Positions 1 through 64,000 of a DNA stretch of 64,000 bases are shown piece by piece. The DNA comes from Sinorhizobium garamanticum. GTDB taxonomy: Bacteria > Pseudomonadota > Alphaproteobacteria > Rhizobiales > Rhizobiaceae. The position numbers were made by a program, and so were the translations under genes. Numbering within the stretch: position 1 is the first letter of the stretch; each line of letters begins with the position of its first letter. The notes under the pieces were generated by a model. It made no database searches, was not told the DNA's origin, and worked only from the letters and a program-made list of their open reading frames with translations. Where the stretch lies: the NCBI RefSeq assembly GCF_029892065.1, contig NZ_CP120373.1, positions 1,609,501 through 1,673,500 of the forward strand, in the 5' to 3' direction.

Positions 1-2
1 CG

Positions 3-365
3 ACGATTGCGCGCCGACTCGGCCTTTCGCGCACGACGGTGCAGGCGCGAATCGAACGGCTGGAGCGCGAGGGAGTCATTGCCGGCTATGGCGTGCGGCT
101 TTCGGAAAACTACGAGAAAGGCCTGGTGAAGGCGCATGTGCTGATCACCATCGCGCCGCGGGCGCTGAGCCGCGTTACGCCGGAGCTCGGCGCGATCCGG
201 GAGATCCGCACGCTCCATTCCGTCAGCGGCAGTTTTGATCTCATCGCTGTTGTGGCGGCGGCCTCGATCAGCGAACTCGACCTGCTGATCGACCGGATCG
301 GTGAAATCGACGGGGTCGAAAAAACACTGTCGTCGATCATCCTTTCGACCCGCATCGACCGCTGA
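3..365 (+). CDS. Lrp/AsnC family regulator, 5' end outside window
   Basis: The reading frame is open from base 3, so the start and the first part of the helix-turn-helix lie upstream of the window. The first visible residues (ARRLGLSRTTVQARIERLE) are the recognition helix of an Lrp/AsnC winged helix. The rest is the RAM ligand-binding domain, with the usual 'SGSFDLIAVV' strand and a C-terminal 'TLSSIILS' strand. Such proteins are amino-acid-responsive dimeric or octameric DNA-binding proteins. The target cannot be told because upstream context is missing. The next gene is convergent, so no partner is implied on this side. Confidence 0.85.
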   Translation, partial: TIARRLGLSRTTVQARIERLEREGVIAGYGVRLSENYEKGLVKAHVLITIAPRALSRVTPELGAIREIRTLHSVSGSFDLIAVVAAASISELDLLIDRIGEIDGVEKTLSSIILSTRIDR

Positions 366-377
366 GCGGTGGTGGGT

Positions 378-1265
378 TCAGCGCCCTGATTGCTCATCCG
401 CTGATGGAGAGGCGTTGTCGGGCATGGCGTCAGGCGCGTTCCAGGCCGCCGGCCCGCGCACGAAGGAAACAGCCGAACCGTCGCCAGGGGTGAGCCATTT
501 GCCGCGATCGAAAAAGAGTTCGGCGATACTCTTCGGCCGTGTTCGCGCCGCTTGGTTAGCGAGGAAATTGTAGCGGGGAACGTCACCCGATTCCTGCTTG
601 AACTGGATGCGGCTGCCAAACCGTTTGAGGTCGAATTCCTTGAGCGCCTGGATCCGCAAGGCGATGCTTTCGCTGTCCGCCCAGCGGACCTGCGTCAGGA
701 AGACCGAGGCGGCTTTGGCGGCGGCGCTGGTGACGGCCTGTGTGTCCTCAGGCCGTTCGATGTTCAGCTTCACGCGGAACGAGGTGATCTCGTCTTCGCC
801 GCTGCCTTTGACGAAAATGAAGATCGACGAGGGGTTGTCTTCGCCGGGCCGGGCAAGCGGGATGAGCGACGAGCATTCCCACCGGCCGCTCTCGGCGGAT
901 TTCCACTCGAGTTCACGAAAGCCCACGTCGCGCAAGCCTTCGCAAAGCGCGCGCGGGTCGCTGCGGATCTCGCGCAAAAACTGTTGCTCCGGCGTGTCCA
1001 GGTTTTCAAAGGTCCGGGCCGGCAGCAACATACGCGGCGCCTCCGGTTTCCCGAGGACCTCGCTCGCCGGCCTGGCTTGCTTCGTCTCCTCTGCTTGTTT
1101 CGCCGTCTCCAAGAACGTCGTCGGCAAGCCGGCGGCCGTGAGGAGCTGTTTCAGGTTGCGCTGTTCGTTGGCAAGGAGAACGGTCGCGAGGATCGCGGTG
1201 AAGACGAGTCCCACGGCAAGGAAGAAAAAAGCGATGCCGGAACGGCCTTTCTGCTTCTTCTCCAT
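378..1265 (-). CDS. Membrane-anchored hypothetical protein (DUF6030-like)
   Basis: This 295-residue protein has a short basic N-terminus (MEKKQKGRSG) and one strong hydrophobic segment at about residues 11-32. The remaining ~260 residues are soluble and probably periplasmic. There is no cleavable signal peptide and no lipobox, so it looks like a single-pass anchored protein. The middle part, with one Cys in 'DPRALCEGLRDVGF' and one in 'GRWECSSLIPL', suggests a possible disulfide. I recognise no enzyme motif. From memory it resembles rhizobial proteins annotated DUF6030, but I cannot confirm this. It is convergent with the Lrp gene (gap 12 bp) and read in the same direction as the LysR gene behind it. 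Confidence 0.7.
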   Translation of the reverse strand: MEKKQKGRSGIAFFFLAVGLVFTAILATVLLANEQRNLKQLLTAAGLPTTFLETAKQAEETKQARPASEVLGKPEAPRMLLPARTFENLDTPEQQFLREIRSDPRALCEGLRDVGFRELEWKSAESGRWECSSLIPLARPGEDNPSSIFIFVKGSGEDEITSFRVKLNIERPEDTQAVTSAAAKAASVFLTQVRWADSESIALRIQALKEFDLKRFGSRIQFKQESGDVPRYNFLANQAARTRPKSIAELFFDRGKWLTPGDGSAVSFVRGPAAWNAPDAMPDNASPSADEQSGR

Positions 1266-1393
1266 CCGATGTCAGCGCCCCGCCTTGAAGGATGCCCGAC
1301 CGACGCAAGCCGAGCAGCGCGGAGCCAGCCTCGCAACGCACGCAGCCAAAGTTCCAGAGAGCCGGGGTTGCCGGCTCATGTGAAGCACGCCGT

Positions 1394-2305
1394 TCATGCC
1401 GGCCTGCTCAGCGCGGCATGGAGTCGAAGCACCTCGTCCGTCGACGGCCGGTTGCGCGGCAGGCCGAGATAATAGCCGTAGCCGGAGGCGAGGCTGCGTT
1501 GGCCGAGCATCGCCAGTCGGCCATCGTTGAGATGTTCCCGCACCAGCCCAAGGCTGCCGAGCGCCACGCCGTCGCCGCGCAGGGCCGCATCGATCGCCAT
1601 CACATAGGTCGAGAACGTATATTTCGGACGCGGCCTTGCGCCGTGCCGGGAGGGCTCGATCCGCTCAAACCACTTCTGGAACGAAATCCAGTGAGCGTTG
1701 AAGCGGTCGTAGTCGATGAGATCGAGGGCGGCTATGGCCTCGGGTTGCAGCTCGGCCGCTTGAAGGCTCCGGGCGGCGAGATAGTCGGGCGAGGCGACCG
1801 GTGCCAACTCCTCGGCCATCAACAGGGTCAGCGACCAGCGCGGGTGGTCTCCGGTTGAGTAGAGGATGACGAGGTCGTTGTTTTCCGAGGCAAGTTCGGA
1901 GGGGCTGTCGGTTGTCAAGAGACGGATGGAAATACCGGGGTTCTCCTTGCCGAATTCACGTAATCGCGTACCGAGCCAGAGGTGGGAGACCGAGCCGCTG
2001 GCGGCGATCGAGATCGTCTGGCCGGAAGCGCCGCGGAAAGGTTCTAGGCTTTCCTCGAGATAGTCGAGCGAGGCGCGGACTCGCTGGAAAAGCCTCTCGC
2101 CTTGCGGTGTCAGTTCCAGGTTCTTGCCGCGACGGCTGAAGAGTGGACTTCCAAGGTGATCCTCAAGCGTCTTGATGCGACGGCTGACGGCCGCCTGGGT
2201 GATGTTGAGCTCGCGACCGGCGCGGGAAAAGTTCATGTGCCGGCTCGCGGCATCGAAGACGCGGAAGGCTTCCAGCGGAATGCGATCGAGCAGACGGTTT
2301 TCCAT
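1394..2305 (-). CDS. LysR-family transcriptional regulator
   Basis: The 303-residue protein starts with a LysR winged helix (about residues 10-68; 'ITQAAVSRRIKTLEDHLG' is the recognition helix plus linker). It continues into a periplasmic-binding-protein-like effector domain. 'FDAASRHMNFSRAGREL' and 'LEDHLGSPLF' resemble the GcvA/AmpR-like branch. It is divergent from the ADH-ALDH-enolase operon across a 112-bp gap, the classic LysR arrangement, so it most likely controls that operon. The effector is unknown, probably a substrate or intermediate of the neighbouring oxidative pathway. Confidence 0.88.
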   Translation of the reverse strand: MENRLLDRIPLEAFRVFDAASRHMNFSRAGRELNITQAAVSRRIKTLEDHLGSPLFSRRGKNLELTPQGERLFQRVRASLDYLEESLEPFRGASGQTISIAASGSVSHLWLGTRLREFGKENPGISIRLLTTDSPSELASENNDLVILYSTGDHPRWSLTLLMAEELAPVASPDYLAARSLQAAELQPEAIAALDLIDYDRFNAHWISFQKWFERIEPSRHGARPRPKYTFSTYVMAIDAALRGDGVALGSLGLVREHLNDGRLAMLGQRSLASGYGYYLGLPRNRPSTDEVLRLHAALSRPA

Positions 2306-2417
2306 GACTTCAGGTTATCAAAAAGGCCGAAAATTCACCGGGTTTGAAAATATCAGATCGTGTTGCAGGGTAAAGCCGCGACGCAGGCCAGCCGGGAGCA
2401 CGACCTTGCAGTTCTCC

Positions 2418-3548
2418 ATGTCGTTCATTCCGGAAATTCGCTTCGGAGAGAATATTCATCAGACCCTTGGCCTCGCCGCAAGGACGCTTGGCGTGAAACG
2501 CGCGATCATCGTTATCGATGTCTTTCTCGCGCAATCCGGTTTGAGCGAATGTGTTACGAATGCCCTCGAGCAGGAGGGCATCCGCGCCCGCCTCTTCTCG
2601 GAATTCAGCGGAGAGCCGAAACTTGCCCACCTGCACGCGGCGCTTGAAACGGCTGCGGGTTGCGATCTTGTCGTAGGCATCGGCGGCGGCTCGGCGCTCG
2701 ACATCGCCAAGATCGTCGCCTGTTGCGCGGCATCTGGCAAGGATCCGATGCACTATGCGCTCGCCGCCAATCCGCTACCCAAAAAAACCTTGAAGAAGAT
2801 CCTGGTGCCGACGACGGCGGGTACCGGATCAGAGACCTCCGCCACCAACATCTTTTCAGGACCGGAAGGCAAGAAGCTCTGGATCTGGGGGGCCGAGACA
2901 AAGGCCGATCTGGTGCTGCTTGATCCAACGCTGACCGTGACCCTGCCCGCCAATCTTACCGCCTGGTGCGGGCTCGATGCGTTCGTCCACGCTTTCGAAG
3001 CGGCGACCAATCGCAATTCGCACAGCGGCGCCCAGTTCTATGCGCATGAGGCGCTGCGGCTGATTACCGGCGCGCTGGAGACAGCGGTCAAGGAGCCCGG
3101 CAATCTGGAGGCGCGGGGCAAGGTGCTGCTCGGCTCCTGCTATGCCGGTATTGCCATCGACAATTGCGGCACGGCGATCGCGCATAACATCAGCCATGCT
3201 TTGGCCGGGCTTGCGCCGGTGCATCACGGGCTCGCGACGGCGCTTGGGTTCGAGGCGACGATCGGCTGGCTCGTGGAGGCGGACACGGCCGATCTCGACC
3301 GTGCGGCGAGCGCTTGCGGCGTTGACAAGGCCGCCGATCTCCCTGCCTTCGTCTCTGATCTGATGGACCGCTGCGGCGTCGCGCGTGCTTTGCCGAGAGC
3401 GTTCGACGCATTTCACGTCGATGATCTCGCCCGCGAGATGAAAGCTCCGGAAAACCGACCCATGCGCCGCTCAACGATTCGCGACGTGACGGATGCCGAA
3501 ATCGACCGCTTTGCGGCGAAGATGATGGCGCTGGCGAAAGGACAATGA
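2418..3548 (+). CDS. Iron-containing (group III) alcohol dehydrogenase
   Basis: The protein is 376 residues if started at ATG 2418, where homology to the family begins; the longer open frame upstream runs through the promoter and is not believed. It has the family's nucleotide motif 'GIGGGSALDIAK' near residues 88-99 and the phosphate loop 'PTTAGTGSET'. The four metal ligands are visible as D187, H191, H256 and H270. It should oxidise an alcohol to an aldehyde with NAD(P). It ends one base before the aldehyde dehydrogenase start, so the two are translationally linked and probably act in sequence. The substrate is not evident from the sequence. Confidence 0.9.
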   Translation: MSFIPEIRFGENIHQTLGLAARTLGVKRAIIVIDVFLAQSGLSECVTNALEQEGIRARLFSEFSGEPKLAHLHAALETAAGCDLVVGIGGGSALDIAKIVACCAASGKDPMHYALAANPLPKKTLKKILVPTTAGTGSETSATNIFSGPEGKKLWIWGAETKADLVLLDPTLTVTLPANLTAWCGLDAFVHAFEAATNRNSHSGAQFYAHEALRLITGALETAVKEPGNLEARGKVLLGSCYAGIAIDNCGTAIAHNISHALAGLAPVHHGLATALGFEATIGWLVEADTADLDRAASACGVDKAADLPAFVSDLMDRCGVARALPRAFDAFHVDDLAREMKAPENRPMRRSTIRDVTDAEIDRFAAKMMALAKGQ

Positions 3549-3549
3549 G

Positions 3550-5049
3550 ATGGCGAAGGAATACACGCGCGCCTATTGGGAAAGCCTCCTTGCCGAACTG
3601 AAGCCCGAGGGTCGGCATTTCATCGATGGCGCGCACAGGGCCTCCGCGTCTGGCGCGACGTTCACGCGTCTCCGGCCGATGGATGGAAAGCCGGGCGCCA
3701 GGCTAGCCCGTGGTAACGCCGCCGATGTCGATGCGGCGGTCGCGGCTGCCCGCGCTGCGTTTGAGAGCGGCATCTGGCGCAAAAAGGAGCCGCTAGAAAA
3801 GAAGAAGATCATGCTCAAATGGGCGGATCTCATCCGGCAGCATGGCGAGGAGCTCGCTTTGCTGGAAACGCTCGATGTCGGCAAGCCGATCATGGCGTCT
3901 CTCAACGTCGATGTCCGCCTTGCAGCAGACTGCATCCAGTACTACGGCGAGATGATCGACAAACTCTATGACGAGATCGCGCCGACCGGGCCGAACGCGC
4001 GCGCCTTGGTGCGGAAAGTGCCTCTCGGCGTCATCGGCGCGATCACGCCGTGGAACTATCCGCTGATTATCGACGCCTGGAAGCTTGGGCCGGCGATCGC
4101 GACCGGCAATTCGGTCGTCCTGAAGCCGGCCGAACAGTCTTCGCTCTCTGCCGTCCGGCTTGCGGAACTCGCAATGGAGGCGGGGCTTCCGGCGGGTGTG
4201 TTCAACGTCGTCACCGGATACGGCGAGGAGGCTGGCAAGCCGCTGGCGCTGCACATGGATGTCGACATGATCGCCTTTACCGGCTCGACCGAGGTTGGCA
4301 AGCTGATCATGGGCTATGCCGCGCAATCGAACGTCAAGCGCGTGGCGCTGGAATTGGGCGGCAAGTCGCCGCTCGTCGTCTTCGAGGACGCCGATCTCGA
4401 TGCGGCGGCAAGTGCTGCCGCCTGGGGCTGCTTCTACAATTCCGGCGAAACCTGCCACGCATCGACGCGCCTGATCGTCCAGCGCTCGGTGCAGGAGACG
4501 CTGATCGAAAAGATCGAGGCGGTAACCAGAGGCGAGATCACGCTCGGCCATCCGCTCGATCCTTCGGCGCAGATCGGAGCATTGATCGAGGAGGAGCACA
4601 TGAACAAGGTGCTTTCGATGATCGACGCCGGCGAAAGGGATGGCGGGCGCCGTGCCTTTGGCGCCGAGCGCGTGATGAGCGAAACCGGCGGCTATTATGT
4701 TTCGCCCGGCGTCTTCGTGGACGTGACCAACGACATGACGCTCGCGCGCCGGGAAATCTTCGGGCCGGTGCTCGCCGCCATTGCTTTCGACACGGAGGAG
4801 GAGGCGCTGAGGATCGCCAATGACACCATCTACGGGTTGGCGGGCGCCGTCTTCACCCGTGACATGGACCGGGCGCATCGCTTCTCCGAGGCGATTCATG
4901 CGGGCACTGTGTGGATCAACAGCTACGACATATCGAATTTCGCGACTCCCTTCGGCGGCTTCAAGCAATCCGGCTTCGGCCGCGACCGCTCGGTGCATGC
5001 GATCGACAAATATTGCGACTACAAGACCATCTGGCAGCAGTTTGGCTAA
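3550..5049 (+). CDS. NAD(P)-dependent aldehyde dehydrogenase
   Basis: This 499-residue ALDH superfamily enzyme is of usual length. The oxyanion-hole region 'TPWNYP' is at 166-171, the cofactor loop 'FTGSTEVG' near 243-250, the general base is E268 in 'LELGGKSP', and the catalytic nucleophile is C302 in 'NSGETC'. The sequence is close to the PuuC/gamma-glutamylaminobutyraldehyde group by eye. It would oxidise the aldehyde made by the upstream dehydrogenase to an acid, which fits the acid-sugar-like enzyme encoded next. The gap to the ADH gene is one base and to the enolase-superfamily gene about 45 bases, so this is one operon. Confidence 0.92.
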   Translation: MAKEYTRAYWESLLAELKPEGRHFIDGAHRASASGATFTRLRPMDGKPGARLARGNAADVDAAVAAARAAFESGIWRKKEPLEKKKIMLKWADLIRQHGEELALLETLDVGKPIMASLNVDVRLAADCIQYYGEMIDKLYDEIAPTGPNARALVRKVPLGVIGAITPWNYPLIIDAWKLGPAIATGNSVVLKPAEQSSLSAVRLAELAMEAGLPAGVFNVVTGYGEEAGKPLALHMDVDMIAFTGSTEVGKLIMGYAAQSNVKRVALELGGKSPLVVFEDADLDAAASAAAWGCFYNSGETCHASTRLIVQRSVQETLIEKIEAVTRGEITLGHPLDPSAQIGALIEEEHMNKVLSMIDAGERDGGRRAFGAERVMSETGGYYVSPGVFVDVTNDMTLARREIFGPVLAAIAFDTEEEALRIANDTIYGLAGAVFTRDMDRAHRFSEAIHAGTVWINSYDISNFATPFGGFKQSGFGRDRSVHAIDKYCDYKTIWQQFG

Positions 5050-5094
5050 GTCTTTGCAGAGATGTGAAAGACAAAGAGGCGGATCGGAAGAGCC

Positions 5095-6219
5095 ATGAGC
5101 AAGATCGTTTCCATCGAGATCACCCATCACCGCCTGCCGCTCGATCCGCCGTTCAAGGCAAGCTGGGACGGGCGCCCGCGCAAACACTTCGATGCGACGA
5201 TCGTCCGGGTGCGCGATGACGAGGGCCGCGAGGGGATCGGCTCCGGCGACCTCATGAAGGGCTTCGAGGGTCACGAAGATCTTTTCATCGGCGAGGATCC
5301 GCGTCATGTCGAGCGGCACTACGAGGTGCTGTCGCATATCAGCTTCCACTATGGCCGCTGCTGGCCGATGGATCTGGCGCTCTGGGACCTGGCCGGCAAG
5401 ATCACAGGCGAGCCCGTGTGGCGCATGCTTGGCGGGCGGGCGGACCGCGTCCGTCTTTATGCATCGTCGGGCGTTCTGCGTGATGCCGGCGCGATGGCGG
5501 CGCAGGCAGAAAGCTATCTGGAGGAAGGTTTTCCGGCGATGAAGGTCCGCTTCACCTCGTCCGGCGGCGGCCGCGACGGCTGGTGGGAAGATGTGCGGGC
5601 GCTGGAGGCAATCCGGGCGCGGGTCGGCGCCCGGCTGGAACTGATGGTCGACTGCAATCAGGGCTGGCGCATGCCCTGGGATACGACGCTTGCCTGGACC
5701 TTCAAGGATGCGTTGACGGTAGCGATGGAACTGGAACGGCTCGGCGTCTACTGGATGGAGGAGCCGCTGCATCGCTCCGACCGGAAAGGCATGAGACGGT
5801 TGAGCGATGCGACATCTGTCCGCATCGCCGGCGGAGAGATGACGCGCGAGCTTTATGAATTCCGCGACATCATCGAGGAGCGGGCCTTCGACGTGATCCA
5901 GCCGGACGTGGCGCTGGTCGGCGGCATCACTGGATGCCGCCGGCTCGCCTGGCAGGCGCGCGAGGCGGGCGTGATGTTCACGCCGCACTCCTGGACCAAC
6001 GGTATCGGCGTGCTGGCAAACGCACACCTGACGGCGGGCGTCGGCGATGCGCCCTGGCTCGAATATCCTTACGACAATCCGGAGTGGAGCGGGGAGCGCC
6101 GTGACTATCCGATGGCAGTGCCGCTCCGACATGCGAGGGGCTGGCTCGATCTTGGCGAAGCGCCCGGCCTCGGCATCGTTCTCGATGAGGAGAGATTGAA
6201 GGCGACCCGGATCGGCTGA
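5095..6219 (+). CDS. Enolase-superfamily (mandelate racemase subgroup) enzyme
   Basis: The 374-residue protein has the two-domain capping/barrel layout of mandelate racemase and muconate lactonising enzymes. Visible catalytic residues are K150-V-R152 on strand 2, metal ligands D186 ('DCNQGW'), E222 ('EEP') and E248 ('GGE'), and the mandelate-racemase His-Asp dyad D271 ('QPDV') and H298 ('PHSW'). The dyad with a K-x-R motif points to an acid-sugar dehydratase or a racemase rather than a cycloisomerase. A GGAAGAG ribosome site precedes ATG 5095. It is the last gene of the ADH-ALDH operon, so its substrate may be the acid made there. Specificity is unknown. Confidence 0.88.
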   Translation: MSKIVSIEITHHRLPLDPPFKASWDGRPRKHFDATIVRVRDDEGREGIGSGDLMKGFEGHEDLFIGEDPRHVERHYEVLSHISFHYGRCWPMDLALWDLAGKITGEPVWRMLGGRADRVRLYASSGVLRDAGAMAAQAESYLEEGFPAMKVRFTSSGGGRDGWWEDVRALEAIRARVGARLELMVDCNQGWRMPWDTTLAWTFKDALTVAMELERLGVYWMEEPLHRSDRKGMRRLSDATSVRIAGGEMTRELYEFRDIIEERAFDVIQPDVALVGGITGCRRLAWQAREAGVMFTPHSWTNGIGVLANAHLTAGVGDAPWLEYPYDNPEWSGERRDYPMAVPLRHARGWLDLGEAPGLGIVLDEERLKATRIG

Positions 6220-6443
6220 GACACCGGCTGCCCTGCGCTTTCACTCATACCAAAATCTCACAACGAATTTGAGGCGTGAGGCTGTTATTCCACGCCTGTC
6301 GTCATAGCTGGTGCGCATTGATTTTGATTGACAGAGCCAATTATCAACCTTTGTGACACTTAACGCCGAAAGTGATCCGCACCTCCGGGACGTTCCCGGT
6401 CTTGGCATTGCTTTGTCCGGCATTTTAAACAGTTAATGTAAAA

Positions 6444-8582
6444 TTGATTAATTCGATCTCGAGAGTGACGCAGGTTGGCGATCGGATCAACAGACCTAAT
6501 GCGTTTCGAGGCTCTATCGAGGCTGTCCGGGAACCCCAACCTGTTTACCGGGGCCGAACCGAAGTGCTAGTCGAGCCGAATATTCGTGCTGTACCGCGGC
6601 GCGATGACATTCAGGGCCTGCGGGCAATCGGCGCGCTTCTGGTCGCGATATATCACATATGGATCGGCCGGGTTTCCGGTGGTGTCGATGTGTTCTTCAT
6701 CGTCTCCGGCTATCTGCTTATTGGGTCGCTGGCGCGCCAGGCGGAAGCCGGGCATCACGTGGACCTCGTCCTCTTTGCCACCAAGTTGGCCCGTCGGATT
6801 CTACCCTCATCCTTTTTGGTGATTGCTGTGATCGCAATGTCGGCGCCGTTTTGGCTGCCCAGAATGCGATGGCAAACCGGGATGCATCAGATTGCGGCCA
6901 GCTCGGTATATCTGGAGAATTGGCTACTGGCGACTGCGGCGATCGACTATCTCGCACGAGACGAAGTGGGGAGCCCGGTCCAGCACTACTGGGCAATGTC
7001 CGCCCAGGTCCAATGCCTGCTGATTTTGGCAGCGGGTGTTGCCATATTTACTTTGATAAGGCGTCGGCCGTCGCGCACTGAGCTGTTGGTGTTTCTCATA
7101 TGTGTGTTCGCGCTGTCGTTAGCCTACTCGATCTACAGCACGTCCCGAAACCAGGCATTCGCCTACTTCGACACCTTTGCACGGATCTGGGAATTCGCGC
7201 TTGGTGGGATCACTCGCCTGTTGCTGCCTGGTATTATTATGTCGCCAACGCTGCGGATCATCGGCGGATGGGTTGGTTTGGCAGCTATTTTGAGTTGCGG
7301 CATCCTGCTTGAAATATCGACTGTTTTTCCCGGCTACGCCGCGCTCTGGCCGACACTCGCCGCCGCTGCGATCCTTGCTTGTGGCGATGGTCCGCCGTTG
7401 CGGTTCGGCGTCGCAAGTTTGCTGGGTGCGCGACCGCTCACGTGGCTTGGGGACATATCCTACTGTCTGTATCTCTGGCACTGGCCAATCCTCGTCTTCT
7501 ATCTCACCTACACGTATCAAACCTCGGCCGGTCCAATAGAGGGCACGATCGTCCTGATCGTCTCTATCGTCCTCTCCTATCTCACGACCCGAATCGTGGA
7601 GGCACGTTTTCCCCGACGGAAGGAGGATGAGCGCCCTTTGCAAACGGCGTTCGGAGCGATTGTCGCCCTTGCTGTGATTGCTGCGGGCCTGTTCGTCTGG
7701 AGAGTAGAGGCTGCTCAAAGCATGGCCGAGGAGCGGCTGCGTGTCGTGGATCCCGAGCGTTACCCCGGTTCGGCTATCAAGGGGCTCGCGGCGGGTTCGA
7801 GTGATATCCCCGTCCATCCTGGGCCAATGACCGCAAAGTGGGACGATGCAGACGTGTATCGGGACGGTTGCCACCAGTCGCTGCTGGGCAGCACCTTGCT
7901 CAGTTGCAGTTATGGACCGAGAGACGCAAGCCACACTCTGGCGCTCGTTGGCGGTTCGCACAGCGTGCATTGGCTACCTGCACTACAGGGCGTCTTGCAG
8001 CGGCATCCAGAGTGGAAAATCGTCACCTACACCAAGAGCAGTTGCGTCCTGAGTTCGGAGGAATCGTCCGAGGCACCCGCATATCGCGATGCGTGCACCA
8101 AGTGGAACGAACTGCTAATGGAACGATTGTTGACGACAAGGCCGGATCTGATTTTCACCACATCCACGCGGGTGATCGATGGCATCGAGGAAGTTCCCGC
8201 TGGTTATCAACGGCAATGGGAGAAGCTGGTGGCCGCGGGAATTCCTGTCGTGGCAATGCGCGACACGCCCTGGTTTGGCTTTGACGTTCCCGAGTGCGTG
8301 GAAATCAATGGTCGCTTCTCGCCGAAATGCACGGTGGAGCGGGATTTGGTGCTCGCTCCGATCAGTCCGACACGCGCGGCGTCCTTCAAGGAAAACCTGC
8401 ATTTCCTGGACTTTTCCGATTACTTCTGCACCGCTGAAATTTGCCCTGCAGTCATTGGCAATGTGCAGGTCTATTACGACAAGCATCACGTAACGGCGAC
8501 CTATATGCGCACGTTGAGCGAAGAGCTTGCTCGTCAGCTTGCCCCGCTATTCCGCGACGCGAAACCCTTGGCGCAAAAATGA
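6444..8582 (+). CDS. OafA-type O-acyltransferase with C-terminal SGNH domain
   Basis: The N-terminal half is an acyltransferase-3 domain: 'DIQGLRAIGALLVAIYH' carries the catalytic-type His, 'GGVDVFFIVSGYLL' follows, and there are about ten membrane segments up to residue ~425. The C-terminal half is an SGNH/GDSL-like esterase domain with 'GGSHS' near residue 505 and the distal Asp-His pair in 'DKHH'. Such fusions acetylate O-antigen, exopolysaccharide or other surface glycans. The start is uncertain: TTG 6444 has no clear ribosome site, and GTG 6564 just ahead of the conserved domain is an alternative. The gene and its upstream gap are visibly richer in A/T than the neighbours, suggesting transfer. 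Convergent with sitD. Confidence 0.88.
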   Translation: MINSISRVTQVGDRINRPNAFRGSIEAVREPQPVYRGRTEVLVEPNIRAVPRRDDIQGLRAIGALLVAIYHIWIGRVSGGVDVFFIVSGYLLIGSLARQAEAGHHVDLVLFATKLARRILPSSFLVIAVIAMSAPFWLPRMRWQTGMHQIAASSVYLENWLLATAAIDYLARDEVGSPVQHYWAMSAQVQCLLILAAGVAIFTLIRRRPSRTELLVFLICVFALSLAYSIYSTSRNQAFAYFDTFARIWEFALGGITRLLLPGIIMSPTLRIIGGWVGLAAILSCGILLEISTVFPGYAALWPTLAAAAILACGDGPPLRFGVASLLGARPLTWLGDISYCLYLWHWPILVFYLTYTYQTSAGPIEGTIVLIVSIVLSYLTTRIVEARFPRRKEDERPLQTAFGAIVALAVIAAGLFVWRVEAAQSMAEERLRVVDPERYPGSAIKGLAAGSSDIPVHPGPMTAKWDDADVYRDGCHQSLLGSTLLSCSYGPRDASHTLALVGGSHSVHWLPALQGVLQRHPEWKIVTYTKSSCVLSSEESSEAPAYRDACTKWNELLMERLLTTRPDLIFTTSTRVIDGIEEVPAGYQRQWEKLVAAGIPVVAMRDTPWFGFDVPECVEINGRFSPKCTVERDLVLAPISPTRAASFKENLHFLDFSDYFCTAEICPAVIGNVQVYYDKHHVTATYMRTLSEELARQLAPLFRDAKPLAQK

Positions 8583-8698
8583 ACGTCACGCGCAAAGCGG
8601 TGGCAACAAGAACAGCCTTTCGACCAAGAGCGCCGGCCGGTCGACCATCCGACTCCGTTTGAGCCAACAGAACTGTTTCAATTTAACCTTGAAGGGCT

Positions 8699-9565
8699 CT
8701 AGTCATGAGAGCGCTGATGGTTTGAATTCAACGAGCCCGCCAGGCGTGCCGTCCTCCAGGTGGAATAGGCGAAGGCGGCGAGGAAGATCACCGTCATTAG
8801 CATCACGATGGTCGGCGCGGGAGCGCTGTCGATGAAGAAGGACAGGTAGACCCCGGCGAAAGAGGCGACGACGGCGACGAGCACCGCGACGATCAGCATG
8901 CCGCCGAATGTGCGCGTGAGCAGAAAGGCGATCGCGCCGGGCGCAATCAGCATCGCGATCGCGAGGATGAGGCCGACCGCCTTCAGTGCACCGACGATCG
9001 TCAGCGACAGGATCGCAAGCAGCCCGTAGTGCAGCCATCCGACCGGCAACCCGACGGCGCGCGCCTGGGCGGGATCGAAAGCGTGCAGCAGCAGGTCGCG
9101 CCACTTGAGCCCGAGAATGCCGGCGGCAACAAGCGCAATGATGCCCGTTTCCAGGATGTCGCCCCAGCCGATGCCGAGCATGTCGCCGAAAAGGATGTGG
9201 TCGAGATGCACATCGCTCTGGATCTTGGTGTAGAGCACCAGGCCGAAACCGAACATGCCGGAAAAGACGATGCCCATCACCGTGTCCTGCTTGATGCGGC
9301 TGTTTTCCTTGAGATAGCCGGTCAGGAGCGCGCAGCACATGCCGGCGGCAAAGGCGCCGACCGCGAGCGGCAGGCCGACGATGTAGGAAATGACGACGCC
9401 GGGAAAGACCGCGTGCGAGATTGCGTCGCCCATCAGCGACCAGCCCTTGAGGACGAGGAAACAGGAGAGCATCGCCGTCGGGATCGCGACCAGGACCGAG
9501 ATCAGCAGCGCGTTGCGCATGAACTCGAATTCGAAAACGACGAGAAGCATGTCGAGCGACATCAT
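8699..9565 (-). CDS. sitD: Mn/Fe ABC transporter permease SitD
   Basis: This 288-residue ABC-3 family membrane protein has about eight hydrophobic segments and the family motif 'GDAISHAVFPGVV' near the N-terminus. A much longer open frame in the same phase extends back through sitC, but the protein-like sequence begins at the double Met at 9565. There the ATG overlaps the sitC stop by four bases (ATGA), which fixes the start. It pairs with SitC to form the transmembrane channel. It is the last gene of the four-gene sit operon. Confidence 0.92.
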   Translation of the reverse strand: MMSLDMLLVVFEFEFMRNALLISVLVAIPTAMLSCFLVLKGWSLMGDAISHAVFPGVVISYIVGLPLAVGAFAAGMCCALLTGYLKENSRIKQDTVMGIVFSGMFGFGLVLYTKIQSDVHLDHILFGDMLGIGWGDILETGIIALVAAGILGLKWRDLLLHAFDPAQARAVGLPVGWLHYGLLAILSLTIVGALKAVGLILAIAMLIAPGAIAFLLTRTFGGMLIVAVLVAVVASFAGVYLSFFIDSAPAPTIVMLMTVIFLAAFAYSTWRTARLAGSLNSNHQRSHD

Positions 9566-10422
9566 CGTGCGACCTCCAGGGCCTCGGACACACGGCGGCG
9601 GGCGGCGATCAGCCCATGCTTCGGAGCGAAGATGAAGGCGAGAAGGAAGATCAGCGTCTGCAGCACGATGATGATGCCGCCGGTCGCGCCATCGAGAAAA
9701 TAGCTTGCATAGGCGCCGACAAAGCTCGTGAGCGCGCCGATCGCCACGCTGATCGTGATCAGCTTCGGAAAGCGGTCGGTGAGCAGATAAGCGGTCGCCC
9801 CGGGCGTCACGACCATGGCAACGACGAGAAAGGCGCCGACGGTCTGAAGGGCGGCGACCGTAGAGGCCGAGAGCAGCGTGAAGAACAGCACCTTCAGGAA
9901 GGTCGTGTTGATGCCGATCGAACGGGCATGGCTCTCGTCGAAGAAGGTCACCATCAGGTCTTTCCATTTCGCGAAGAGGATTGCCAGCGAAGCGACGCCG
10001 ATGATGGCGAGCTGCAGTGTGTCGGCCGGGGTGATGGCGAGGATATTGCCGAGCACGATCGTCTGGATGTTCACCGAGGTTGGCGACAGCGACACCATGA
10101 AAAGGCCGAGGCCGAAGAAGGAGGTGAAGATGAGGCCGATGATGGTGTCCTCCTTCAGCCGTGTGCGCTGGTTCAGGAACAGCATGGCGGCTGCGGCAAG
10201 CGCGCCGGAAAAGAAGGCGCCGAGCGAAAAAGGAAGCCCCAGCATGTAGGCACCGGCGACCCCGGGCACGATCGAGTGGGAAAGCGCGTCGCCGATCAGC
10301 GACCAGCCCTTGAGCATGAGATAGGCCGAGAGGAAGGCGCAGACCGCCCCGACGAGTGCGCTGACCCACATGGCGTTGAGCATGTAGCTGTAGGTGAAGG
10401 GTTCGGTGAGGGCCGCAATCAT
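9562..10422 (-). CDS. sitC: Mn/Fe ABC transporter permease SitC
   Basis: The 286-residue ABC-3 (ZnuB/MntB-like) permease has alternating hydrophobic segments and the motif '[16 protein letters not shown]' near residues 40-56. It is about as long as SitD and clearly paralogous to it. Its start overlaps the sitB stop by four bases and its stop overlaps the sitD start by four bases, so the whole operon is translationally coupled. Two different permeases in the operon is the Sit/Yfe arrangement, unlike ZnuABC with its single permease, and this supports Mn/Fe rather than Zn transport. Confidence 0.92.
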
Positions 10423-11357
10423 TTGTCGTCCGGTTCGGGCTCGGTTTCGGGCTTTGCCGGCTGCGGCACCATTTGCCCCTTCGCGCCGTACATGACGAGC
10501 GGCCGCTCGTCGTCGCTGATGACGGCAAGCTGGCGGGGATCGGCATCGTCGTGCAGGCTCTCGCCGCCGAGCACGAAATGACGCAGCACGCCGCCGAAGG
10601 CGAGTTCGAGATTGTCGCGGGTGAACGTGGTCGGCGTCGGTCCGTAGGCAAGCACAGTGTTCTTCAGGAGCACGGTGCGGTCGCAGAATTCCGGCACGCT
10701 GCCGAGATTGTGGGTGGAGACGAGCATCACCCGCCCCTCGTCGCGCAGGCCGATCAACAGGCGGATGATCGCATCCTCGGTCTTGACGTCGACGCCGGTA
10801 AAGGGCTCGTCGAGCAGGATGACGCGGCCGTCCTGCGCCAATGCCCGGGCGAGGAAAACGCGCTTCTTCTGGCCGCCGGAAAGCTCGCCGATCTGGCGTT
10901 TGCGGAAATCGCTCATGCCGACACGCGCAAGTGCGGCCTCGACCGCGTCATGATCCGCCTTCTTCGGGATCCGAAGCATGTTCATGTGGCCGTAACGGCC
11001 CATCATCACCACGTCCTCGACGAGAACCGGGAAGCTCCAGTCGACCTCCTCGGCCTGCGGCACATAGGCGACGAGATTTCTCTTCAGCGCCGCCGAGACG
11101 GAAAGGCCGAGGATCGAGATTTCGCCCTGCGCCAGCCGGACGAAACCCATGATCGCCTTGAACAGGGTCGACTTGCCGCTGCCGTTGACGCCGACGAGCC
11201 CGGTGATCGTGCCGGTCGGGATCTCGAAGGAGGCGTCGCGGAGCGCCCGGTGACCGGTGCGATAGGCCACCGTCGCGCCGCGGACACGGATGCCGCTGCC
11301 CTCGTCCGTTGATGCCGGCGGCGGCGGCGTGGCGCGCGCCTTTACCTGAAGGTTCAT
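10419..11357 (-). CDS. sitB: Mn/Fe ABC transporter ATPase SitB
   Basis: The 312-residue ATPase has Walker A 'GVNGSGKST' near residue 57, Q-loop '[10 protein letters not shown]', signature 'ELSGGQKKR', Walker B '[12 protein letters not shown]' and the switch His in 'VSTHN'. All are intact. There is an N-terminal extension of about 20 residues before the first strand and a C-terminal tail of about 40 residues rich in acidic and proline residues; both are longer than in typical family members. It energises SitC/SitD from the cytoplasm. The start overlaps sitA by four bases. Confidence 0.93.
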
Positions 11358-12259
11358 TGCGAAAGACCTTTCGCGATCGTTTCGGAGGTAACACGAAGCA
11401 GGTCGATATAGGTCGGCACCGGACCGTCTGCCTCGCTCAAGGAGTCGACATAAAGCACGCCACCATACTTCGCACCGGTTTCCCGCGCCACCTGTTCGGC
11501 CGGATCCGGCGAGATCGTGCTCTCTGAAAAGATCACTGGAATGTTGTTGGCACGCACCGCGTCGATCACCTTGCGCACCTGCTGCGGCGTGCCCTGCTGA
11601 TCGGCATTGATCGGCCAGAGATAGAGTTCCTTCATGCCGAAGTCGCGGATCAGGTAGCTGAAGGCGCCCTCGCTCGAGACGAGCCAGCGCTTTTCCGCCG
11701 GGATCTTCTCGAGTTCGGCCCGGATCGGCGCGATGGCCGCCTCGATCTTCTGCTTATAGGCCTCGGCATTCGCCTTGTAGGTTTCGGCGTTCTGAGGGTC
11801 GAATTTCACGAAGGCGTCGCGGATGTTGTCGACATAGATCAGCGCTGCCGAGGGCGACATCCAGGCATGCGGGTTCGGCTTGCCGCTATAGGGTCCTTCC
11901 GCGATCCCCATCGGCTCGACCCCTTCGGAGACGACGACGCCCGGAATGTCGTCGAAGTTCTGGAAGAATTTTTCGAACCAGAGCTCCAGGTTCAGCCCGT
12001 TCCAGAGGATGAGTTTGGCATCGTGCGCTTTCAGGATGTCGCGTGGCGTCGGCTGGTAATTGTGGATCTCCGCGCCGGGCTTGGTGATCGATTCGACGAT
12101 TGCCGCGTCGCCCGCGACATTCCGCGCCATGTCGGCAATGACCGTAAACGTGGTGACCGCCTTGAATTTTTCCTGGGCCAGCGCTGCGCCGGGAATGAAG
12201 GAAAAGGCGGCCGCCGCCGCTGCTGCCGCCAATATCATGCGCCTCGTGCAATCGATCAT
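11354..12259 (-). CDS. sitA: Mn/Fe ABC transporter substrate-binding protein SitA
   Basis: The 301-residue protein has a Sec signal peptide (alanine-rich core at 9-20, cleavage near 'ALAQ' at 26-29) and belongs to the cluster A-I metal-binding proteins. The four ligands are visible: H66 ('IHNYQPTP'), H131 ('NPHAW'), E197 ('SSEGAF') and D272 ('YVDSLS'). The Glu at the third position and the absence of a His-rich loop favour Mn/Fe over Zn. A GGAGTG ribosome site precedes ATG 12259. It is divergent from mur with a Mur-type operator between, so transcription should be shut off when manganese is plentiful. Confidence 0.94.
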
Positions 12260-12329
12260 TCATCACTCCTCAGGACCAGCCTCGATGTAATCCGGCATTA
12301 TGCGTAGGCGAATGACCTGCATAAGTCAA

Positions 12330-12350
12330 TGCAAATGAGAACCATTTGCA
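12330..12350. promoter_or_regulatory. Mur box (Mn-responsive operator) between sitA and mur
   Basis: A perfect inverted repeat lies here: arm TGCAAATG, 5-base spacer AGAAC, arm CATTTGCA. It sits 70 bases before the sitA start and 40 bases before the mur start. The half-site TGCAAAT matches the Mur-responsive sequence I recall from rhizobial sit and mnt promoters. It should bind Mn-loaded Mur and repress sitABCD, and could also autoregulate mur. No other palindrome of this quality lies in the gap. Confidence 0.85.
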
Positions 12351-12390
12351 ACTAGCTATTTTCAAACAGGTCGCCCTTGGCTAGTGTCGG

Positions 12391-12822
12391 ATGATGAGAC
12401 AAAGCAAGAATCGGATCAAGGAACTGGAAGGAATCCTGCGGGATGGCGGCGTGCGCGTTACCCGCCAACGTGCTGCAATCCTTAAGATTCTGGCCGAGGC
12501 CGAGGATCATCCCGATGCCAGCGAATTGCACCGGCGCGCGAAGGAAATCGATGCGACGGTGTCGCTTTCGACCGTTTACCGGACGCTGTCGGCGCTGGAG
12601 CAGCAGGGGGTCGTACAGCGGCATGCCTTCGAGAACGCGACCGCTCGATTCGAGACGGCGGACGCCCCGCATCACGACCATCTGATCGACATCGATACGG
12701 GTGCTGTGATCGAGTTCCGCTCGGACAAGATCGAACAATTGCAGGCGGAGATCGCCGCCGAGCTCGGTTACGACCTGGTGCGCCACCGGCTGGAGCTTTA
12801 TTGCCGGAAGCGCAAGGACTGA
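12391..12822 (+). CDS. mur: Fur-family manganese uptake regulator Mur
   Basis: The 143-residue Fur-superfamily repressor has a winged helix (about 20-80, 'VRVTRQRAAILKIL', 'STVYRTLSALE') and a metal-sensing dimerisation domain with the His cluster 'HHDHLID' at 94-100. The CxxC pairs that hold structural zinc in many Fur proteins are absent; the only cysteine is C138 near the end. This fits rhizobial Mur, which responds to manganese, as does its position divergent from sitABCD. ATG 12391 and ATG 12394 are adjacent, so the start is uncertain by one codon. Confidence 0.9.
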   Translation: MMRQSKNRIKELEGILRDGGVRVTRQRAAILKILAEAEDHPDASELHRRAKEIDATVSLSTVYRTLSALEQQGVVQRHAFENATARFETADAPHHDHLIDIDTGAVIEFRSDKIEQLQAEIAAELGYDLVRHRLELYCRKRKD

Positions 12823-12828
12823 CAGGGA

Positions 12829-13746
12829 TCACCCCTTGGCTGCGGCCGCCGCCACGCGCTGCCGCGCCGGTATGGTCATGGCGACGACGCCGGTAATAAC
12901 GCAGCAGAGGCCGATCCACGCAGTTGCCGGTAGAGTTTCGCCAAGGAACAGGACTCCGATGGCAACGCCGATCGGAACGCGTACATAGGCCTGTGCCGTC
13001 GTGCCGACGGATCCGAGCGTGTGGATCAGGCGGAAATAGATGACGAAGGCGAGTGCCGTCGAGAAGGCCGACAGGCAGACGAGCGCAATCAGCGATTCGG
13101 GCGAGGGGTTGAGCGTCCAGGGCCGATCGACGACCAGGCTCGTCGGGACGAGCAAAACCGCGCCGGCGAGAAGCGACCCCGCGGCGGGTATCATCGGATC
13201 CTGCCCCTTGAAATTCTTCCCGAAGATCGCCGCGCCCGCATAGCAAATGGTTGCAAGGACAACGGCAAGCTGCGGAACGAGCTGATCGCCGACGCCGCGA
13301 AAGGCTTCGAGCCCAATGATCAGGCTGATGCCGGTGAGCCCCGCAATGACGCCAACGAACTTGCGGGCGGTAACGGGCTCGTGCCGGGTGATCAGGGCCG
13401 TCAGAAGGAAGGCGAAGATGGGCGTGGTGGAATTGAGGATCACCGCCACACCGGCGTCGATCGTCCGCTCGGCCCAGGCGATCAGCGTGAACGGAAAGAC
13501 GCTGTTGAGGCAGGCCTGGAACAGAAAGCGCCTCAAGGTGGCGGTGTCACGCGGCAACGAAAGGCCGCGCCATCCGATCACTGCCAGAAGAATTGCGCCG
13601 GCGAGCAGGGTGCGCGCGGCAATCAGCGTCACCGGCGGAATGGTTTCAACGCCGATCTTGATGAAGGTGTAGGAGGCGCCCCAGAGGCTGGCGAGGGCGA
13701 GAAGTAACAACAGTTCGAAGGCAATATTTGTCTTGGCGGCGACCAT
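12829..13746 (-). CDS. EamA/DMT-family transporter
   Basis: The 305-residue protein has ten hydrophobic segments arranged as two EamA repeats ('LLALASLWGASYTFIKIG' first, 'GSVGTTAQAYVRVPIG' in the second). This is typical of drug/metabolite-type exporters of amino acids or nucleotide-derived compounds. The start at ATG 13746 is chosen because an AAGGA site lies 8 bases upstream; the open frame extends further but without coding character. It is convergent with mur, six bases apart, with no obvious terminator. The substrate cannot be read from the sequence. Confidence 0.85.
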   Translation of the reverse strand: MVAAKTNIAFELLLLLALASLWGASYTFIKIGVETIPPVTLIAARTLLAGAILLAVIGWRGLSLPRDTATLRRFLFQACLNSVFPFTLIAWAERTIDAGVAVILNSTTPIFAFLLTALITRHEPVTARKFVGVIAGLTGISLIIGLEAFRGVGDQLVPQLAVVLATICYAGAAIFGKNFKGQDPMIPAAGSLLAGAVLLVPTSLVVDRPWTLNPSPESLIALVCLSAFSTALAFVIYFRLIHTLGSVGTTAQAYVRVPIGVAIGVLFLGETLPATAWIGLCCVITGVVAMTIPARQRVAAAAAKG

Positions 13747-13892
13747 CGATCCAGTCCTTGAAGCGAGTTCATGCCGCTCTTCTAGCATCGTCGACAGATG
13801 GATGCTTCGATCCCGATCGAAATGTGATGCGTCTGCGGGATGCGAAAGCCGGAGCTGTTTCCAGCCCCGGCCCCCGCATCTCCAGACGTCGT

Positions 13893-13920
13893 GGTGCCGC
13901 CCGAAAATTCGGACGGCACC
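13893..13920 (-). terminator. Hairpin after glpV
   Basis: An inverted repeat follows the glpV stop: GGTGCCG and CCGAA on one arm, TTCGG and CGGCACC on the other, with one mismatch and a 2-base loop. It would form a strong RNA hairpin at the end of the glycerol operon. There is no U-run after it on the minus strand, so it may stabilise the transcript end or act with Rho rather than be a true intrinsic terminator. Confidence 0.5.
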
Positions 13921-13933
13921 TGCCTTGGGAGGC

Positions 13934-15658
13934 TTAGTTCGTCTGCCAGCTCTTGACCAGTTCGTCATAGTTGACGGTGATCGGCTTTTCCTTCTCGTTC
14001 TCGACCTTCAACTGCGGAGCGAGGTTGCCAGCCTTGACGGCTTCCGCGTTCCAGAATTCGAGGTCGTGCTCTTCCGCCAGCTTCGGGCCGATGTCGCCCT
14101 GAACGCCGGCACGCTCGAGGCGCTGCAGCACCTTTTCCTGCTCGGCGCAGAGCGAGTCCATGGCTTCCTGGGCGGTCTTTGCGCCGGAGGAAGCATCGCC
14201 GATCGCCTGCCACCAGAGCTGGGCCAGCTTCGGATAGTCAGGCACGTTCGTGCCGGTCGGCGACCACTGCAGGCGGGCCGGCGAACGGTAGAACTCGATC
14301 AGGCCGCCGAGCTTCGGTGCACGCTCGGTGAAGCTCGGATGATCGAGCGTCGACTGGCGGATGAAGGTGAGACCGACATGGCTCTTCTTCACGTCCACCG
14401 TCTTGGAGGTTACGAACTGCGCGTAGAGCCAAGCGGCCTTGGCGCGGTCGTCCGGTGTCGACTTCAGGAGCGTCCAGGAGCCGGCATCCTGATAGCCAAG
14501 CTTCATGCCGTCCTTCCAGTAGACGCCGTGTGGGCTCGGGGCAAAACGCCACTTCGGGGTGCCGTCCTCGTTGACCACCGGCAGGCCTTGCTTCACGAAG
14601 TCCGCGGTGAACGCCGTGTAGGTGAACATCTGCTGCGCGATCTCACCCTGCGACGGAACCGGACCGGATTCCGAGAAGGTCATGCCCTGGGAAGCCGCCG
14701 GAGCGTAGGCCTTCATCCAATCGAGATACTTCTGGATCGCATAGACCGAGGCCGGGCCGTTGGTGTCACCGCCGCGTGCAACGCAGGATCCGACGGGGCG
14801 CGAGTTCTCGTCGACCCTGATGCCCCACTCGTCGACCGGCTTGCCGTTCGGGATGCCCTTGTCGCCGTTGCCGGCCATCGACAGCCAAGCGTCGGTGAAG
14901 CGCCAGCCAAGCGACGGGTCCTTCTTGCCGTAGTCCATGTGGCCATAGACCTTCTTGCCGTCGATCTCGCGGCCGGTGAAGAACTCGGCGATGTCCTCAT
15001 AGGCCGACCAGTTGACCGGCACGCCGAGGTCGTAGCCGTACTTGGCCTTGAACTCTTCCTGGATCTTCGGATCGTTGAACCAGTCGTAGCGGAACCAGTA
15101 AAGGTTCGCGAACTGCTGGTCGGGAAGCTGGTAGAGCTTGCCGTCCGGGGCGGTGGTAAAGGACTTGCCGATGAAGTCGTCGATGTCGAGGTTCGGGTTG
15201 GTGACGTCCTTGCCCTCGTTCGCCATGAAGTCGGTCAGGCTGCGGGCCTGCTGGTATCGCCAATGGGTGCCGATCAGATCCGAGTCGTTGATATAGGCGT
15301 CATAGACGTTTTCGCCCGACTGCATCTGCGTCTGCAGCTTTTCGACGACGTCGCCTTCGCCGATCAGGTCGTGGGTGATCTTGATGCCGGTGATGTCGGA
15401 GAACGCCTTGGCAAGCGTCTTCGCTTCATATTCATGGGTGGTGATCGTTTCGGAGACGACCTTGATTTCCATGCCGGCAAAAGGCTTCGCCGCATCGACG
15501 AACCACTGCATTTCCGCTTCCTGGGCCGCGCGATCGAGCGACGAGAGGTCGCCGATTTCCTTATCCAGGAATGACTTTGCCTCATCCATGCCGGCATAGG
15601 CCGAGCCGGTGAGAGCCAGCAGCATTGCTGCCGTCGTCGTTAGAAGATGCCGTCGCAT
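13934..15658 (-). CDS. glpV: Glycerol ABC transporter substrate-binding protein GlpV
   Basis: This large (574-residue) extracellular solute-binding protein starts with a Sec signal peptide (cleavage near 'GSAYA', residues 18-22). It is followed by a family-1 type fold much longer than sugar-binding relatives. Strong ribosome site GGGAGGA five bases before ATG 15658. It is the last gene of an operon holding two ATPases, two permeases, a DUF2160 protein and glpD. From memory this is the glpDSTPQUV glycerol uptake operon described in Rhizobium leguminosarum. It should capture glycerol in the periplasm. The identity rests mainly on context, which is strong. Confidence 0.88.
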   Translation of the reverse strand: MRRHLLTTTAAMLLALTGSAYAGMDEAKSFLDKEIGDLSSLDRAAQEAEMQWFVDAAKPFAGMEIKVVSETITTHEYEAKTLAKAFSDITGIKITHDLIGEGDVVEKLQTQMQSGENVYDAYINDSDLIGTHWRYQQARSLTDFMANEGKDVTNPNLDIDDFIGKSFTTAPDGKLYQLPDQQFANLYWFRYDWFNDPKIQEEFKAKYGYDLGVPVNWSAYEDIAEFFTGREIDGKKVYGHMDYGKKDPSLGWRFTDAWLSMAGNGDKGIPNGKPVDEWGIRVDENSRPVGSCVARGGDTNGPASVYAIQKYLDWMKAYAPAASQGMTFSESGPVPSQGEIAQQMFTYTAFTADFVKQGLPVVNEDGTPKWRFAPSPHGVYWKDGMKLGYQDAGSWTLLKSTPDDRAKAAWLYAQFVTSKTVDVKKSHVGLTFIRQSTLDHPSFTERAPKLGGLIEFYRSPARLQWSPTGTNVPDYPKLAQLWWQAIGDASSGAKTAQEAMDSLCAEQEKVLQRLERAGVQGDIGPKLAEEHDLEFWNAEAVKAGNLAPQLKVENEKEKPITVNYDELVKSWQTN

Positions 15659-15738
15659 TAATTCCTCCCTTGGGTTTTGCGATTGCAGTTCATTGCAGTC
15701 TCGAGGGGCGCGCCGTCGATGCGCCCCTCATTCCGTTC

Positions 15739-16158
15739 TCAGACGTAGCGGAAGACGCCGATGGCATAGACCACAGAGAGCGCGACCGCCCACCAGAGGT
15801 TTGTGCCGACGAGCCCCAGCCAGCCGAGTTGAATGAAGGCGGATCCGAGCAGCGAGACGAAGAGCCGGTCGCCGCGCGTCGTTTCGAAGCGCAGGATGCC
15901 GACGCGCGGATTGCCTCCGGGCCGGGCATATTCCCAGACGGCCATCAGCGACAGAAGCGCGAAGATCGTCAGAAAGAACATGGCGGTCGGGAAGGACCAG
16001 GCCATCCAGCCGCCGGGGATCAGCGGGGCGAACCAGTCGCGCTCGCCGTCCTTGACCGGCAGGGTAGAAACGAGCAGGCCCGCAACTGCGACATAGACGA
16101 CGAGCACGGCGACAAGTGCGACGGGCCAGCGGTTCTTGCGTGTGGCGATGGCTTCCAT
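15739..16158 (-). CDS. glpU: DUF2160 small membrane protein GlpU
   Basis: The 139-residue protein has three to four hydrophobic segments (about 12-32, 50-72, 101-118 and 120-137). It matches by context and pattern the DUF2160 protein found only in this type of glycerol ABC operon. The start at 16158 is set by the overlap with the glpQ stop (TGATG); the longer open frame upstream reads through glpQ in another phase and is rejected. Its role is not known; it may be an accessory membrane part of the transporter. Confidence 0.85.
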   Translation of the reverse strand: MEAIATRKNRWPVALVAVLVVYVAVAGLLVSTLPVKDGERDWFAPLIPGGWMAWSFPTAMFFLTIFALLSLMAVWEYARPGGNPRVGILRFETTRGDRLFVSLLGSAFIQLGWLGLVGTNLWWAVALSVVYAIGVFRYV

Positions 16159-16982
16159 CAGACCCTCCCCAGGGCGAAGCCCTTGGCGATGTAGTTGCGA
16201 ACGAAATAGATGACGAGTGCGCCGGGGATAATCGTCAGCACGCCTGCGGCGGCAAGCACGCCCCAGTCGAGACCGGACGCCGAGACTGTGCGGGTCATGG
16301 TGGCGGCGATCGGCTTGGCATCGGTGGTCGTGAGCGTGCGGGCGATCAGGAGTTCGACCCAGGAGAACATGAAGCAGAAGAAGGCGGCAACGCCGATGCC
16401 GGATGCGATCAGCGGCACGAAGATTTTTACGAAGAAGCGCGGGAAGGAGTAGCCGTCGATATAGGCCGTCTCGTCGATCTCCTTCGGCACGCCGGACATG
16501 AAGCCTTCGAGAATCCAGACCGCCAGCGGCACGTTGAAGAGGCAGTGCGCGATGGCGACCGCGATATGCGTGTCGATCAGGCCGAAGGCGGAATAGAGCT
16601 GGAAGAAGGGCAGCGCGAAAACGGCTGGCGGCGCCATCCGGTTCGTCAGCAGCCAGAAGAACAGATGCTTGTCGCCGAGGAAGCGGTAGCGCGAAAAGGC
16701 GTAGGCCGCCGGCAGCGCCACGGTGACCGAGATCACCGTGTTCATCACGACATAGGTGATCGAGTTGATGTAGCCGTTGTACCAGGAGGGATCGGTGAAG
16801 ATCACCGTGTAATTGCGGAGCGTCGGATTCTGCGGCCACAGCGAAAAGGTGCTGAGGATTTCGCTTGTCTCCTTGAAGCTCATATTGACCAGCCAGTAGA
16901 TCGGCAGGAGCAGGAAGATAATGTAGATCGTCGGCACCAGCCAGGAGAGGCGTTGCGACATCGGTTGCTTTTGAGTCTTCAT
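16158..16982 (-). CDS. glpQ: Glycerol ABC transporter permease GlpQ
   Basis: The 274-residue inner-membrane permease of the MalG type has six hydrophobic segments. The EAA loop is seen as 'EIDETAYIDGYSFPRFFVKIFVPLIASG', where the cytoplasmic coupling helix contacts the ATPase. A strong ribosome site (GGGAGGGAGGA) precedes ATG 16982. It pairs with GlpP. The stop shares one base with the glpU start. Confidence 0.9.
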   Translation of the reverse strand: MKTQKQPMSQRLSWLVPTIYIIFLLLPIYWLVNMSFKETSEILSTFSLWPQNPTLRNYTVIFTDPSWYNGYINSITYVVMNTVISVTVALPAAYAFSRYRFLGDKHLFFWLLTNRMAPPAVFALPFFQLYSAFGLIDTHIAVAIAHCLFNVPLAVWILEGFMSGVPKEIDETAYIDGYSFPRFFVKIFVPLIASGIGVAAFFCFMFSWVELLIARTLTTTDAKPIAATMTRTVSASGLDWGVLAAAGVLTIIPGALVIYFVRNYIAKGFALGRV

Positions 16983-17000
16983 AATGTCCTCCCTCCCTTC

Positions 17001-17867
17001 TCAGCCTTGCGCGTCACTGGTGGTCATCACCGTGTAGAAGATCCACGAGAGCAGCAGGATGATGAGGAAGTAGATGATCGAGAGGGCCGCGGCCGGGCCG
17101 AGGTCGAACTGGCCGATCGCCATCTTGACGAGATCGATCGACAGGAAGGTCGTCGAATTGCCAGGTCCACCGCCGGTGACGACGAAAGGCTCCGTGTAGA
17201 TCATGAAACTGTCCATGAAGCGCAGCAGGAAGGCGATCAAGAGCACGCGCTTCATTTTCGGAAGCTGGATGTAGCGGAAGACGGACCAGCGCGAGGCGCC
17301 GTCGATCTTGGCCGCCTGGTAGTAGGCGTCGGGGATCGAGACGAGGCCGGCATAGCACAAGAGCACGACAAGGCTCGTCCAGTGCCAGACGTCCATAATG
17401 ATCAGCGTGACCCAGGCATCGAGCGGGTTCTGCACATAGTTGTAGTTGATGCCAAGCGATGCGAGGGTGCGTCCGAGCAGGCCGATGTCGACGCGTCCGA
17501 AGACCTGCCAGATAGTGCCGACCACGTTCCACGGAATGAGCAGCGGCAGCGCCATCAGGACGAGGCAGATCGGCACGCCGATGCCCTTCTTCGGCATGTT
17601 GAGTGCGATCACGATGCCGAGCGGAATCTCGATCGTCAGGATGATCGCCGAGAAGATCAGGTTGCGGATCAGCGCATCCCAGAAGCGGTCGGATTCGAGT
17701 GTCTCCACGAACCAGTCGGTGCCGGCCCAGAAGAACTCGTTGTTGCCGAAGGTGTCCTGCACTGAATAGTTGACGACCGTCATCAGCGGGATCACGGCGG
17801 AGAAGGCGACGAGCACCAACACCGGCAGGACCATGAACCAGGCCTTGTTGTTCCAGGTCTTTTCCAT
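17001..17867 (-). CDS. glpP: Glycerol ABC transporter permease GlpP
   Basis: The 288-residue MalF-type permease has six hydrophobic segments, starting with 'WFMVLPVLVLVAFSAVIPLM'. The EAA-type loop is 'YYQAAKIDGASRWSVFRYIQLP'. It begins three bases after the glpT stop. With GlpQ it forms the heterodimeric channel, so the transporter has two different permeases and two different ATPases. Confidence 0.9.
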   Translation of the reverse strand: MEKTWNNKAWFMVLPVLVLVAFSAVIPLMTVVNYSVQDTFGNNEFFWAGTDWFVETLESDRFWDALIRNLIFSAIILTIEIPLGIVIALNMPKKGIGVPICLVLMALPLLIPWNVVGTIWQVFGRVDIGLLGRTLASLGINYNYVQNPLDAWVTLIIMDVWHWTSLVVLLCYAGLVSIPDAYYQAAKIDGASRWSVFRYIQLPKMKRVLLIAFLLRFMDSFMIYTEPFVVTGGGPGNSTTFLSIDLVKMAIGQFDLGPAAALSIIYFLIILLLSWIFYTVMTTSDAQG

Positions 17868-17870
17868 GGG

Positions 17871-18941
<1,071 letters not shown>

Positions 18942-18962
18942 GGTTTCCTCCCAGCGCCTCCC

Positions 18963-20033
18963 TCAGGCCGTGCCGCCGATCGCGCGACCGTCCGGCCCGA
19001 AGACCATCAGGTGGCGTATATCGACAAAGACCTTAAGAACCGCGTCCGGTTCGATGTCGTGAACGCCGGGCGCGAGCATGACCCAGCGCGCGCCGGCGAA
19101 ACCGACGTGAATGAAGCTCTCCGAGCCTGCGATCTCGGAAATTGCCGTCTTGACGGTAAGCGCGTTGCCGCTGCCGTTTGGCGGATCGAAAGAAAGGTGG
19201 TGCGGCTGGAAGGCGACCGTGCAGGGACCGTCGGGAACGGCCGAAAGGTGGGCCGGGACGGTAAGCACGGGCTTCCCATCGAGCGTGAAATCCGCTCCCG
19301 TCTTCACGAGCTCGATCGTATTCAGCGGCGGATCGGCGAAGGTGCGCGCGGTGACGATGTCGACCGGGCGGCGATAGACATCGATGGTGCGGCCGAACTG
19401 GGTGATGCGGCCCTCGCTCATGGTCGCGGTATTGCCGCCGAGCAGCAAGGCCTCGGACGGCTCCGTCGTCGCATAGACGAAGATTGCGCCGGAAGCGGCG
19501 AAGATCTTGGGCAATTCCTCGCGCAGTTCCTCGCGCAGCTTGTAGTCGAGATTGGCGAGCGGTTCGTCGAGCAGCACCAGATCGGCGTTCTTGACGATCG
19601 CACGCGCAAGCGCGGTGCGCTGCTGCTGGCCGCCGGAAAGGTTCAAGGGGGTGCGGTCGAGATAGGGTGTGAGCTTCAGGAGTTCGGCCGCCTTGCGCAC
19701 TTCCCGATCGACGGTTGCGCTATCGGCGCCCTTGATGCGCATTGGCGAGGCGATGTTGTCGTAGACCGTCATCGCCGGATAGTTGATGAACTGCTGGTAG
19801 ACCATGGCGACAGAGCGTTGCTGCACCGGCAGGCCGGTGACGTCGGCGCCATCGAAGCGAAGCGAGCCGGAGGCGGGCTTGTCGAGACCGGCCATCAGCC
19901 GCATCAGCGACGTCTTGCCGGAGAGGGTGGGGCCGAGCAGCACATTGAGCGACCCCCTCTCCAGCACAAGGTCGGTCGGGTGGATATGCGTCTCCCCGCC
20001 CACGACCTTGGATATGTTCTTCATTTCAAGCAT
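18963..20033 (-). CDS. glpS: Glycerol ABC transporter ATPase GlpS, switch histidine missing
   Basis: The 356-residue MalK-type ATPase is paralogous to GlpT. Walker A 'GPTLSGKT' (34-41), signature LSGGQ (132-136) and Walker B 'LLDEP' (E157) are present. The switch position that is normally His in 'VTHD' reads 'VYATTEP', giving T190. A TOBE-like C-terminal domain follows. The gap of 102 bases from glpD contains a copy of the TTTTCGTTTT motif seen at other glp promoters, so glpS could have its own promoter or operator as well as read-through from glpD. Confidence 0.88.
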   Translation of the reverse strand: MLEMKNISKVVGGETHIHPTDLVLERGSLNVLLGPTLSGKTSLMRLMAGLDKPASGSLRFDGADVTGLPVQQRSVAMVYQQFINYPAMTVYDNIASPMRIKGADSATVDREVRKAAELLKLTPYLDRTPLNLSGGQQQRTALARAIVKNADLVLLDEPLANLDYKLREELREELPKIFAASGAIFVYATTEPSEALLLGGNTATMSEGRITQFGRTIDVYRRPVDIVTARTFADPPLNTIELVKTGADFTLDGKPVLTVPAHLSAVPDGPCTVAFQPHHLSFDPPNGSGNALTVKTAISEIAGSESFIHVGFAGARWVMLAPGVHDIEPDAVLKVFVDIRHLMVFGPDGRAIGGTA

Positions 20034-20106
20034 CGAATTCTCCGGTGTTCCACCCAGCCATCGGCAGTCTCAATTGCAGGGTATCAGAGCGGGATGAGAA
20101 AAAGGG

Positions 20107-20117
20107 TTTTCGTTTTT
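20107..20117. promoter_or_regulatory. TTTTCGTTTTT motif in the glpD-glpS gap
   Basis: The 11-base string TTTTCGTTTTT lies between glpD and glpS, 74 bases before the glpS start. The same core, or its complement AAAACGAAAA, lies upstream of glpD and twice upstream of glpR. I infer a candidate GlpR half-site at an internal promoter. The evidence is only the shared motif. Confidence 0.4.
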
Positions 20118-20135
20118 CCGCCCGCATATCGTGAT

Positions 20136-21653
20136 CTAGGCGGCAGCGTTGGCCGCGCCCTGCATATATTCCTCCAGCTCCGCGGCCTCCGCTGGCGAGA
20201 GCTTCAGTCCCAGTTTCGTACGGCGCCACAGCACGTCCTCCGCGCGCCGCGCCCATTCCTGCTCGATCAGCCAATTGACTTCGGTTTCGTAAAGGTCTGC
20301 TCCGAAACGTCTTCCGAGGTCGGCCTCCTTCGCCGCCTTGCCGAGAAGCCGGGCCGCCCGCGTGCCGTAGAGCCGCACGAGCCGGCGCGCGTGTGAATTG
20401 GCGAGAAAAGGGTAGCGCGCCTTGAGGCTGGCGACCTCGGCGTCGTAGCCGGCAGCGGGAAAATCGCCGCCCGGCAGGCTCGACCCGGCTGTCCATTTCC
20501 GGCCCTTGGCCCCGATCGCCTCGCCGATTTTTTCCAGCGCGGACTCACTCAGCCGCCGATAGGTTGTGAGCTTGCCGCCGAAGACGTTCAAGAGCGGCGC
20601 CTGGCCGTTCTGGCCTTCGACGCGCAGCACGTAATCGCGGGTCGCCTCCTGGGCCTTGCTGGCGCCGTCGTCGAACAGCGGTCGCACTGCCGAATAGGTC
20701 CAGACGATTTCGTCGCGCGTTACAGGATCAGTGAAATATTCGCTCGCCGCCTTGCAGAGATAGTCGATCTCGGCGTCGTTGATGCGCGCACCAGCGGGAT
20801 CACCAATGAAATCGTGGTCCGTCGTTCCGATCAGCGTGAAATCGTTCTCGTAGGGAATGGCGAAGATGATCCGCCCGTCCGGGTTCTGGAAGAAATAGGC
20901 GCGCGGATCGTCAAACTTCTTGTTCACGACGATATGGCTGCCCTGCACGAGGCGGACATTGTGCACGTCGTTCTTGCCGATCGCGTCGGCGAGCACCCGA
21001 TCCACCCAAGGACCGGTGGCGTTAACGAGCATGCGGGCACGCAGGGCTCCGCGCGCCCCGGTCACCATATTTTCCGTTTCGATTGCCCAGTGCCCGTCGT
21101 TGCGGCGTGCGGAGACAACCCGGGTGCGCGGCATGACCCGTGCGCCGCGATCGGCCGCGTCGCGAGCGTTCAGCACCACCAGGCGCGCATCGTTGACCCA
21201 GCCGTCGGAATATTCGAATGCCTTGGTGAAAAGCCGCTTCAGTGGCAATCCCGCCGGGTCGCGGGTCATGTCTAGCGTGCGGGTCGGGGGCAACAGCTTG
21301 CGGCCGCCGATATGATCATAGAGAAACAGGCCGAGGCGGATGAGCCAGGCGGGGCGCATGCCGCCCTTGTGGAAGGGCAGGACGAATCGCATCGGCCAGA
21401 TGACGTGCGGCGCCATCGCCCACAATATCTCGCGCTCCATCAGCGCCTCGCGGACCAGGCGGAACTCATAATATTCGAGATAGCGCAGACCGCCGTGGAT
21501 AAGCTTGGTGGAGCCGGACGATGTGCCGGAGGCGAAATCCTTCATTTCGGCCAGCGCGACGGAATAACCCCGACCGACCGCATCACGCGCAATGCCGCAT
21601 CCGTTGATGCCGCCGCCTATGACGAAGACGTCGAAGATCGTCTGCTCTGACAC
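20136..21653 (-). CDS. glpD: Glycerol-3-phosphate dehydrogenase (FAD, respiratory)
   Basis: The 505-residue flavoprotein oxidises sn-glycerol-3-phosphate to dihydroxyacetone phosphate and feeds electrons to quinone at the inner membrane. The FAD-binding motif 'VIGGGINGCGIARDA' is near the N-terminus, with 'SGTSSGSTKLIHGGLRYLE' after it and the C-terminal cap domain ending in 'LEEYMQ'. GTG 21653 is chosen as start because GGAGGGG lies seven bases before it; upstream ATG codons overlap that ribosome site. It is the first gene of the glp operon and is divided from glpR by 129 bases holding candidate operators. Confidence 0.94.
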   Translation of the reverse strand: MSEQTIFDVFVIGGGINGCGIARDAVGRGYSVALAEMKDFASGTSSGSTKLIHGGLRYLEYYEFRLVREALMEREILWAMAPHVIWPMRFVLPFHKGGMRPAWLIRLGLFLYDHIGGRKLLPPTRTLDMTRDPAGLPLKRLFTKAFEYSDGWVNDARLVVLNARDAADRGARVMPRTRVVSARRNDGHWAIETENMVTGARGALRARMLVNATGPWVDRVLADAIGKNDVHNVRLVQGSHIVVNKKFDDPRAYFFQNPDGRIIFAIPYENDFTLIGTTDHDFIGDPAGARINDAEIDYLCKAASEYFTDPVTRDEIVWTYSAVRPLFDDGASKAQEATRDYVLRVEGQNGQAPLLNVFGGKLTTYRRLSESALEKIGEAIGAKGRKWTAGSSLPGGDFPAAGYDAEVASLKARYPFLANSHARRLVRLYGTRAARLLGKAAKEADLGRRFGADLYETEVNWLIEQEWARRAEDVLWRRTKLGLKLSPAEAAELEEYMQGAANAAA

Positions 21654-21715
21654 TGTATTTCCCCTCCGCATTTCGCAATGCACAAATTGATGCGGCTGCG
21701 AAAGTGAAATCAGTT

Positions 21716-21748
21716 AAAACGAAAATATATCGAATGTCAAACGAATGT
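21716..21748. promoter_or_regulatory. Three CGAA motifs phased at 11 bp upstream of glpD
   Basis: In the glpR-glpD gap, CGAA occurs at 21720, 21731 and 21742, spaced exactly 11 bases apart. The last two are the direct repeat CGAATGT. The first lies in AAAACGAAAA, which also occurs upstream of glpR and glpS. Direct repeats set one helical turn apart are a common DeoR-family operator layout. I infer a GlpR operator over the glpD promoter. Confidence 0.55.
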
Positions 21749-21782
21749 TTCCCGATGCCACAGGCGCGCAAAGCGTCCCGAG

Positions 21783-22547
21783 TCAGGCATCGGTCTCGAT
21801 CAGCCGAACGTCCTGCTCGGCACATATTTTCCGAACGTTTTCAATGATGCAGTGGTCGGTGATGAAAGTCTGGACCTGGGAGATGTGGCCGATCCGGACC
21901 GGAGCGGTTCGTTCGAATTTCGTGGAGTCCGAAACGAGAATGACGTGCCGCGCATTTGCGATGATCGCCTGGGCGACTTTCACTTCCCGGTAATCGAAAT
22001 CGAGAAGTGCGCCATCGTGGTCGATCGCCGAGGCGCCGATGACGGCGAAATCCACCTTGAACTGCTTGATGAAGTCGACAGCGGCCTCGCCGACGATGCC
22101 GCCGTCGGAACCGCGCACGACACCACCCGCGATCACCACCTCGATCGAGGGGAATACGCGCAACCTGTTGGCAACATTGATGTTGTTGGTGATGACCATC
22201 AATTCCTTGTGGTCGAGCAGCGCTTCTCCCACCGCTTCGGTAGTGGTGCCGATATTGATGAAGAGCGAGGCGTTGTCGGGGATGAGCGCGGCGGCGGCAC
22301 GGCCAATCGCCTGCTTTTCGGTCGCGGCGATCTGGCGGCGCGCGTCGTATTTGACGTTTTCCTTGCCGCTCGGGAAGATCGCACCCCCGTGAATGCGGTT
22401 CAGCACCCTTGCATCGCAGAGATCATTGAGATCCTTGCGGATCGTTTGTGGCGTCACCGAAAAGCGCTGGGCAAGCTCCTCGACGAGCACGCGCCCCTCT
22501 GTTTTTGCCAGGTCCAGGATTTCCGCTTGCCGCCCGCTGAGATACAT
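21783..22547 (-). CDS. glpR: DeoR-family glycerol regulator GlpR
   Basis: The 254-residue repressor begins with the DeoR winged helix ('RQAEILDLAKTEGRVLVEEL' to 'SVTPQTIRKDLNDL', residues 6-50). It continues into the sugar-phosphate-binding domain with 'FINIGTTTEAVGEAL' and 'VDFAVIGASAIDHDG'. Start ATG 22547 is preceded by GAGGGAG. Co-directional and just upstream of glpD, it should release the glp operon when glycerol-3-phosphate is present. It has its own upstream palindrome, which suggests autoregulation. Confidence 0.9.
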   Translation of the reverse strand: MYLSGRQAEILDLAKTEGRVLVEELAQRFSVTPQTIRKDLNDLCDARVLNRIHGGAIFPSGKENVKYDARRQIAATEKQAIGRAAAALIPDNASLFINIGTTTEAVGEALLDHKELMVITNNINVANRLRVFPSIEVVIAGGVVRGSDGGIVGEAAVDFIKQFKVDFAVIGASAIDHDGALLDFDYREVKVAQAIIANARHVILVSDSTKFERTAPVRIGHISQVQTFITDHCIIENVRKICAEQDVRLIETDA

Positions 22548-22561
22548 TCCCGCTCCCTCGG

Positions 22562-22594
22562 TTTCGTTTTTTTTCATAATATGCAAAAACGAAA
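22562..22594. promoter_or_regulatory. Perfect inverted repeat upstream of glpR
   Basis: Arms TTTCGTTTTT (22562-22571) and AAAAACGAAA (22585-22594) are perfect complements, 13 bases apart, beginning 15 bases before the glpR start. The core is shared with sites near glpD and glpS. It is a candidate GlpR operator; it also lies in the gap to the divergent SDR gene. Confidence 0.5.
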
Positions 22595-22817
22595 GCGTTG
22601 CAATTTCAGAAGTCGGCGTTTTTTGCGCGACGCTGGTTTCGCGGCAATCGCTGACGCGCCCATGTTGCAATCCGGCGGTGGATGGGCGAGCCTGTTGGTC
22701 TGTCAGGGCAGGGGACGAGACGTTGGGCGCTTTTTCTCCCGCATTCTGCTCCAGCTTTATGACTGTTGATCGGCGCTTGTGGTCCGGACTGGGATCGTGG
22801 GGTTAGAGGGGGAAGGC

Positions 22818-23588
22818 ATGTTTCATCCGGCCTTGTTCAAGGGCATGAACGTGGTGGTGACCGGCGGTGGCCGGGGTATCGGGCTGGAGGTTGCGCGGCA
22901 ATTTCTCGATTGTGGCGCGCATGTCCTCGTCCACATGGGCAGGACGGTCGCCCGCGAGCGTCACGATTTTCTCGAATTGGCCGCAACCGAGGGCAGGGCG
23001 TTTCTTTGTGCCGCCGATTTTCTTGTGGCTGGCGGCGTCGAAAGCCTGGCGGATGCCGTCCGGGAGCGGTTCGACAGTGTCGATGTTCTCATCAACAATG
23101 CCGGCACGATGGTCGGGCGCTTCCCTGCCGCAGACCTGACTGACGACGACTATCGCACGGTCGTGCAGCTCAATCAGACGTCGGTCGTCGAGATGACGCG
23201 GGCAATGCTGCCGCTCTTGCGCAAGGGCACCCATCCCGCGATCGTCAACACCGTGTCGATCTCCGCCTCGACCGGCGGCAGCGCCGGCTCGTCGATCTAC
23301 TCCGCCACCAAGGCCTTCGTCGCGACCTATTCGAAGGCACTGGCACGCGAGCTGGCGCCGGAGGGCATCCGCGTCAATTGCGTCTCGCCGGGAACGATCG
23401 CGACCGACTTCCACGAACGCTACTCGTCGCCGGAGAAACTCGAGGCAACGCGCAAGACGATCCCGCTCGGCCGGCTCGGCACCGCCGAGGATTGCGCGCC
23501 GGCCTATCTCTTCCTCGCTTCGCACGCCCTTTCAGGCTATATCACCGGCCAGGTGCTGGAGGTGAATGGGGGCCAGCTTATCTGCTAA
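22818..23588 (+). CDS. Short-chain dehydrogenase/reductase
   Basis: The 256-residue classical SDR has cofactor motif 'TGGGRGIG' (15-22), 'NNAG' (93-96), the active-site Ser in 'SISAST' (147-151), and the catalytic Tyr161 and Lys165 in 'YSATK'. It ends with the 'GYITGQVLEVNGG' strand seen in FabG-like members. ATG 22818 follows GGGGGAAGG; an in-frame GTG 39 bases upstream is less likely. It is divergent from glpR, so a role with glycerol or another polyol is possible but not shown. Confidence 0.88.
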   Translation: MFHPALFKGMNVVVTGGGRGIGLEVARQFLDCGAHVLVHMGRTVARERHDFLELAATEGRAFLCAADFLVAGGVESLADAVRERFDSVDVLINNAGTMVGRFPAADLTDDDYRTVVQLNQTSVVEMTRAMLPLLRKGTHPAIVNTVSISASTGGSAGSSIYSATKAFVATYSKALARELAPEGIRVNCVSPGTIATDFHERYSSPEKLEATRKTIPLGRLGTAEDCAPAYLFLASHALSGYITGQVLEVNGGQLIC

Positions 23589-23612
23589 GCGGGAATGATG
23601 GATGAAGTGTTC

Positions 23613-23718
23613 CTTCCCCTCATCCGCCTGCCAGCACCTTCTCCCCGCAAGCGTGGAGAAGGGGACTCGCGGCGGCGTCTCAGTCCCCTCTCCCCGCGGG
23701 GGCGAGGGTAAGGGGCAG
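23613..23718. repeat. RIME1-type palindromic intergenic repeat
   Basis: Between the SDR and LysR genes lie two imperfect hairpins of the rhizobial intergenic mosaic element type. The first is CACCTTCTCCCCGC with GCGTGGAGAAGG; the second is CCCCTCTCCCCGCGG with GGGCGAGGGTAAGGGG. I recognise the style (CCCCTCATCCG..., CTCCCCGC...) as RIME1. Such elements are common between rhizobial genes. Confidence 0.75.
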
Positions 23719-23747
23719 GTCCAATCATCGCGACCTAAAGGCCAGGC

Positions 23748-24680
23748 ATGATCGACAAGCTGGAGTTCTTTCTCGCACTTGCCCGCCAACGGCATTTCGG
23801 CCGGGCGGCGGAGGAGTGCGGCGTCACGCAGCCGACGCTGTCGGCGGCGATTCGCCAGCTCGAGGACCAGCTCGGCGTCATGCTCGTCAATCGCGGATCG
23901 CGTTACCAGGGTCTGACGCCGGAGGGTCAGCGGGTGCTCGAATGGGCGCGGCGGATCGTCAGCGACACCCGCACCATGCGCGAGGAGATGCGCGCGGCAC
24001 GTAAAGGCCTGTCGGGACATATCCGGCTGGCCGCGATCCCGACGACGCTTGCCATGGTGCCGATGATCACCGCGCCGTTTCAGGAAAAGCATCCGGACGT
24101 GACGTTTTCGGTGCTTTCGACGACGTCGCTGCAGATCCTGACTCTTCTGGAAAACCTCGAGATCGACGCAGGCTTGACCTATCTGGAGAACGAGCCGCTC
24201 GGCCGCGTGACCACCGTGCCGCTGCAAATCGAGCAATATCATCTGGTTACCGCCTCCGGCACGCCGCTATCGGATCGCAAAAGCGTGACTTGGAAGGAAG
24301 TCAGCAACGTTCGGCTTTGTCTATTGACCGCCGATATGCAGAACCGCCGTATCATCAATCAGCATTTTGCCGAAGCCGGCGCCATCCCTAGCCCGACACT
24401 CGAATCGAATTCGATGATTGTGCTCTTCTCTCACGTGCGCACTGGCCGCTGGGCGAGCATCATGCCCTATAACGTCGCGAAATCATTCGGTTTTCACGAA
24501 GATATCCGGATGATCCCGATCGTCGATCCGGATGTCCATCACACGGTCGGCCTGGTCGCCACCTACCGCGAGCCCTTCACGCCGCTGGTCTCCGCGCTCC
24601 TGCACGAGGCCCGTATTCTGGGCGAGCGCAACAAGGCCCTAGATCACGTTCATGCGCACGAACGCGGTCAATTTCAATAA
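23748..24680 (+). CDS. LysR-family regulator of formate dehydrogenase (FdsR-like)
   Basis: The 310-residue protein has the LysR helix-turn-helix at residues 3-60 ('FLALARQRHFGRAAEECGVT', 'PTLSAAIRQLEDQLG') and a full effector domain. It lies directly upstream of, and in the same direction as, fdsG. From memory, a LysR regulator (FdsR) controls the same operon in Cupriavidus, so it is the likely formate-responsive regulator here. A strong LysR-type site (ATAG-N7-CTAT) lies in the 241-base gap between this gene and fdsG. Confidence 0.85.
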   Translation: MIDKLEFFLALARQRHFGRAAEECGVTQPTLSAAIRQLEDQLGVMLVNRGSRYQGLTPEGQRVLEWARRIVSDTRTMREEMRAARKGLSGHIRLAAIPTTLAMVPMITAPFQEKHPDVTFSVLSTTSLQILTLLENLEIDAGLTYLENEPLGRVTTVPLQIEQYHLVTASGTPLSDRKSVTWKEVSNVRLCLLTADMQNRRIINQHFAEAGAIPSPTLESNSMIVLFSHVRTGRWASIMPYNVAKSFGFHEDIRMIPIVDPDVHHTVGLVATYREPFTPLVSALLHEARILGERNKALDHVHAHERGQFQ

Positions 24681-24736
24681 GTTGATGCGGGAGCGGGGGG
24701 GGGGCGGGAAACCGCATTGCGCCTCGCTTGATCTGC

Positions 24737-24759
24737 ATCGATAGATTTTTTCTATCGAT
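24737..24759. promoter_or_regulatory. LysR-type operator upstream of fdsG
   Basis: A perfect inverted repeat, ATCGATAGA, five T, TCTATCGAT, lies 163 bases before the fdsG start. It contains ATAG-N7-CTAT, the T-N11-A layout bound by LysR-family regulators. It is the only strong palindrome in the gap and lies next to a LysR gene. I infer it is the activator site for the fds promoter. Confidence 0.65.
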
Positions 24760-24921
24760 CAACGGAACAGCATTATTGACCCCTCCGGCCTTACGCGCGA
24801 AGCTTAACGGGCAGAGATCGACGAGGCTCCGGTCTCTGCCGAAACATAACACATTCGGTGCGGCAGCGGTCGGGCGGAGGGCCTGATCGTAGGGCGCCCA
24901 CGAGCCGGGAGGGCTCTTCGC

Positions 24922-25401
24922 GTGAATATTCAGCTGCCGCGCGCAGACGTGGCTGAGCGTACGCTCGCGATTGTCGGTGAACTCAAAGGGCTCGAAGGTC
25001 CACTTCTTCCGATCCTGCACGAGATCCAGGACGAATTCGGCTATGTGCCTGAGGAGTGCTTGCCGGTGATTGCGCGCGAACTAAACCTTTCGCGCGCCGA
25101 GGTCTACGGCGTCGTCACCTTCTATCATGATTTCCGCAACCATCCCGCCGGACGCCATGTGCTGAAGCTCTGTCGCGCGGAGGCCTGCCAGTCGATGGGC
25201 GGAGACCGGCTAGCCGAACGCGCCAAGGCACTACTCGGCATCGACTTCCATGAGACGACGCCGGACGGCGCGGTGACGCTGGAGCCCGTCTACTGTCTCG
25301 GGCTCTGTTCCTGCTCGCCGTCGGCAATGCTTGATGGCGAGGTTCGCGGACGGGTCGACGACGCGGAGCTTGAGGCGCTGGTTGCGGAGGCGCGCCGATG
25401 A
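24922..25401 (+). CDS. fdsG: Formate dehydrogenase gamma subunit FdsG (NuoE-like)
   Basis: The 159-residue [2Fe-2S] thioredoxin-like ferredoxin is homologous to NuoE. The cluster cysteines are in 'CRAEAC' and 'CLGLCSCS'. It passes electrons between FdsA and FdsB in the soluble NAD-dependent molybdenum formate dehydrogenase. The start is GTG 24922, preceded by GGGAGGG at eight bases. The stop overlaps the fdsB start by four bases. Confidence 0.93.
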   Translation: MNIQLPRADVAERTLAIVGELKGLEGPLLPILHEIQDEFGYVPEECLPVIARELNLSRAEVYGVVTFYHDFRNHPAGRHVLKLCRAEACQSMGGDRLAERAKALLGIDFHETTPDGAVTLEPVYCLGLCSCSPSAMLDGEVRGRVDDAELEALVAEARR

Positions 25402-26954
25402 CCGTGAAGATCTACATTCCGCGGGATGCGGCCGCACTTGCGCTCGGCGCCGATCGCGTCGCCATGGCGATGGCGGACGGGATTGCCGCGCGCGGGCTCT
25501 CCGCCACGATCGTCCGCAATGGTTCGCGTGGCATGCACTGGCTGGAACCGCTGGTCGAGGTCGAAACCGGCGAGGGCCGCATCGCCTACGGCCCGGTGAA
25601 GTCCAGTGACGTAGCCTCGCTTCTGGATGCCGGGCTGCTCTCTGGCGGCGCGCACGCGCTTTGCCTGGGGAAGACGGAGGAGATTCCGTTCCTCAAGCAG
25701 CAGACCCGGCTGACCTTCGCTCGCTGCGGCGTCATCGATCCACTGTCACTCGGCGACTATCGCGCCCATGGCGGCTTGCGCGGACTCGAAAAAGCGGTTG
25801 CCATGCAGCCCGCGTCGATCGTTGCGGAGGTGACCGAGAGCGGACTTCGCGGGCGCGGCGGTGCCGGCTTCCCAACCGGCATCAAGTGGAAAACGGTTCT
25901 CGAGGCGGCGGGCGCGCGCAAATACATCGTCTGCAACGCCGATGAGGGCGACAGCGGCACCTTCGCCGACCGGATGATCATGGAGGGTGATCCCTTCGTG
26001 CTGATCGAGGGCATGGCGATTGCCGGCATCGCCACCGGCGCCATCAAGGGCTATGTCTACACGCGTTCCGAATATCCACATGCGATCGCGGCCATGGAGC
26101 AAGCGATCGAGATCGCCCGCGCCGCCGGCGTGCTTGGCGCCTCGGTGCTCGGTTCCGCTCACGCCTTCGACATGGAAGTGAGGACCGGCGCCGGTGCCTA
26201 TGTCTGTGGCGAGGAGACCTCGCTCTTGAACAGCCTCGAAGGCAAACGCGGTATCGTTCGCGCCAAGCCGCCGCTTCCCGCGCATAAGGGCCTGTTCGAC
26301 TGTCCGACCGTTATCAACAACGTCATCTCGCTCGCCTCCGTGCCGATCATTCTGGACAAGGGAGCCGCCTTCTATCGCGATTTCGGCATGGGCCGGTCGC
26401 GCGGCACGATCCCGATTCAGATCGCCGGCAACGTCAAGCATAGCGGCCTCTATGAGACCGCTTTCGGCCTGACGCTCGGCGAGATCGTCGACGAGATCGG
26501 CGGCGGGACAGCGAGCGGCCGACCGGTCAAGGCGGTGCAAGTGGGCGGCCCGCTCGGCGCTTATTTCCCGCGCGCACTATTCGACACCCCGTTCGACTAC
26601 GAGGCCTTCGCGGCCAAGGATGGCCTGATCGGCCACGCCGGCATTGTCGTCTTCGACGACACGGCCGACATGCTGAAGCAGGCGCGCTTCGCCATGGAAT
26701 TCTGCGCCGTCGAAAGCTGCGGCAAGTGCACGCCCTGCCGCATTGGCTCGATACGCGGCGTCGAGGTCGCGGACAAGATCGCCGCCGGTATCGCGCCTGA
26801 GAAGAATCGCGAGTTGCTCGCCGATCTTTGCAACACGATGAAGTTCGGCTCGCTCTGCGCGCTGGGCGGCTTCACGCCCTATCCGGTGATGAGCGCGATG
26901 ACGCATTTCCCGGAGGATTTCTCGCCGGCCCCGGCAGTGGAGGCGGCGGAATGA
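25398..26954 (+). CDS. fdsB: Formate dehydrogenase beta subunit FdsB (NuoF-like)
   Basis: This 518-residue diaphorase subunit binds FMN and NAD and carries one [4Fe-4S] cluster. An N-terminal ~100-residue thioredoxin-like region precedes the NuoF core. 'GRGGAGFPTG' and 'NADEGDSGTF' form the FMN/NAD site, and 'ESCGKCTPCRIGS' gives three of the cluster cysteines, with the fourth in 'GSLCALGG'. It reduces NAD with electrons from formate. It is translationally coupled to fdsG and divided from fdsA by a repeat element. Confidence 0.94.
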   Translation: MTVKIYIPRDAAALALGADRVAMAMADGIAARGLSATIVRNGSRGMHWLEPLVEVETGEGRIAYGPVKSSDVASLLDAGLLSGGAHALCLGKTEEIPFLKQQTRLTFARCGVIDPLSLGDYRAHGGLRGLEKAVAMQPASIVAEVTESGLRGRGGAGFPTGIKWKTVLEAAGARKYIVCNADEGDSGTFADRMIMEGDPFVLIEGMAIAGIATGAIKGYVYTRSEYPHAIAAMEQAIEIARAAGVLGASVLGSAHAFDMEVRTGAGAYVCGEETSLLNSLEGKRGIVRAKPPLPAHKGLFDCPTVINNVISLASVPIILDKGAAFYRDFGMGRSRGTIPIQIAGNVKHSGLYETAFGLTLGEIVDEIGGGTASGRPVKAVQVGGPLGAYFPRALFDTPFDYEAFAAKDGLIGHAGIVVFDDTADMLKQARFAMEFCAVESCGKCTPCRIGSIRGVEVADKIAAGIAPEKNRELLADLCNTMKFGSLCALGGFTPYPVMSAMTHFPEDFSPAPAVEAAE

Positions 26955-26965
26955 TGGCGGTCTAT

Positions 26966-27139
26966 ACCCCCCTCTGGCCTGCCGGCCATCTCCCCCACAA
27001 GGGGGGAGATCGACTCGCTGCGAGCCGATCGCTCCAAAAGGATCGCTTGCATGCGCGGAACGCTCCGATAGGCGGGAAGAGTACGCCCCACCTGTTCTCC
27101 CCCCTTGTGGCGGAGATGCCCGGCAGGGCAGAGGGGGGT
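26966..27139. repeat. Paired inverted repeats inside the fds operon
   Basis: Two copies of a ~44-base palindromic unit face each other. Left copy 26966-27010: ACCCCCCTCTGGCCTGCC..., with the hairpin CATCTCCCCC-ACAA-GGGGGGAGAT. Right copy 27096-27139 is the reverse complement with small changes. About 85 bases lie between. The same family is present at 63802-63998. It fills most of the 223-base fdsB-fdsA gap. It is RIME-like and recognised by its style only. Confidence 0.8.
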
Positions 27140-27177
27140 GATCTCTCCCTGAACGCAATTTCTCAGGAGGTCCATTG

Positions 27178-30060
27178 ATGTCTCTCATTCATGAAATCGA
27201 CTATGGCACTCCTGCTTCGAAATCCGAAAAGCTGGTGACGCTAACGATCGACGGGCGCGAGATCACCGTGCCGGAGGGCACCTCGATCATGCGCGCGGCG
27301 ATGGAAGCCGGCATCGAGGTGCCGAAACTCTGTGCCTCCGACATGATGGACGCCTTCGGGTCCTGCCGCCTCTGTCTCGTCGGGATCGAGGGACGCGCCG
27401 GCATGCCGGCTTCCTGCACGACGCCGGTCGCGCCGGGCATCAGCGTTTCCACCCAGACCCAGCGGTTGAAGGACGTCCGCCGCGGCGTGATGGAGCTTTA
27501 TATCTCCGACCACCCGCTCGACTGCCTGACCTGCGCGGCCAACGGCGATTGCGAACTGCAGGACATGGCCGGCGCCGTGGGCCTGCGCGACGTGCGTTAC
27601 GGCTATGACGGGGCGAACCACGTCACGGCGCGCAACAATGGCGGCGAGATCAATCTGAAATGGGCGCCGAAGGACGAATCCAATCCCTATTTCGCCTTCG
27701 ATCCGGCGAAATGCATCGTCTGCTCGCGCTGTGTTCGCGCCTGCGAGGAGGTACAAGGCACCTTTGCGCTGACGATCGGCGGGCGCGGCTTCGATTCGCG
27801 CGTTGCCGCGGGCATGAACGAGGATTTCGTTTCCTCCGAATGCGTCTCCTGCGGCGCCTGCGTGCAGGCCTGCCCGACGGCGACGCTGACCGAAAAATCG
27901 GTGATCGAGATCGGCCAGCCGGAACATTCGGTGGTCACCACCTGCGCCTATTGCGGCGTCGGCTGCTCCTTCAAGGCGGAGATGCGCGGCGAGGAACTGG
28001 TGCGGATGGTGCCGTGGAAGGACGGCCAGGCTAACCGCGGCCATTCCTGCGTCAAGGGCCGCTTCGCCTACGGCTATTCGAGCCACAAGGACCGCATCCT
28101 CAATCCGATGATCCGCGAGAAGATCACCGATCCCTGGCGCGAGGTCACCTGGGAAGAGGCTTTTGCGCACGTCGCCTCCGAATTCCGCCGTATCCAGTAT
28201 CAGTACGGCCGAGATTCTGTCGGCGGCATCACCTCGTCGCGCTGCACCAACGAGGAGACCTATCTGGTGCAGAAGCTGGTGCGCGCCGGCTTCGGCAACA
28301 ACAATGTCGACACCTGCGCCCGCGTCTGCCACTCGCCCACCGGCTACGGCCTTAACCAGACCTTCGGCACCTCGGCAGGCACGCAGGATTTCGACAGCGT
28401 TGAGCAGACGGATGTCGCCGTCATCATCGGCGCCAACCCGACCGACGGACATCCAGTCTTCGCCTCGCGGCTGAAAAAGCGGCTGCGCGAAGGCGCCAAG
28501 CTGATCGTCATCGATCCACGCCGGATTGACCTCGTTCGCTCCGCCCATGTCGAGGCCTCCTACCATCTGCCGCTGAAGCCCGGCACCAATGTCGCCATCC
28601 TGACGTCGATGGCACACGTGATCGTCACCGAGGGCCTCGCCAACGAAGCTTTCATCCGCGAGCGCTGTGACTGGTCGGAATATGAGGACTGGGCCGCATT
28701 CGTCGCCGAGCCATATCACAGCCCGGAAGCGACCGAAGCCTATACCGGCGTTCCGGCCGAACTGGTGCGCGGCGCGGCGCGCCTGTACGCCACCGGCGGC
28801 AACGGCGCCATCTACTACGGCCTTGGCGTCACCGAGCACAGCCAGGGCTCGACCACCGTTATGGCGATCGCCAACCTCGCCATGGTGACCGGCAACATTG
28901 GCCGGCCCGGTGTCGGCGTCAATCCGCTGCGCGGCCAGAACAACGTGCAGGGCTCCTGCGACATGGGCTCATTCCCGCACGAACTGCCCGGCTACAGGCA
29001 CATCTCCGATGATGCGACGCGTGACGTCTTCCAGAAACTCTGGGGCGTGACAATCAACAACGAGCCGGGCTTGCGCATCCCGAACATGCTTGATGCCGCC
29101 GTCGACGGGACCTTCAAGGCGCTCTACATCCAGGGCGAGGATATCCTTCAGTCGGATCCGGACACCAAGCATGTCGCTGCCGGTCTTGCAGCAATGGAAT
29201 GTGTCGTCGTGCACGACCTGTTCCTCAACGAAACGGCCAACTACGCCCACGTCTTCCTGCCGGGCTCGACCTTCCTCGAAAAGGACGGCACCTTCACCAA
29301 TGCCGAGCGGCGGATCAACCGCGTTCGGCGTGTCATGCGGCCGAAGAGCGGCTATGCGGATTGGGAGGTGACGCAGAAGCTCGCCCAGGCCATCGGGCTT
29401 AACTGGAACTATCGCCATCCATCCGAGATCATGGATGAGATCGCGGCGACGACGCCGACCTTCGCCATGGTTTCCTACGACTATCTGGACAAGATGGGCT
29501 CGGTGCAGTGGCCCTGCAACGAAAAGGCGCCGCTTGGTTCACCGATCATGCATGTCGATGGCTTTGTGCGCGGCAAGGGCAAGTTCATCCGCACCGAATT
29601 CGTCGCAACCGACGAGAAGACCGGTCCGCGCTTCCCGCTGTTGCTCACCACCGGCCGCATCCTCAGCCAGTACAATGTCGGCGCACAGACGCGGCGCACG
29701 GAGAACGTGATCTGGCACGCCGAAGACCGGCTGGAGATCCATCCGCACGATGCCGAGCAGCGCGGCATTCGCGACGGCGATTGGGTCAGGCTGGCCAGCC
29801 GTTCGGGTGAGACGACACTGAGGTCGCTGATCACCGATCGCGTCGCACCGGGCGTGGTCTATACGACCTTCCATCACCCGACGACGCAGGCGAACGTCAT
29901 CACCACCGACTTCACCGACTGGGCAACCAACTGCCCGGAATACAAGGTGACTGCGGTGCAAGTCTCGCCTTCGAACGGCCCCTCCGACTGGCAGCGCGAC
30001 TATGACGAGCAGGCTCGCCAGTCGCGGCGGATCGCTGGCAAGCTGGAGGCGGCGGAGTAG
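27178..30060 (+). CDS. fdsA: Formate dehydrogenase alpha subunit FdsA (molybdenum catalytic)
   Basis: The 960-residue catalytic subunit begins with a plant-type [2Fe-2S] domain and NuoG-like clusters (residues ~15-240; ferredoxin cysteines in 'CIVCSRCVRACE' and 'CVSCGACVQACP'). The molybdopterin part follows, with its own [4Fe-4S] cluster ('CAYCGVGCSF'). The molybdenum ligand is a cysteine in 'CARVCHSPT', followed by the conserved His; it is not selenocysteine. It oxidises formate to CO2 in the cytoplasm. ATG 27178 follows AGGAGG at seven bases; an adjacent TTG is not used. Confidence 0.95.
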   Translation: MSLIHEIDYGTPASKSEKLVTLTIDGREITVPEGTSIMRAAMEAGIEVPKLCASDMMDAFGSCRLCLVGIEGRAGMPASCTTPVAPGISVSTQTQRLKDVRRGVMELYISDHPLDCLTCAANGDCELQDMAGAVGLRDVRYGYDGANHVTARNNGGEINLKWAPKDESNPYFAFDPAKCIVCSRCVRACEEVQGTFALTIGGRGFDSRVAAGMNEDFVSSECVSCGACVQACPTATLTEKSVIEIGQPEHSVVTTCAYCGVGCSFKAEMRGEELVRMVPWKDGQANRGHSCVKGRFAYGYSSHKDRILNPMIREKITDPWREVTWEEAFAHVASEFRRIQYQYGRDSVGGITSSRCTNEETYLVQKLVRAGFGNNNVDTCARVCHSPTGYGLNQTFGTSAGTQDFDSVEQTDVAVIIGANPTDGHPVFASRLKKRLREGAKLIVIDPRRIDLVRSAHVEASYHLPLKPGTNVAILTSMAHVIVTEGLANEAFIRERCDWSEYEDWAAFVAEPYHSPEATEAYTGVPAELVRGAARLYATGGNGAIYYGLGVTEHSQGSTTVMAIANLAMVTGNIGRPGVGVNPLRGQNNVQGSCDMGSFPHELPGYRHISDDATRDVFQKLWGVTINNEPGLRIPNMLDAAVDGTFKALYIQGEDILQSDPDTKHVAAGLAAMECVVVHDLFLNETANYAHVFLPGSTFLEKDGTFTNAERRINRVRRVMRPKSGYADWEVTQKLAQAIGLNWNYRHPSEIMDEIAATTPTFAMVSYDYLDKMGSVQWPCNEKAPLGSPIMHVDGFVRGKGKFIRTEFVATDEKTGPRFPLLLTTGRILSQYNVGAQTRRTENVIWHAEDRLEIHPHDAEQRGIRDGDWVRLASRSGETTLRSLITDRVAPGVVYTTFHHPTTQANVITTDFTDWATNCPEYKVTAVQVSPSNGPSDWQRDYDEQARQSRRIAGKLEAAE

Positions 30061-30081
30061 GGGAGTGCGGGAGCACGTCGC

Positions 30082-30909
30082 ATGAGCGGTATCAAGACAA
30101 GCGTGAAAGTGGCCGAATCCGCTCGCCGCGCCGGTACCCTCGTCGCCGGGTCACGGGTGGTGCCGGAGGAGACGCCGATCGCGTTGACCTATGGCGGCTC
30201 CACCCACGCGGTGATGATGGCGACGCCCGGCGATTTCGAGGATTTTGCCGTCGGCTTCAGCATGACCGAAGGCATCATCACCGAACCGGACCAGATCGAG
30301 GCTGTCGACGTCGTGGCCGAGGACAAGGGCATCGACCTGCAGATCACGCTTCGGGACGAAGAGAACGACATGCTGCGGCAGCGGCGCCGGCACATGGCCG
30401 GTCCGGTCGGTTGCGGTCTTTGCGGCATCGAATCGATCGAGCAGGCTGTTCGCCCTACTCCGGATGTCTCGAGAGCGGCGCTCCGGCTTTCGCAGGCCGA
30501 CGTCGTCAAGGCCGTAGCACTTCTCAACGGCCAGCAACCTCTGCATGTCGAGACGCGCGCGGTACATGGCGCGGCGTTCTACGTGCCGGGAAGGGGCCTG
30601 ATTGCCGTACGCGAGGATGTCGGACGCCACAATGCGCTCGACAAGCTTGTCGGTGCGGCGGCGCGTGCCGGCTTCAAGGGCGGTGAGGGTGCCGTCGTCG
30701 TCACCTCGCGCGTATCGGTCGAGATGGTTCAGAAGACTGCGATCATCGGGAGCCCGGTGATCATTGCGATTTCGGCGCCGACGGCGCTTGCCATTCGCAC
30801 GGCGGAAGAGGCGGGCATGACGCTCATCGCGCTCGTGCGCGGCGACGAATTCGAGATCTTCACCCATGCCGCGCGCATACATTCCGGAGCTGTTGCCGAT
30901 GTCGCCTGA
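30082..30909 (+). CDS. fdsC: Formate dehydrogenase accessory sulfurtransferase FdhD/FdsC
   Basis: The 275-residue protein is of the FdhD family, which sulfurates the molybdenum cofactor before insertion into the catalytic subunit. The family CxxC is seen in 'GCGLCGIESIEQ'. 'REDVGRHNALDKLVG' is the conserved cofactor-binding stretch. It lies 21 bases after fdsA and its end overlaps fdsD, as in other fds operons. Confidence 0.93.
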   Translation: MSGIKTSVKVAESARRAGTLVAGSRVVPEETPIALTYGGSTHAVMMATPGDFEDFAVGFSMTEGIITEPDQIEAVDVVAEDKGIDLQITLRDEENDMLRQRRRHMAGPVGCGLCGIESIEQAVRPTPDVSRAALRLSQADVVKAVALLNGQQPLHVETRAVHGAAFYVPGRGLIAVREDVGRHNALDKLVGAAARAGFKGGEGAVVVTSRVSVEMVQKTAIIGSPVIIAISAPTALAIRTAEEAGMTLIALVRGDEFEIFTHAARIHSGAVADVA

Positions 30910-31129
30910 TACCAATGCCAAGCTCATCTACATGGCCAACCAGATCGCCACGTTCTTCAAGAGCCAACCGGCAGCGGAAGCGGCGGAGGGCGTTGCGACC
31001 CATATCAACAAATATTGGGAGCCGCGCATGCGCCGCAAGCTGTTCGAGCACATCGAGGCCGGCGGCGAGGGGCTGAACCCGCTGGTGCTCGAGGCGGCCG
31101 CGAAGATTCGCCGTCCGGAAGCGGCGTAG
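30899..31129 (+). CDS. fdsD: Formate dehydrogenase delta subunit FdsD
   Basis: The 76-residue small subunit of the NAD-dependent molybdenum formate dehydrogenase contains 'MANQIATFF' and 'HINKYWEPRMR', which I recognise from FdsD. ATG 30899 lies inside the end of fdsC (overlap 11 bases) with CCGGAG upstream; an earlier in-frame start at 30866 is possible but adds an unlike N-terminus. It is the last gene of the operon. Confidence 0.88.
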   Translation: MSPDTNAKLIYMANQIATFFKSQPAAEAAEGVATHINKYWEPRMRRKLFEHIEAGGEGLNPLVLEAAAKIRRPEAA

Positions 31130-31183
31130 CGGCCGCTAAGGACCCCGCGTGAAACCCAAACTTACCTGTCGTCGAACGAAAGA

Positions 31184-31209
31184 GGCCGCCTCACCGTGGT
31201 GAGACGGCC
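31184..31209 (-). terminator. Hairpin terminator between fdsD and cheW
   Basis: Stem GGCCG and CTCACC pairs with GGTGAG and CGGCC with one mismatch and a GT loop. On the minus strand it is followed by CTCTTTCG, so it can end the cheW transcript. On the plus strand it also lies 54 bases after fdsD and may slow read-through from there. Confidence 0.6.
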
Positions 31210-31233
31210 GGCATCCAAGAATGATCAAAAATC

Positions 31234-31713
31234 TCAGGCGGCGAGTTCTTCCACGTCCCGTTCCTTGAACATGCGGGCAAGATTCAGGAAGCAGATCATG
31301 CCCGATTCATTGGCGATGATGCCTTCCGCGAAGCTCTTGTCGAAGGAAGCCGTCACCTCCGGCACCGGCTGAACCTGGCTGCCCTGAACGGTGAGAATGT
31401 CGGAGACGCGATCGACGACGAGGCCGATAACCATGTTGTGCACTTCGGCGACGACGATCGCGCTGCGTTCGTTGGCGACCGTCGATTTCATTCCGAGCTT
31501 GTGGGCAAGATCGATGATCGGGATCACCGTGCCGCGCAGGTTCATCACGCCGATCACTTCCGGCGGTGAGTGCGGAATGGGTGTCGACGGCGCCCAGCCG
31601 CGGATTTCACGGATCGTCGTGGTTTTGACGCAGAATTCCTGATCGTGAAGACGGAACGCTATGATTTCCAGCGTCTCGCCGTCAAATCCGGCCGTTCTCA
31701 ATGTTCCTGTCAT
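31234..31713 (-). CDS. cheW: CheW-like chemotaxis coupling protein
   Basis: This 159-residue protein is a single CheW domain. 'IIAFRLHDQEFCVKTTTIREI' is the first strand pair, and 'GVMNLRGTVIPIIDLAHKLG' is the hallmark segment that contacts CheA and the receptor. It couples chemoreceptors to the CheA kinase at the inner membrane. It stands alone here, without cheA or mcp genes, so it is an orphan CheW working with a cluster elsewhere. No link to formate dehydrogenase is implied; the genes are convergent. Confidence 0.9.
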   Translation of the reverse strand: MTGTLRTAGFDGETLEIIAFRLHDQEFCVKTTTIREIRGWAPSTPIPHSPPEVIGVMNLRGTVIPIIDLAHKLGMKSTVANERSAIVVAEVHNMVIGLVVDRVSDILTVQGSQVQPVPEVTASFDKSFAEGIIANESGMICFLNLARMFKERDVEELAA

Positions 31714-31953
31714 CGAAGGTCCTTCCAGCTTTCCGGTCGACGCCTCCTGCGGATGCTGCGGGCAAGCGCAGCTTCCAGCAAATCAGGAGGTGCCGTTAGA
31801 TCCGCCGAGGACATCCGGCGAGGCGCAAGCTGCATCATGCGCGGAGAAACCCGCTTTGCGCTTTGGGAGCTAGTCTAAGCCGGGATTCGTTAAGACTTGC
31901 TTTTGAGAAGGATGCGAGCCGCCCCGATGCCGGGACGGATCGGAAGGATGGTG

Positions 31954-33159
31954 TCACGCAGAGGCGAGCACGGCCGCGAAATGTTCGACCGCCCAATCGA
32001 CCTGGTCCTCTGTGATGACGAGCGGCGGGGCGATGCGGATCGTGTCGCCATGGGTGTCCTTGGCGAGAATGCCGCGCGCCTTCAGTGCCTCGCAATATTT
32101 GCGGGCGCCGCCCGCTTCCGGAACCAGCTCGACCGCGAGCATGAGACCGCGGCCGCGAACTTCCTTGATGATGTTGGAGCGGACATCCCGCAGGCCGTTC
32201 TGGAAGCGCTCGCCCATCCGGGCGGAATTTTCGATCATGCCCTCCTCGGTGAGTGCCTTCAGCGCCGCCCGGGCAATCGCGCAGGCAAGCGGATTGCCGC
32301 CGAAAGTCGAACCATGCTGGCCCGGTTTCAAAACGCCGAGCACCTCCGAATTCGAAAGCACGGCGGAGACCGGATAGAAGCCGCCGGACAACGCCTTGCC
32401 GATCAGTGTCACATCCGCCTCGATGCCCTCATGCTCTTCTGCAAGCAGCTTGCCGGTGCGGCCGAGACCGGTCTGGATTTCGTCGAGAATGAGCGTAATG
32501 CCATGCTTCGTGCAGAGGTCACGAACCCCGGCAAAATATCCAACTGGCGGCACGATCACGCCAGCTTCGCCCTGGATCGGCTCGACGAGGAACGCAACCG
32601 TATTTTCGCTGATCGCTTCGCGGAAGGCGTCGATGTCGCCGAAGGGAACGATCTTGAAACCCGGCGCGAAAGGCCCGAAGCCGATGCGGGCGTCCGGGTC
32701 GGTCGAAAAGCCGACGATGCCCATCGTACGGCCGTGGAAGTTGTTGGAGCAGACGATGATTTCGGCCTTGTCGTCGGCGACGCCCTTGACCTCGTATCCC
32801 CATTTGCGCACGGCCTTGATGGCGGTCTCGACCGCTTCGGCGCCGGAGTTCATCGGCAGCACCTTGTGCGAACCGGTGAGCGCCGCGATCTCCTCATAGA
32901 AATGCGCAAGCTGGTCGTTGCGGAAGGCGCGCGAGGTGAGCGTCAGCTTCTGCGCCTGTTCGATCATCGCCCTGAAGATCTTCGGATGACAATGGCCCTG
33001 GTTGACGGCGGAATAGGCCGAGAGGCAGTCGAGATAGCGATTGCCGTCGACGTCCCAGACATAGACGCCTTCGCCGCGCGAAAGCACGACGTCGAGTGGC
33101 TTGTAGTTATGGGCGCCCAGCCGGTATTCGGTTTCGATCAGGGCTTCAGTTGTTGTCAT
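31954..33159 (-). CDS. rocD: Ornithine aminotransferase
   Basis: This 401-residue fold-type I PLP enzyme transfers the delta-amino group of ornithine to 2-oxoglutarate, giving glutamate-5-semialdehyde. '[18 protein letters not shown]' near the N-terminus is typical of ornithine aminotransferases, '[11 protein letters not shown]' holds the PLP-binding Asp, and '[12 protein letters not shown]' the Schiff-base Lys. ATG 33159 follows GGAGG at seven bases. It lies 74 bases after argI on the same strand, so arginase and this enzyme form a two-step arginine breakdown operon. Confidence 0.92.
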
Positions 33160-33233
33160 CAATGATCCTCCGGTTGTGTCATGGCGCCGCGCTCGTGGGC
33201 ATGCGCGGGATCGCCGGGACGTCTTAGTCACGT

Positions 33234-34157
33234 TCAGGCGCTGCGGGTCGGCCGGTCGAGAATGCGGCGGCCGAAGAGACTTGCCGTCAGCTCGACCAGG
33301 ACGCGGGCGCTCTTGCCGCGGTCGTCGAGGAAGGGGTTGAGTTCGACGACGTCGAGCGATGAGACGAGATCGCTGTCGCAGAGCATCTCCATGATCAGAT
33401 GAGCTTCGCGGAATGTCGCACCGCCCGGCACCGTGGTGCCGACACCAGGTGCAATTTCCGGATCCATGAAATCGACGTCGAGGCTCACATGCAGGAGGCC
33501 GTTGGCGGCGCGGACCTCATCGAGGATCTGACGCATGATGTGGGCCATGCCAATCTCGTCGACGGCGCGCATGTCGTAGACATTGACGCCGTGCTCGGCG
33601 ATCTCCTCGCGCTCGCGCGCATCGACCGAGCGAATGCCGATCTGATAGACCCTCGTCGGGTCGACCAGCGGCCGATCGCTGGCGAGGATCGGGGCGAATT
33701 CCGCCTCGCCGCAGAAGAAGGCAACGGGCATGCCATGCATGTTGCCGGAGGGCGAAGTGACCGGCGAATTGAAGTCGGCATGCGCATCGAGCCAGAGGAC
33801 GAAAAGCGGCCGGCCGACCGCATCGGCGTGGCGCGCCATGCCGGAGACGCTGCCCATGGAAAGCGCATGGTCGCCACCGAGGATGATCGGGAAATGTCCC
33901 TTGCGGGCGACGTCGTGTACGGCATCGTTCAGCGCCCGGGCAAAGGCTGCGACCATCTGCAGATTGTTGGCGCGCGGATGATTGGCGAGGTCGCGTGCCG
34001 GCAGCGGCCGGACATCGCCTTCGTCGTGAACCGTATGGCCGAGTTCGGCCAGAACCGTGTCGATGCCGGCGATCCTCAGCGCCGTCGGGCCCATGGCCGC
34101 GCCGCGCCGTCCGGAGCCTTCTTCGATGGGTGCGCCGATCAAGGTGATGGTCTTCAT
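33234..34157 (-). CDS. argI: Arginase
   Basis: The 307-residue ureohydrolase splits arginine into ornithine and urea. The Mn-binding motifs are 'GGDHALSMG', 'LDAHADFN' and '[14 protein letters not shown]'. The N-terminal '[19 protein letters not shown]' is typical of arginase rather than agmatinase. ATG 34157 is preceded by a purine-rich AGGAAGG region. It is divergent from an Lrp-type regulator 140 bases away, the likely controller. Confidence 0.93.
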
Positions 34158-34274
34158 TTCCGCCTTTTCCTTCCTCTGATTCCCCGCAAGAATGGCGCGG
34201 ATTATCGTCAAAAGGCGTGACAGCAAAAAGATGGAAAACTGTCGATTGGAAGGCTATCATCGCCATATTGATAA

Positions 34275-34286
34275 GGCAAATTTGCC
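34275..34286. promoter_or_regulatory. GGCAAATTTGCC palindrome between argI and lrp gene
   Basis: This perfect 12-base palindrome lies 11 bases before the regulator start and 117 bases before the argI start. It is A/T-centred like Lrp-family sites. I infer an autoregulatory and argI-rocD control site. Confidence 0.5.
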
Positions 34287-34297
34287 AAATTGAGAAC

Positions 34298-34732
34298 ATG
34301 GACGATCTCGACCAAACCCTCATCAGCGCGCTCAGACAGAATGCGCGCATACCGGTCTCGACGCTTTCGGCAATGACGGGCGTGTCGCGCGCGACTGTCG
34401 CCGCACGCATCGATCGGCTGGTGGCGAACGGAACAATTGCTGCCTTCACGATCCGGACCGGCTCGGAAATTCCGACGTCCGGTGTGCGCGCCGTCGTCAT
34501 GATCGAAGTTCACGGCAAGATGGCCGACCGCGTCGCGGATCAGTTGCGCGGCTTGCCGCAGGTCAGGGCGCTGCACAGCACCAACGGGCGGTGGGATTTC
34601 ATCGCCGAGCTTGAGGATCGCGACCTCGTCAGCTTCGATGAAACGCTGAGGCGTATTCGGCTCATCGATGGAATCACTGTGACAGAGACCAATATCCTTC
34701 TGAAGACCAGCAAGATGAGCGGTGCGTTCTGA
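34298..34732 (+). CDS. Lrp/AsnC family regulator of arginine catabolism
   Basis: This 144-residue protein starts at 'MDDLDQTLISALRQNARI', the standard Lrp N-terminus, although the frame is open further upstream. The helix-turn-helix is at ~18-45 ('TGVSRATVAARIDRLV'), followed by a RAM domain with 'STNGRWDFIAELE'. Divergent from argI-rocD with a palindrome between, it most likely activates that operon in response to arginine or ornithine. The target is an inference from position. Confidence 0.87.
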   Translation: MDDLDQTLISALRQNARIPVSTLSAMTGVSRATVAARIDRLVANGTIAAFTIRTGSEIPTSGVRAVVMIEVHGKMADRVADQLRGLPQVRALHSTNGRWDFIAELEDRDLVSFDETLRRIRLIDGITVTETNILLKTSKMSGAF

Positions 34733-34925
34733 CGCTAGTGCAGCTGTCGGCGCCGTCCGTCTTTAGCGGCCGCAAGCGATTTTTGTTCTTGATTTGTTCT
34801 AATTCCCTTGTAAGATGTTCCACCTCAGCAAAACGAGAAGCATGAGGAAAGTGCGTGGCGTCCGCCCGCATCCCGTTCTATTTCATTGAAAATGATCACG
34901 TTCATCGCGATCCAGGGAGGTTGTC

Positions 34926-35402
34926 ATGGCCACGTACAATGGCGGCCCGGCACGGCAGATTTGCATAAAGCTGTTCGTCAGGCATGGGGACGAGGAGCGA
35001 GCGATCGCCTTCTATAGTGACGTCTTCGGCGCCGAGCTCCTGCAGCGCCATGAGTGGAGCGGCATCCTAACGAGCGCCGACCTTTGCCTCGGCGATTCCG
35101 TCTTCCGCATTGCCGGCGCCAATCCGCGCCGGGATGCCGAGCCGCGGCTTGGCGGACCGCGGTCGCCACATGCGCTCGGCACGACGGCGGCGATCCTAGA
35201 ACTGCATGTCGATGACGTGGATCGGGTGCTCGGACGAGCGATCGGTTCTGGCGCGAGCCTGCGCAATGCCGCCGAAACGCTGCCGACGGGAGATAGGGTC
35301 GGCGCCTTCATCGACCCGTTCGGACACATCTGGGCGTTGTTCACCGCCATTGACGAAAGCGAGGTGCTGGACGCGTTCGGGGTAGATCGAAACGCCGCTT
35401 GA
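34926..35402 (+). CDS. VOC-superfamily (glyoxalase-like) protein
   Basis: The 158-residue protein has the PhnB-like vicinal-oxygen-chelate fold: 'IKLFVRHGDEERAIAFYSDVFGAE' gives the first strand and helix, and 'VGAFIDPFGHIWALFT' the last strands. A GGGAGG ribosome site precedes ATG 34926. Members include glyoxalases, dioxygenases and antibiotic-binding proteins, so the reaction cannot be named. It is a single gene with no visible operon partner. Confidence 0.82.
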   Translation: MATYNGGPARQICIKLFVRHGDEERAIAFYSDVFGAELLQRHEWSGILTSADLCLGDSVFRIAGANPRRDAEPRLGGPRSPHALGTTAAILELHVDDVDRVLGRAIGSGASLRNAAETLPTGDRVGAFIDPFGHIWALFTAIDESEVLDAFGVDRNAA

Positions 35403-35415
35403 TGTGAGGTTTACT

Positions 35416-35473
35416 GCTCACCACCTTCCCAATCCCTTTCCCCTTGTCAGGAGTGGGGAGGGGCCGGGTGAGC
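35416..35473. repeat. Palindromic element after the VOC gene
   Basis: Outer arms GCTCACC and GGTGAGC close an interior with CCCTTTCCCC and GGGGAGGGG stretches that can also pair. It resembles a shortened RIME1-type element and may serve as a transcript end for the VOC gene and the convergent kinase gene. Confidence 0.5.
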
Positions 35474-35504
35474 AGCCGGAAGCCGTCGGCTTTCGTCGTT
35501 CACT

Positions 35505-36284
35505 CTAGAAAAACTCGTCCAAAAGGCAGTAAAAGGAAAGCTTCTCCGGATCGGGATTTGGCAGGCCGTATAGGCCGAGAAACGGCTGAACCCATTCTTT
35601 TCCCAGATTGTAGCTGATGCTTCGACAGGCCAGAGCGATGTCTTGGTGAAGATCCGCGACGCCAAGGCGACCGCAATCGATGAAGCCGGCGAATCGGCCC
35701 CCTTGCGCGACAATGTTGGGCAAGCAGGCATCGCCATGTGTCACCACCAACTGCTCATCTTTCGGGTTTCGTAGTTGAAGCTCGCCGAAGAGCTCTCGCG
35801 CCGTCCTTCCCTGCCGTTCGTCGTCGAAATCGTTTTCATCGACAAGGCCGGCGTCCATGCGCGCCTCTGCGGCGGCGATGCGGCTCCTTAGCCGGTGATC
35901 AAAGGGACATTTGGCCGGGTCGAGGCGGTGCAGGCTGCGCAGCGCATCGGCAAGAATGACGATGCGTTCGGCCGGCGACAGGCGAGAGGAGGCAAGATCG
36001 ATCCCCTCGATTGCTTCCACCAACAGCCAGCGTTGCCCTGCATGCTGCGCTTGGCCGAGAACTCGCGGACAGGGCAGGCCCTGTGCTGCGAGCCATTCAA
36101 GTCGCGCCGCCTCGTTTTCCAATTCGGCAAAAGGTCCTGACTTTTCATGTTTGACGACGAGTGGGGGCTGGCCATCGGCCCTGAGCAGGAGCACCGTGGA
36201 CGCGGATTGACCAAGCGTGTCTTTTTCAGAGGTATAGCCCGAAAGCCGGTCGCGGAACGCCGGCGGCAGATCGATCTCTTGCAT
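35505..36284 (-). CDS. APH(3')-type aminoglycoside phosphotransferase
   Basis: The 259-residue protein is close in length to APH(3')-II. The ATP-binding Lys is K45 ('LVVKHEK'). The catalytic loop 'VTHGDACLPN' gives D185 and N190, and 'GFIDCGRLGVAD' gives the metal-binding D203; the run through 'HQDIALACRSI' is almost that of APH(3') enzymes. It should phosphorylate the 3'-hydroxyl of kanamycin/neomycin-type antibiotics. ATG 36284 is where family similarity begins, though its ribosome site is weak. No mobile element is near and base composition looks native, so it is probably a resident chromosomal gene. Confidence 0.85.
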   Translation of the reverse strand: MQEIDLPPAFRDRLSGYTSEKDTLGQSASTVLLLRADGQPPLVVKHEKSGPFAELENEAARLEWLAAQGLPCPRVLGQAQHAGQRWLLVEAIEGIDLASSRLSPAERIVILADALRSLHRLDPAKCPFDHRLRSRIAAAEARMDAGLVDENDFDDERQGRTARELFGELQLRNPKDEQLVVTHGDACLPNIVAQGGRFAGFIDCGRLGVADLHQDIALACRSISYNLGKEWVQPFLGLYGLPNPDPEKLSFYCLLDEFF

Positions 36285-36449
36285 TTGTATGGGCGGCTCG
36301 ACAGGTTGATTTTGCAGTGAATTGTGTGGGCGCTGCAGTAGCCTCGCGGCCACAAGCGAGGCCAAGGGCCCGCCGCAGCCGCTCAGTCCCGGTCCCCGCT
36401 CACGGCAGAGACAGCCGCGGAGGGGAAACCGAAACAATCTTTGCTTCGC

Positions 36450-39400
36450 CTAATACTCCCTTTCGAAGAAGATGCCGCCGGCAGCCGAGCCGTCGCCGGC
36501 GGCCTCGCCCTTCAGCTTGACGCCCCTTCCGACATCGAAATTGATCACAGCCTTGCTGGAGCTCGAATCCGAGCCCTGCTGCAATTCGAGGTAAGTGCGG
36601 TCGTTGAGGTATTTGCCGGCCCGCAACTGCGCGCCGCCGCTCTCGTCGGTCGTTATGTCGAGATCGTCGACGCCGAGTTTGTTGCGCAGACCGTCAAGCA
36701 CGGATGTCGAGCCGCCGCCGGCGAGTTGGCTGACGGCTGAGGCGAGTTGAGCGATCTGGAAGGCCGACAAGTTGGAAAGCGACCGGTTGAAGATGAGGCG
36801 CGCCAGGATTTCGTCCTGGGGCAGCGCCGGCGAGGAGGAGAACGTCACCTGCGGATTGTTGGCGAGCCCGGAGACATTGACGGTGATGGTCGTCGAGCCG
36901 GCGCTCGAGGTGGCGTCGAGGTCGAGTGTCGGAATCAGATCGCCGCCGAAACCGATCCGCCCTCGGGTGAACGTGAGGCGCTTGCCGAGAATTTCGAGCC
37001 GCCCGCGCCGCATGTCGAAGCCGCCGGAGACGATCGGCTGCACGGCAGTGCCACGGATCGTCAGCTCGCCGCCAAGCTCCGCATCGATGCCGCGCCCACG
37101 CACGAAAAACTGTCCCGGGGCACTGACGGCGAGATCGAATGCGATCAAGCCGCGGGCCTCGGCTCCTGCGGAGGTGTCCCTGCGCAGGTTCCTTGCCATC
37201 TGCTGCACGTTGGCCGGGGCGTTCCTATGCGTGATGTCGATCTCGGATAAAGAGGTGGGCAGCTTTTCCGGAATAGTGATTGCCGCGCGGCGGATCGTCA
37301 GCCTGCCGCCGAGCACCGGCGTGGCGACGAGCGGCCCCCTGAGCGTCAGGTCGCCGGCAAGGTTTGCCGTAAAGAGCGTGCCGTCGACATAGGTCGCGTT
37401 GTTGAGGCGGATCCTCAAATCCGCAGGGAAACCGGAACCGGCCGCGATCCCGACGGTCCCGCTCGCCTCGATCGAGCCCCCGGTGGCGAGATTGGTGGAA
37501 AGCCTCGAAATCGTCGCCTGCCTGCCGTCGAGTGTGACATTTGCTGTAAGGTCGTTGAAAGCGAGGTTACGCCGGACGTCGACCAGCCGTCCGCCGGCGG
37601 TCCTGATCGTGCCGGAGATCTGCGGCGCCCTCGCCGAGCCGGAAAGCGAGAGATCGATGGTCGCGGAGCCGGTGAGCGTGAAACCGTTTTCCGCCATGAG
37701 GTTGGCAAGCAGCGCGAAGGGCACGTTGCCCGAGAATTTCATCGAAAGCGGCATATTGCCGCCAAGCTCGACGGTACCGCCGCCCCTGATGGACAGCCCT
37801 GAGGCGCCCGACAATACCGTGTCGAGCGTGACGCGATTGTCGACGAGCCTGCCTTTCGCGGTAATGTCGACCGCGCCGACGCCCGCCGAACGCACCTGCG
37901 CCACGGAAGCACCGCTCCATTTGAGATCGTATACGACCACCGGCGCGGCCGGAGTTCCGTCGATGTCCACCGTTCCGGCGATAGTGCCTTCCGCTCCGAC
38001 GGTGGGCGCGAAACTGTTGATCAGAGCAGCGGGCATCGCGTTTAGTCGCGCCGAGATATCGAGCTTTTCCCCCGCCGTGCCGGTGACCGTGATGGTTCCC
38101 CTCGACGCCTGAATGACGAGGTCCTTGAGACGCACGATGGTATCTTCGATCGCCACGGTGGTCGGCTTGGCGAGCTTCAACGGAATCCGCTTCGGCGTCG
38201 CAGAGAAGGAAGCAAGACGGACTTCGGTGCGGCCTCCGCCCCTGAAAAGATCGCCTTTTGCCGCAAGCGGCCCGCCGTCATAGTTTCCGTCGATCGAGAA
38301 ACCCGTCCTGTCGCCCTGTTGCTCGAAGGCGAGATTAAGGCCGGAGAGACGATTTTGTCCTTGCGCGATGCTTTCCGCCTTGACGCTGCCCCTAATGGCG
38401 AGCGCGGCGACATCGGCGATGCTGATGTCCGCCACAGGCTTTGCGATCGTCAGGGCATCGCGCTTGATACCGCTGCCGCTTGCCTTGACTGACACGGAGG
38501 TGATTCCGTCGACGGTGCGGACTGTCGCGGAACCGGCGAGATCGCCGGACGCCGTCTGGCCGGCCATCGCCGCCAGCAGGCCGAGATCAGGCAGGGTGAA
38601 GTCGATCGTGCCGTCCGGCTTGAAGTCGGGCGTCAGGTTGAGCCTGCCGGTCAGCCGGTTGTCGCCGATCGTTGCCTGCAAAGTCGGGATCGCGGTGCGG
38701 CCGTTCTCGGACACGACGTCGGCCCGCACATCGATCGCCTGGCCACCAAGCGCGCCTGTCGCGGTCAGCTTCGCCTGCGGGCTACCGGGTTTCGCGGTTG
38801 CGTCGGCATTGATCACCAGGTCGGACAGCCCGCGGCCGGCCAGCGTTGCGCCGCTGGAGGTCATCTCCGCCTTCACGCCGAGTTCGTTGAGCGGGCCGGA
38901 GATGTCGGCGCTGAACGCGGCCTTGCCCTGTGCGTCCGCGAGCAGCTTGCCGAGGTTGGGCAGGGTGCCTTCGATCGCCGCGGTCAGAGCGCCTTCGGCG
39001 AGCGTGGCGGAGCCGGTGGCGTCGACAGTGCCGGATGCCAGTTGCAACGCGCTCAGCTTGACGCTGCCGCCTTCGCCGGTCTCGACCTTGCCGGAGAGCG
39101 CGATCGTCCTGTCGAATTTTGCCGCGAGGCCGGGGGGCAGCAGATGCGGTTCGGCGAACAGCTTGAAGTCGGCAGCAGCGGTCGCATTCGCCCGGTTCAG
39201 GCGGCCGGTGACGTTGCCACGGAAGTCGCCGCTTTCGATCGTCATCGGATCGAAGCGGACCTCCCCTTCGGCAACCGTGACCGTGCCTTTCGCCGTGACG
39301 TCCTGCGCGACGATGCCGGCGGAGCGAACCGATGCGATCGAGGCGCCATTCCAGACGAGCTCGTAGCCGACCACCGGTGCGGCTGCCGCCCCGCTGACAT

Positions 39401-42400
39401 TGACGGTGCCGCCGATCGCGCCCTCGGCGCCGAGCGTCGGGGCGAAGGTGTTGATCAGGGTGGCGGGCAGCGCGTTGATTTGCGCCGAAATGTCGAGTTG
39501 CTCGCCGGCGGTGCCCGCGACGACAATCGAGCCGTCGGACGCAAGGATGGTGAGATCGCCGAGGCGAACGATGCCGTTTTCGATGGCGACGGTCGTCGGT
39601 GCGGCAAGCTGCACCGGCACCCGCTTCGGCGTTGCCGAGAAGGATGCCAGCCGGACCTCGGTGCGGCCGGCATCGCTGACGAGATCGCCTGTCGCCGCGA
39701 CCGGTGCGCCATCATAGGCAGCGTTGATCGAGAAGCCCGTCCTGTCACCCTGCTGGTCGAAGGCGAGGTCGATGCCCGAGACACGGTTTTCTCCCTGGCC
39801 GAGGCTTTCGGCGCCGATGGTGCCCCTGATTGCCAGCTTGGCGATATCGGCGATGCTGATATCGGCGGTGGGCTTGGCAATCGTCAGCGCATCGCGGCTG
39901 ATGCTGCCGCCGCTTGCCTTGACCGCAATCGACGTGACGCCATTGACGGTGCGCACCGTTGCGGAACCGGCAAGATCGCCGGACGCGGTCTGGCCGGCCA
40001 TCGCCGCCAACAGGCCGAGATCGGGCAGGGTGAAGTCGATCGTGCCGTCCGGCCTGAAGTCGGGGGTGAGGTTGAGCGCGCCGGTCAGCCGGTTGTCGCC
40101 GATCGTCGCCTCCAGGGTCGGGATCGAGGTGCGGCCGTTCTCGGACACCACGTCGGCCCGGGCGTTGATCGCCTGGCCACCGAGGCTTCCGGTTACGGTC
40201 AGCTTGGCTCGAGGGTTGTTCGGTGTCGCCGTCGCATCGGCGTTGATTCTGAGATCTTCCAGCGTGCGGCCGGCCAGCGTTGCGCCGCTGGAGGTCATCT
40301 CCGCCTTCACGCCGAGTTCGTTGAGCGGTCCGGAAATGTCGGCGCTGAACGCGGCCTTGCCCTCTGCGTCCGCGAGCAGCTTGCCGAGGTTGGGCAGGGT
40401 GCCTTCGATCGCCGCGGTCAGAGCGCCTTCGGCGAGCGTGGCGGAGCCGGTGGCGTCGACGGTGCCGGATGCCAGTTGCAACGCGCTCAGCTTGACGCTG
40501 CCGCCTTCGCCGGTCTCGACCTTGCCGGAGAGCGCGATCGTCCTGTCGAATTTCGTGGCGAGGCCGGGGGGCAGCAGATGCGGTTCGGCGAAGAGCTTGA
40601 AGTCGGCAGCGGCGGTCGCATTGGCGCGGTTCAGGCGGCCGGTGACGTTGCCACGGAAGTCGCCGCTTTCGATCGTCATCGGATCGAAGCGGACGTCGCC
40701 TTCGGCAACCGTGACCGTGCCTTTCGCCGTGACGTCCTGCGCGACGATGCCGACGGAGCGAACCGAGGCGATGGATGCGCCGTTCCAGACGAGCTCGTAG
40801 CCGACCACCGGTGCGGCTGCCGCCCCGCTGACATTGACGGTGCCGCCGATCGCGCCCTCGGCGCCGAGCGTCGGGGCGAAGGTGTTGATCAGGGTGGCGG
40901 GCAGCGCGTTGATTTGCGCCGAAATGTCGAGTTGCTCGCCGGCGGTGCCTGCGACGACAATCGAGCCGTCCGACGCAAGGATGGAGAGATCGCCGAGGCG
41001 GACGATGCCGTTCTCGATGGCGACGGTCGTCGGTGCGGCAAGCTGCAGCGGCACCCGCCTCGGCGTTGCCGAGAAGGATGCGAGCCGGATTTCCGTGCGG
41101 CCGGCACTGCTGACGAGATCGCCCGTGGCTGCGACCGGTGCGCCATCATAGGCAGCGTCGATCGAGAAGCCCGTTCTGTCACCCTGCTGGTCGAAGGCGA
41201 GGTCGATGCCCGAGACACGGTTTTCTCCCTGGCCGAGGCTTTCGGCGCCGATGGTGCCCCTGATTGCCAGCTTGGCGATATCGGCGATGCTGATATCGGC
41301 GGTGGGCCTGGCAATCGTCAACGCATCGCGGCTGATGCTGCCGCCGCTTGCCTTGACCGCAATCGACGTGACGCCATTGACGGTGCGCACCGTCGCGGAA
41401 CCGGCGAGATCGCCGGACGCGGTCTGGCCGGCCATCGCCGCCAACAGGCCGAGATCGGGCAGGGTGAAGTCGATCGTGCCATCCGGTTTGAAGTCGGGCG
41501 TGAGGTTGAGCGCGCCGGTCAGCCGGTTGTCGCCGATCGTCGCCTCCAGGGTTGGGATCGAGGTGCGGCCGTTCTCGGAGACGACGTCGGCGCGGGCGTT
41601 GATCGCCTGGCCGCCGAGGCTTCCAATTGCGGTCAGTTTGGCTTGAGGGTTGTTCGGTGTTGCCGTCGCATCGGCGTTGATTCTGAGATCTTCCAGCGTG
41701 CGGCCGGCCAGCGTCGCGCCGCTGGAGGTCACCTCCGCCTTCACGCCGAGTTCGTTGAGCGGACCCGTGATCGAAGCGCGGAACGCCGCCGCACCCCGGG
41801 CATCGGCGATAAGCCTGCCGAGATCGGGTAGGCTGCCCTCGATATCCGCGGTCAATGCGCCGTCGGCGAGTGTCACGGTGCCCGAAGCATCGAGGGTTCC
41901 GGATTTGACTTCGAGGTTGCTCAACCGGACGCTGCCGTCCTCACCGGTTGCGACGCCTCCCGTTGCCGCAATCGTGCTGTCAAACTTTGCGGCAATGCCG
42001 GGCGGCAGCACGCCGGGCACCGCGAAGAGCTTGAAGGCTGCCGCGACGGTCGTATCGGCACGGTTCAGGTTGCCGGAGACGCTGCCCCCGATGCTCGCGC
42101 TTTCGATCGTCAGCGGATCGAAGCGAATGCTCTCCGGCCCGACGTCGATCGTTCCGTCTACCTTCACGGGCGCCTTGATCGCCCGGTCGAGATCGGCACT
42201 TGCAAAACGGCTCTCGCCGACTTCGGCCGTCGTCTTCAGCGGCCCGGATTGTGTTTCCAGGTTGAAGGCATCGCTTTGCGCCGAAAGCCGAACGGCGCCA
42301 AGGCTCATCTGCGGCAGAGAGATCGAAGGGAGATCGCCGGCGATGTCGAGGATAGCCGAATGTCCGTCGCCGATCAGCGAGAGATTGGCGGTGTTGATCA

Positions 42401-43493
42401 GCGCGCGCAACTCGCCATCTCGCAGCGGCCAGCGGAAGTCGATGGGACCGCTGGTGCCCACAAGGCTTGCCTGAAGGTTGTTTTCGCCCTTGCTGTCGAC
42501 CGTTCCGGCTGCGTTGAGTGTCAATGCGCCGGTGGAAACCTTGCCGGCCTCGATCTCCACCTTGCTCGATCCATCGAAGGCGGCCGTCACGTCAATGCTC
42601 GTTGTTCCTTCGAACAGCGGCTTGAAGACCGCCGGCGCGAGTGACACCAAGGCGCCACCGCCGGCGATGGTCAAGCGGCGCATACCGTCCGCGGCCTGCA
42701 CATGGCGCCCGTCGAGCCGGAGGATCTCGTTGCCGTCGAGCGAGGCAGTGCCCGATCCCGCCCAATCGGAAAGCGGCCCTTCACCGGTCAAGGTGATGTC
42801 GACAGCCGGCTCGCCCGGCAAGCGGAGCAGCTTGGCGAGCAATCCTCCCTTCGGTTCGGCGACCTTCGCTTCCAGTTTCAGTTGATTGCCGGCCGGATTG
42901 AAAAGGATATCCGCGACGGCGTGCGCCTCCGGGCGATCGCGCTCGGCGGCATCGAAGGCAAGAGCGATGCTGGAATTCGTGGCGTTGGCATTGCCGCGCG
43001 CGGTCAGGAACTGGTCCTCGCCGGCGATCGCCTTGCCGATCATGATCTCCTTGAGATCGAAGGCGTCGATCTTGACCTCGACCGGCAGTGCGAAACTCCT
43101 CCGCACCTCCCTCGTTTCGGTCGAGGGAATGGGCGTGCGTTCGACACGGATCGAACCCGCCGCAATCTGGCTCGCATCGAACCGCATGGACAGGAGCTCG
43201 ACCGGCGACCAGTTGACCGACAGGTCACGGATTTCCGCATAGATCCCCTGTCCGTCGAAAAGCGTGACCGAGCCGGCCTTGAAATCACCGGTCAACAGAG
43301 CGCTCGGATCCGAGATCCGGACGATCTGGTCGGGCGTTGCCGCATATTTCTCGATTGCCCAGGCGACGAGCCGCGCGCCGGGTGTCGTGAAGCCGACAAA
43401 GGCGATGATGAGGAGGAGCAGGACCACAAGAGTGCCGAGGCCGGCAAGAAGAAAGCGCAGCCCGGATCGAAGGAAGCGGATGACCTGATTCAT
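36450..43493 (-). CDS. tamB: Translocation/assembly module TamB, expanded by tandem units
   Basis: This 2347-residue AsmA/TamB-type protein has an N-terminal inner-membrane anchor (about 12-36), a very long beta-rich periplasmic region, and the C-terminal DUF490 domain ('RGRIGFGGDLIPTLDLDA', 'LPQDEILARLIF', final 'GIFFEREY'). It probably forms a long hydrophobic groove bridging inner and outer membranes, working with TamA next door in outer-membrane protein insertion or lipid transport. E. coli TamB is about 1260 residues. The excess is due to three tandem units of 478 residues at about 445-922, 923-1400 and 1401-1878. tamA is 99 bases upstream, same strand. Confidence 0.94.
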   Translation of the reverse strand: MNQVIRFLRSGLRFLLAGLGTLVVLLLLIIAFVGFTTPGARLVAWAIEKYAATPDQIVRISDPSALLTGDFKAGSVTLFDGQGIYAEIRDLSVNWSPVELLSMRFDASQIAAGSIRVERTPIPSTETREVRRSFALPVEVKIDAFDLKEIMIGKAIAGEDQFLTARGNANATNSSIALAFDAAERDRPEAHAVADILFNPAGNQLKLEAKVAEPKGGLLAKLLRLPGEPAVDITLTGEGPLSDWAGSGTASLDGNEILRLDGRHVQAADGMRRLTIAGGGALVSLAPAVFKPLFEGTTSIDVTAAFDGSSKVEIEAGKVSTGALTLNAAGTVDSKGENNLQASLVGTSGPIDFRWPLRDGELRALINTANLSLIGDGHSAILDIAGDLPSISLPQMSLGAVRLSAQSDAFNLETQSGPLKTTAEVGESRFASADLDRAIKAPVKVDGTIDVGPESIRFDPLTIESASIGGSVSGNLNRADTTVAAAFKLFAVPGVLPPGIAAKFDSTIAATGGVATGEDGSVRLSNLEVKSGTLDASGTVTLADGALTADIEGSLPDLGRLIADARGAAAFRASITGPLNELGVKAEVTSSGATLAGRTLEDLRINADATATPNNPQAKLTAIGSLGGQAINARADVVSENGRTSIPTLEATIGDNRLTGALNLTPDFKPDGTIDFTLPDLGLLAAMAGQTASGDLAGSATVRTVNGVTSIAVKASGGSISRDALTIARPTADISIADIAKLAIRGTIGAESLGQGENRVSGIDLAFDQQGDRTGFSIDAAYDGAPVAATGDLVSSAGRTEIRLASFSATPRRVPLQLAAPTTVAIENGIVRLGDLSILASDGSIVVAGTAGEQLDISAQINALPATLINTFAPTLGAEGAIGGTVNVSGAAAAPVVGYELVWNGASIASVRSVGIVAQDVTAKGTVTVAEGDVRFDPMTIESGDFRGNVTGRLNRANATAAADFKLFAEPHLLPPGLATKFDRTIALSGKVETGEGGSVKLSALQLASGTVDATGSATLAEGALTAAIEGTLPNLGKLLADAEGKAAFSADISGPLNELGVKAEMTSSGATLAGRTLEDLRINADATATPNNPRAKLTVTGSLGGQAINARADVVSENGRTSIPTLEATIGDNRLTGALNLTPDFRPDGTIDFTLPDLGLLAAMAGQTASGDLAGSATVRTVNGVTSIAVKASGGSISRDALTIAKPTADISIADIAKLAIRGTIGAESLGQGENRVSGIDLAFDQQGDRTGFSINAAYDGAPVAATGDLVSDAGRTEVRLASFSATPKRVPVQLAAPTTVAIENGIVRLGDLTILASDGSIVVAGTAGEQLDISAQINALPATLINTFAPTLGAEGAIGGTVNVSGAAAAPVVGYELVWNGASIASVRSAGIVAQDVTAKGTVTVAEGEVRFDPMTIESGDFRGNVTGRLNRANATAAADFKLFAEPHLLPPGLAAKFDRTIALSGKVETGEGGSVKLSALQLASGTVDATGSATLAEGALTAAIEGTLPNLGKLLADAQGKAAFSADISGPLNELGVKAEMTSSGATLAGRGLSDLVINADATAKPGSPQAKLTATGALGGQAIDVRADVVSENGRTAIPTLQATIGDNRLTGRLNLTPDFKPDGTIDFTLPDLGLLAAMAGQTASGDLAGSATVRTVDGITSVSVKASGSGIKRDALTIAKPVADISIADVAALAIRGSVKAESIAQGQNRLSGLNLAFEQQGDRTGFSIDGNYDGGPLAAKGDLFRGGGRTEVRLASFSATPKRIPLKLAKPTTVAIEDTIVRLKDLVIQASRGTITVTGTAGEKLDISARLNAMPAALINSFAPTVGAEGTIAGTVDIDGTPAAPVVVYDLKWSGASVAQVRSAGVGAVDITAKGRLVDNRVTLDTVLSGASGLSIRGGGTVELGGNMPLSMKFSGNVPFALLANLMAENGFTLTGSATIDLSLSGSARAPQISGTIRTAGGRLVDVRRNLAFNDLTANVTLDGRQATISRLSTNLATGGSIEASGTVGIAAGSGFPADLRIRLNNATYVDGTLFTANLAGDLTLRGPLVATPVLGGRLTIRRAAITIPEKLPTSLSEIDITHRNAPANVQQMARNLRRDTSAGAEARGLIAFDLAVSAPGQFFVRGRGIDAELGGELTIRGTAVQPIVSGGFDMRRGRLEILGKRLTFTRGRIGFGGDLIPTLDLDATSSAGSTTITVNVSGLANNPQVTFSSSPALPQDEILARLIFNRSLSNLSAFQIAQLASAVSQLAGGGSTSVLDGLRNKLGVDDLDITTDESGGAQLRAGKYLNDRTYLELQQGSDSSSSKAVINFDVGRGVKLKGEAAGDGSAAGGIFFEREY
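37860..39293 (-). repeat. TamB internal repeat unit 3 (478 codons)
   Basis: Last unit, residues 1401-1878. The first third is nearly identical to unit 2. From 'GLSDLVINADATAKPGSP' on it is clearly diverged, for example 'SVKASGSGIKRDALTI' and 'NLAFEQQGDRTGF', and leads into the single-copy C-terminal part. Confidence 0.88.
39294..40727 (-). repeat. TamB internal repeat unit 2 (478 codons)
   Basis: Middle unit, residues 923-1400. Its first third matches unit 3 with three residue changes (D/E, T/A, E/Q) and its last two thirds match unit 1. It is therefore a hybrid, as expected for the product of an unequal crossover between units 1 and 3. The DNA is near-identical over long stretches, so it is a likely recombination and assembly hot spot. 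Confidence 0.9.
40728..42161 (-). repeat. TamB internal repeat unit 1 (478 codons)
   Basis: First unit in protein order, residues 445-922. Its first third ('RFDPLTIESASIGGSVSG', 'AIADARGAAAF'-like part) is diverged from the other units. Its last two thirds, from 'TLEDLRINADATATPNNP' on, are nearly identical to unit 2, with about a dozen residue changes by eye. Anchor sequences recur at exactly 1434 bases. Confidence 0.9.
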
Positions 43494-43592
43494 GTCCTAC
43501 CCATAGACCAACTTACGCCGTTTCGGAATCGGCAGGGACCTTGTCACCTGCGGAAAATATCTGCCTGAACTATCAAAAAAATCAGGCGCAAT

Positions 43593-45515
43593 TCAGAAAG
43601 ACTGACCGATGCCGGCGTAGATGCCGAAGTCGGTCCCGTCGGGATATTTGTTGAGCGGGACCGCAAAATCCAACCGGATCGGTCCGAAGGACGTAGCATA
43701 GCGCAGACCGATGCCGGCGCCGGCGCGGATGTCGGAGAAATCGGGCGTCGTCGAGTCCGAAACGGTACCGGCGTCGAGGAAGGGGACGATGCCGATCGTG
43801 TCGGTAATCGCGATGCGCGCTTCCAGCGAAGTGCTGACATAGGAGCGGCCGCCGGTCGCGTCATTGTCGGCATCGCGCGGGCTGATCTCCTGGAAGGAAT
43901 AGCCGCGTACCGACCCGCCCCCGCCGAGGAAGAAGCGCCGAGGCGCCGGTATGTCGGCGAGTTCGTCACCGCCGACAAGCACACCGGCGCCGAGCTTGCC
44001 GGCGAGCACGAAACGCTTTTCCTCGCCCAGCGCATAGTAGCCGGAGGCCGAGGCCTCGAACGAGCTGAAGAAGGTTTGTCCTTCGATCTCGTAGCTCGGT
44101 TTGGCGTTGATCAGTGCCCGATAGCCTTCCGTTGCGTTCAGCTTGTCGTCACGCGTGTCGCGGACATATTCGAGCGGGATGCTGGCGGTGAGATACGAGT
44201 TCTTGCCGAAAGCGTCGTCGACGTCCGCCCAGCTCAATTCCGCCCCGCCCGAGAAAGTATCCTGCGGCGAAAGCTCAAAGGTCGCGCCGGCTGCCGCGGT
44301 AATCATCTTTGCGCGGTAGGCGTCCGGGTCGACGAGGCTTGCCTGGAGGCTGGCAGTGAAGGTCGATGCCGGCCCGAAGGCGCCTGGCTTTGCGAACAGG
44401 ATACCGGCGGAATAGTCGAGGCCGCCGATATCCGTGGTCTCGCCGATGCGGTTGACCGCGCCTTCAATTCGCAAGGACTCCGCGCGGCCGAACAGATTGC
44501 GATGGCCCCAGTAACCCTGCACGCCGAGGCCGTCCGTGGTCGAGACCTGCCCGCCGAAACCGAAATACCGGTGCTTTCCCTCGGAGACCTCGATGTTCAT
44601 CGGGATCCTGCCGTCCGGTGTTAGCGTATCGGCTTCCTTGATCGTGACGCTCGAGAAGACGTTCAATTGACGCAGGCGTTCCGCTGCCTTGCGGATGTTT
44701 TCCGGCGAATAGGGGCGGCCGTTGTTGAGGCGGGAATAATCCCTGACGAAATTCGGATCGACGGTTTTCGTGCCGGTAACCGTGAGCTGTCCAACCGGTG
44801 CCACGGGCCCGCCGGAGGCGCTGATCGTCACGTCGACGGTGGATGTGGCATGGTCGGCGACGACGCTGCGTTCCGTCAGCTTCGCCAGCGGTCGGCTCTG
44901 TTCCTTCAGATCGTCGACGATCTGCTCGCCCGCCTTGATTATCAATGTCGAGTCGGCGCGGGCGCCGCGCTTCAGATCGTAAGCGGCCGGATCGAGCCCG
45001 GCGGCATCGCCTCCGAACCTGATCGAGTCCAATGTAAACGCCGGCCCGGGCATGACGCTGACCGAAACCGGCACAGGTTTGCCCTTGGGAAAGGTGGGAT
45101 CGGGCGGCAGGCTGTCGATATTCTGTCCGTTGATCAGAATGGTAATGGTTCCGCCGTAGCGCGCCTTCTCATAAAGGCCCGCGAGAATACGGTCCCTGTC
45201 GTCGCGTGCCTTGATCGCGAGGCCGAGATCGCCGGAGACCGGATTTTCCCTGTCCTGGAAGAGCAGCGAACTGTTCTCGATGGCCTCCCGTAGCTCCTTG
45301 TCATCGGTCCCGGGCTCGAATGTCAGGGCATAGTTGACCGGGTTGATGACCTGGACTTCTTCCTCGTCGCTTTCGAAGAAGCGCATGCCGAAGAGCCTGA
45401 ACGCATGGGCCTGGTCGATGGAAAACGGGGCGAGCAGCGCCGAAGCCACAACTGCGAGAGCGGTCGCTGCCTTCCAGTGCGCAATGCTCGATCGTGCTGG
45501 AGACATCCCCCGCAT
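43593..45515 (-). CDS. tamA: Outer-membrane assembly factor TamA
   Basis: This 640-residue Omp85-family protein has an N-terminal signal peptide (hydrophobic core ~17-30, cleavage near 'AHA') and a periplasmic POTRA region to about residue 330 ('YSRLNNGRPYSPENIRKAAERL' is a POTRA helix). The C-terminal 16-strand barrel has the hallmark 'FFLGGGGSVRGYSF' (the VRGY/F motif) and a terminal Phe ('YAGIGQSF'). It lies upstream of tamB on the same strand with a 99-base gap; together they form the TAM complex across the envelope. Either of two closely spaced ATG codons (45515 or 45506) may be the start. Confidence 0.93.
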   Translation of the reverse strand: MRGMSPARSSIAHWKAATALAVVASALLAPFSIDQAHAFRLFGMRFFESDEEEVQVINPVNYALTFEPGTDDKELREAIENSSLLFQDRENPVSGDLGLAIKARDDRDRILAGLYEKARYGGTITILINGQNIDSLPPDPTFPKGKPVPVSVSVMPGPAFTLDSIRFGGDAAGLDPAAYDLKRGARADSTLIIKAGEQIVDDLKEQSRPLAKLTERSVVADHATSTVDVTISASGGPVAPVGQLTVTGTKTVDPNFVRDYSRLNNGRPYSPENIRKAAERLRQLNVFSSVTIKEADTLTPDGRIPMNIEVSEGKHRYFGFGGQVSTTDGLGVQGYWGHRNLFGRAESLRIEGAVNRIGETTDIGGLDYSAGILFAKPGAFGPASTFTASLQASLVDPDAYRAKMITAAAGATFELSPQDTFSGGAELSWADVDDAFGKNSYLTASIPLEYVRDTRDDKLNATEGYRALINAKPSYEIEGQTFFSSFEASASGYYALGEEKRFVLAGKLGAGVLVGGDELADIPAPRRFFLGGGGSVRGYSFQEISPRDADNDATGGRSYVSTSLEARIAITDTIGIVPFLDAGTVSDSTTPDFSDIRAGAGIGLRYATSFGPIRLDFAVPLNKYPDGTDFGIYAGIGQSF

Positions 45516-45757
45516 CCCGTTTCAGGCGACTCAAAACAAACTGCCTGCATATGCGGCATCGGCCACGATAGCAGAACAAAGTTTTCCATCTGTTAACGAT
45601 GACGGCCCATCGATGCCAGCCGGGAGGCGAGATTCGGCGACGATTTTCGCCAAAAAGGACTCGTTATGTTGTCCTTCAGGCACAAAACTACCCGTGGACC
45701 GACAATACTCCGTTCGGCGGCTCCTCATCGTTGCGGTCAAAACTCCCTCGGCCGCAC

Positions 45758-45864
45758 CTACAGCGCCGCGCATCCTATCAGACGCGCAAAGGACGCTGTA
45801 GCATTTTGAATTGCTGCATGTTTTTATCCTTAAATCGGCTAGGATTTAAGGAAACATGCAGTAG
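45758..45864 (+). repeat. 107-bp double-hairpin repeat, copy 1
   Basis: This copy begins CTACAGCG and closes that stem with CGCTGTAG 36 bases on. After the A/T-rich linker TTTTGAATTG comes a second long hairpin: CTGCATGTTT with AAACATGCAG, inner arms CCTTAAATC and GATTTAAGG. It lies in the 382-base gap between tamA and the formate dehydrogenase gene, both read leftwards; otherwise that gap shows nothing. Confidence 0.85.
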
Positions 45865-45897
45865 GTTGCGGCCGTGCCGCGGCCCGCACGGCCGCAT

Positions 45898-47097
45898 TCA
45901 GGTCTTGAAGCGTGCTGCCTCCTCGGACCCGCGCGTCGCGTCTCCGGCGCTATAGGAGTGCGCCCCCGCTCCGGCGAGCTTGCCGCCAGCGACGATCAGA
46001 TATTCCTCGCGGATCGGCTTGCCTTCGAACCAGCATTCCAGGATCTCCCGCGTGCCGGCGGCATAGCGCGCCTGGGCGGACAGCGACGAGCCCGAAATAT
46101 GCGGCGTCATGCCGTGATGGGGCATCGATCGCCACGGATGGTCCTTGGGTGCCGGCTGCGGGAACCACACATCGCCGGCATAGCCGGCGAGCTGGCCGCT
46201 CTCAAGCGCCCGCGCGACGGCGTCGCGATTGCAGATCTTGCCGCGTGCGGTGTTCACCAGATAGGCGCCACGCTTCATCTTGGCGATCATCGCCTCATCG
46301 AAGAGGTTTTCCGTCTCCGGATGGAGCGGCGCGTTGATCGTCACGACATCGCAGACGGGCACCATTTCCGCCGCGGTCTTGTGGAAGGTAACGCCGAGCT
46401 CCTTCTCGACCGCGTCCGGCAGCCGGTGCCGGTCGGTGTAGTGTAGTCTGACGTCGAATGGCTTCAGCCGGCGCAACACCGCGGTGCCGATCCGCCCGGC
46501 GCCCACCGTGCCGATTTCCATGCCCTCGATATCGTAGGAGCGTGCGACGCAATCGGCGATGTTCCAGCCGCCCTTCACAACCCACTGGTAGGAGGGGATG
46601 TAGTTCCGCGCGAGGCTGAGGATCATCATGACCACGTGCTCGGATACGCTGATCGAGTTGCAATAGGTCACTTCGGCGACGGTTACGCCGCGGTCCATCG
46701 CGGCCTGCAGGTCGACATGGTCCGAGCCTATGCCGGCGGTGATCGCGAGTTTGAGCTTGGCCGCCTTGGCGAACCGTTCCGCAGTCAGATAGGCCGGCCA
46801 GAAGGGCTGTGAGATCACAACCTCGGCGTCGACGAGTTCCCGTTCGAACACGCTATCGGGACCGTCCTTGTCCGAGGTCACCACCAGGCTGTGCCCCTGG
46901 TTTTCGAGAAACTTCCTTAGGCCCAACTCGCCGGACACGCTGCCCAAGAGGACGCCCGGCTGAAAATCGATGGCCTTCGGGGTGGGAAGCGTCTGGCCGC
47001 CGGGATAATTTTCCAGTTTCGGCAGGCCATCCCGCGCGTAAGCCGTCGGATAACCGTCGACCGGATCGTCATAGAGGACGCAAACGACCTTTGCCAT
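45898..47097 (-). CDS. Metal-free NAD-dependent formate dehydrogenase
   Basis: The 399-residue D-2-hydroxyacid dehydrogenase superfamily enzyme matches the Pseudomonas sp. 101 formate dehydrogenase type. By eye its residues match one position later than in that enzyme: N147, R285 ('NTARGK'), D309, Q314 and H333 ('HISG'). The NAD-binding fold has 'TVGAGRIG' at 198-205, and D222 after the second strand favours NAD over NADP. It oxidises formate to CO2 without metal or flavin. ATG 47097 (third codon of the longer frame) has the best spacing from AGGGAG. It is monocistronic and unrelated to FdsABG. Confidence 0.92.
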   Translation of the reverse strand: MAKVVCVLYDDPVDGYPTAYARDGLPKLENYPGGQTLPTPKAIDFQPGVLLGSVSGELGLRKFLENQGHSLVVTSDKDGPDSVFERELVDAEVVISQPFWPAYLTAERFAKAAKLKLAITAGIGSDHVDLQAAMDRGVTVAEVTYCNSISVSEHVVMMILSLARNYIPSYQWVVKGGWNIADCVARSYDIEGMEIGTVGAGRIGTAVLRRLKPFDVRLHYTDRHRLPDAVEKELGVTFHKTAAEMVPVCDVVTINAPLHPETENLFDEAMIAKMKRGAYLVNTARGKICNRDAVARALESGQLAGYAGDVWFPQPAPKDHPWRSMPHHGMTPHISGSSLSAQARYAAGTREILECWFEGKPIREEYLIVAGGKLAGAGAHSYSAGDATRGSEEAARFKT

Positions 47098-47312
47098 TTC
47101 CATCTCCCTTCAGTGAAACGAAGAGGAAGGCCGCGATTCTTCAAGACTGCCGGTCAATGCGGACGAACATCAGGGCGATATGCTCTGTTGAATATCTGTG
47201 GCCAGCAGGGTTGCTCCTGGCTCTCCCACGTTCGTAGGGTTGCTACTATTCCCAAGAAGGTGGAGGAGCCGGAAGCGGTTTCAAGTGGGCAGCCTTGCGC
47301 CTGGATCGTTCG

Positions 47313-47419
47313 CTGCAGCGCCGTGCGCCTTTTCAGACGCACAAAGGTCGCTGTAGCACTTTGAAATTCTGCTTGTTTTCATCCTTAAATCGGCTCCGAT
47401 TTAAAGAGACATGCGGTAG
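47313..47419 (+). repeat. 107-bp double-hairpin repeat, copy 2
   Basis: This copy has the same layout and exact length as the copy at 45758. Base changes keep pairing: the inner hairpin here is GTGCGCCT with AGACGCAC, so a C-G pair in other copies has become T-A. In the second hairpin AAATCGG pairs perfectly with CCGATTT. It lies in the 421-base gap before the formate dehydrogenase gene. Confidence 0.85.
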
Positions 47420-47466
47420 CGTAGCTGGTGGCCACCCCCGCATCGGCACCCCGCTCCAACAACACA

Positions 47467-47495
47467 AGAAAAAGCCCCGGATCGCTCCGGGGCCG
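47467..47495 (-). terminator. Intrinsic terminator of the small lipoprotein gene
   Basis: On the minus strand GCCCCGG, loop AGCGAT, CCGGGGC is followed by TTTTTC. It begins 26 bases after the stop of the small lipoprotein gene. This is a classic Rho-independent terminator. Confidence 0.88.
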
Positions 47496-47518
47496 TTGCT
47501 TGCGGATTGCTGCGGCAA

Positions 47519-47770
47519 TTAGCAACGGTCGATGTAACGGCGGCCGTAGCGGTCGCGGTAGTAGCACTGACCTGGCTGTTCGCTGACATGGCCGATCAAC
47601 GCGCCGGATACACCGCCAATGGCGGCGCCGACCGCAGCACCACGTACGTTACCAGTGATCGCGCCACCGATGATCGCGCCCGATGCAGCACCGATGCCGG
47701 CGCCCTTTTCCGTCTGCGTGCAGCTTGCGACTGACAAGGCGACCAGCACCAATGCGATGGCTTTCTTCAT
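47519..47770 (-). CDS. Small glycine-zipper lipoprotein
   Basis: The 83-residue protein has a lipoprotein signal peptide (MKKAIALVLVALS) and lipobox VASC, so the mature protein begins at C17. The centre is a glycine-zipper pair ('GAGIGAASGAIIGGAITG', 'GAAVGAAIGGVSGALIG'), like the 17-kDa surface antigen/OsmB/SlyB group. The short tail has Cys and Tyr/Arg repeats ('CYYRDRYGRRYIDRC'). ATG 47770 follows AGAGGA; the frame is open upstream but without coding character. It probably sits in the outer membrane. Function is unknown; relatives are linked to envelope stress. Confidence 0.85.
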   Translation of the reverse strand: MKKAIALVLVALSVASCTQTEKGAGIGAASGAIIGGAITGNVRGAAVGAAIGGVSGALIGHVSEQPGQCYYRDRYGRRYIDRC

Positions 47771-48194
47771 GTTGTCCTCTCCGATCTCTACGGATCTCAG
47801 CCTGTCGCTTCGTCCGTCCCTGGATTGAAAGGCGGGTCGACGAACGTCTCCGCCACTTGAACTTGCATTCGGGAAAATAAACGGCCGCCCGGGAAAGTCC
47901 ACGGGGCATGGCGAAATGTTCCCGCCGCAAGATAATGCGATGTTTCCTGAACGGAACATGAAGGCGCTGTTCCCGGAGTCACAGCCACCGCGGAATTTTT
48001 TTGTCGCGCTTTGGCCGAAACGGTTGCGGCATTCCAAAAAAAGACAAATGATACAAAGCGCCGCGTCAGTCCGGGAGGAGCGGGCCGCGGGCAGGGCATA
48101 GATATCAGTTAGCGCGTACTTCAGTCGCGTGGACGCATGTCACCCCGAATTGAAGCCGCGCTCGAGTTGGCACGACCGACCCCGGAGGAGCGAA
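47771..48194. other. Intergenic region without a recognised gene
   Basis: This 424-base divergent gap separates the lipoprotein gene from coxS. No ORF with coding character, no RNA gene and no repeat copy is seen. It should hold both promoters; the T-run at about 47998-48003 and the A-run at 48039-48044 stand out only as A/T-rich tracts. CCGGAGGAG at 48182-48190 is the coxS ribosome site. Confidence 0.5.
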
Positions 48195-48683
48195 ATGGCG
48201 AAAATAACGATGACGGTCAACGGCCGCCAGGTCAGCGGCACGTGCGATGACCGGACACTGTTGGTGCACTTTATCCGCGAAAATCTTGGACTGACCGGCA
48301 CGCATGTCGGCTGCGAGACGTCGCAGTGCGGCGCCTGCGTCATCCATATGGACGGACTGTCGGTCAAGAGCTGTTCCATCCTCGCAGTGCAAGCGGCAGG
48401 CTCGTCGATCACCACCATCGAAGGGTTGGCCAAGGACGGCGAACTTCATCCGGTCCAGGCGGCGTTCAAGGCGCATCACGGGCTGCAATGTGGTTTCTGC
48501 ACGCCCGGCATGGTGATGACGGCCGTCGACATGATCGCCCGGCATGGCAGCAAACTAGACGAGGCGACGGTGCGCGCCGAGCTCGAAGGCAATATCTGTC
48601 GCTGCACCGGCTACCACAACATCGTCAAGGCGATCCTCGCCGCCGCGACCGAGATGGGCGGCGTGCGCCAAGCGGCCGAATGA
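48195..48683 (+). CDS. coxS: Molybdenum hydroxylase iron-sulfur subunit (CoxS-like)
   Basis: The 162-residue protein carries two [2Fe-2S] clusters of the xanthine oxidase family: '[14 protein letters not shown]' in the plant-type domain (about 42-55) and 'CGFCTPGM' with 'CRCTGY' in the helical domain. It passes electrons from the molybdenum subunit to the FAD subunit. ATG 48195 follows GGAGGAG. It heads the operon coxS-L-M, with CoxL 78 bases downstream. Confidence 0.9.
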
Positions 48684-48761
48684 GGCGCTTTCACAGGGAC
48701 GAAAAGTCCCGACGGATTTCATCGCAGCACTTTCGCTGAATGTCTCGGGAGGAGATAGGCA

Positions 48762-51110
48762 ATGGGCATTGAAGGAATTGGCGCGCGGGTGGCGCGCAAG
48801 GAAGACAAGCGGTTCCTAACCGGAAAGGGTCGCTACACGGACGATATGAGCGTGCCGGGCATGAAATACGCGATCTTCGTGCGCAGCCCCCACGCACATG
48901 CGAAGATCAAGAGCATCGATGCCATGGCGGCGAAAGCGATGCCCGGCGTCATCGACGTGCTCGACGGCAAGCAGCTTACGGCAGACGGTATCGGGAACCT
49001 GATTTGTGGCTGGATGATCCACTCAAAGGACGGCTCTCCGATGAAGATGGGCGCCTGGCGGCCGCTGGCCGACCAAACGGTGCGCTATGTCGGGGATGCG
49101 GTTGCGGTCGTCGTCGCCGACAGCGTGAACGAAGCGCGCGATGCGGCCGAGGCCGTGCTGGTCGATTATGAGCCCCTCCCGGTCGTCACCGATCCGGTCA
49201 AGGCGCTGGCCGACGGCCAGCCGCAGCTTCATCCGGAAGCACCGAACAATCTCATCTTCGACTGGGAGCTGGGCGATGCGACGGCGACCGACGCGGCGAT
49301 CGCGGCGGCGGCGCATGTGACGGAGGTGAAAATCGTCAACAACCGCCTGTCGCCGAATGCGATGGAGCCGCGCGCGGCTCTCGGCATCTATGACTCGGGC
49401 GACGATCACTACACCTGCTACACGACCAGCCAGAATCCGCATCTGGCGCGGCTGGTGATGAGCGCCTTCTACAACGTCGCGCCGGAGAACAAGTTGCGGG
49501 TGATTGCGCCTGACGTCGGCGGCGGCTTCGGCTCGAAGATCTACATTTATCCCGAGGAGATCGTCTGTCTCTGGGCCTCGAAACGGACCGGCGTGCCGGT
49601 GAAGTGGACGTGCGACCGCACCGAAGCCTTCATGACCGACGCCCATGGCCGCGATCACGTGTCGACCGTGAAGATGGCGTTCGACAGCGCTAACAAAATC
49701 ACCGCGCTGAAGGTCGACACCATCGCCAATCTCGGCGCCTATATGTCGCTCTTCTCCTCGTGCGTGCCGACCTATCTCTATGCGACGCTGCTTTCCGGGC
49801 AATACGATATCCCGGCGATCCATGCCAATGTGCGCACGGTCTATACCAACACCGCTCCGGTCGATGCCTATCGCGGCGCGGGGCGGCCGGAGGCCACCTA
49901 TCTCCTGGAGCGGACGATGGAGACCGCCGCACGGGAGCTCGGCCTTTCGCCCGCCGAACTGCGGCGCATCAACTTCATCCGCTCCTTCCCCCACCAGACA
50001 CCGGTGATCATGAATTACGATGCCGGCGACTACGAAGCGTCATTGAGCGCCGCGATGGCTGCGGCCGACTGGGACGGAATTGCCGCCCGAAAGGCGGAAG
50101 CGGAGCGGCGCGGCATGAAGCGCGGCATCGGCATGAGCTGCTATATCGAGGCCTGCGGGCTTGCGCCCTCGTCAGCCGTCGGCTCGCTCGGCGCCGGCGT
50201 TGGTCTTTGGGAATCGGCTGAGGTCAGGGTCAATGCGGTCGGCACGATCGAAGTGATGACCGGCTCGCATAGCCACGGCCAGGGGCACGAGACAACCTTT
50301 GCCCAACTCGTCGCAGACCGCTTCGGTGTGCCGATCGACAGCGTCAATATCGTCCATGGCGACACGGACAAGGTGCAGATGGGCATGGGAACCTATGGCT
50401 CCCGGTCGGGCGCGGTCGGCATGTCGGCGGTCGCCAAGGCGCTGGACAAGGTCGAGGCCAAGGCCAAGAAGATCGCCGCCCACCTGATGGAGGCGGACGA
50501 AAGCGACATCGTCATCGAAAACGGCGAGCTGAAGGTTGCCGGTACCGACAAGTCGGTGCCCTGGTTCCAGATGTCGCTTGCCGCCTACACCGCCCACAAT
50601 CTGCCGGCCGGAATGGAGCCCGGCCTGAAGGAGGGCGCCTTCTACGATCCGTCGAATTTCACTTTCCCCGCCGGATGCTACATCTGCGAGGTGGAGGTCG
50701 ATCCGGATACCGGACAGACAGAGATCGTCCAGTTCGTCGCGGCGGACGATTTCGGCAACATCATCAACCCGATGATCGTCGAGGGTCAGGTGCATGGCGG
50801 GCTGGCGCAAGGTATCGGCCAGGCGCTGCTTGAGGGCGTTCATTACGATCCGGACAACGGTCAGCTCCTGACGGCGAGCTACCAGGACTACGCCATGCCG
50901 CGTGCCGACGACCTGCCGTCCTTCAAGGTCTCAACCTCGAATACGCCCTGCCCAAACAATCCGCTCGGCGTCAAGGGTTGCGGGGAAGCGGGCGCGATCG
51001 GCTCGCCGCCGGCGCTGATCAATGCGATCACCGATGCGATCGGCAACAACGCGCTTACCATGCCCGCAACGCCCGAGAAGGTCTGGGCAGCTGCCCATGC
51101 CGCCAATTGA
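48762..51110 (+). CDS. coxL: Form II CoxL-like molybdenum hydroxylase large subunit
   Basis: The 782-residue catalytic subunit of the CO dehydrogenase/xanthine oxidase family shows 'GVGARVARKEDKRFLTGKGRY'-type N-terminal features, cofactor contacts in 'GGGFGSKIY' and the catalytic Glu in 'GCGEAGAIGSP' near the end. The active-site loop reads AYRGAGR, the form II signature, not AYxCSFR of true form I CO dehydrogenase. It is therefore a putative CO dehydrogenase whose real substrate may be another compound. Strong ribosome site GGGAGGAG. Confidence 0.88.
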   Translation: MGIEGIGARVARKEDKRFLTGKGRYTDDMSVPGMKYAIFVRSPHAHAKIKSIDAMAAKAMPGVIDVLDGKQLTADGIGNLICGWMIHSKDGSPMKMGAWRPLADQTVRYVGDAVAVVVADSVNEARDAAEAVLVDYEPLPVVTDPVKALADGQPQLHPEAPNNLIFDWELGDATATDAAIAAAAHVTEVKIVNNRLSPNAMEPRAALGIYDSGDDHYTCYTTSQNPHLARLVMSAFYNVAPENKLRVIAPDVGGGFGSKIYIYPEEIVCLWASKRTGVPVKWTCDRTEAFMTDAHGRDHVSTVKMAFDSANKITALKVDTIANLGAYMSLFSSCVPTYLYATLLSGQYDIPAIHANVRTVYTNTAPVDAYRGAGRPEATYLLERTMETAARELGLSPAELRRINFIRSFPHQTPVIMNYDAGDYEASLSAAMAAADWDGIAARKAEAERRGMKRGIGMSCYIEACGLAPSSAVGSLGAGVGLWESAEVRVNAVGTIEVMTGSHSHGQGHETTFAQLVADRFGVPIDSVNIVHGDTDKVQMGMGTYGSRSGAVGMSAVAKALDKVEAKAKKIAAHLMEADESDIVIENGELKVAGTDKSVPWFQMSLAAYTAHNLPAGMEPGLKEGAFYDPSNFTFPAGCYICEVEVDPDTGQTEIVQFVAADDFGNIINPMIVEGQVHGGLAQGIGQALLEGVHYDPDNGQLLTASYQDYAMPRADDLPSFKVSTSNTPCPNNPLGVKGCGEAGAIGSPPALINAITDAIGNNALTMPATPEKVWAAAHAAN

Positions 51111-51125
51111 TACGGAGGACCAGAT

Positions 51126-51923
51126 ATGTATCAGACGAACTATCACAGACCGTCCTCGGTTCAGGAGGCGGTGAAGCTGATCGGCGGGGCCGCGGAAGGC
51201 AAATATCTTGCCGGCGGCATGACGCTCATTGCGACGATGAAGCAACGGCTTGCGGCGCCGAGCGATCTCGTGGACCTTCGCCATATCGCCGAAATGAAAG
51301 GGATCACCGTCAATGGCCGGTCCGTGCGGATCGGCGCGGCGACAACCCATCACGAAGTCGCTTCGTCGGCCGAACTCGGGGCGGTCTGTCCGGCGATTTG
51401 CGCACTGGCCAGTCACATCGGCGACCCTCATGTTCGCCACATGGGCACAATCGGCGGCTCCATCGCCAACAACGATCCGGCAGCCGACTATCCAGCGGCG
51501 ATGCTGGCACTTGACGCGACGATCGTCACCAACAGCCGCCAGGTCGCGGCGGCGGACTTCTTCACCGGACTGTTCGAAACGGCGTTGGACGATGGCGAGA
51601 TTATTACCGCCATCACCTTCGATCCGCCGGCGAAGGCGGCTTACCAGAAGTTCCCGAACCCGGCCTCGCGTTACGCCATGGCTGGCGTCTTCGTCGTGCG
51701 CCGCGACAATGGTGACGTGCGCGTTGCCGTGACCGGAGCGGGTTCGAATGGTGTCTTCCGCCATCAGGGTATGGAGGCGGCGCTTGCCGGCAACTGGTCG
51801 CCGCATGCGGTCGGCAATGTCTCCGTGGATGCATCGGATTTGATGACAGACCTTCATGCCAGCGCTGCCTATCGCGCCAACCTTATCAAGGTTATGACCA
51901 AGCGCGCCGTGGCTGCGGCTTGA
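51126..51923 (+). CDS. coxM: Molybdenum hydroxylase FAD subunit (CoxM-like)
   Basis: The 265-residue FAD-binding subunit has 'YLAGGMTLIATMKQRL' (FAD diphosphate loop near residue 29) and 'HMGTIGGSIANNDPAADYPA' near residue 105 (second FAD motif, TxGG). It takes electrons from CoxS. It begins 15 bases after coxL and is followed by an intrinsic terminator, so the operon is only S-L-M; no coxD, E, F or G maturation genes are present in the window. Confidence 0.9.
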   Translation: MYQTNYHRPSSVQEAVKLIGGAAEGKYLAGGMTLIATMKQRLAAPSDLVDLRHIAEMKGITVNGRSVRIGAATTHHEVASSAELGAVCPAICALASHIGDPHVRHMGTIGGSIANNDPAADYPAAMLALDATIVTNSRQVAAADFFTGLFETALDDGEIITAITFDPPAKAAYQKFPNPASRYAMAGVFVVRRDNGDVRVAVTGAGSNGVFRHQGMEAALAGNWSPHAVGNVSVDASDLMTDLHASAAYRANLIKVMTKRAVAAA

Positions 51924-51940
51924 TGGGACTTAAGTATTGA

Positions 51941-51968
51941 AAAAGGGCGGCCTTGGCCGTCCTTTTTT
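51941..51968 (+). terminator. Intrinsic terminator after coxM
   Basis: GGGCGGCC and GGCCGTCC form the stem, flanked by AAAA and TTTTTT, 21 bases after the coxM stop. The symmetric A/T flanks mean it can work in both directions. It isolates hemA from the cox operon. Confidence 0.88.
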
Positions 51969-52129
51969 GCAAAAGCTTGACTTCGATCAAAGTTGAAGGG
52001 ATTGAGTTGTTATAGCTGTTTTGGAATAGTTCAAAAGTAGGGGCCTTTTGCCGCAGGAGCGGGGGCCTTTCCGGGGTTGACCCCTGATCGCTTTGAATGA
52101 AGAAAGGCGTCAGGGCACTGGAGATGATG

Positions 52130-53344
52130 ATGGATTTCGAAAGTTTCTTCAAAAACGAGCTGGAAGGGCTGCATCAGGAAGGCCGCTATCGGGTTTTCGC
52201 GGATCTCGCCCGCCATCGGGGTGACTTCCCGCGGGCAACGCGCCACACGGCCGACGGCACCCAGGAAGTGACCGTATGGTGCTCGAACGACTATCTCGGC
52301 ATGGGTCAGTCTCCGATCGTCACCGAAGCGATGAAGCGCGCCATTGACGAATGCGGCGCCGGCGCCGGCGGCACGCGCAACATTTCCGGCACCAACCACT
52401 ACCACGTCCTGCTCGAGCGCGAGCTTGCCGATCTGCACGGCAAGGAATCCGCCCTCCTGTTCACCTCGGGCTATGTGTCGAACTGGGCCGCGCTTGGAAC
52501 GCTCTGTTCCAAGATTCCCGGCATCATCGTCTTTTCGGACGCCGGGAATCACGCTTCGATGATCGAGGGGATCCGTCATTCGAAATGCGAACGGGTCATC
52601 TTCAAGCATAATTCCGTGGCCGATCTCGAAGCCAAACTGGCAGCCGCCGATCCGCGTGCGCCTAAAATCATCGCCTTTGAATCCGTCTACTCGATGGATG
52701 GCGACATCGCGCCGATCAAGGAATTCTGCGATCTTGCCGACAAGTATGGCGCGATGACCTATCTCGACGAAGTGCACGCGGTCGGCATGTACGGCCCGCG
52801 CGGCGGCGGCATTGCCGAACGCGAGGGGCTGATGCACCGGCTGACGGTGATCGAGGGCACGCTCGGCAAGGCCTTCGGCGTCATGGGCGGCTACATCACC
52901 GGCTCGGCGGCACTTTGCGATTTCATCCGCTCGTTCGCTTCCGGCTTCATCTTCACGACGGCTTTGCCGCCGACGCTCGCAGCCGGTGCGCTCGCCTCCA
53001 TCCGTCACCTGAAGGAAAGCCAGATCGAACGCTTCGCGCATCAGGAGCGCGTGCGGCGGCTGCGTTCGCTGCTCGACCAACGCGGCATCCCGCACATGGT
53101 CAATCCGAGCCATATCGTGCCGGTAGTGGTGGGTGACGCCGCCAAGTGCAAGTGGATCTCCGACCTGCTGCTCGACAATTTCGGCGTCTACGTCCAGCCG
53201 ATCAACTATCCGACGGTGCCGAAGAAGACCGAGCGCCTGCGCATCACGCCGACGCCGCTGCATTCGGATACCGACATCGACCACCTGGTGAGCGCGCTGC
53301 ATTCGCTCTGGTCGCGCTGTGCGCTGGCAAGGGCAGTCGCGTAA
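52130..53344 (+). CDS. hemA: 5-aminolevulinate synthase
   Basis: The 404-residue PLP enzyme condenses glycine and succinyl-CoA to 5-aminolevulinate, the first step of haem and cobalamin precursors in alphaproteobacteria. '[22 protein letters not shown]' is the standard N-terminus. '[17 protein letters not shown]' lies near residue 76, '[12 protein letters not shown]' at 211-222, and the Schiff-base Lys is K247 in 'EGTLGKAFG'. Three ATG codons lie in a row (52124, 52127, 52130); the last has the best spacing to GGAG and matches known HemA. It is monocistronic with its own terminator. Confidence 0.96.
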
Positions 53345-53362
53345 GCGCGGCCTGACAATATT

Positions 53363-54538
53363 CTACCGAATGAGCCCGGCAGCCATCTGCCGGGCTTTTT
53401 CGTCGGCGGCGAAGACATCATCCATGGTGGCCGCCGCGGGCAGGTCCGCAAGCGCGTCCATCACCTTTTCGACGATGTCGGCCATCGCCAGGAACCCGAT
53501 CCGCCCTCTTATGAAGGCCTCGAGCGCGGTTTCCTTGGCGCCGTTCAGCACGGCGCCCTGGACGCCACCTGATTCCATGGCGCGTCGCGCCAGGCGCAGC
53601 GCCGGAAAGCGGATTTCGTCCGGCGCCTCGAAGTCGAGCCGCGAGAGTTTTGCAAAATCGAGCCGCTCGACCGGCAGATCGCACCGGCTCGGATAGGAAA
53701 GCGCATAGCCGATGGCGGTGCGCATATCGGGGCAGCCGAGCTGCGCCAGCACCGATCCGTCGCTGTAGCCGACCATCGAATGGATGACCGACTGTGGATG
53801 CACGATGACCTCGATCTGCTCGGGACGCAGCCCGAAGAGATGGCGCGCCTCGATCATTTCCAGCGCTTTGTTGAACATCGAGGCGCTGTCGATCGAGATC
53901 TTCAGCCCCATCGACCAGTTCGGATGGGCGCGCGCCGTTTCGGCCGTCACGTGGCGCATCTCGTCGAGGGATTTGGTGCGGAACGGGCCGCCGGAGGCCG
54001 TCAGGATGATCCGCTCGACGGCATGGCGCTGATCGTTCTCCAGCACCTGAAAGATCGCATTATGCTCGCTGTCGACGGGCAGCAGCCGGCCGCCGCCCTT
54101 CTTGACCGCCTCGATGAAGAGGCTGCCGGCCGAGACGAGACACTCCTTGTTGGCAAGCGCGATATCGGCGCCGCGCCGGGCCGCGGCAAGTGTCGGGGCA
54201 AGACCGGCATTGCCGACGATTGCCGCCATCACCCAGCCCGCGTCGCGTTCGGCCGCCTCGGTCAGGCCGCTGCGACCAGCGGCGACCGCGATCCCGCTGC
54301 CGGCAAGCGCCGATTTGAGGTCCTGATAAAGATTGTCGTCTGCGGTTACCGCCAGTTCGGCGCCGAGCCGGCGCGCCTGTTCGGCAAGAAGCGGGATATT
54401 GCCGTTTCCGGTCAACGCGACGACCTCAAAACGATCTCGTCCGCCCAGCCGGTCGATGACGTCGAGCGTATTTGTGCCAATCGAGCCGGTGGAGCCCAAT
54501 ATCGTTAGACGGCGCTTTGTGCTGTCGCCGGATGCCAT
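53363..54538 (-). CDS. dxr: 1-deoxy-D-xylulose 5-phosphate reductoisomerase
   Basis: The 391-residue MEP-pathway enzyme converts DXP to 2-C-methyl-erythritol 4-phosphate with NADPH. 'LTILGSTGSIGTNTLDVI' is the NADPH-binding N-terminus. 'PVDSEHNAIFQVL' holds metal-binding Asp and Glu residues, 'ASGGPFR' the substrate loop, and 'SIDSASMFNKALEMIEA' and 'HPQS' complete the site. ATG 54538 is chosen by homology; the frame is open upstream through a repeat element. It is alone here, not in the usual frr-uppS-cdsA-dxr cluster, and converges on hemA with an 18-base gap. Confidence 0.94.
   Translation of the reverse strand: MASGDSTKRRLTILGSTGSIGTNTLDVIDRLGGRDRFEVVALTGNGNIPLLAEQARRLGAELAVTADDNLYQDLKSALAGSGIAVAAGRSGLTEAAERDAGWVMAAIVGNAGLAPTLAAARRGADIALANKECLVSAGSLFIEAVKKGGGRLLPVDSEHNAIFQVLENDQRHAVERIILTASGGPFRTKSLDEMRHVTAETARAHPNWSMGLKISIDSASMFNKALEMIEARHLFGLRPEQIEVIVHPQSVIHSMVGYSDGSVLAQLGCPDMRTAIGYALSYPSRCDLPVERLDFAKLSRLDFEAPDEIRFPALRLARRAMESGGVQGAVLNGAKETALEAFIRGRIGFLAMADIVEKVMDALADLPAAATMDDVFAADEKARQMAAGLIR
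53373..53400 (+). terminator. hemA intrinsic terminator inside the end of dxr
   Basis: AGCCCGGCAG, loop CCAT, CTGCCGGGCT, then TTTT: a perfect 10-base stem, 28 bases after the hemA stop. It lies inside the last codons of the convergent dxr gene, where the other strand encodes 'EKARQMAAGL'. Confidence 0.92.
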
Positions 54539-54557
54539 TGCCAAATCCCGTGTTCTT

Positions 54558-54664
54558 CTACTGCATGGTTCCTCAAATCGGAATCGATTTAAGGACAAAA
54601 TCACGCAGCACTTCAAAGTGCTACAGCGATCTTTGCGCGTCCGATTGGACGCGCGGCGCTATAG
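54558..54664 (-). repeat. 107-bp double-hairpin repeat, copy 3
   Basis: This copy is reversed relative to the other three. It has the most perfect inner hairpin, GCGCGTCC-AATC-GGACGCGC, and a second hairpin with G-T wobbles (CTGCGTG with CATGCAG). It begins 20 bases before the dxr start, so it would lie in the dxr leader if the promoter is further up. Confidence 0.85.
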
Positions 54665-54806
54665 TTCGTCAGCTTTGCCTTAGGCTCTACAGCCGAAAGC
54701 CGCGGGCAACAAGGGTGGACTTGCCTTCCCTCCATCGCACCGCTCGACGACAGCGGGTAAGGAGCATGGCGAAACGTTTTCCGCTCGCATCCTGTGTCGT
54801 GACTTC

Positions 54807-54914
54807 CTACAGCGCCGCGCATCTTCTCAGACGCACAAAGGACGCTGTAGGACCTTGAATTGCCGCATGTTTTTATCCCTAAAATCCGCTAGGATTTAAG
54901 AAAACATGCAGTAG
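54807..54914 (+). repeat. 107-bp double-hairpin repeat, copy 4
   Basis: This copy is in the opposite orientation to copy 3 and 142 bases from it. It is 108 bases long, one longer because of an extra base in the second hairpin (ATCCCTAAAATCC). It ends 48 bases before the META-MliC start and may lie in that gene's leader. The rest of the 423-base gap between the two genes shows nothing else. Confidence 0.85.
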
Positions 54915-54961
54915 CATCGGTACAGGCAGCGAAAGCGCGCCGATTTGTGGAGGAGTTCCAG

Positions 54962-55687
54962 ATGCTCAAGGCTCTGACTACGGCTTCCTGCGCCTGCGTG
55001 TTGATTGAGCTTGCCTCCACTGAGATAGTTGCCGCCGAAAAGGTGCCGGAAGAACTGGTGGGCTCGTGGCTTGCCGAAGACATCGGCGGCGGTGGCGTGC
55101 TCGACGACCTTCAGACAGTGCTCGAGATACGCGAAGACGGCATCTATGGCGGCATGGCCGGCTGCAACAATTTCACCGGTGCCTTCAGCCTCTCTGGTAC
55201 GACGATCACCTTCGGTCCCACCGCCGCAGCGCGCAAGATGTGTGCACCCGCGATCATGGATCAGGAACAGAAGTTCTTCGACACGTTGCGCGACGGGCTC
55301 ACCTGGCGGATCGACGGCGGAAGGCTCACACTGGCGAAGCCGGACGGTACGCCGGTCATGCGGCTAGCCTCAATGAAGGCTGGGGCCGTCGGTGCCGCCG
55401 AAGTGTCGCTCCGTATCCCCGATGCCGGTGCGGTCGATCGACAGAAGGTCCGTTATGATTGCGGCGGCGAGACGGTCGAGGCCGAATACATCAATGCCGG
55501 CCCCGTTTCGCTGGTGACGTTCTCGTTCGGCGGCACCTACATCGTTGCTTCGGCGGTCATCTCCGGATCGGGCGCAAGATACGCCGGCGGCCGATATGTC
55601 TGGTGGACCGAAGGCGAAGAGGCGACGCTCTTCGACGTTACGAAGGGCGAGGAAGACCCGGGCGTCGTCTGCGAGAAGATGAAATAG
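54962..55687 (+). CDS. Secreted META domain-MliC lysozyme inhibitor fusion
   Basis: The 241-residue protein has an N-terminal signal peptide (about 1-25, ending near 'IVAA'). A META/HslJ domain follows (about 32-135: 'LVGSWLAEDI', 'GCNNFTGAF', 'AARKMCAP'). The C-terminal part is an MliC-like domain (about 160-240: 'VRYDCGGETVEAEYIN', 'SASGARY'-like 'SGSGARYAGGRYVWW', final 'VVCEKMK'). MliC domains inhibit C-type lysozymes through the SGxxY loop. ATG 54962 follows GGAGGAG; an upstream GTG overlaps that site. It probably protects the wall in the periplasm. The inhibitor role is inferred from the domain only. Confidence 0.82.
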   Translation: MLKALTTASCACVLIELASTEIVAAEKVPEELVGSWLAEDIGGGGVLDDLQTVLEIREDGIYGGMAGCNNFTGAFSLSGTTITFGPTAAARKMCAPAIMDQEQKFFDTLRDGLTWRIDGGRLTLAKPDGTPVMRLASMKAGAVGAAEVSLRIPDAGAVDRQKVRYDCGGETVEAEYINAGPVSLVTFSFGGTYIVASAVISGSGARYAGGRYVWWTEGEEATLFDVTKGEEDPGVVCEKMK

Positions 55688-55950
55688 CGGCGTAGCGCAC
55701 AGGAGCAGGGCAACGAAGGGACAATTTGTGTATAGCCCCCGGGCTCTCGCGCCCGCGGCAGCATTGGGGCGAAGGCACTTGCCTCGGCTCTGCCAAGGAT
55801 GGATCTAGCCGGTGGCCAATAAGACCGCACAATTGGAAAGGACTCGCCTTCGCTGAAAATAGGCGTACCCTGCATCCATCATTGGCTCGTGACACGGGCG
55901 CCGATGGCTGGGAGTTCATAGCGCTTTCGCCCTACTTGAGGAGTGGCGCT

Positions 55951-56157
55951 ATGCAGGCATCTCGTATCCACCGTCCACAATCCTTGCGCCCTGGCGAGAT
56001 CGAACTGCTCGGCCAGGTGTTCGAGCAGTTGCTGGAGGAGCGTCAGCTACCCAACTGCGGCGAGCAGGCGGAAGCACTTGCTGCTCGCTTGTTATCGATT
56101 TTCCAATCCGGCGAGCGAAACGTCGAACGGCTGAAAATGCGGACCATGCATTCCTGA
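55951..56157 (+). CDS. Small hypothetical protein
   Basis: The 68-residue soluble protein is mostly helical by pattern ('PGEIELLGQVFEQLLEERQL', 'EQAEALAARLLSIFQSG'). Start ATG 55951 follows GAGGAG at seven bases, which supports a real gene; the frame is open upstream without coding character. Small proteins of this 'HRPQSL...ELLGQVF' style occur often in rhizobia, by memory. No function is known to me, and no neighbour is in operon distance. Confidence 0.65.
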   Translation: MQASRIHRPQSLRPGEIELLGQVFEQLLEERQLPNCGEQAEALAARLLSIFQSGERNVERLKMRTMHS

Positions 56158-56413
56158 AGGTGGCGGGCAGGCGGGGTCAGCCTGCAGGAGGGAAAAATCA
56201 TGAAATCTTATGTTGGAAGTTTTCGATACCGTTTCAGGCCGGTCGATTTTGCGATTAGGTCAACCCCGGCCATGTGCATTCTAATGATTGTTTTTATTAC
56301 TCTTTATGGCGTCCTTTGGTGACCGCACCCTCAAAAAAAGAGCCGCCAGAGGGTACGGAGCGTGGCCTCCGAGTTTGGTACCAATCCGCTTCAATGAGCC
56401 TAAAGGAGAAGTC

Positions 56414-56686
56414 ATGAGGGATAACCGGATCGCGCTTCTGGCCTTCACCTGCATACTGGCCATATTCGCAAACCCAGACGCCGCCCCCGGTGAGGTGTCT
56501 ACTGCAGCTGAGAGGCGGATAGGCCAACTTTATCGGCTCGCGGAAGCTGATCAAAATGACAGCAAAAAGGTGCACACCTTCTGCAGGACCCTCGCTCACC
56601 GCTATGAGCAGGAACCTTACAGCTACACCACTGAGTACGAGCTACGGACTTGCAGCATGCTTGGTTTCGACAAACCGGTTTACTGA
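56414..56686 (+). CDS. Small secreted hypothetical protein
   Basis: The 90-residue protein has an N-terminal signal sequence ('MRDNRIALLAFTCILAIFAN', cleavage near residue 25). The mature part has two cysteines ('HTFCRTL', 'LRTCSML'), likely a disulfide. Ribosome site AAAGGAGA lies before ATG 56414. The region is richer in A/T than its neighbours. I do not recognise a family; a small periplasmic protein is the safest call. Confidence 0.65.
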   Translation: MRDNRIALLAFTCILAIFANPDAAPGEVSTAAERRIGQLYRLAEADQNDSKKVHTFCRTLAHRYEQEPYSYTTEYELRTCSMLGFDKPVY

Positions 56687-56776
56687 CGAATGACGGGAAA
56701 TGTCCGGAAATCTGGTAGTTCCGGTAAATCGATGGCGCACGAAAACGAGCACCAAATCCATAGTAAGTGAGAAGAT

Positions 56777-56853
56777 TGGTGATCCCGGCGCGATTCGAAC
56801 GCGCGACCCCCAGATTAGGAATCTGATGCTCTATCCTGCTGAGCTACGGGACC
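56777..56853 (-). tRNA. tRNA-Arg (anticodon CCT)
   Basis: Read on the minus strand, the acceptor stem GGTCCCG pairs with CGGGATC (one G-T pair), followed by discriminator A and encoded CCA. The D arm begins 'TAGCTCAGCAGGATAGAGC'. The anticodon stem TCAGA/TCTGG encloses loop TTCCTAA, giving CCT, which reads AGG (Arg). The T loop is TTCGAATC. All arms fold. Confidence 0.96.
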
Positions 56854-57057
56854 ACTCGGTATAGATCCATACAAAAGCAAGGCTGCTTCGCCAAGTGTTT
56901 TTGCACGGCGTGCTGCCGATTTGCGATTAGCCGCCTCGCACTTTTCCGCATCCCACTCTAGCATCTTTGACGCCGCAAATGCTAAGCAAGGGCCGGCGGC
57001 GGCCGGAGGAGCGTCCTGCCGTTTTCCTCGACATCCATCCTGAGATCTGATCCACAC

Positions 57058-57954
57058 ATGTTCATCGGAATTGATTGGGGCGGCACGAAAATGGAAGTCA
57101 TCGCGCTTGACCGCGATGGCGAAACGCGCGCCCGGCACCGAGTCGCAACGCCGACCAGCGGCTACGACGACTGCATTCGCGCCGTGATCGGCCTCGTGGC
57201 CGCAGCCGAACAGACGGCCGGCGCGCGCGGAACGATCGGCATCGGCATTCCCGGCAGCCCCAATCCGCGCACCGGCATCGTGCGCAACTCCAATGCCGTC
57301 CTCATCAACGGCAAACCGCTCGGCCGCGATCTCGAAGCCGCCCTCGGCCGCGAGGTGCGTCTTGCCAACGACGCCAATTGCCTTGCCGTTTCCGAGGCGG
57401 TGGACGGGGCGGGCAAGGATGCCCGTGTCGTCTTCGGCGTGATCGTCGGCACAGGACATGGCGGTGGGCTTGCGATCGAGAAGAAGGTTCATGCGGGCTA
57501 CCAGGGGGTTGCCGCCGAGATCGGGCACTATCCGCTGCCCTGGATGACGCGAGATGAATATCCCGGCCACAAGTGCTGGTGCGGCAAGCTTGGCTGTCTC
57601 GATATGTATGCCTGCGGTACCGGGCTGGAGCTCGACTATCGCACGACGACCGGCGTCGACCGCCGGGGCAGGGCTATCATCGAGGCGAAACGTGCGGGCG
57701 ATCCTGTGGCGATCGGTGTTTATGAGCGCTTCGTCGATCGTCTTGCCCGCAGTCTGGCGCTTTTGACCAATGTGGTCGACCCGGACGTCTTCGTGCTCGG
57801 CGGCGGCATGTCCAATGTCGACGAGATCTACGGCGAACTGCCCGCACTGATCACCAGATACATCTTCGGCGACAGTTTCGAGACGCCGATCCGCAAGGCG
57901 GTCCACGGCGACAGTTCCGGCGTGCGCGGCGCCGCCTGGCTCTGGAAGAGCTGA
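57058..57954 (+). CDS. ROK-family sugar kinase (fructokinase-like)
   Basis: The 298-residue kinase has the ATP loop 'IDWGGTKMEVI' at the N-terminus, the catalytic base in 'ANDANC' (about 103-108), and the ROK zinc site His plus 'CWCGKLGC'. The usual Glu after GCL is Asp here ('GCLDMYACG'), a conservative change near the sugar 2-hydroxyl site. Length and sequence style fit E. coli Mak (fructokinase/mannokinase). It is followed at 28 bases by a UPF0303 gene and then an AGE isomerase, suggesting a fructose or mannose route. Confidence 0.85.
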   Translation: MFIGIDWGGTKMEVIALDRDGETRARHRVATPTSGYDDCIRAVIGLVAAAEQTAGARGTIGIGIPGSPNPRTGIVRNSNAVLINGKPLGRDLEAALGREVRLANDANCLAVSEAVDGAGKDARVVFGVIVGTGHGGGLAIEKKVHAGYQGVAAEIGHYPLPWMTRDEYPGHKCWCGKLGCLDMYACGTGLELDYRTTTGVDRRGRAIIEAKRAGDPVAIGVYERFVDRLARSLALLTNVVDPDVFVLGGGMSNVDEIYGELPALITRYIFGDSFETPIRKAVHGDSSGVRGAAWLWKS

Positions 57955-57982
57955 GTCCCTGACCTGAGAGCGAGGAGAAACC

Positions 57983-58477
57983 ATGAACATCGACAACGAT
58001 CTGCGCCGCATCGCGCTGCAGGAGCGGGAATTGCAGTTCGAGCAGTTCAATCTTGACACAGCCTGGAAACTCGGCTCGACGCTTCGGCGCCTGGCGGCCG
58101 AGCGCAAGCTCGGCGTGGTCATCGACATCACGCTTTTTTCCATGCAGGTCTTCTACGCCGCGCTCGAGGGTGCGACGCCGGACAATGCGAACTGGGTCCG
58201 GCGCAAGCGCAACACGGTCTTCCGGCTGTTCAAGAGCAGCTATGCGACCGGCCTCAGCCTGCTCAAGCAACAGACGAACCTGCAGGCGAAGCTCGGCCTG
58301 CCCGATGCCGATTACGCCGCGCATGGCGGCAGTTTCCCGATCGTCGTCAAGGGTACGGGCTGCATCGGCGCTGTCACGGTTTCGGGATTGCCGCAGCGCG
58401 AAGACCATAATCTCGTCGTCGAGGCGCTGGCGGAGCTGTTCAAGTCCGACCACGCCGCGCTGAAGCTCGAGGACTGA
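57983..58477 (+). CDS. UPF0303/heme-degrading-domain (HbpS-like) protein
   Basis: The 164-residue single-domain protein of the UPF0303 (YBR137W) family shows 'LGSTLRRLAAERKLGVVIDI' followed by 'VRRKRNTVFRLFKSSYA', then a strand with 'GGSFPIVVKGTGCIGAVTVSG', the usual ending of the HbpS/GlcG-like fold. Members bind haem or small ligands, but no clear function is known. GAGAGGAG precedes ATG 57983. It lies between the kinase and isomerase genes (gaps 28 and 16 bases), so it is cotranscribed with sugar enzymes. Confidence 0.85.
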   Translation: MNIDNDLRRIALQERELQFEQFNLDTAWKLGSTLRRLAAERKLGVVIDITLFSMQVFYAALEGATPDNANWVRRKRNTVFRLFKSSYATGLSLLKQQTNLQAKLGLPDADYAAHGGSFPIVVKGTGCIGAVTVSGLPQREDHNLVVEALAELFKSDHAALKLED

Positions 58478-58493
58478 CAGGAACGGATACGGA

Positions 58494-59651
58494 ATGGATA
58501 TTCATTCGCAGGCGCGCGAACTTGCCGGCTGGCTCGCTAACGTCGCCTTGCCGCTCTGGCGGCAAAAGGGTTTCGACGCGGCCGACGGCGGCTTCGTCGA
58601 GACGATCGACATGGAGGGCGAGCCGACGCGGGCCAATCGCCGCTCGCGCGTGCAGCCGCGGCAGGTCTATTGCTTCGCGGAGGCCGGACGACGCGGCTGG
58701 CCAGGAGATTGGCGCACGGTGGCCGAAGGCGGACTCGCCTATTTCGACCGTGTCTACCGGCTGCCAAGCGGCTTTTACGGCGCGCTTGCCGACGCGGACG
58801 GTGAGTTGATCGACCCGTCCTTCGATCTCTACAACCAGGCCTTCGCACTGCTCGCCTTCGCCTATCTTGCGCAAGTCTTCCATGAGCGGAGCGCCGAGAT
58901 GGCCGAGCGCAGCAATGATCTCAGGCGAAAGCTCGAGGCCCATTGCAAGCATCCGATCGCTGGCTTCGAGGAGGACAATCCGTCCCGCCTGCCGCTCGGT
59001 TCCAATCCGCACATGCATCTCTTCGAGGCGTGCCTCGCAAGCGAAACGGTCGAGGGCTTCGACCGGGTCCCTTGGGCCAATCTTGCCGACGAAATCGCGC
59101 AACTGGCGATGGATCGTTTCGTCGATGCCGAAACGGGTGCGCTGCGCGAATTCTTCGACCATGACTGGACGCCGTTCTCCGGCGAAAAAGGCCGCATCAT
59201 CGAGCCGGGCCACCAGTTCGAATGGGCGTGGCTCCTGCTTCGCTGGGCGGAGCGGCGCGGTAACGCCGAAGCTATCGTCAAGGCGCGGCGGCTGTTCGAG
59301 ATCGGTGAGAAACACGGCATCTGCCCGAAGCGCGACGTTGCGATCATGACGCTTCTCGACGATTTTTCGGTCGCCGACCCGGTGGCGCGGCTCTGGCCGC
59401 AGACCGAGTGGCTGAAGGCGGCGATCCGTTTCGCCGCTCTGACCGAGGGGCGGGAGCGCGAACGCTACCTCGCCTCGGCTACGCGGGCGGCAGCGGCCCT
59501 CGACCGCTTCCTTCAAACGCCGATCCGCGGTCTTTGGCGCGACAAACAGCAGGCGGATGGCGCATTCATCGAGGAGCCCGCGCCGGCAAGCAGCTTCTAC
59601 CACATTGTCTGCGCGATTTATGAGCTGGAGGATTGTCTGAAGCGGATGTGA
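58494..59651 (+). CDS. AGE-family epimerase/isomerase (mannose isomerase-like)
   Basis: This 385-residue (alpha/alpha)6-barrel enzyme belongs to the N-acylglucosamine 2-epimerase family. Active-site residues are visible in 'NPHMHLFEA', 'HDWTPF' and 'EPGHQFEWAWLL' (the two catalytic His). The absence of a nucleotide-dependent renin-binding insertion and the neighbouring fructokinase suggest a mannose-to-fructose isomerase of the YihS type. It is often annotated as a mannose-6-phosphate isomerase in rhizobia. It is the third gene of a compact operon ending before a repeat. Confidence 0.85.
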   Translation: MDIHSQARELAGWLANVALPLWRQKGFDAADGGFVETIDMEGEPTRANRRSRVQPRQVYCFAEAGRRGWPGDWRTVAEGGLAYFDRVYRLPSGFYGALADADGELIDPSFDLYNQAFALLAFAYLAQVFHERSAEMAERSNDLRRKLEAHCKHPIAGFEEDNPSRLPLGSNPHMHLFEACLASETVEGFDRVPWANLADEIAQLAMDRFVDAETGALREFFDHDWTPFSGEKGRIIEPGHQFEWAWLLLRWAERRGNAEAIVKARRLFEIGEKHGICPKRDVAIMTLLDDFSVADPVARLWPQTEWLKAAIRFAALTEGRERERYLASATRAAAALDRFLQTPIRGLWRDKQQADGAFIEEPAPASSFYHIVCAIYELEDCLKRM

Positions 59652-59668
59652 GCGCGGCGGACTTGGAT

Positions 59669-59816
59669 TGCCCCACAAGCGGGGGCGAGGGACTTAAGAG
59701 CGCGCCGCTCGCCCCTTCTCCCTCACGAAACCGCATGGGGGAACTGAATCGGGGCCGCTTGTCCCTTTCGCCCCGCTTGCGCGGAGAAGGTGGCCGGCGG
59801 GCCGGATGAGGGCGCG
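59669..59816. repeat. RIME1-type palindromic repeat before metH
   Basis: The stretch holds GC-rich inverted pieces (CCCCACAAGCGGGGGCGAGGG; GCCCCGCTTGC with GCGGAGAAGG; GGCCGGCGGGCCGGATGAGGG). They are of the same style as the element at 23613. It follows the AGE gene directly and may serve as a transcript end. Confidence 0.7.
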
Positions 59817-59921
59817 CCCACACGCTTGCGAGAGTTTTCGACCATCATCGTTGGGCCTGCCGCAACCGCGGCGGGCCATTTTTATTTGCCGACGGTGAAA
59901 TTGTGATTGGTGCGTATGTTG

Positions 59922-59941
59922 ACATAAAGATATGTTTATGT
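59922..59941. promoter_or_regulatory. SahR-like operator over the metH promoter
   Basis: Perfect inverted repeat ACATAAA-GATATG-TTTATGT, overlapping a consensus -35 box TTGACA at 59919-59924. From memory, the ArsR-family regulator SahR binds an ATAAAGATAT...TTTAT palindrome at metH and other methyl-cycle genes in alphaproteobacteria. Its position over the -35 fits repression relieved by S-adenosylhomocysteine. Confidence 0.65.
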
Positions 59942-59983
59942 GAGTAAATCAGAAATTGTCGTTTTCAGAACGGGGGATTTTCC

Positions 59984-63757
<3,774 letters not shown>

Positions 63758-63801
63758 GGGCGAAGCTGATCCCACGGCGAGAAATCAGGAAAGCGGGGTT
63801 T

Positions 63802-63998
63802 ACCCCCCTCTGCCCTGCCGGGCATCTCCCCCACAAGGGGGGAGATTGGCAAGCGGCGATGTCCCGCGCTATCAATGATACAGCGAACCGGCTCGCGAAT
63901 GCCGTGATCTCGGTACAGGTGGTGTTTTCAAGGGCAGGGCCGCGCTTCTGGCCGATCTCCCCCCTTGTGGGGGAGATGCCCGGCAGGGCAGAGGGGGT
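63802..63998. repeat. Paired inverted repeats after metH
   Basis: Left copy 63802-63846 and right copy 63955-63998 are reverse complements of the ~44-base unit also found inside the fds operon, about 108 bases apart. Each unit has the CATCTCCCCC-ACAA-GGGGGGAGAT hairpin. The window ends here, so a following gene is not seen. Confidence 0.8.
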
Positions 63999-64000
63999 GC

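Follow-up and report, generated by a model that had tools for sequence, protein, structure and literature searches.

A TamB protein of Sinorhizobium garamanticum with three tandem 478-residue modules, the middle one probably rewritten from its neighbours

The tamB gene in a 64,000-nucleotide stretch of the Sinorhizobium garamanticum genome (the window, at its full length; contig NZ_CP120373.1, positions 1,609,501 to 1,673,500) was found to carry three head-to-tail units of 478 codons. It is considered probable that the groove of the TamA-TamB complex was lengthened by in-frame duplication of this module, that the third module was inherited rather than newly gained, and that the middle module has been rewritten from its neighbours. 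The features concerned, in positions of the window, are as follows.

36450..43493, minus strand: tamB, three-unit form, 2347 aa (open reading frame and PF04357 match)
42174..43493, minus strand: N-terminal flank of TamB, aa 1-440, unrepeated by self-comparison, the basis of the reference tree
40740..42173, minus strand: unit 1 (U1), aa 441-918 (self-comparison at a fixed lag)
39306..40739, minus strand: unit 2 (U2), aa 919-1396, a chimera with a unit-3-like 5' part and a unit-1-like 3' part
40265..40281, minus strand: best single switch in unit 2, unit-3-like to unit-1-like, nt 458-474 of the unit
37872..39305, minus strand: unit 3 (U3), aa 1397-1874 (self-comparison at a fixed lag)
36453..37505, minus strand: C-terminal TamB (DUF490) domain, aa 1997-2347 (PF04357 profile match)
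43593..45515, minus strand: tamA, 640 aa, with POTRA domain and Omp85 barrel, directly upstream of tamB (open reading frame and profile matches)

The C-terminus of the protein (aa 1997-2347) matched PF04357 with 195.2 bits against a cut-off of 22.4 (E 2.7e-57), and tamA lies on the same strand, separated from tamB by 99 bases. The score against the NCBIfam equivalog ATportTamB was below the cut-off (208 bits vs 825 needed), as was that of TamA against its own equivalog (132.1 vs 625 needed). Because the equivalog threshold was missed, the naming as TamB relies on the Pfam match and the gene neighbourhood: by these the protein is a member of the TamB family, and membership in the same equivalog as ATportTamB is not implied. 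A hydrophobic stretch around TamB residues 13-34 was visible in the translation.

When the gene was compared with itself at an offset of 1434 nt, approximately aa 441-1396 proved homologous to approximately aa 919-1874. The identity of the best 300-nt window was 98.7% at lag 1434, 86.7% at lag 2868 and 46.3% at the next best lag, and the frame ran without interruption along the whole array. The phase of the units is free by about 10 codons, and a span of 37860-42161 denotes the identical array offset by 12 nt. Tandem Repeats Finder, the longest period of which is 500, found nothing. A general repeat search returned only 300-nt copies at 67-68%, its reference copy having fallen in the diverged part. 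Whole-protein self-BLAST gave no internal matches, even in a protein known to have three units; the full diagonal probably masked them, and a windowed comparison was used in its place. No convincing sub-repeat was found within the 478-aa unit by profile self-comparison of 69 units (best 69.5% probability over 65 columns).

Unit 2 has a mosaic structure. It matched unit 3 at 97.3% in the initial 474 nt (vs 71.9% for unit 1) and unit 1 at 95.6% in the final 960 nt (vs 75.7% for unit 3). The places equivalent to the switch are 41699-41715 in unit 1 and 38831-38847 in unit 3. The switch falls inside the stretch formed by the motifs LNELGVKAE (aa 579, 1057 and 1535) and TSSGATLAGR (aa 589, 1067 and 1545). 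The fit assumed one switch in a fixed order, unit-3-like first and unit-1-like second, and 37 of the 374 informative sites in the source genome (G000) did not conform to it. The initial annotation, made from this sequence alone, had named the gene TamB, described three tandem in-frame 478-codon units and placed the main switch of a mosaic unit 2 in this motif stretch, and the domain match, the neighbouring tamA, the lag comparison and the segment identities bear it out on each of these points.

Unit number was compared in 33 genomes of the genus Sinorhizobium, one per species. Three units were present in 11 and two in 18, one array was gapped, and the gene was split in three genomes; unit number thus varies between species of the genus. 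TamB with one unit, 1388-1393 aa long (1393 being the open frame in G102), was found in Ensifer adhaerens and its kin. On the tree of the flank, all seven resolved members of the source genome's clade had three units, and one further member was gapped. Between the source genome and the other six, the divergence of the N-terminal flank is 4.5 to 12.3%. Since every resolved member has three units, the third unit was probably inherited from before the split of the clade's members. Neither a two-unit nor a four-unit relative was found within the clade among the 33 genomes and the best 120 of 222 protein matches, which disfavours frequent copy-number change there. Among the same 120 matches, no protein of 1869-1874 aa was more than 75% identical to the source TamB; one partial protein of 1342 aa with 89% identity was not countable.

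These comparisons agree with the initial annotation in that a single unit would leave a TamB of normal size (about 1391 residues), that an earlier state with two diverged units existed, and that TamB length varies between relatives, here as one, two or three units in different species. Its proposal that a recent crossover added a unit in this genome was not supported: with three units in every one of the seven resolved clade members, a single recent addition is not the preferred reading. The flank tree constrains the number and direction of copy-number changes loosely, since its backbone is weak and holding all three-unit genomes together was only marginally rejected (p-AU 0.028), while holding the two-unit genomes together was not (0.086). 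G017, G026 and G031, with a split gene, were omitted from this tree and from the unit analyses, and G029, with undetermined bases within the array, from the unit analyses; G018, with a small indel in unit 1, was omitted from the site-by-site and segment analyses.

In eight genomes, namely all seven resolved clade members and one further species, the middle unit was a chimera of units 1 and 3 of its own genome, the switches falling into five regions. One switch without misfits was found in G005 (unit nt 1033-1088) and G028 (674-710), and one switch with 3-8 misfits in G032 (894-899), G016 (827-957), G015 (422-473) and G027 (461-462). The unclean cases were the source genome and G025, in which 73 of 396 sites misfitted. 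The one-switch model left 199 and 214 misfits in G023 and G004, whose arrays are old. The exact runs at lag 1434 span a complete module together with the stretch shared at the switch (G005, 1488 nt; G028, 1469 nt).

When each of 10 three-unit genomes was compared with the nearest of the other nine, units of the same genome were closer to one another than to the equivalent unit of that nearest genome in eight cases for the 5' segment and in seven for the 3' segment, where G025 was mixed; G023 and G004 showed the opposite. Trees of 46 unit segments from the 10 three-unit genomes and 8 of the 18 two-unit genomes paired units within the genome in seven genomes for the 5' part, the source genome being unresolved, and in eight for the 3' part. 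G023, G004 and G018 had three old units, orthologous by position and without recent rewriting, and the units of G018 were nearest to the equivalent units of G004 (78-80%). The near-identity of unit 2 to its neighbours is better explained by later, repeated rewriting than by recent addition.

According to the proposed mechanism, the two-module form is widespread in Sinorhizobium, the three-module form was probably inherited by the clade of the source species, and homologous recombination between misregistered modules would keep rewriting the middle module from both neighbours, module 1 remaining anchored at its start and module 3 at its end. The sequences appear to fit loss and regain by unequal crossover and long misaligned gene conversion equally well. 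A strict form of the latter, with three stable units and a middle one overwritten by long misaligned conversion between sister chromosomes, is a serious possibility, given somewhat less than even weight. It would account for the constant unit number in the clade, and the patchy sites left in G027, G015, G032 and G016 resemble small tracts. Moreover, dS between units 1 and 3 was somewhat lower in the middle of the unit (0.50-0.62 vs 0.64-1.60 in other blocks; G000 and G027), a dip that was absent between the units of two-unit G014 (0.87 and 1.26). However, the misfit-free single switches of G005 and G028, which extend over the full 1434-nt period, would require tracts of nearly a whole unit.

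The effect of an added module on the groove was considered using an AlphaFold2 model of the flank with units 1 and 2 (pLDDT 84.4, pTM 0.51). In this model, secondary structure was identical at 97.3% of positions between the two units, each having 30 strands of at least 6 residues. The global shape is uncertain because of the pTM and the spread of pLDDT over five models (57.7 to 84.4). No sequence relative was found among solved structures at E 0.01, and Foldseek gave only matches of low TM-score (at most 0.17 by query) to other beta-rich proteins, apolipoprotein B100 being the first. Each unit would perhaps add about 30 strands, or roughly 7-9 nm by scaling from E. coli, which is not a measurement; the number being even, the insertion would extend the groove with its register kept. 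For the E. coli protein, published lengths lie between 17.8 nm (by AlphaFold) and 24.6 nm (by molecular dynamics; PMC11014939), and another author judged TamB too short to bridge (PMC6791001). In both, a groove of repeated beta modules is proposed as an inter-membrane lipid carrier (PMC11014939, PMC6791001). Because the estimated gain from one module would exceed what a straight rod needs to cross a periplasm like that of E. coli, slack, tilt or curvature is expected and not a wider periplasm.

Long TamB proteins elsewhere in Rhizobiaceae are also repetitive. Repeats were present in 25 of 25 closed frames of at least 1800 aa vs 0 of 29 frames of 1300-1480 aa in the main census, which used stop-to-stop frames, running somewhat long, at E 1e-6. 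A looser census (first ATG, E 1e-4), in which several frames were shortened, found repeats weakly in 8 of 34 such short frames; the frame of G045 was cut by the coordinates chosen in the family census. The other tandem modules measured about 100-108, 512-532, 560-570 and 619-626 aa, so that unit sizes differ among genera with no shared value. Whether TamB was short or long, the open frame of TamA was 642-667 aa, in 17 of 17 genomes. Open frames of the MlaD-domain protein, an indirect proxy of periplasm width, were 459-503 aa in 16 of the 17 genomes and 987 in G054.

That the long forms reflect neutral ratcheting, leaving bridge function unaffected, is less likely than not. The constant size of TamA and the lack of a common unit size would suit such ratcheting, but orthologous dN/dS between G000 and G032 (one genome pair) was about 0.15-0.17 for each unit and 0.16 for the N-terminal flank, showing that all units are under purifying selection like that on single-copy sequence, and none of the seven resolved clade members showed a deletion between near-identical units, which would be easy. 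Values for the C-terminal flank of the same pair (0.555, 0.671) were invalid and were dropped, since the sequences differ in length by 2 aa and were compared without gaps.

Tentatively, TamB length in Rhizobiaceae may be regarded as an evolvable modular quantity that was lengthened several times by differently sized modules, from about 1390 to 2350 aa, at constant TamA size. Periplasm width would therefore not dictate bridge length as a strict ruler; extra modules might give the bridge slack, reach or capacity for lipids, and strains of one species may differ in unit number. The findings bear on how a periplasm-spanning bridge is matched to the inter-membrane distance. TamB with one, two or three modules exists naturally in Sinorhizobium and Ensifer, in some cases in laboratory-friendly species, while TamA hardly changes in size. 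Such a series lends itself to direct comparison of periplasm width, lipid transport and envelope integrity at different natural lengths, and its natural boundaries would allow the clean removal of a module.

Separate recent gains of the third unit in every three-unit species, by unequal crossover from a two-unit ancestor, are improbable. Misfit-free chimeras with genome-specific switches (G005 and G028) are the signature of fresh addition, and two-unit relatives are common in the genus, but seven parallel events without a surviving two-unit sister would be required, and neither a two-unit clade member nor, among the 120 best matches, a close relative of two-unit length was found. An assembly artefact can practically be dismissed: draft genomes G017, G026, G029 and G031 break or gap within the array, as hard repeats would, and the near-perfect repeats of G027 and G028 come from assemblies of 120 and 100 contigs, but the two near-identical stretches of the source array differ at 13 and 42 sites, so that it is not a simple assembly duplication, and arrays of three units are likewise present in other genomes assembled into 3-5 contigs (G005, G015, G016, G023, G032).

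Inheritance of the third module with rewriting of the middle one may be set beside known systems. With TamB, the inner-membrane partner of TamA (PF04357/DUF490), the protein shares the C-terminal domain, the adjacent tamA and a predicted long beta-sheet structure; however, it has 2347 aa, vs 1259 in E. coli and about 1390 in several related genera, and three 478-aa modules. A groove of repeated beta modules, predicted here, with proposed lipid carriage between membranes is likewise attributed to the repeating beta-groove or bridge-like lipid transfer proteins (AsmA-like proteins and YhdP, and VPS13 and ATG2 in eukaryotes). Unlike in those proteins, the modules described here can be aligned at the DNA level and bear signs of continuing recombination, and lipid transfer is putative. 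In bacterial surface proteins and adhesins, misregistered recombination homogenises intragenic tandem repeats and alters their number in frame. There, exposed adhesins and antigens are changed, whereas here the same kind of process would act on a periplasmic assembly and lipid-transport factor and on a very large unit of 1434 nt.

The TamB protein of the window is encoded by an open reading frame of 2347 aa, which contains the whole interval of the initial annotation. The PF04357 C-terminal TamB domain was found at aa 1997-2347 (195.2 bits), and the gene follows, on the same strand, that of TamA, a POTRA-Omp85 protein. Because neither protein reached the NCBIfam equivalog cut-offs for TamB and TamA, the two names rest on Pfam and neighbourhood. 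When tamB was slid against itself, aa 441-1396 aligned with 919-1874 at a lag of 1434 nt (478 codons), and unit 1 aligned with unit 3 at 2868 nt; the next best lag gave only 46.3% in its best 300-nt window. Therefore, tamB contains three head-to-tail units (U1-U3 in coding direction), as had been proposed from the sequence, and the product is a real, well-formed three-module protein.

Features of the tamB locus (window positions)
43593-45515, minus strand, tamA, POTRA-Omp85 protein
36450-43493, minus strand, tamB
40740-42173, minus strand, U1 (tamB self-comparison)
39306-40739, minus strand, U2 (tamB self-comparison)
37872-39305, minus strand, U3 (tamB self-comparison)

On the plus strand, an open frame of 929 aa (39042-41831) lies across the array. 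Its openness is probably a by-product of the repeat copying its own frame and does not point to a gene. The gene immediately downstream of tamB belongs to the APH phosphotransferase family (PF01636; 35505-36437, minus). An arginase-family gene (33234-34226, minus) is divergent from an Lrp/AsnC-type regulator (34217-34732, plus); the frames as listed overlap by 10 bases, and their start codons are unsure.

Unit number was compared across 33 genomes of the genus (Sinorhizobium). The TamB open frame was 2348-2353 aa long in 11 of them and 1870-1875 aa in 18. G029 had a 1454-aa frame with undetermined bases, and tamB was split in three draft genomes (G017, G026 and G031); the breaks in all four fell inside the array, a pattern to be expected when draft assemblies meet near-identical repeats. 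Eight related loci carry Sinorhizobium or Ensifer names, including S. terangae, S. psoraleae, S. glycinis and S. saheli, and some three-unit database records are likewise named Ensifer. Ensifer adhaerens and its kin have one unit, with database proteins of 1388-1392 aa, which bears out the predicted single-unit length of about 1391 residues; G102, with an Ensifer-type unit, had a 1393-aa open frame. The commonest lengths step by exactly 478 (2347-1869 and 1869-1391).

The initial annotation regarded the third unit as a recent addition in the window's genome (G000). This was not upheld. In a tree of the unrepeated tamB flanks of 32 genes, seven resolved three-unit genomes, including G000, and the gapped G029 formed one clade (support 100/100), within which the N flank (aa 1-440) of the resolved members was 87.5 to 95.5% identical. 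All seven resolved members have three units, which makes it probable that the third was already there before they diverged. Other three-unit genomes stood elsewhere on the tree (G016; G018, G023 and G004 together). The tally of three copy-number changes on this tree takes in the one-unit outgroup; inside the genus, the minimum is two changes between the two-unit and three-unit states, each of which could be a gain or a loss. The backbone was weak. Holding all three-unit genomes together was marginally rejected (p-AU 0.028), and rejection was not reached for two-unit genomes held together (p 0.086).

The mosaic structure of U2 was confirmed. Its first 474 nt were 97.3% identical to U3 vs 71.9% to U1, and its last 960 nt were 95.6% identical to U1 vs 75.7% to U3. 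One switch, placed at U2 nt 458-474 (window 40265-40281), accounted for 337 of 374 informative sites and, judged by motif positions, lies inside the stretch where an exchange had been suggested. The same analysis was applied to ten three-unit genomes (G018 was omitted because of an indel): each site differing between U1 and U3 was scored by which of them U2 matched, and one switch per genome was fitted in the preset order, unit-3-like and then unit-1-like. In 10 of 10 genomes, U2 was closer to U3 5' of the switch and closer to U1 3' of it. Exceptions to a single switch were absent in G005 and G028, few in G032 (3), G016 (4), G015 (5) and G027 (8), and more numerous in G000 (37), G025 (73) and the old arrays of G023 (199) and G004 (214). 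The other eight switches fell into five separate regions, since those of G015, G027 and G000 overlap or nearly so and that of G032 is within the G016 range.

Fitted position of the U2 switch (unit nt)
G015, 422-473
G027, 461-462
G000, 458-474
G028, 674-710
G025, 729-752
G016, 827-957
G032, 894-899
G005, 1033-1088

The longest exact runs at lag 1434 (G005, 1488 nt; G028, 1469 nt) correspond to a complete unit together with the stretch shared at the switch. Unit identity within each genome was also compared with the identity of a unit to its counterpart in the closest of the nine remaining three-unit genomes. For the 5' segment, own-genome units were the more alike in 8 of 10 genomes; for the 3' segment they were so in 7 of the 10, and G025 was mixed (91.0 against 88.4 and 91.9). 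G023 and G004 showed the opposite pattern. Trees of 46 unit segments, from the ten three-unit and 8 of 18 two-unit genomes, placed U2 with its own U3 in seven genomes for the 5' segment, with G000 unresolved (62/56). For the 3' segment, U2 joined its own U1 in eight genomes; G023 and G004 units clustered by position. In the two-unit genomes, the first unit grouped with U1 starts (100/100) and the second with U3 ends (96/91). These sequence relationships indicate that the array ends are anchored and that the middle unit is a recombination product, renewed after species split.

Two routes could have led to this renewal: loss of a unit and its regain by unequal crossover, or misaligned gene conversion over long tracts with the copy number unchanged. 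The clade has three units throughout, and none of the 120 matches listed (of 222) was a two-unit protein with more than 75% identity; both observations lean towards the conversion route, or towards the crossover route in combination with selection for three units. Judged by dN/dS pairs for G000 vs G032, all units are under selection and the middle one is without decay (N flank 0.037/0.237; U1 0.052/0.347; U2 0.072/0.427; U3 0.073/0.429).

TamB length was also studied in the family, with tamB taken from 80 of the 138 genomes with a match; length had played a part in choosing the first 20, and the shares given here therefore do not estimate population values. Among 79 closed stop-to-stop frames from 76 genera (E 1e-6, at least 50 aa), internal repeats were absent from the single frame below 1300 aa and from all 29 of 1300-1480 aa. 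They were present in 11 of 16 frames of 1480-1600 aa, in all 8 of 1600-1800 aa and in all 25 of 1800 aa or more. A looser count, made from the first ATG at E 1e-4 with the window's own protein left out, gave repeats in all 24 proteins of 1800-2190 aa and in 8 of the 34 that measured 1378-1437 aa (31-45% identity); the long forms are thus not alone in having a weak period of about 100 aa. The period in the 25 long frames was about 100-108 aa in 13 and 512-532 in eight, with single cases of about 504 (with 92; G115), 560-570 (G095), 619-620 (G131) and 622-626 (G104). In G131 (L097, G131:C66:55700-64700), the two copies of the 619-codon duplication share a 1751-nt exact run and have 100% protein identity across several windows. 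In TamB of several other genera, represented by G055, G059, G133 and G054 (L086, L087, L088 and L091), long arrays of an approximately 101-aa module replace the large units, mostly from about aa 810 to 1900.

In a protein tree of the units, all Sinorhizobium units and the G102 unit formed one clade (100/99), and Pararhizobium units stood apart. Units paired within their own genome in G131 (100/100), G104 (99/92), G095 (100/99) and G111 (94/87); those of Pararhizobium, G134, G043 and G175 clustered by position. Thus, TamB appears from these groupings to have been lengthened several times in the family, although homogenisation can mimic independent origin. Across the order, a tamB match at E 1e-20 was obtained in 31 of 71 sampled genomes; the open frame measured 1300-1550 aa in 21 of the 31.

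No report of tandem modules in Rhizobiaceae TamB was found in literature listings or in passages of PMC12800296, PMC10665443, PMC8824477, PMC11014939, PMC4494059 and PMC6791001, a search that covered few subscription papers. Of more interest than the array itself is that its middle module has been rewritten repeatedly and that, in this family, a predicted envelope bridge appears to have been lengthened by modules more than once.
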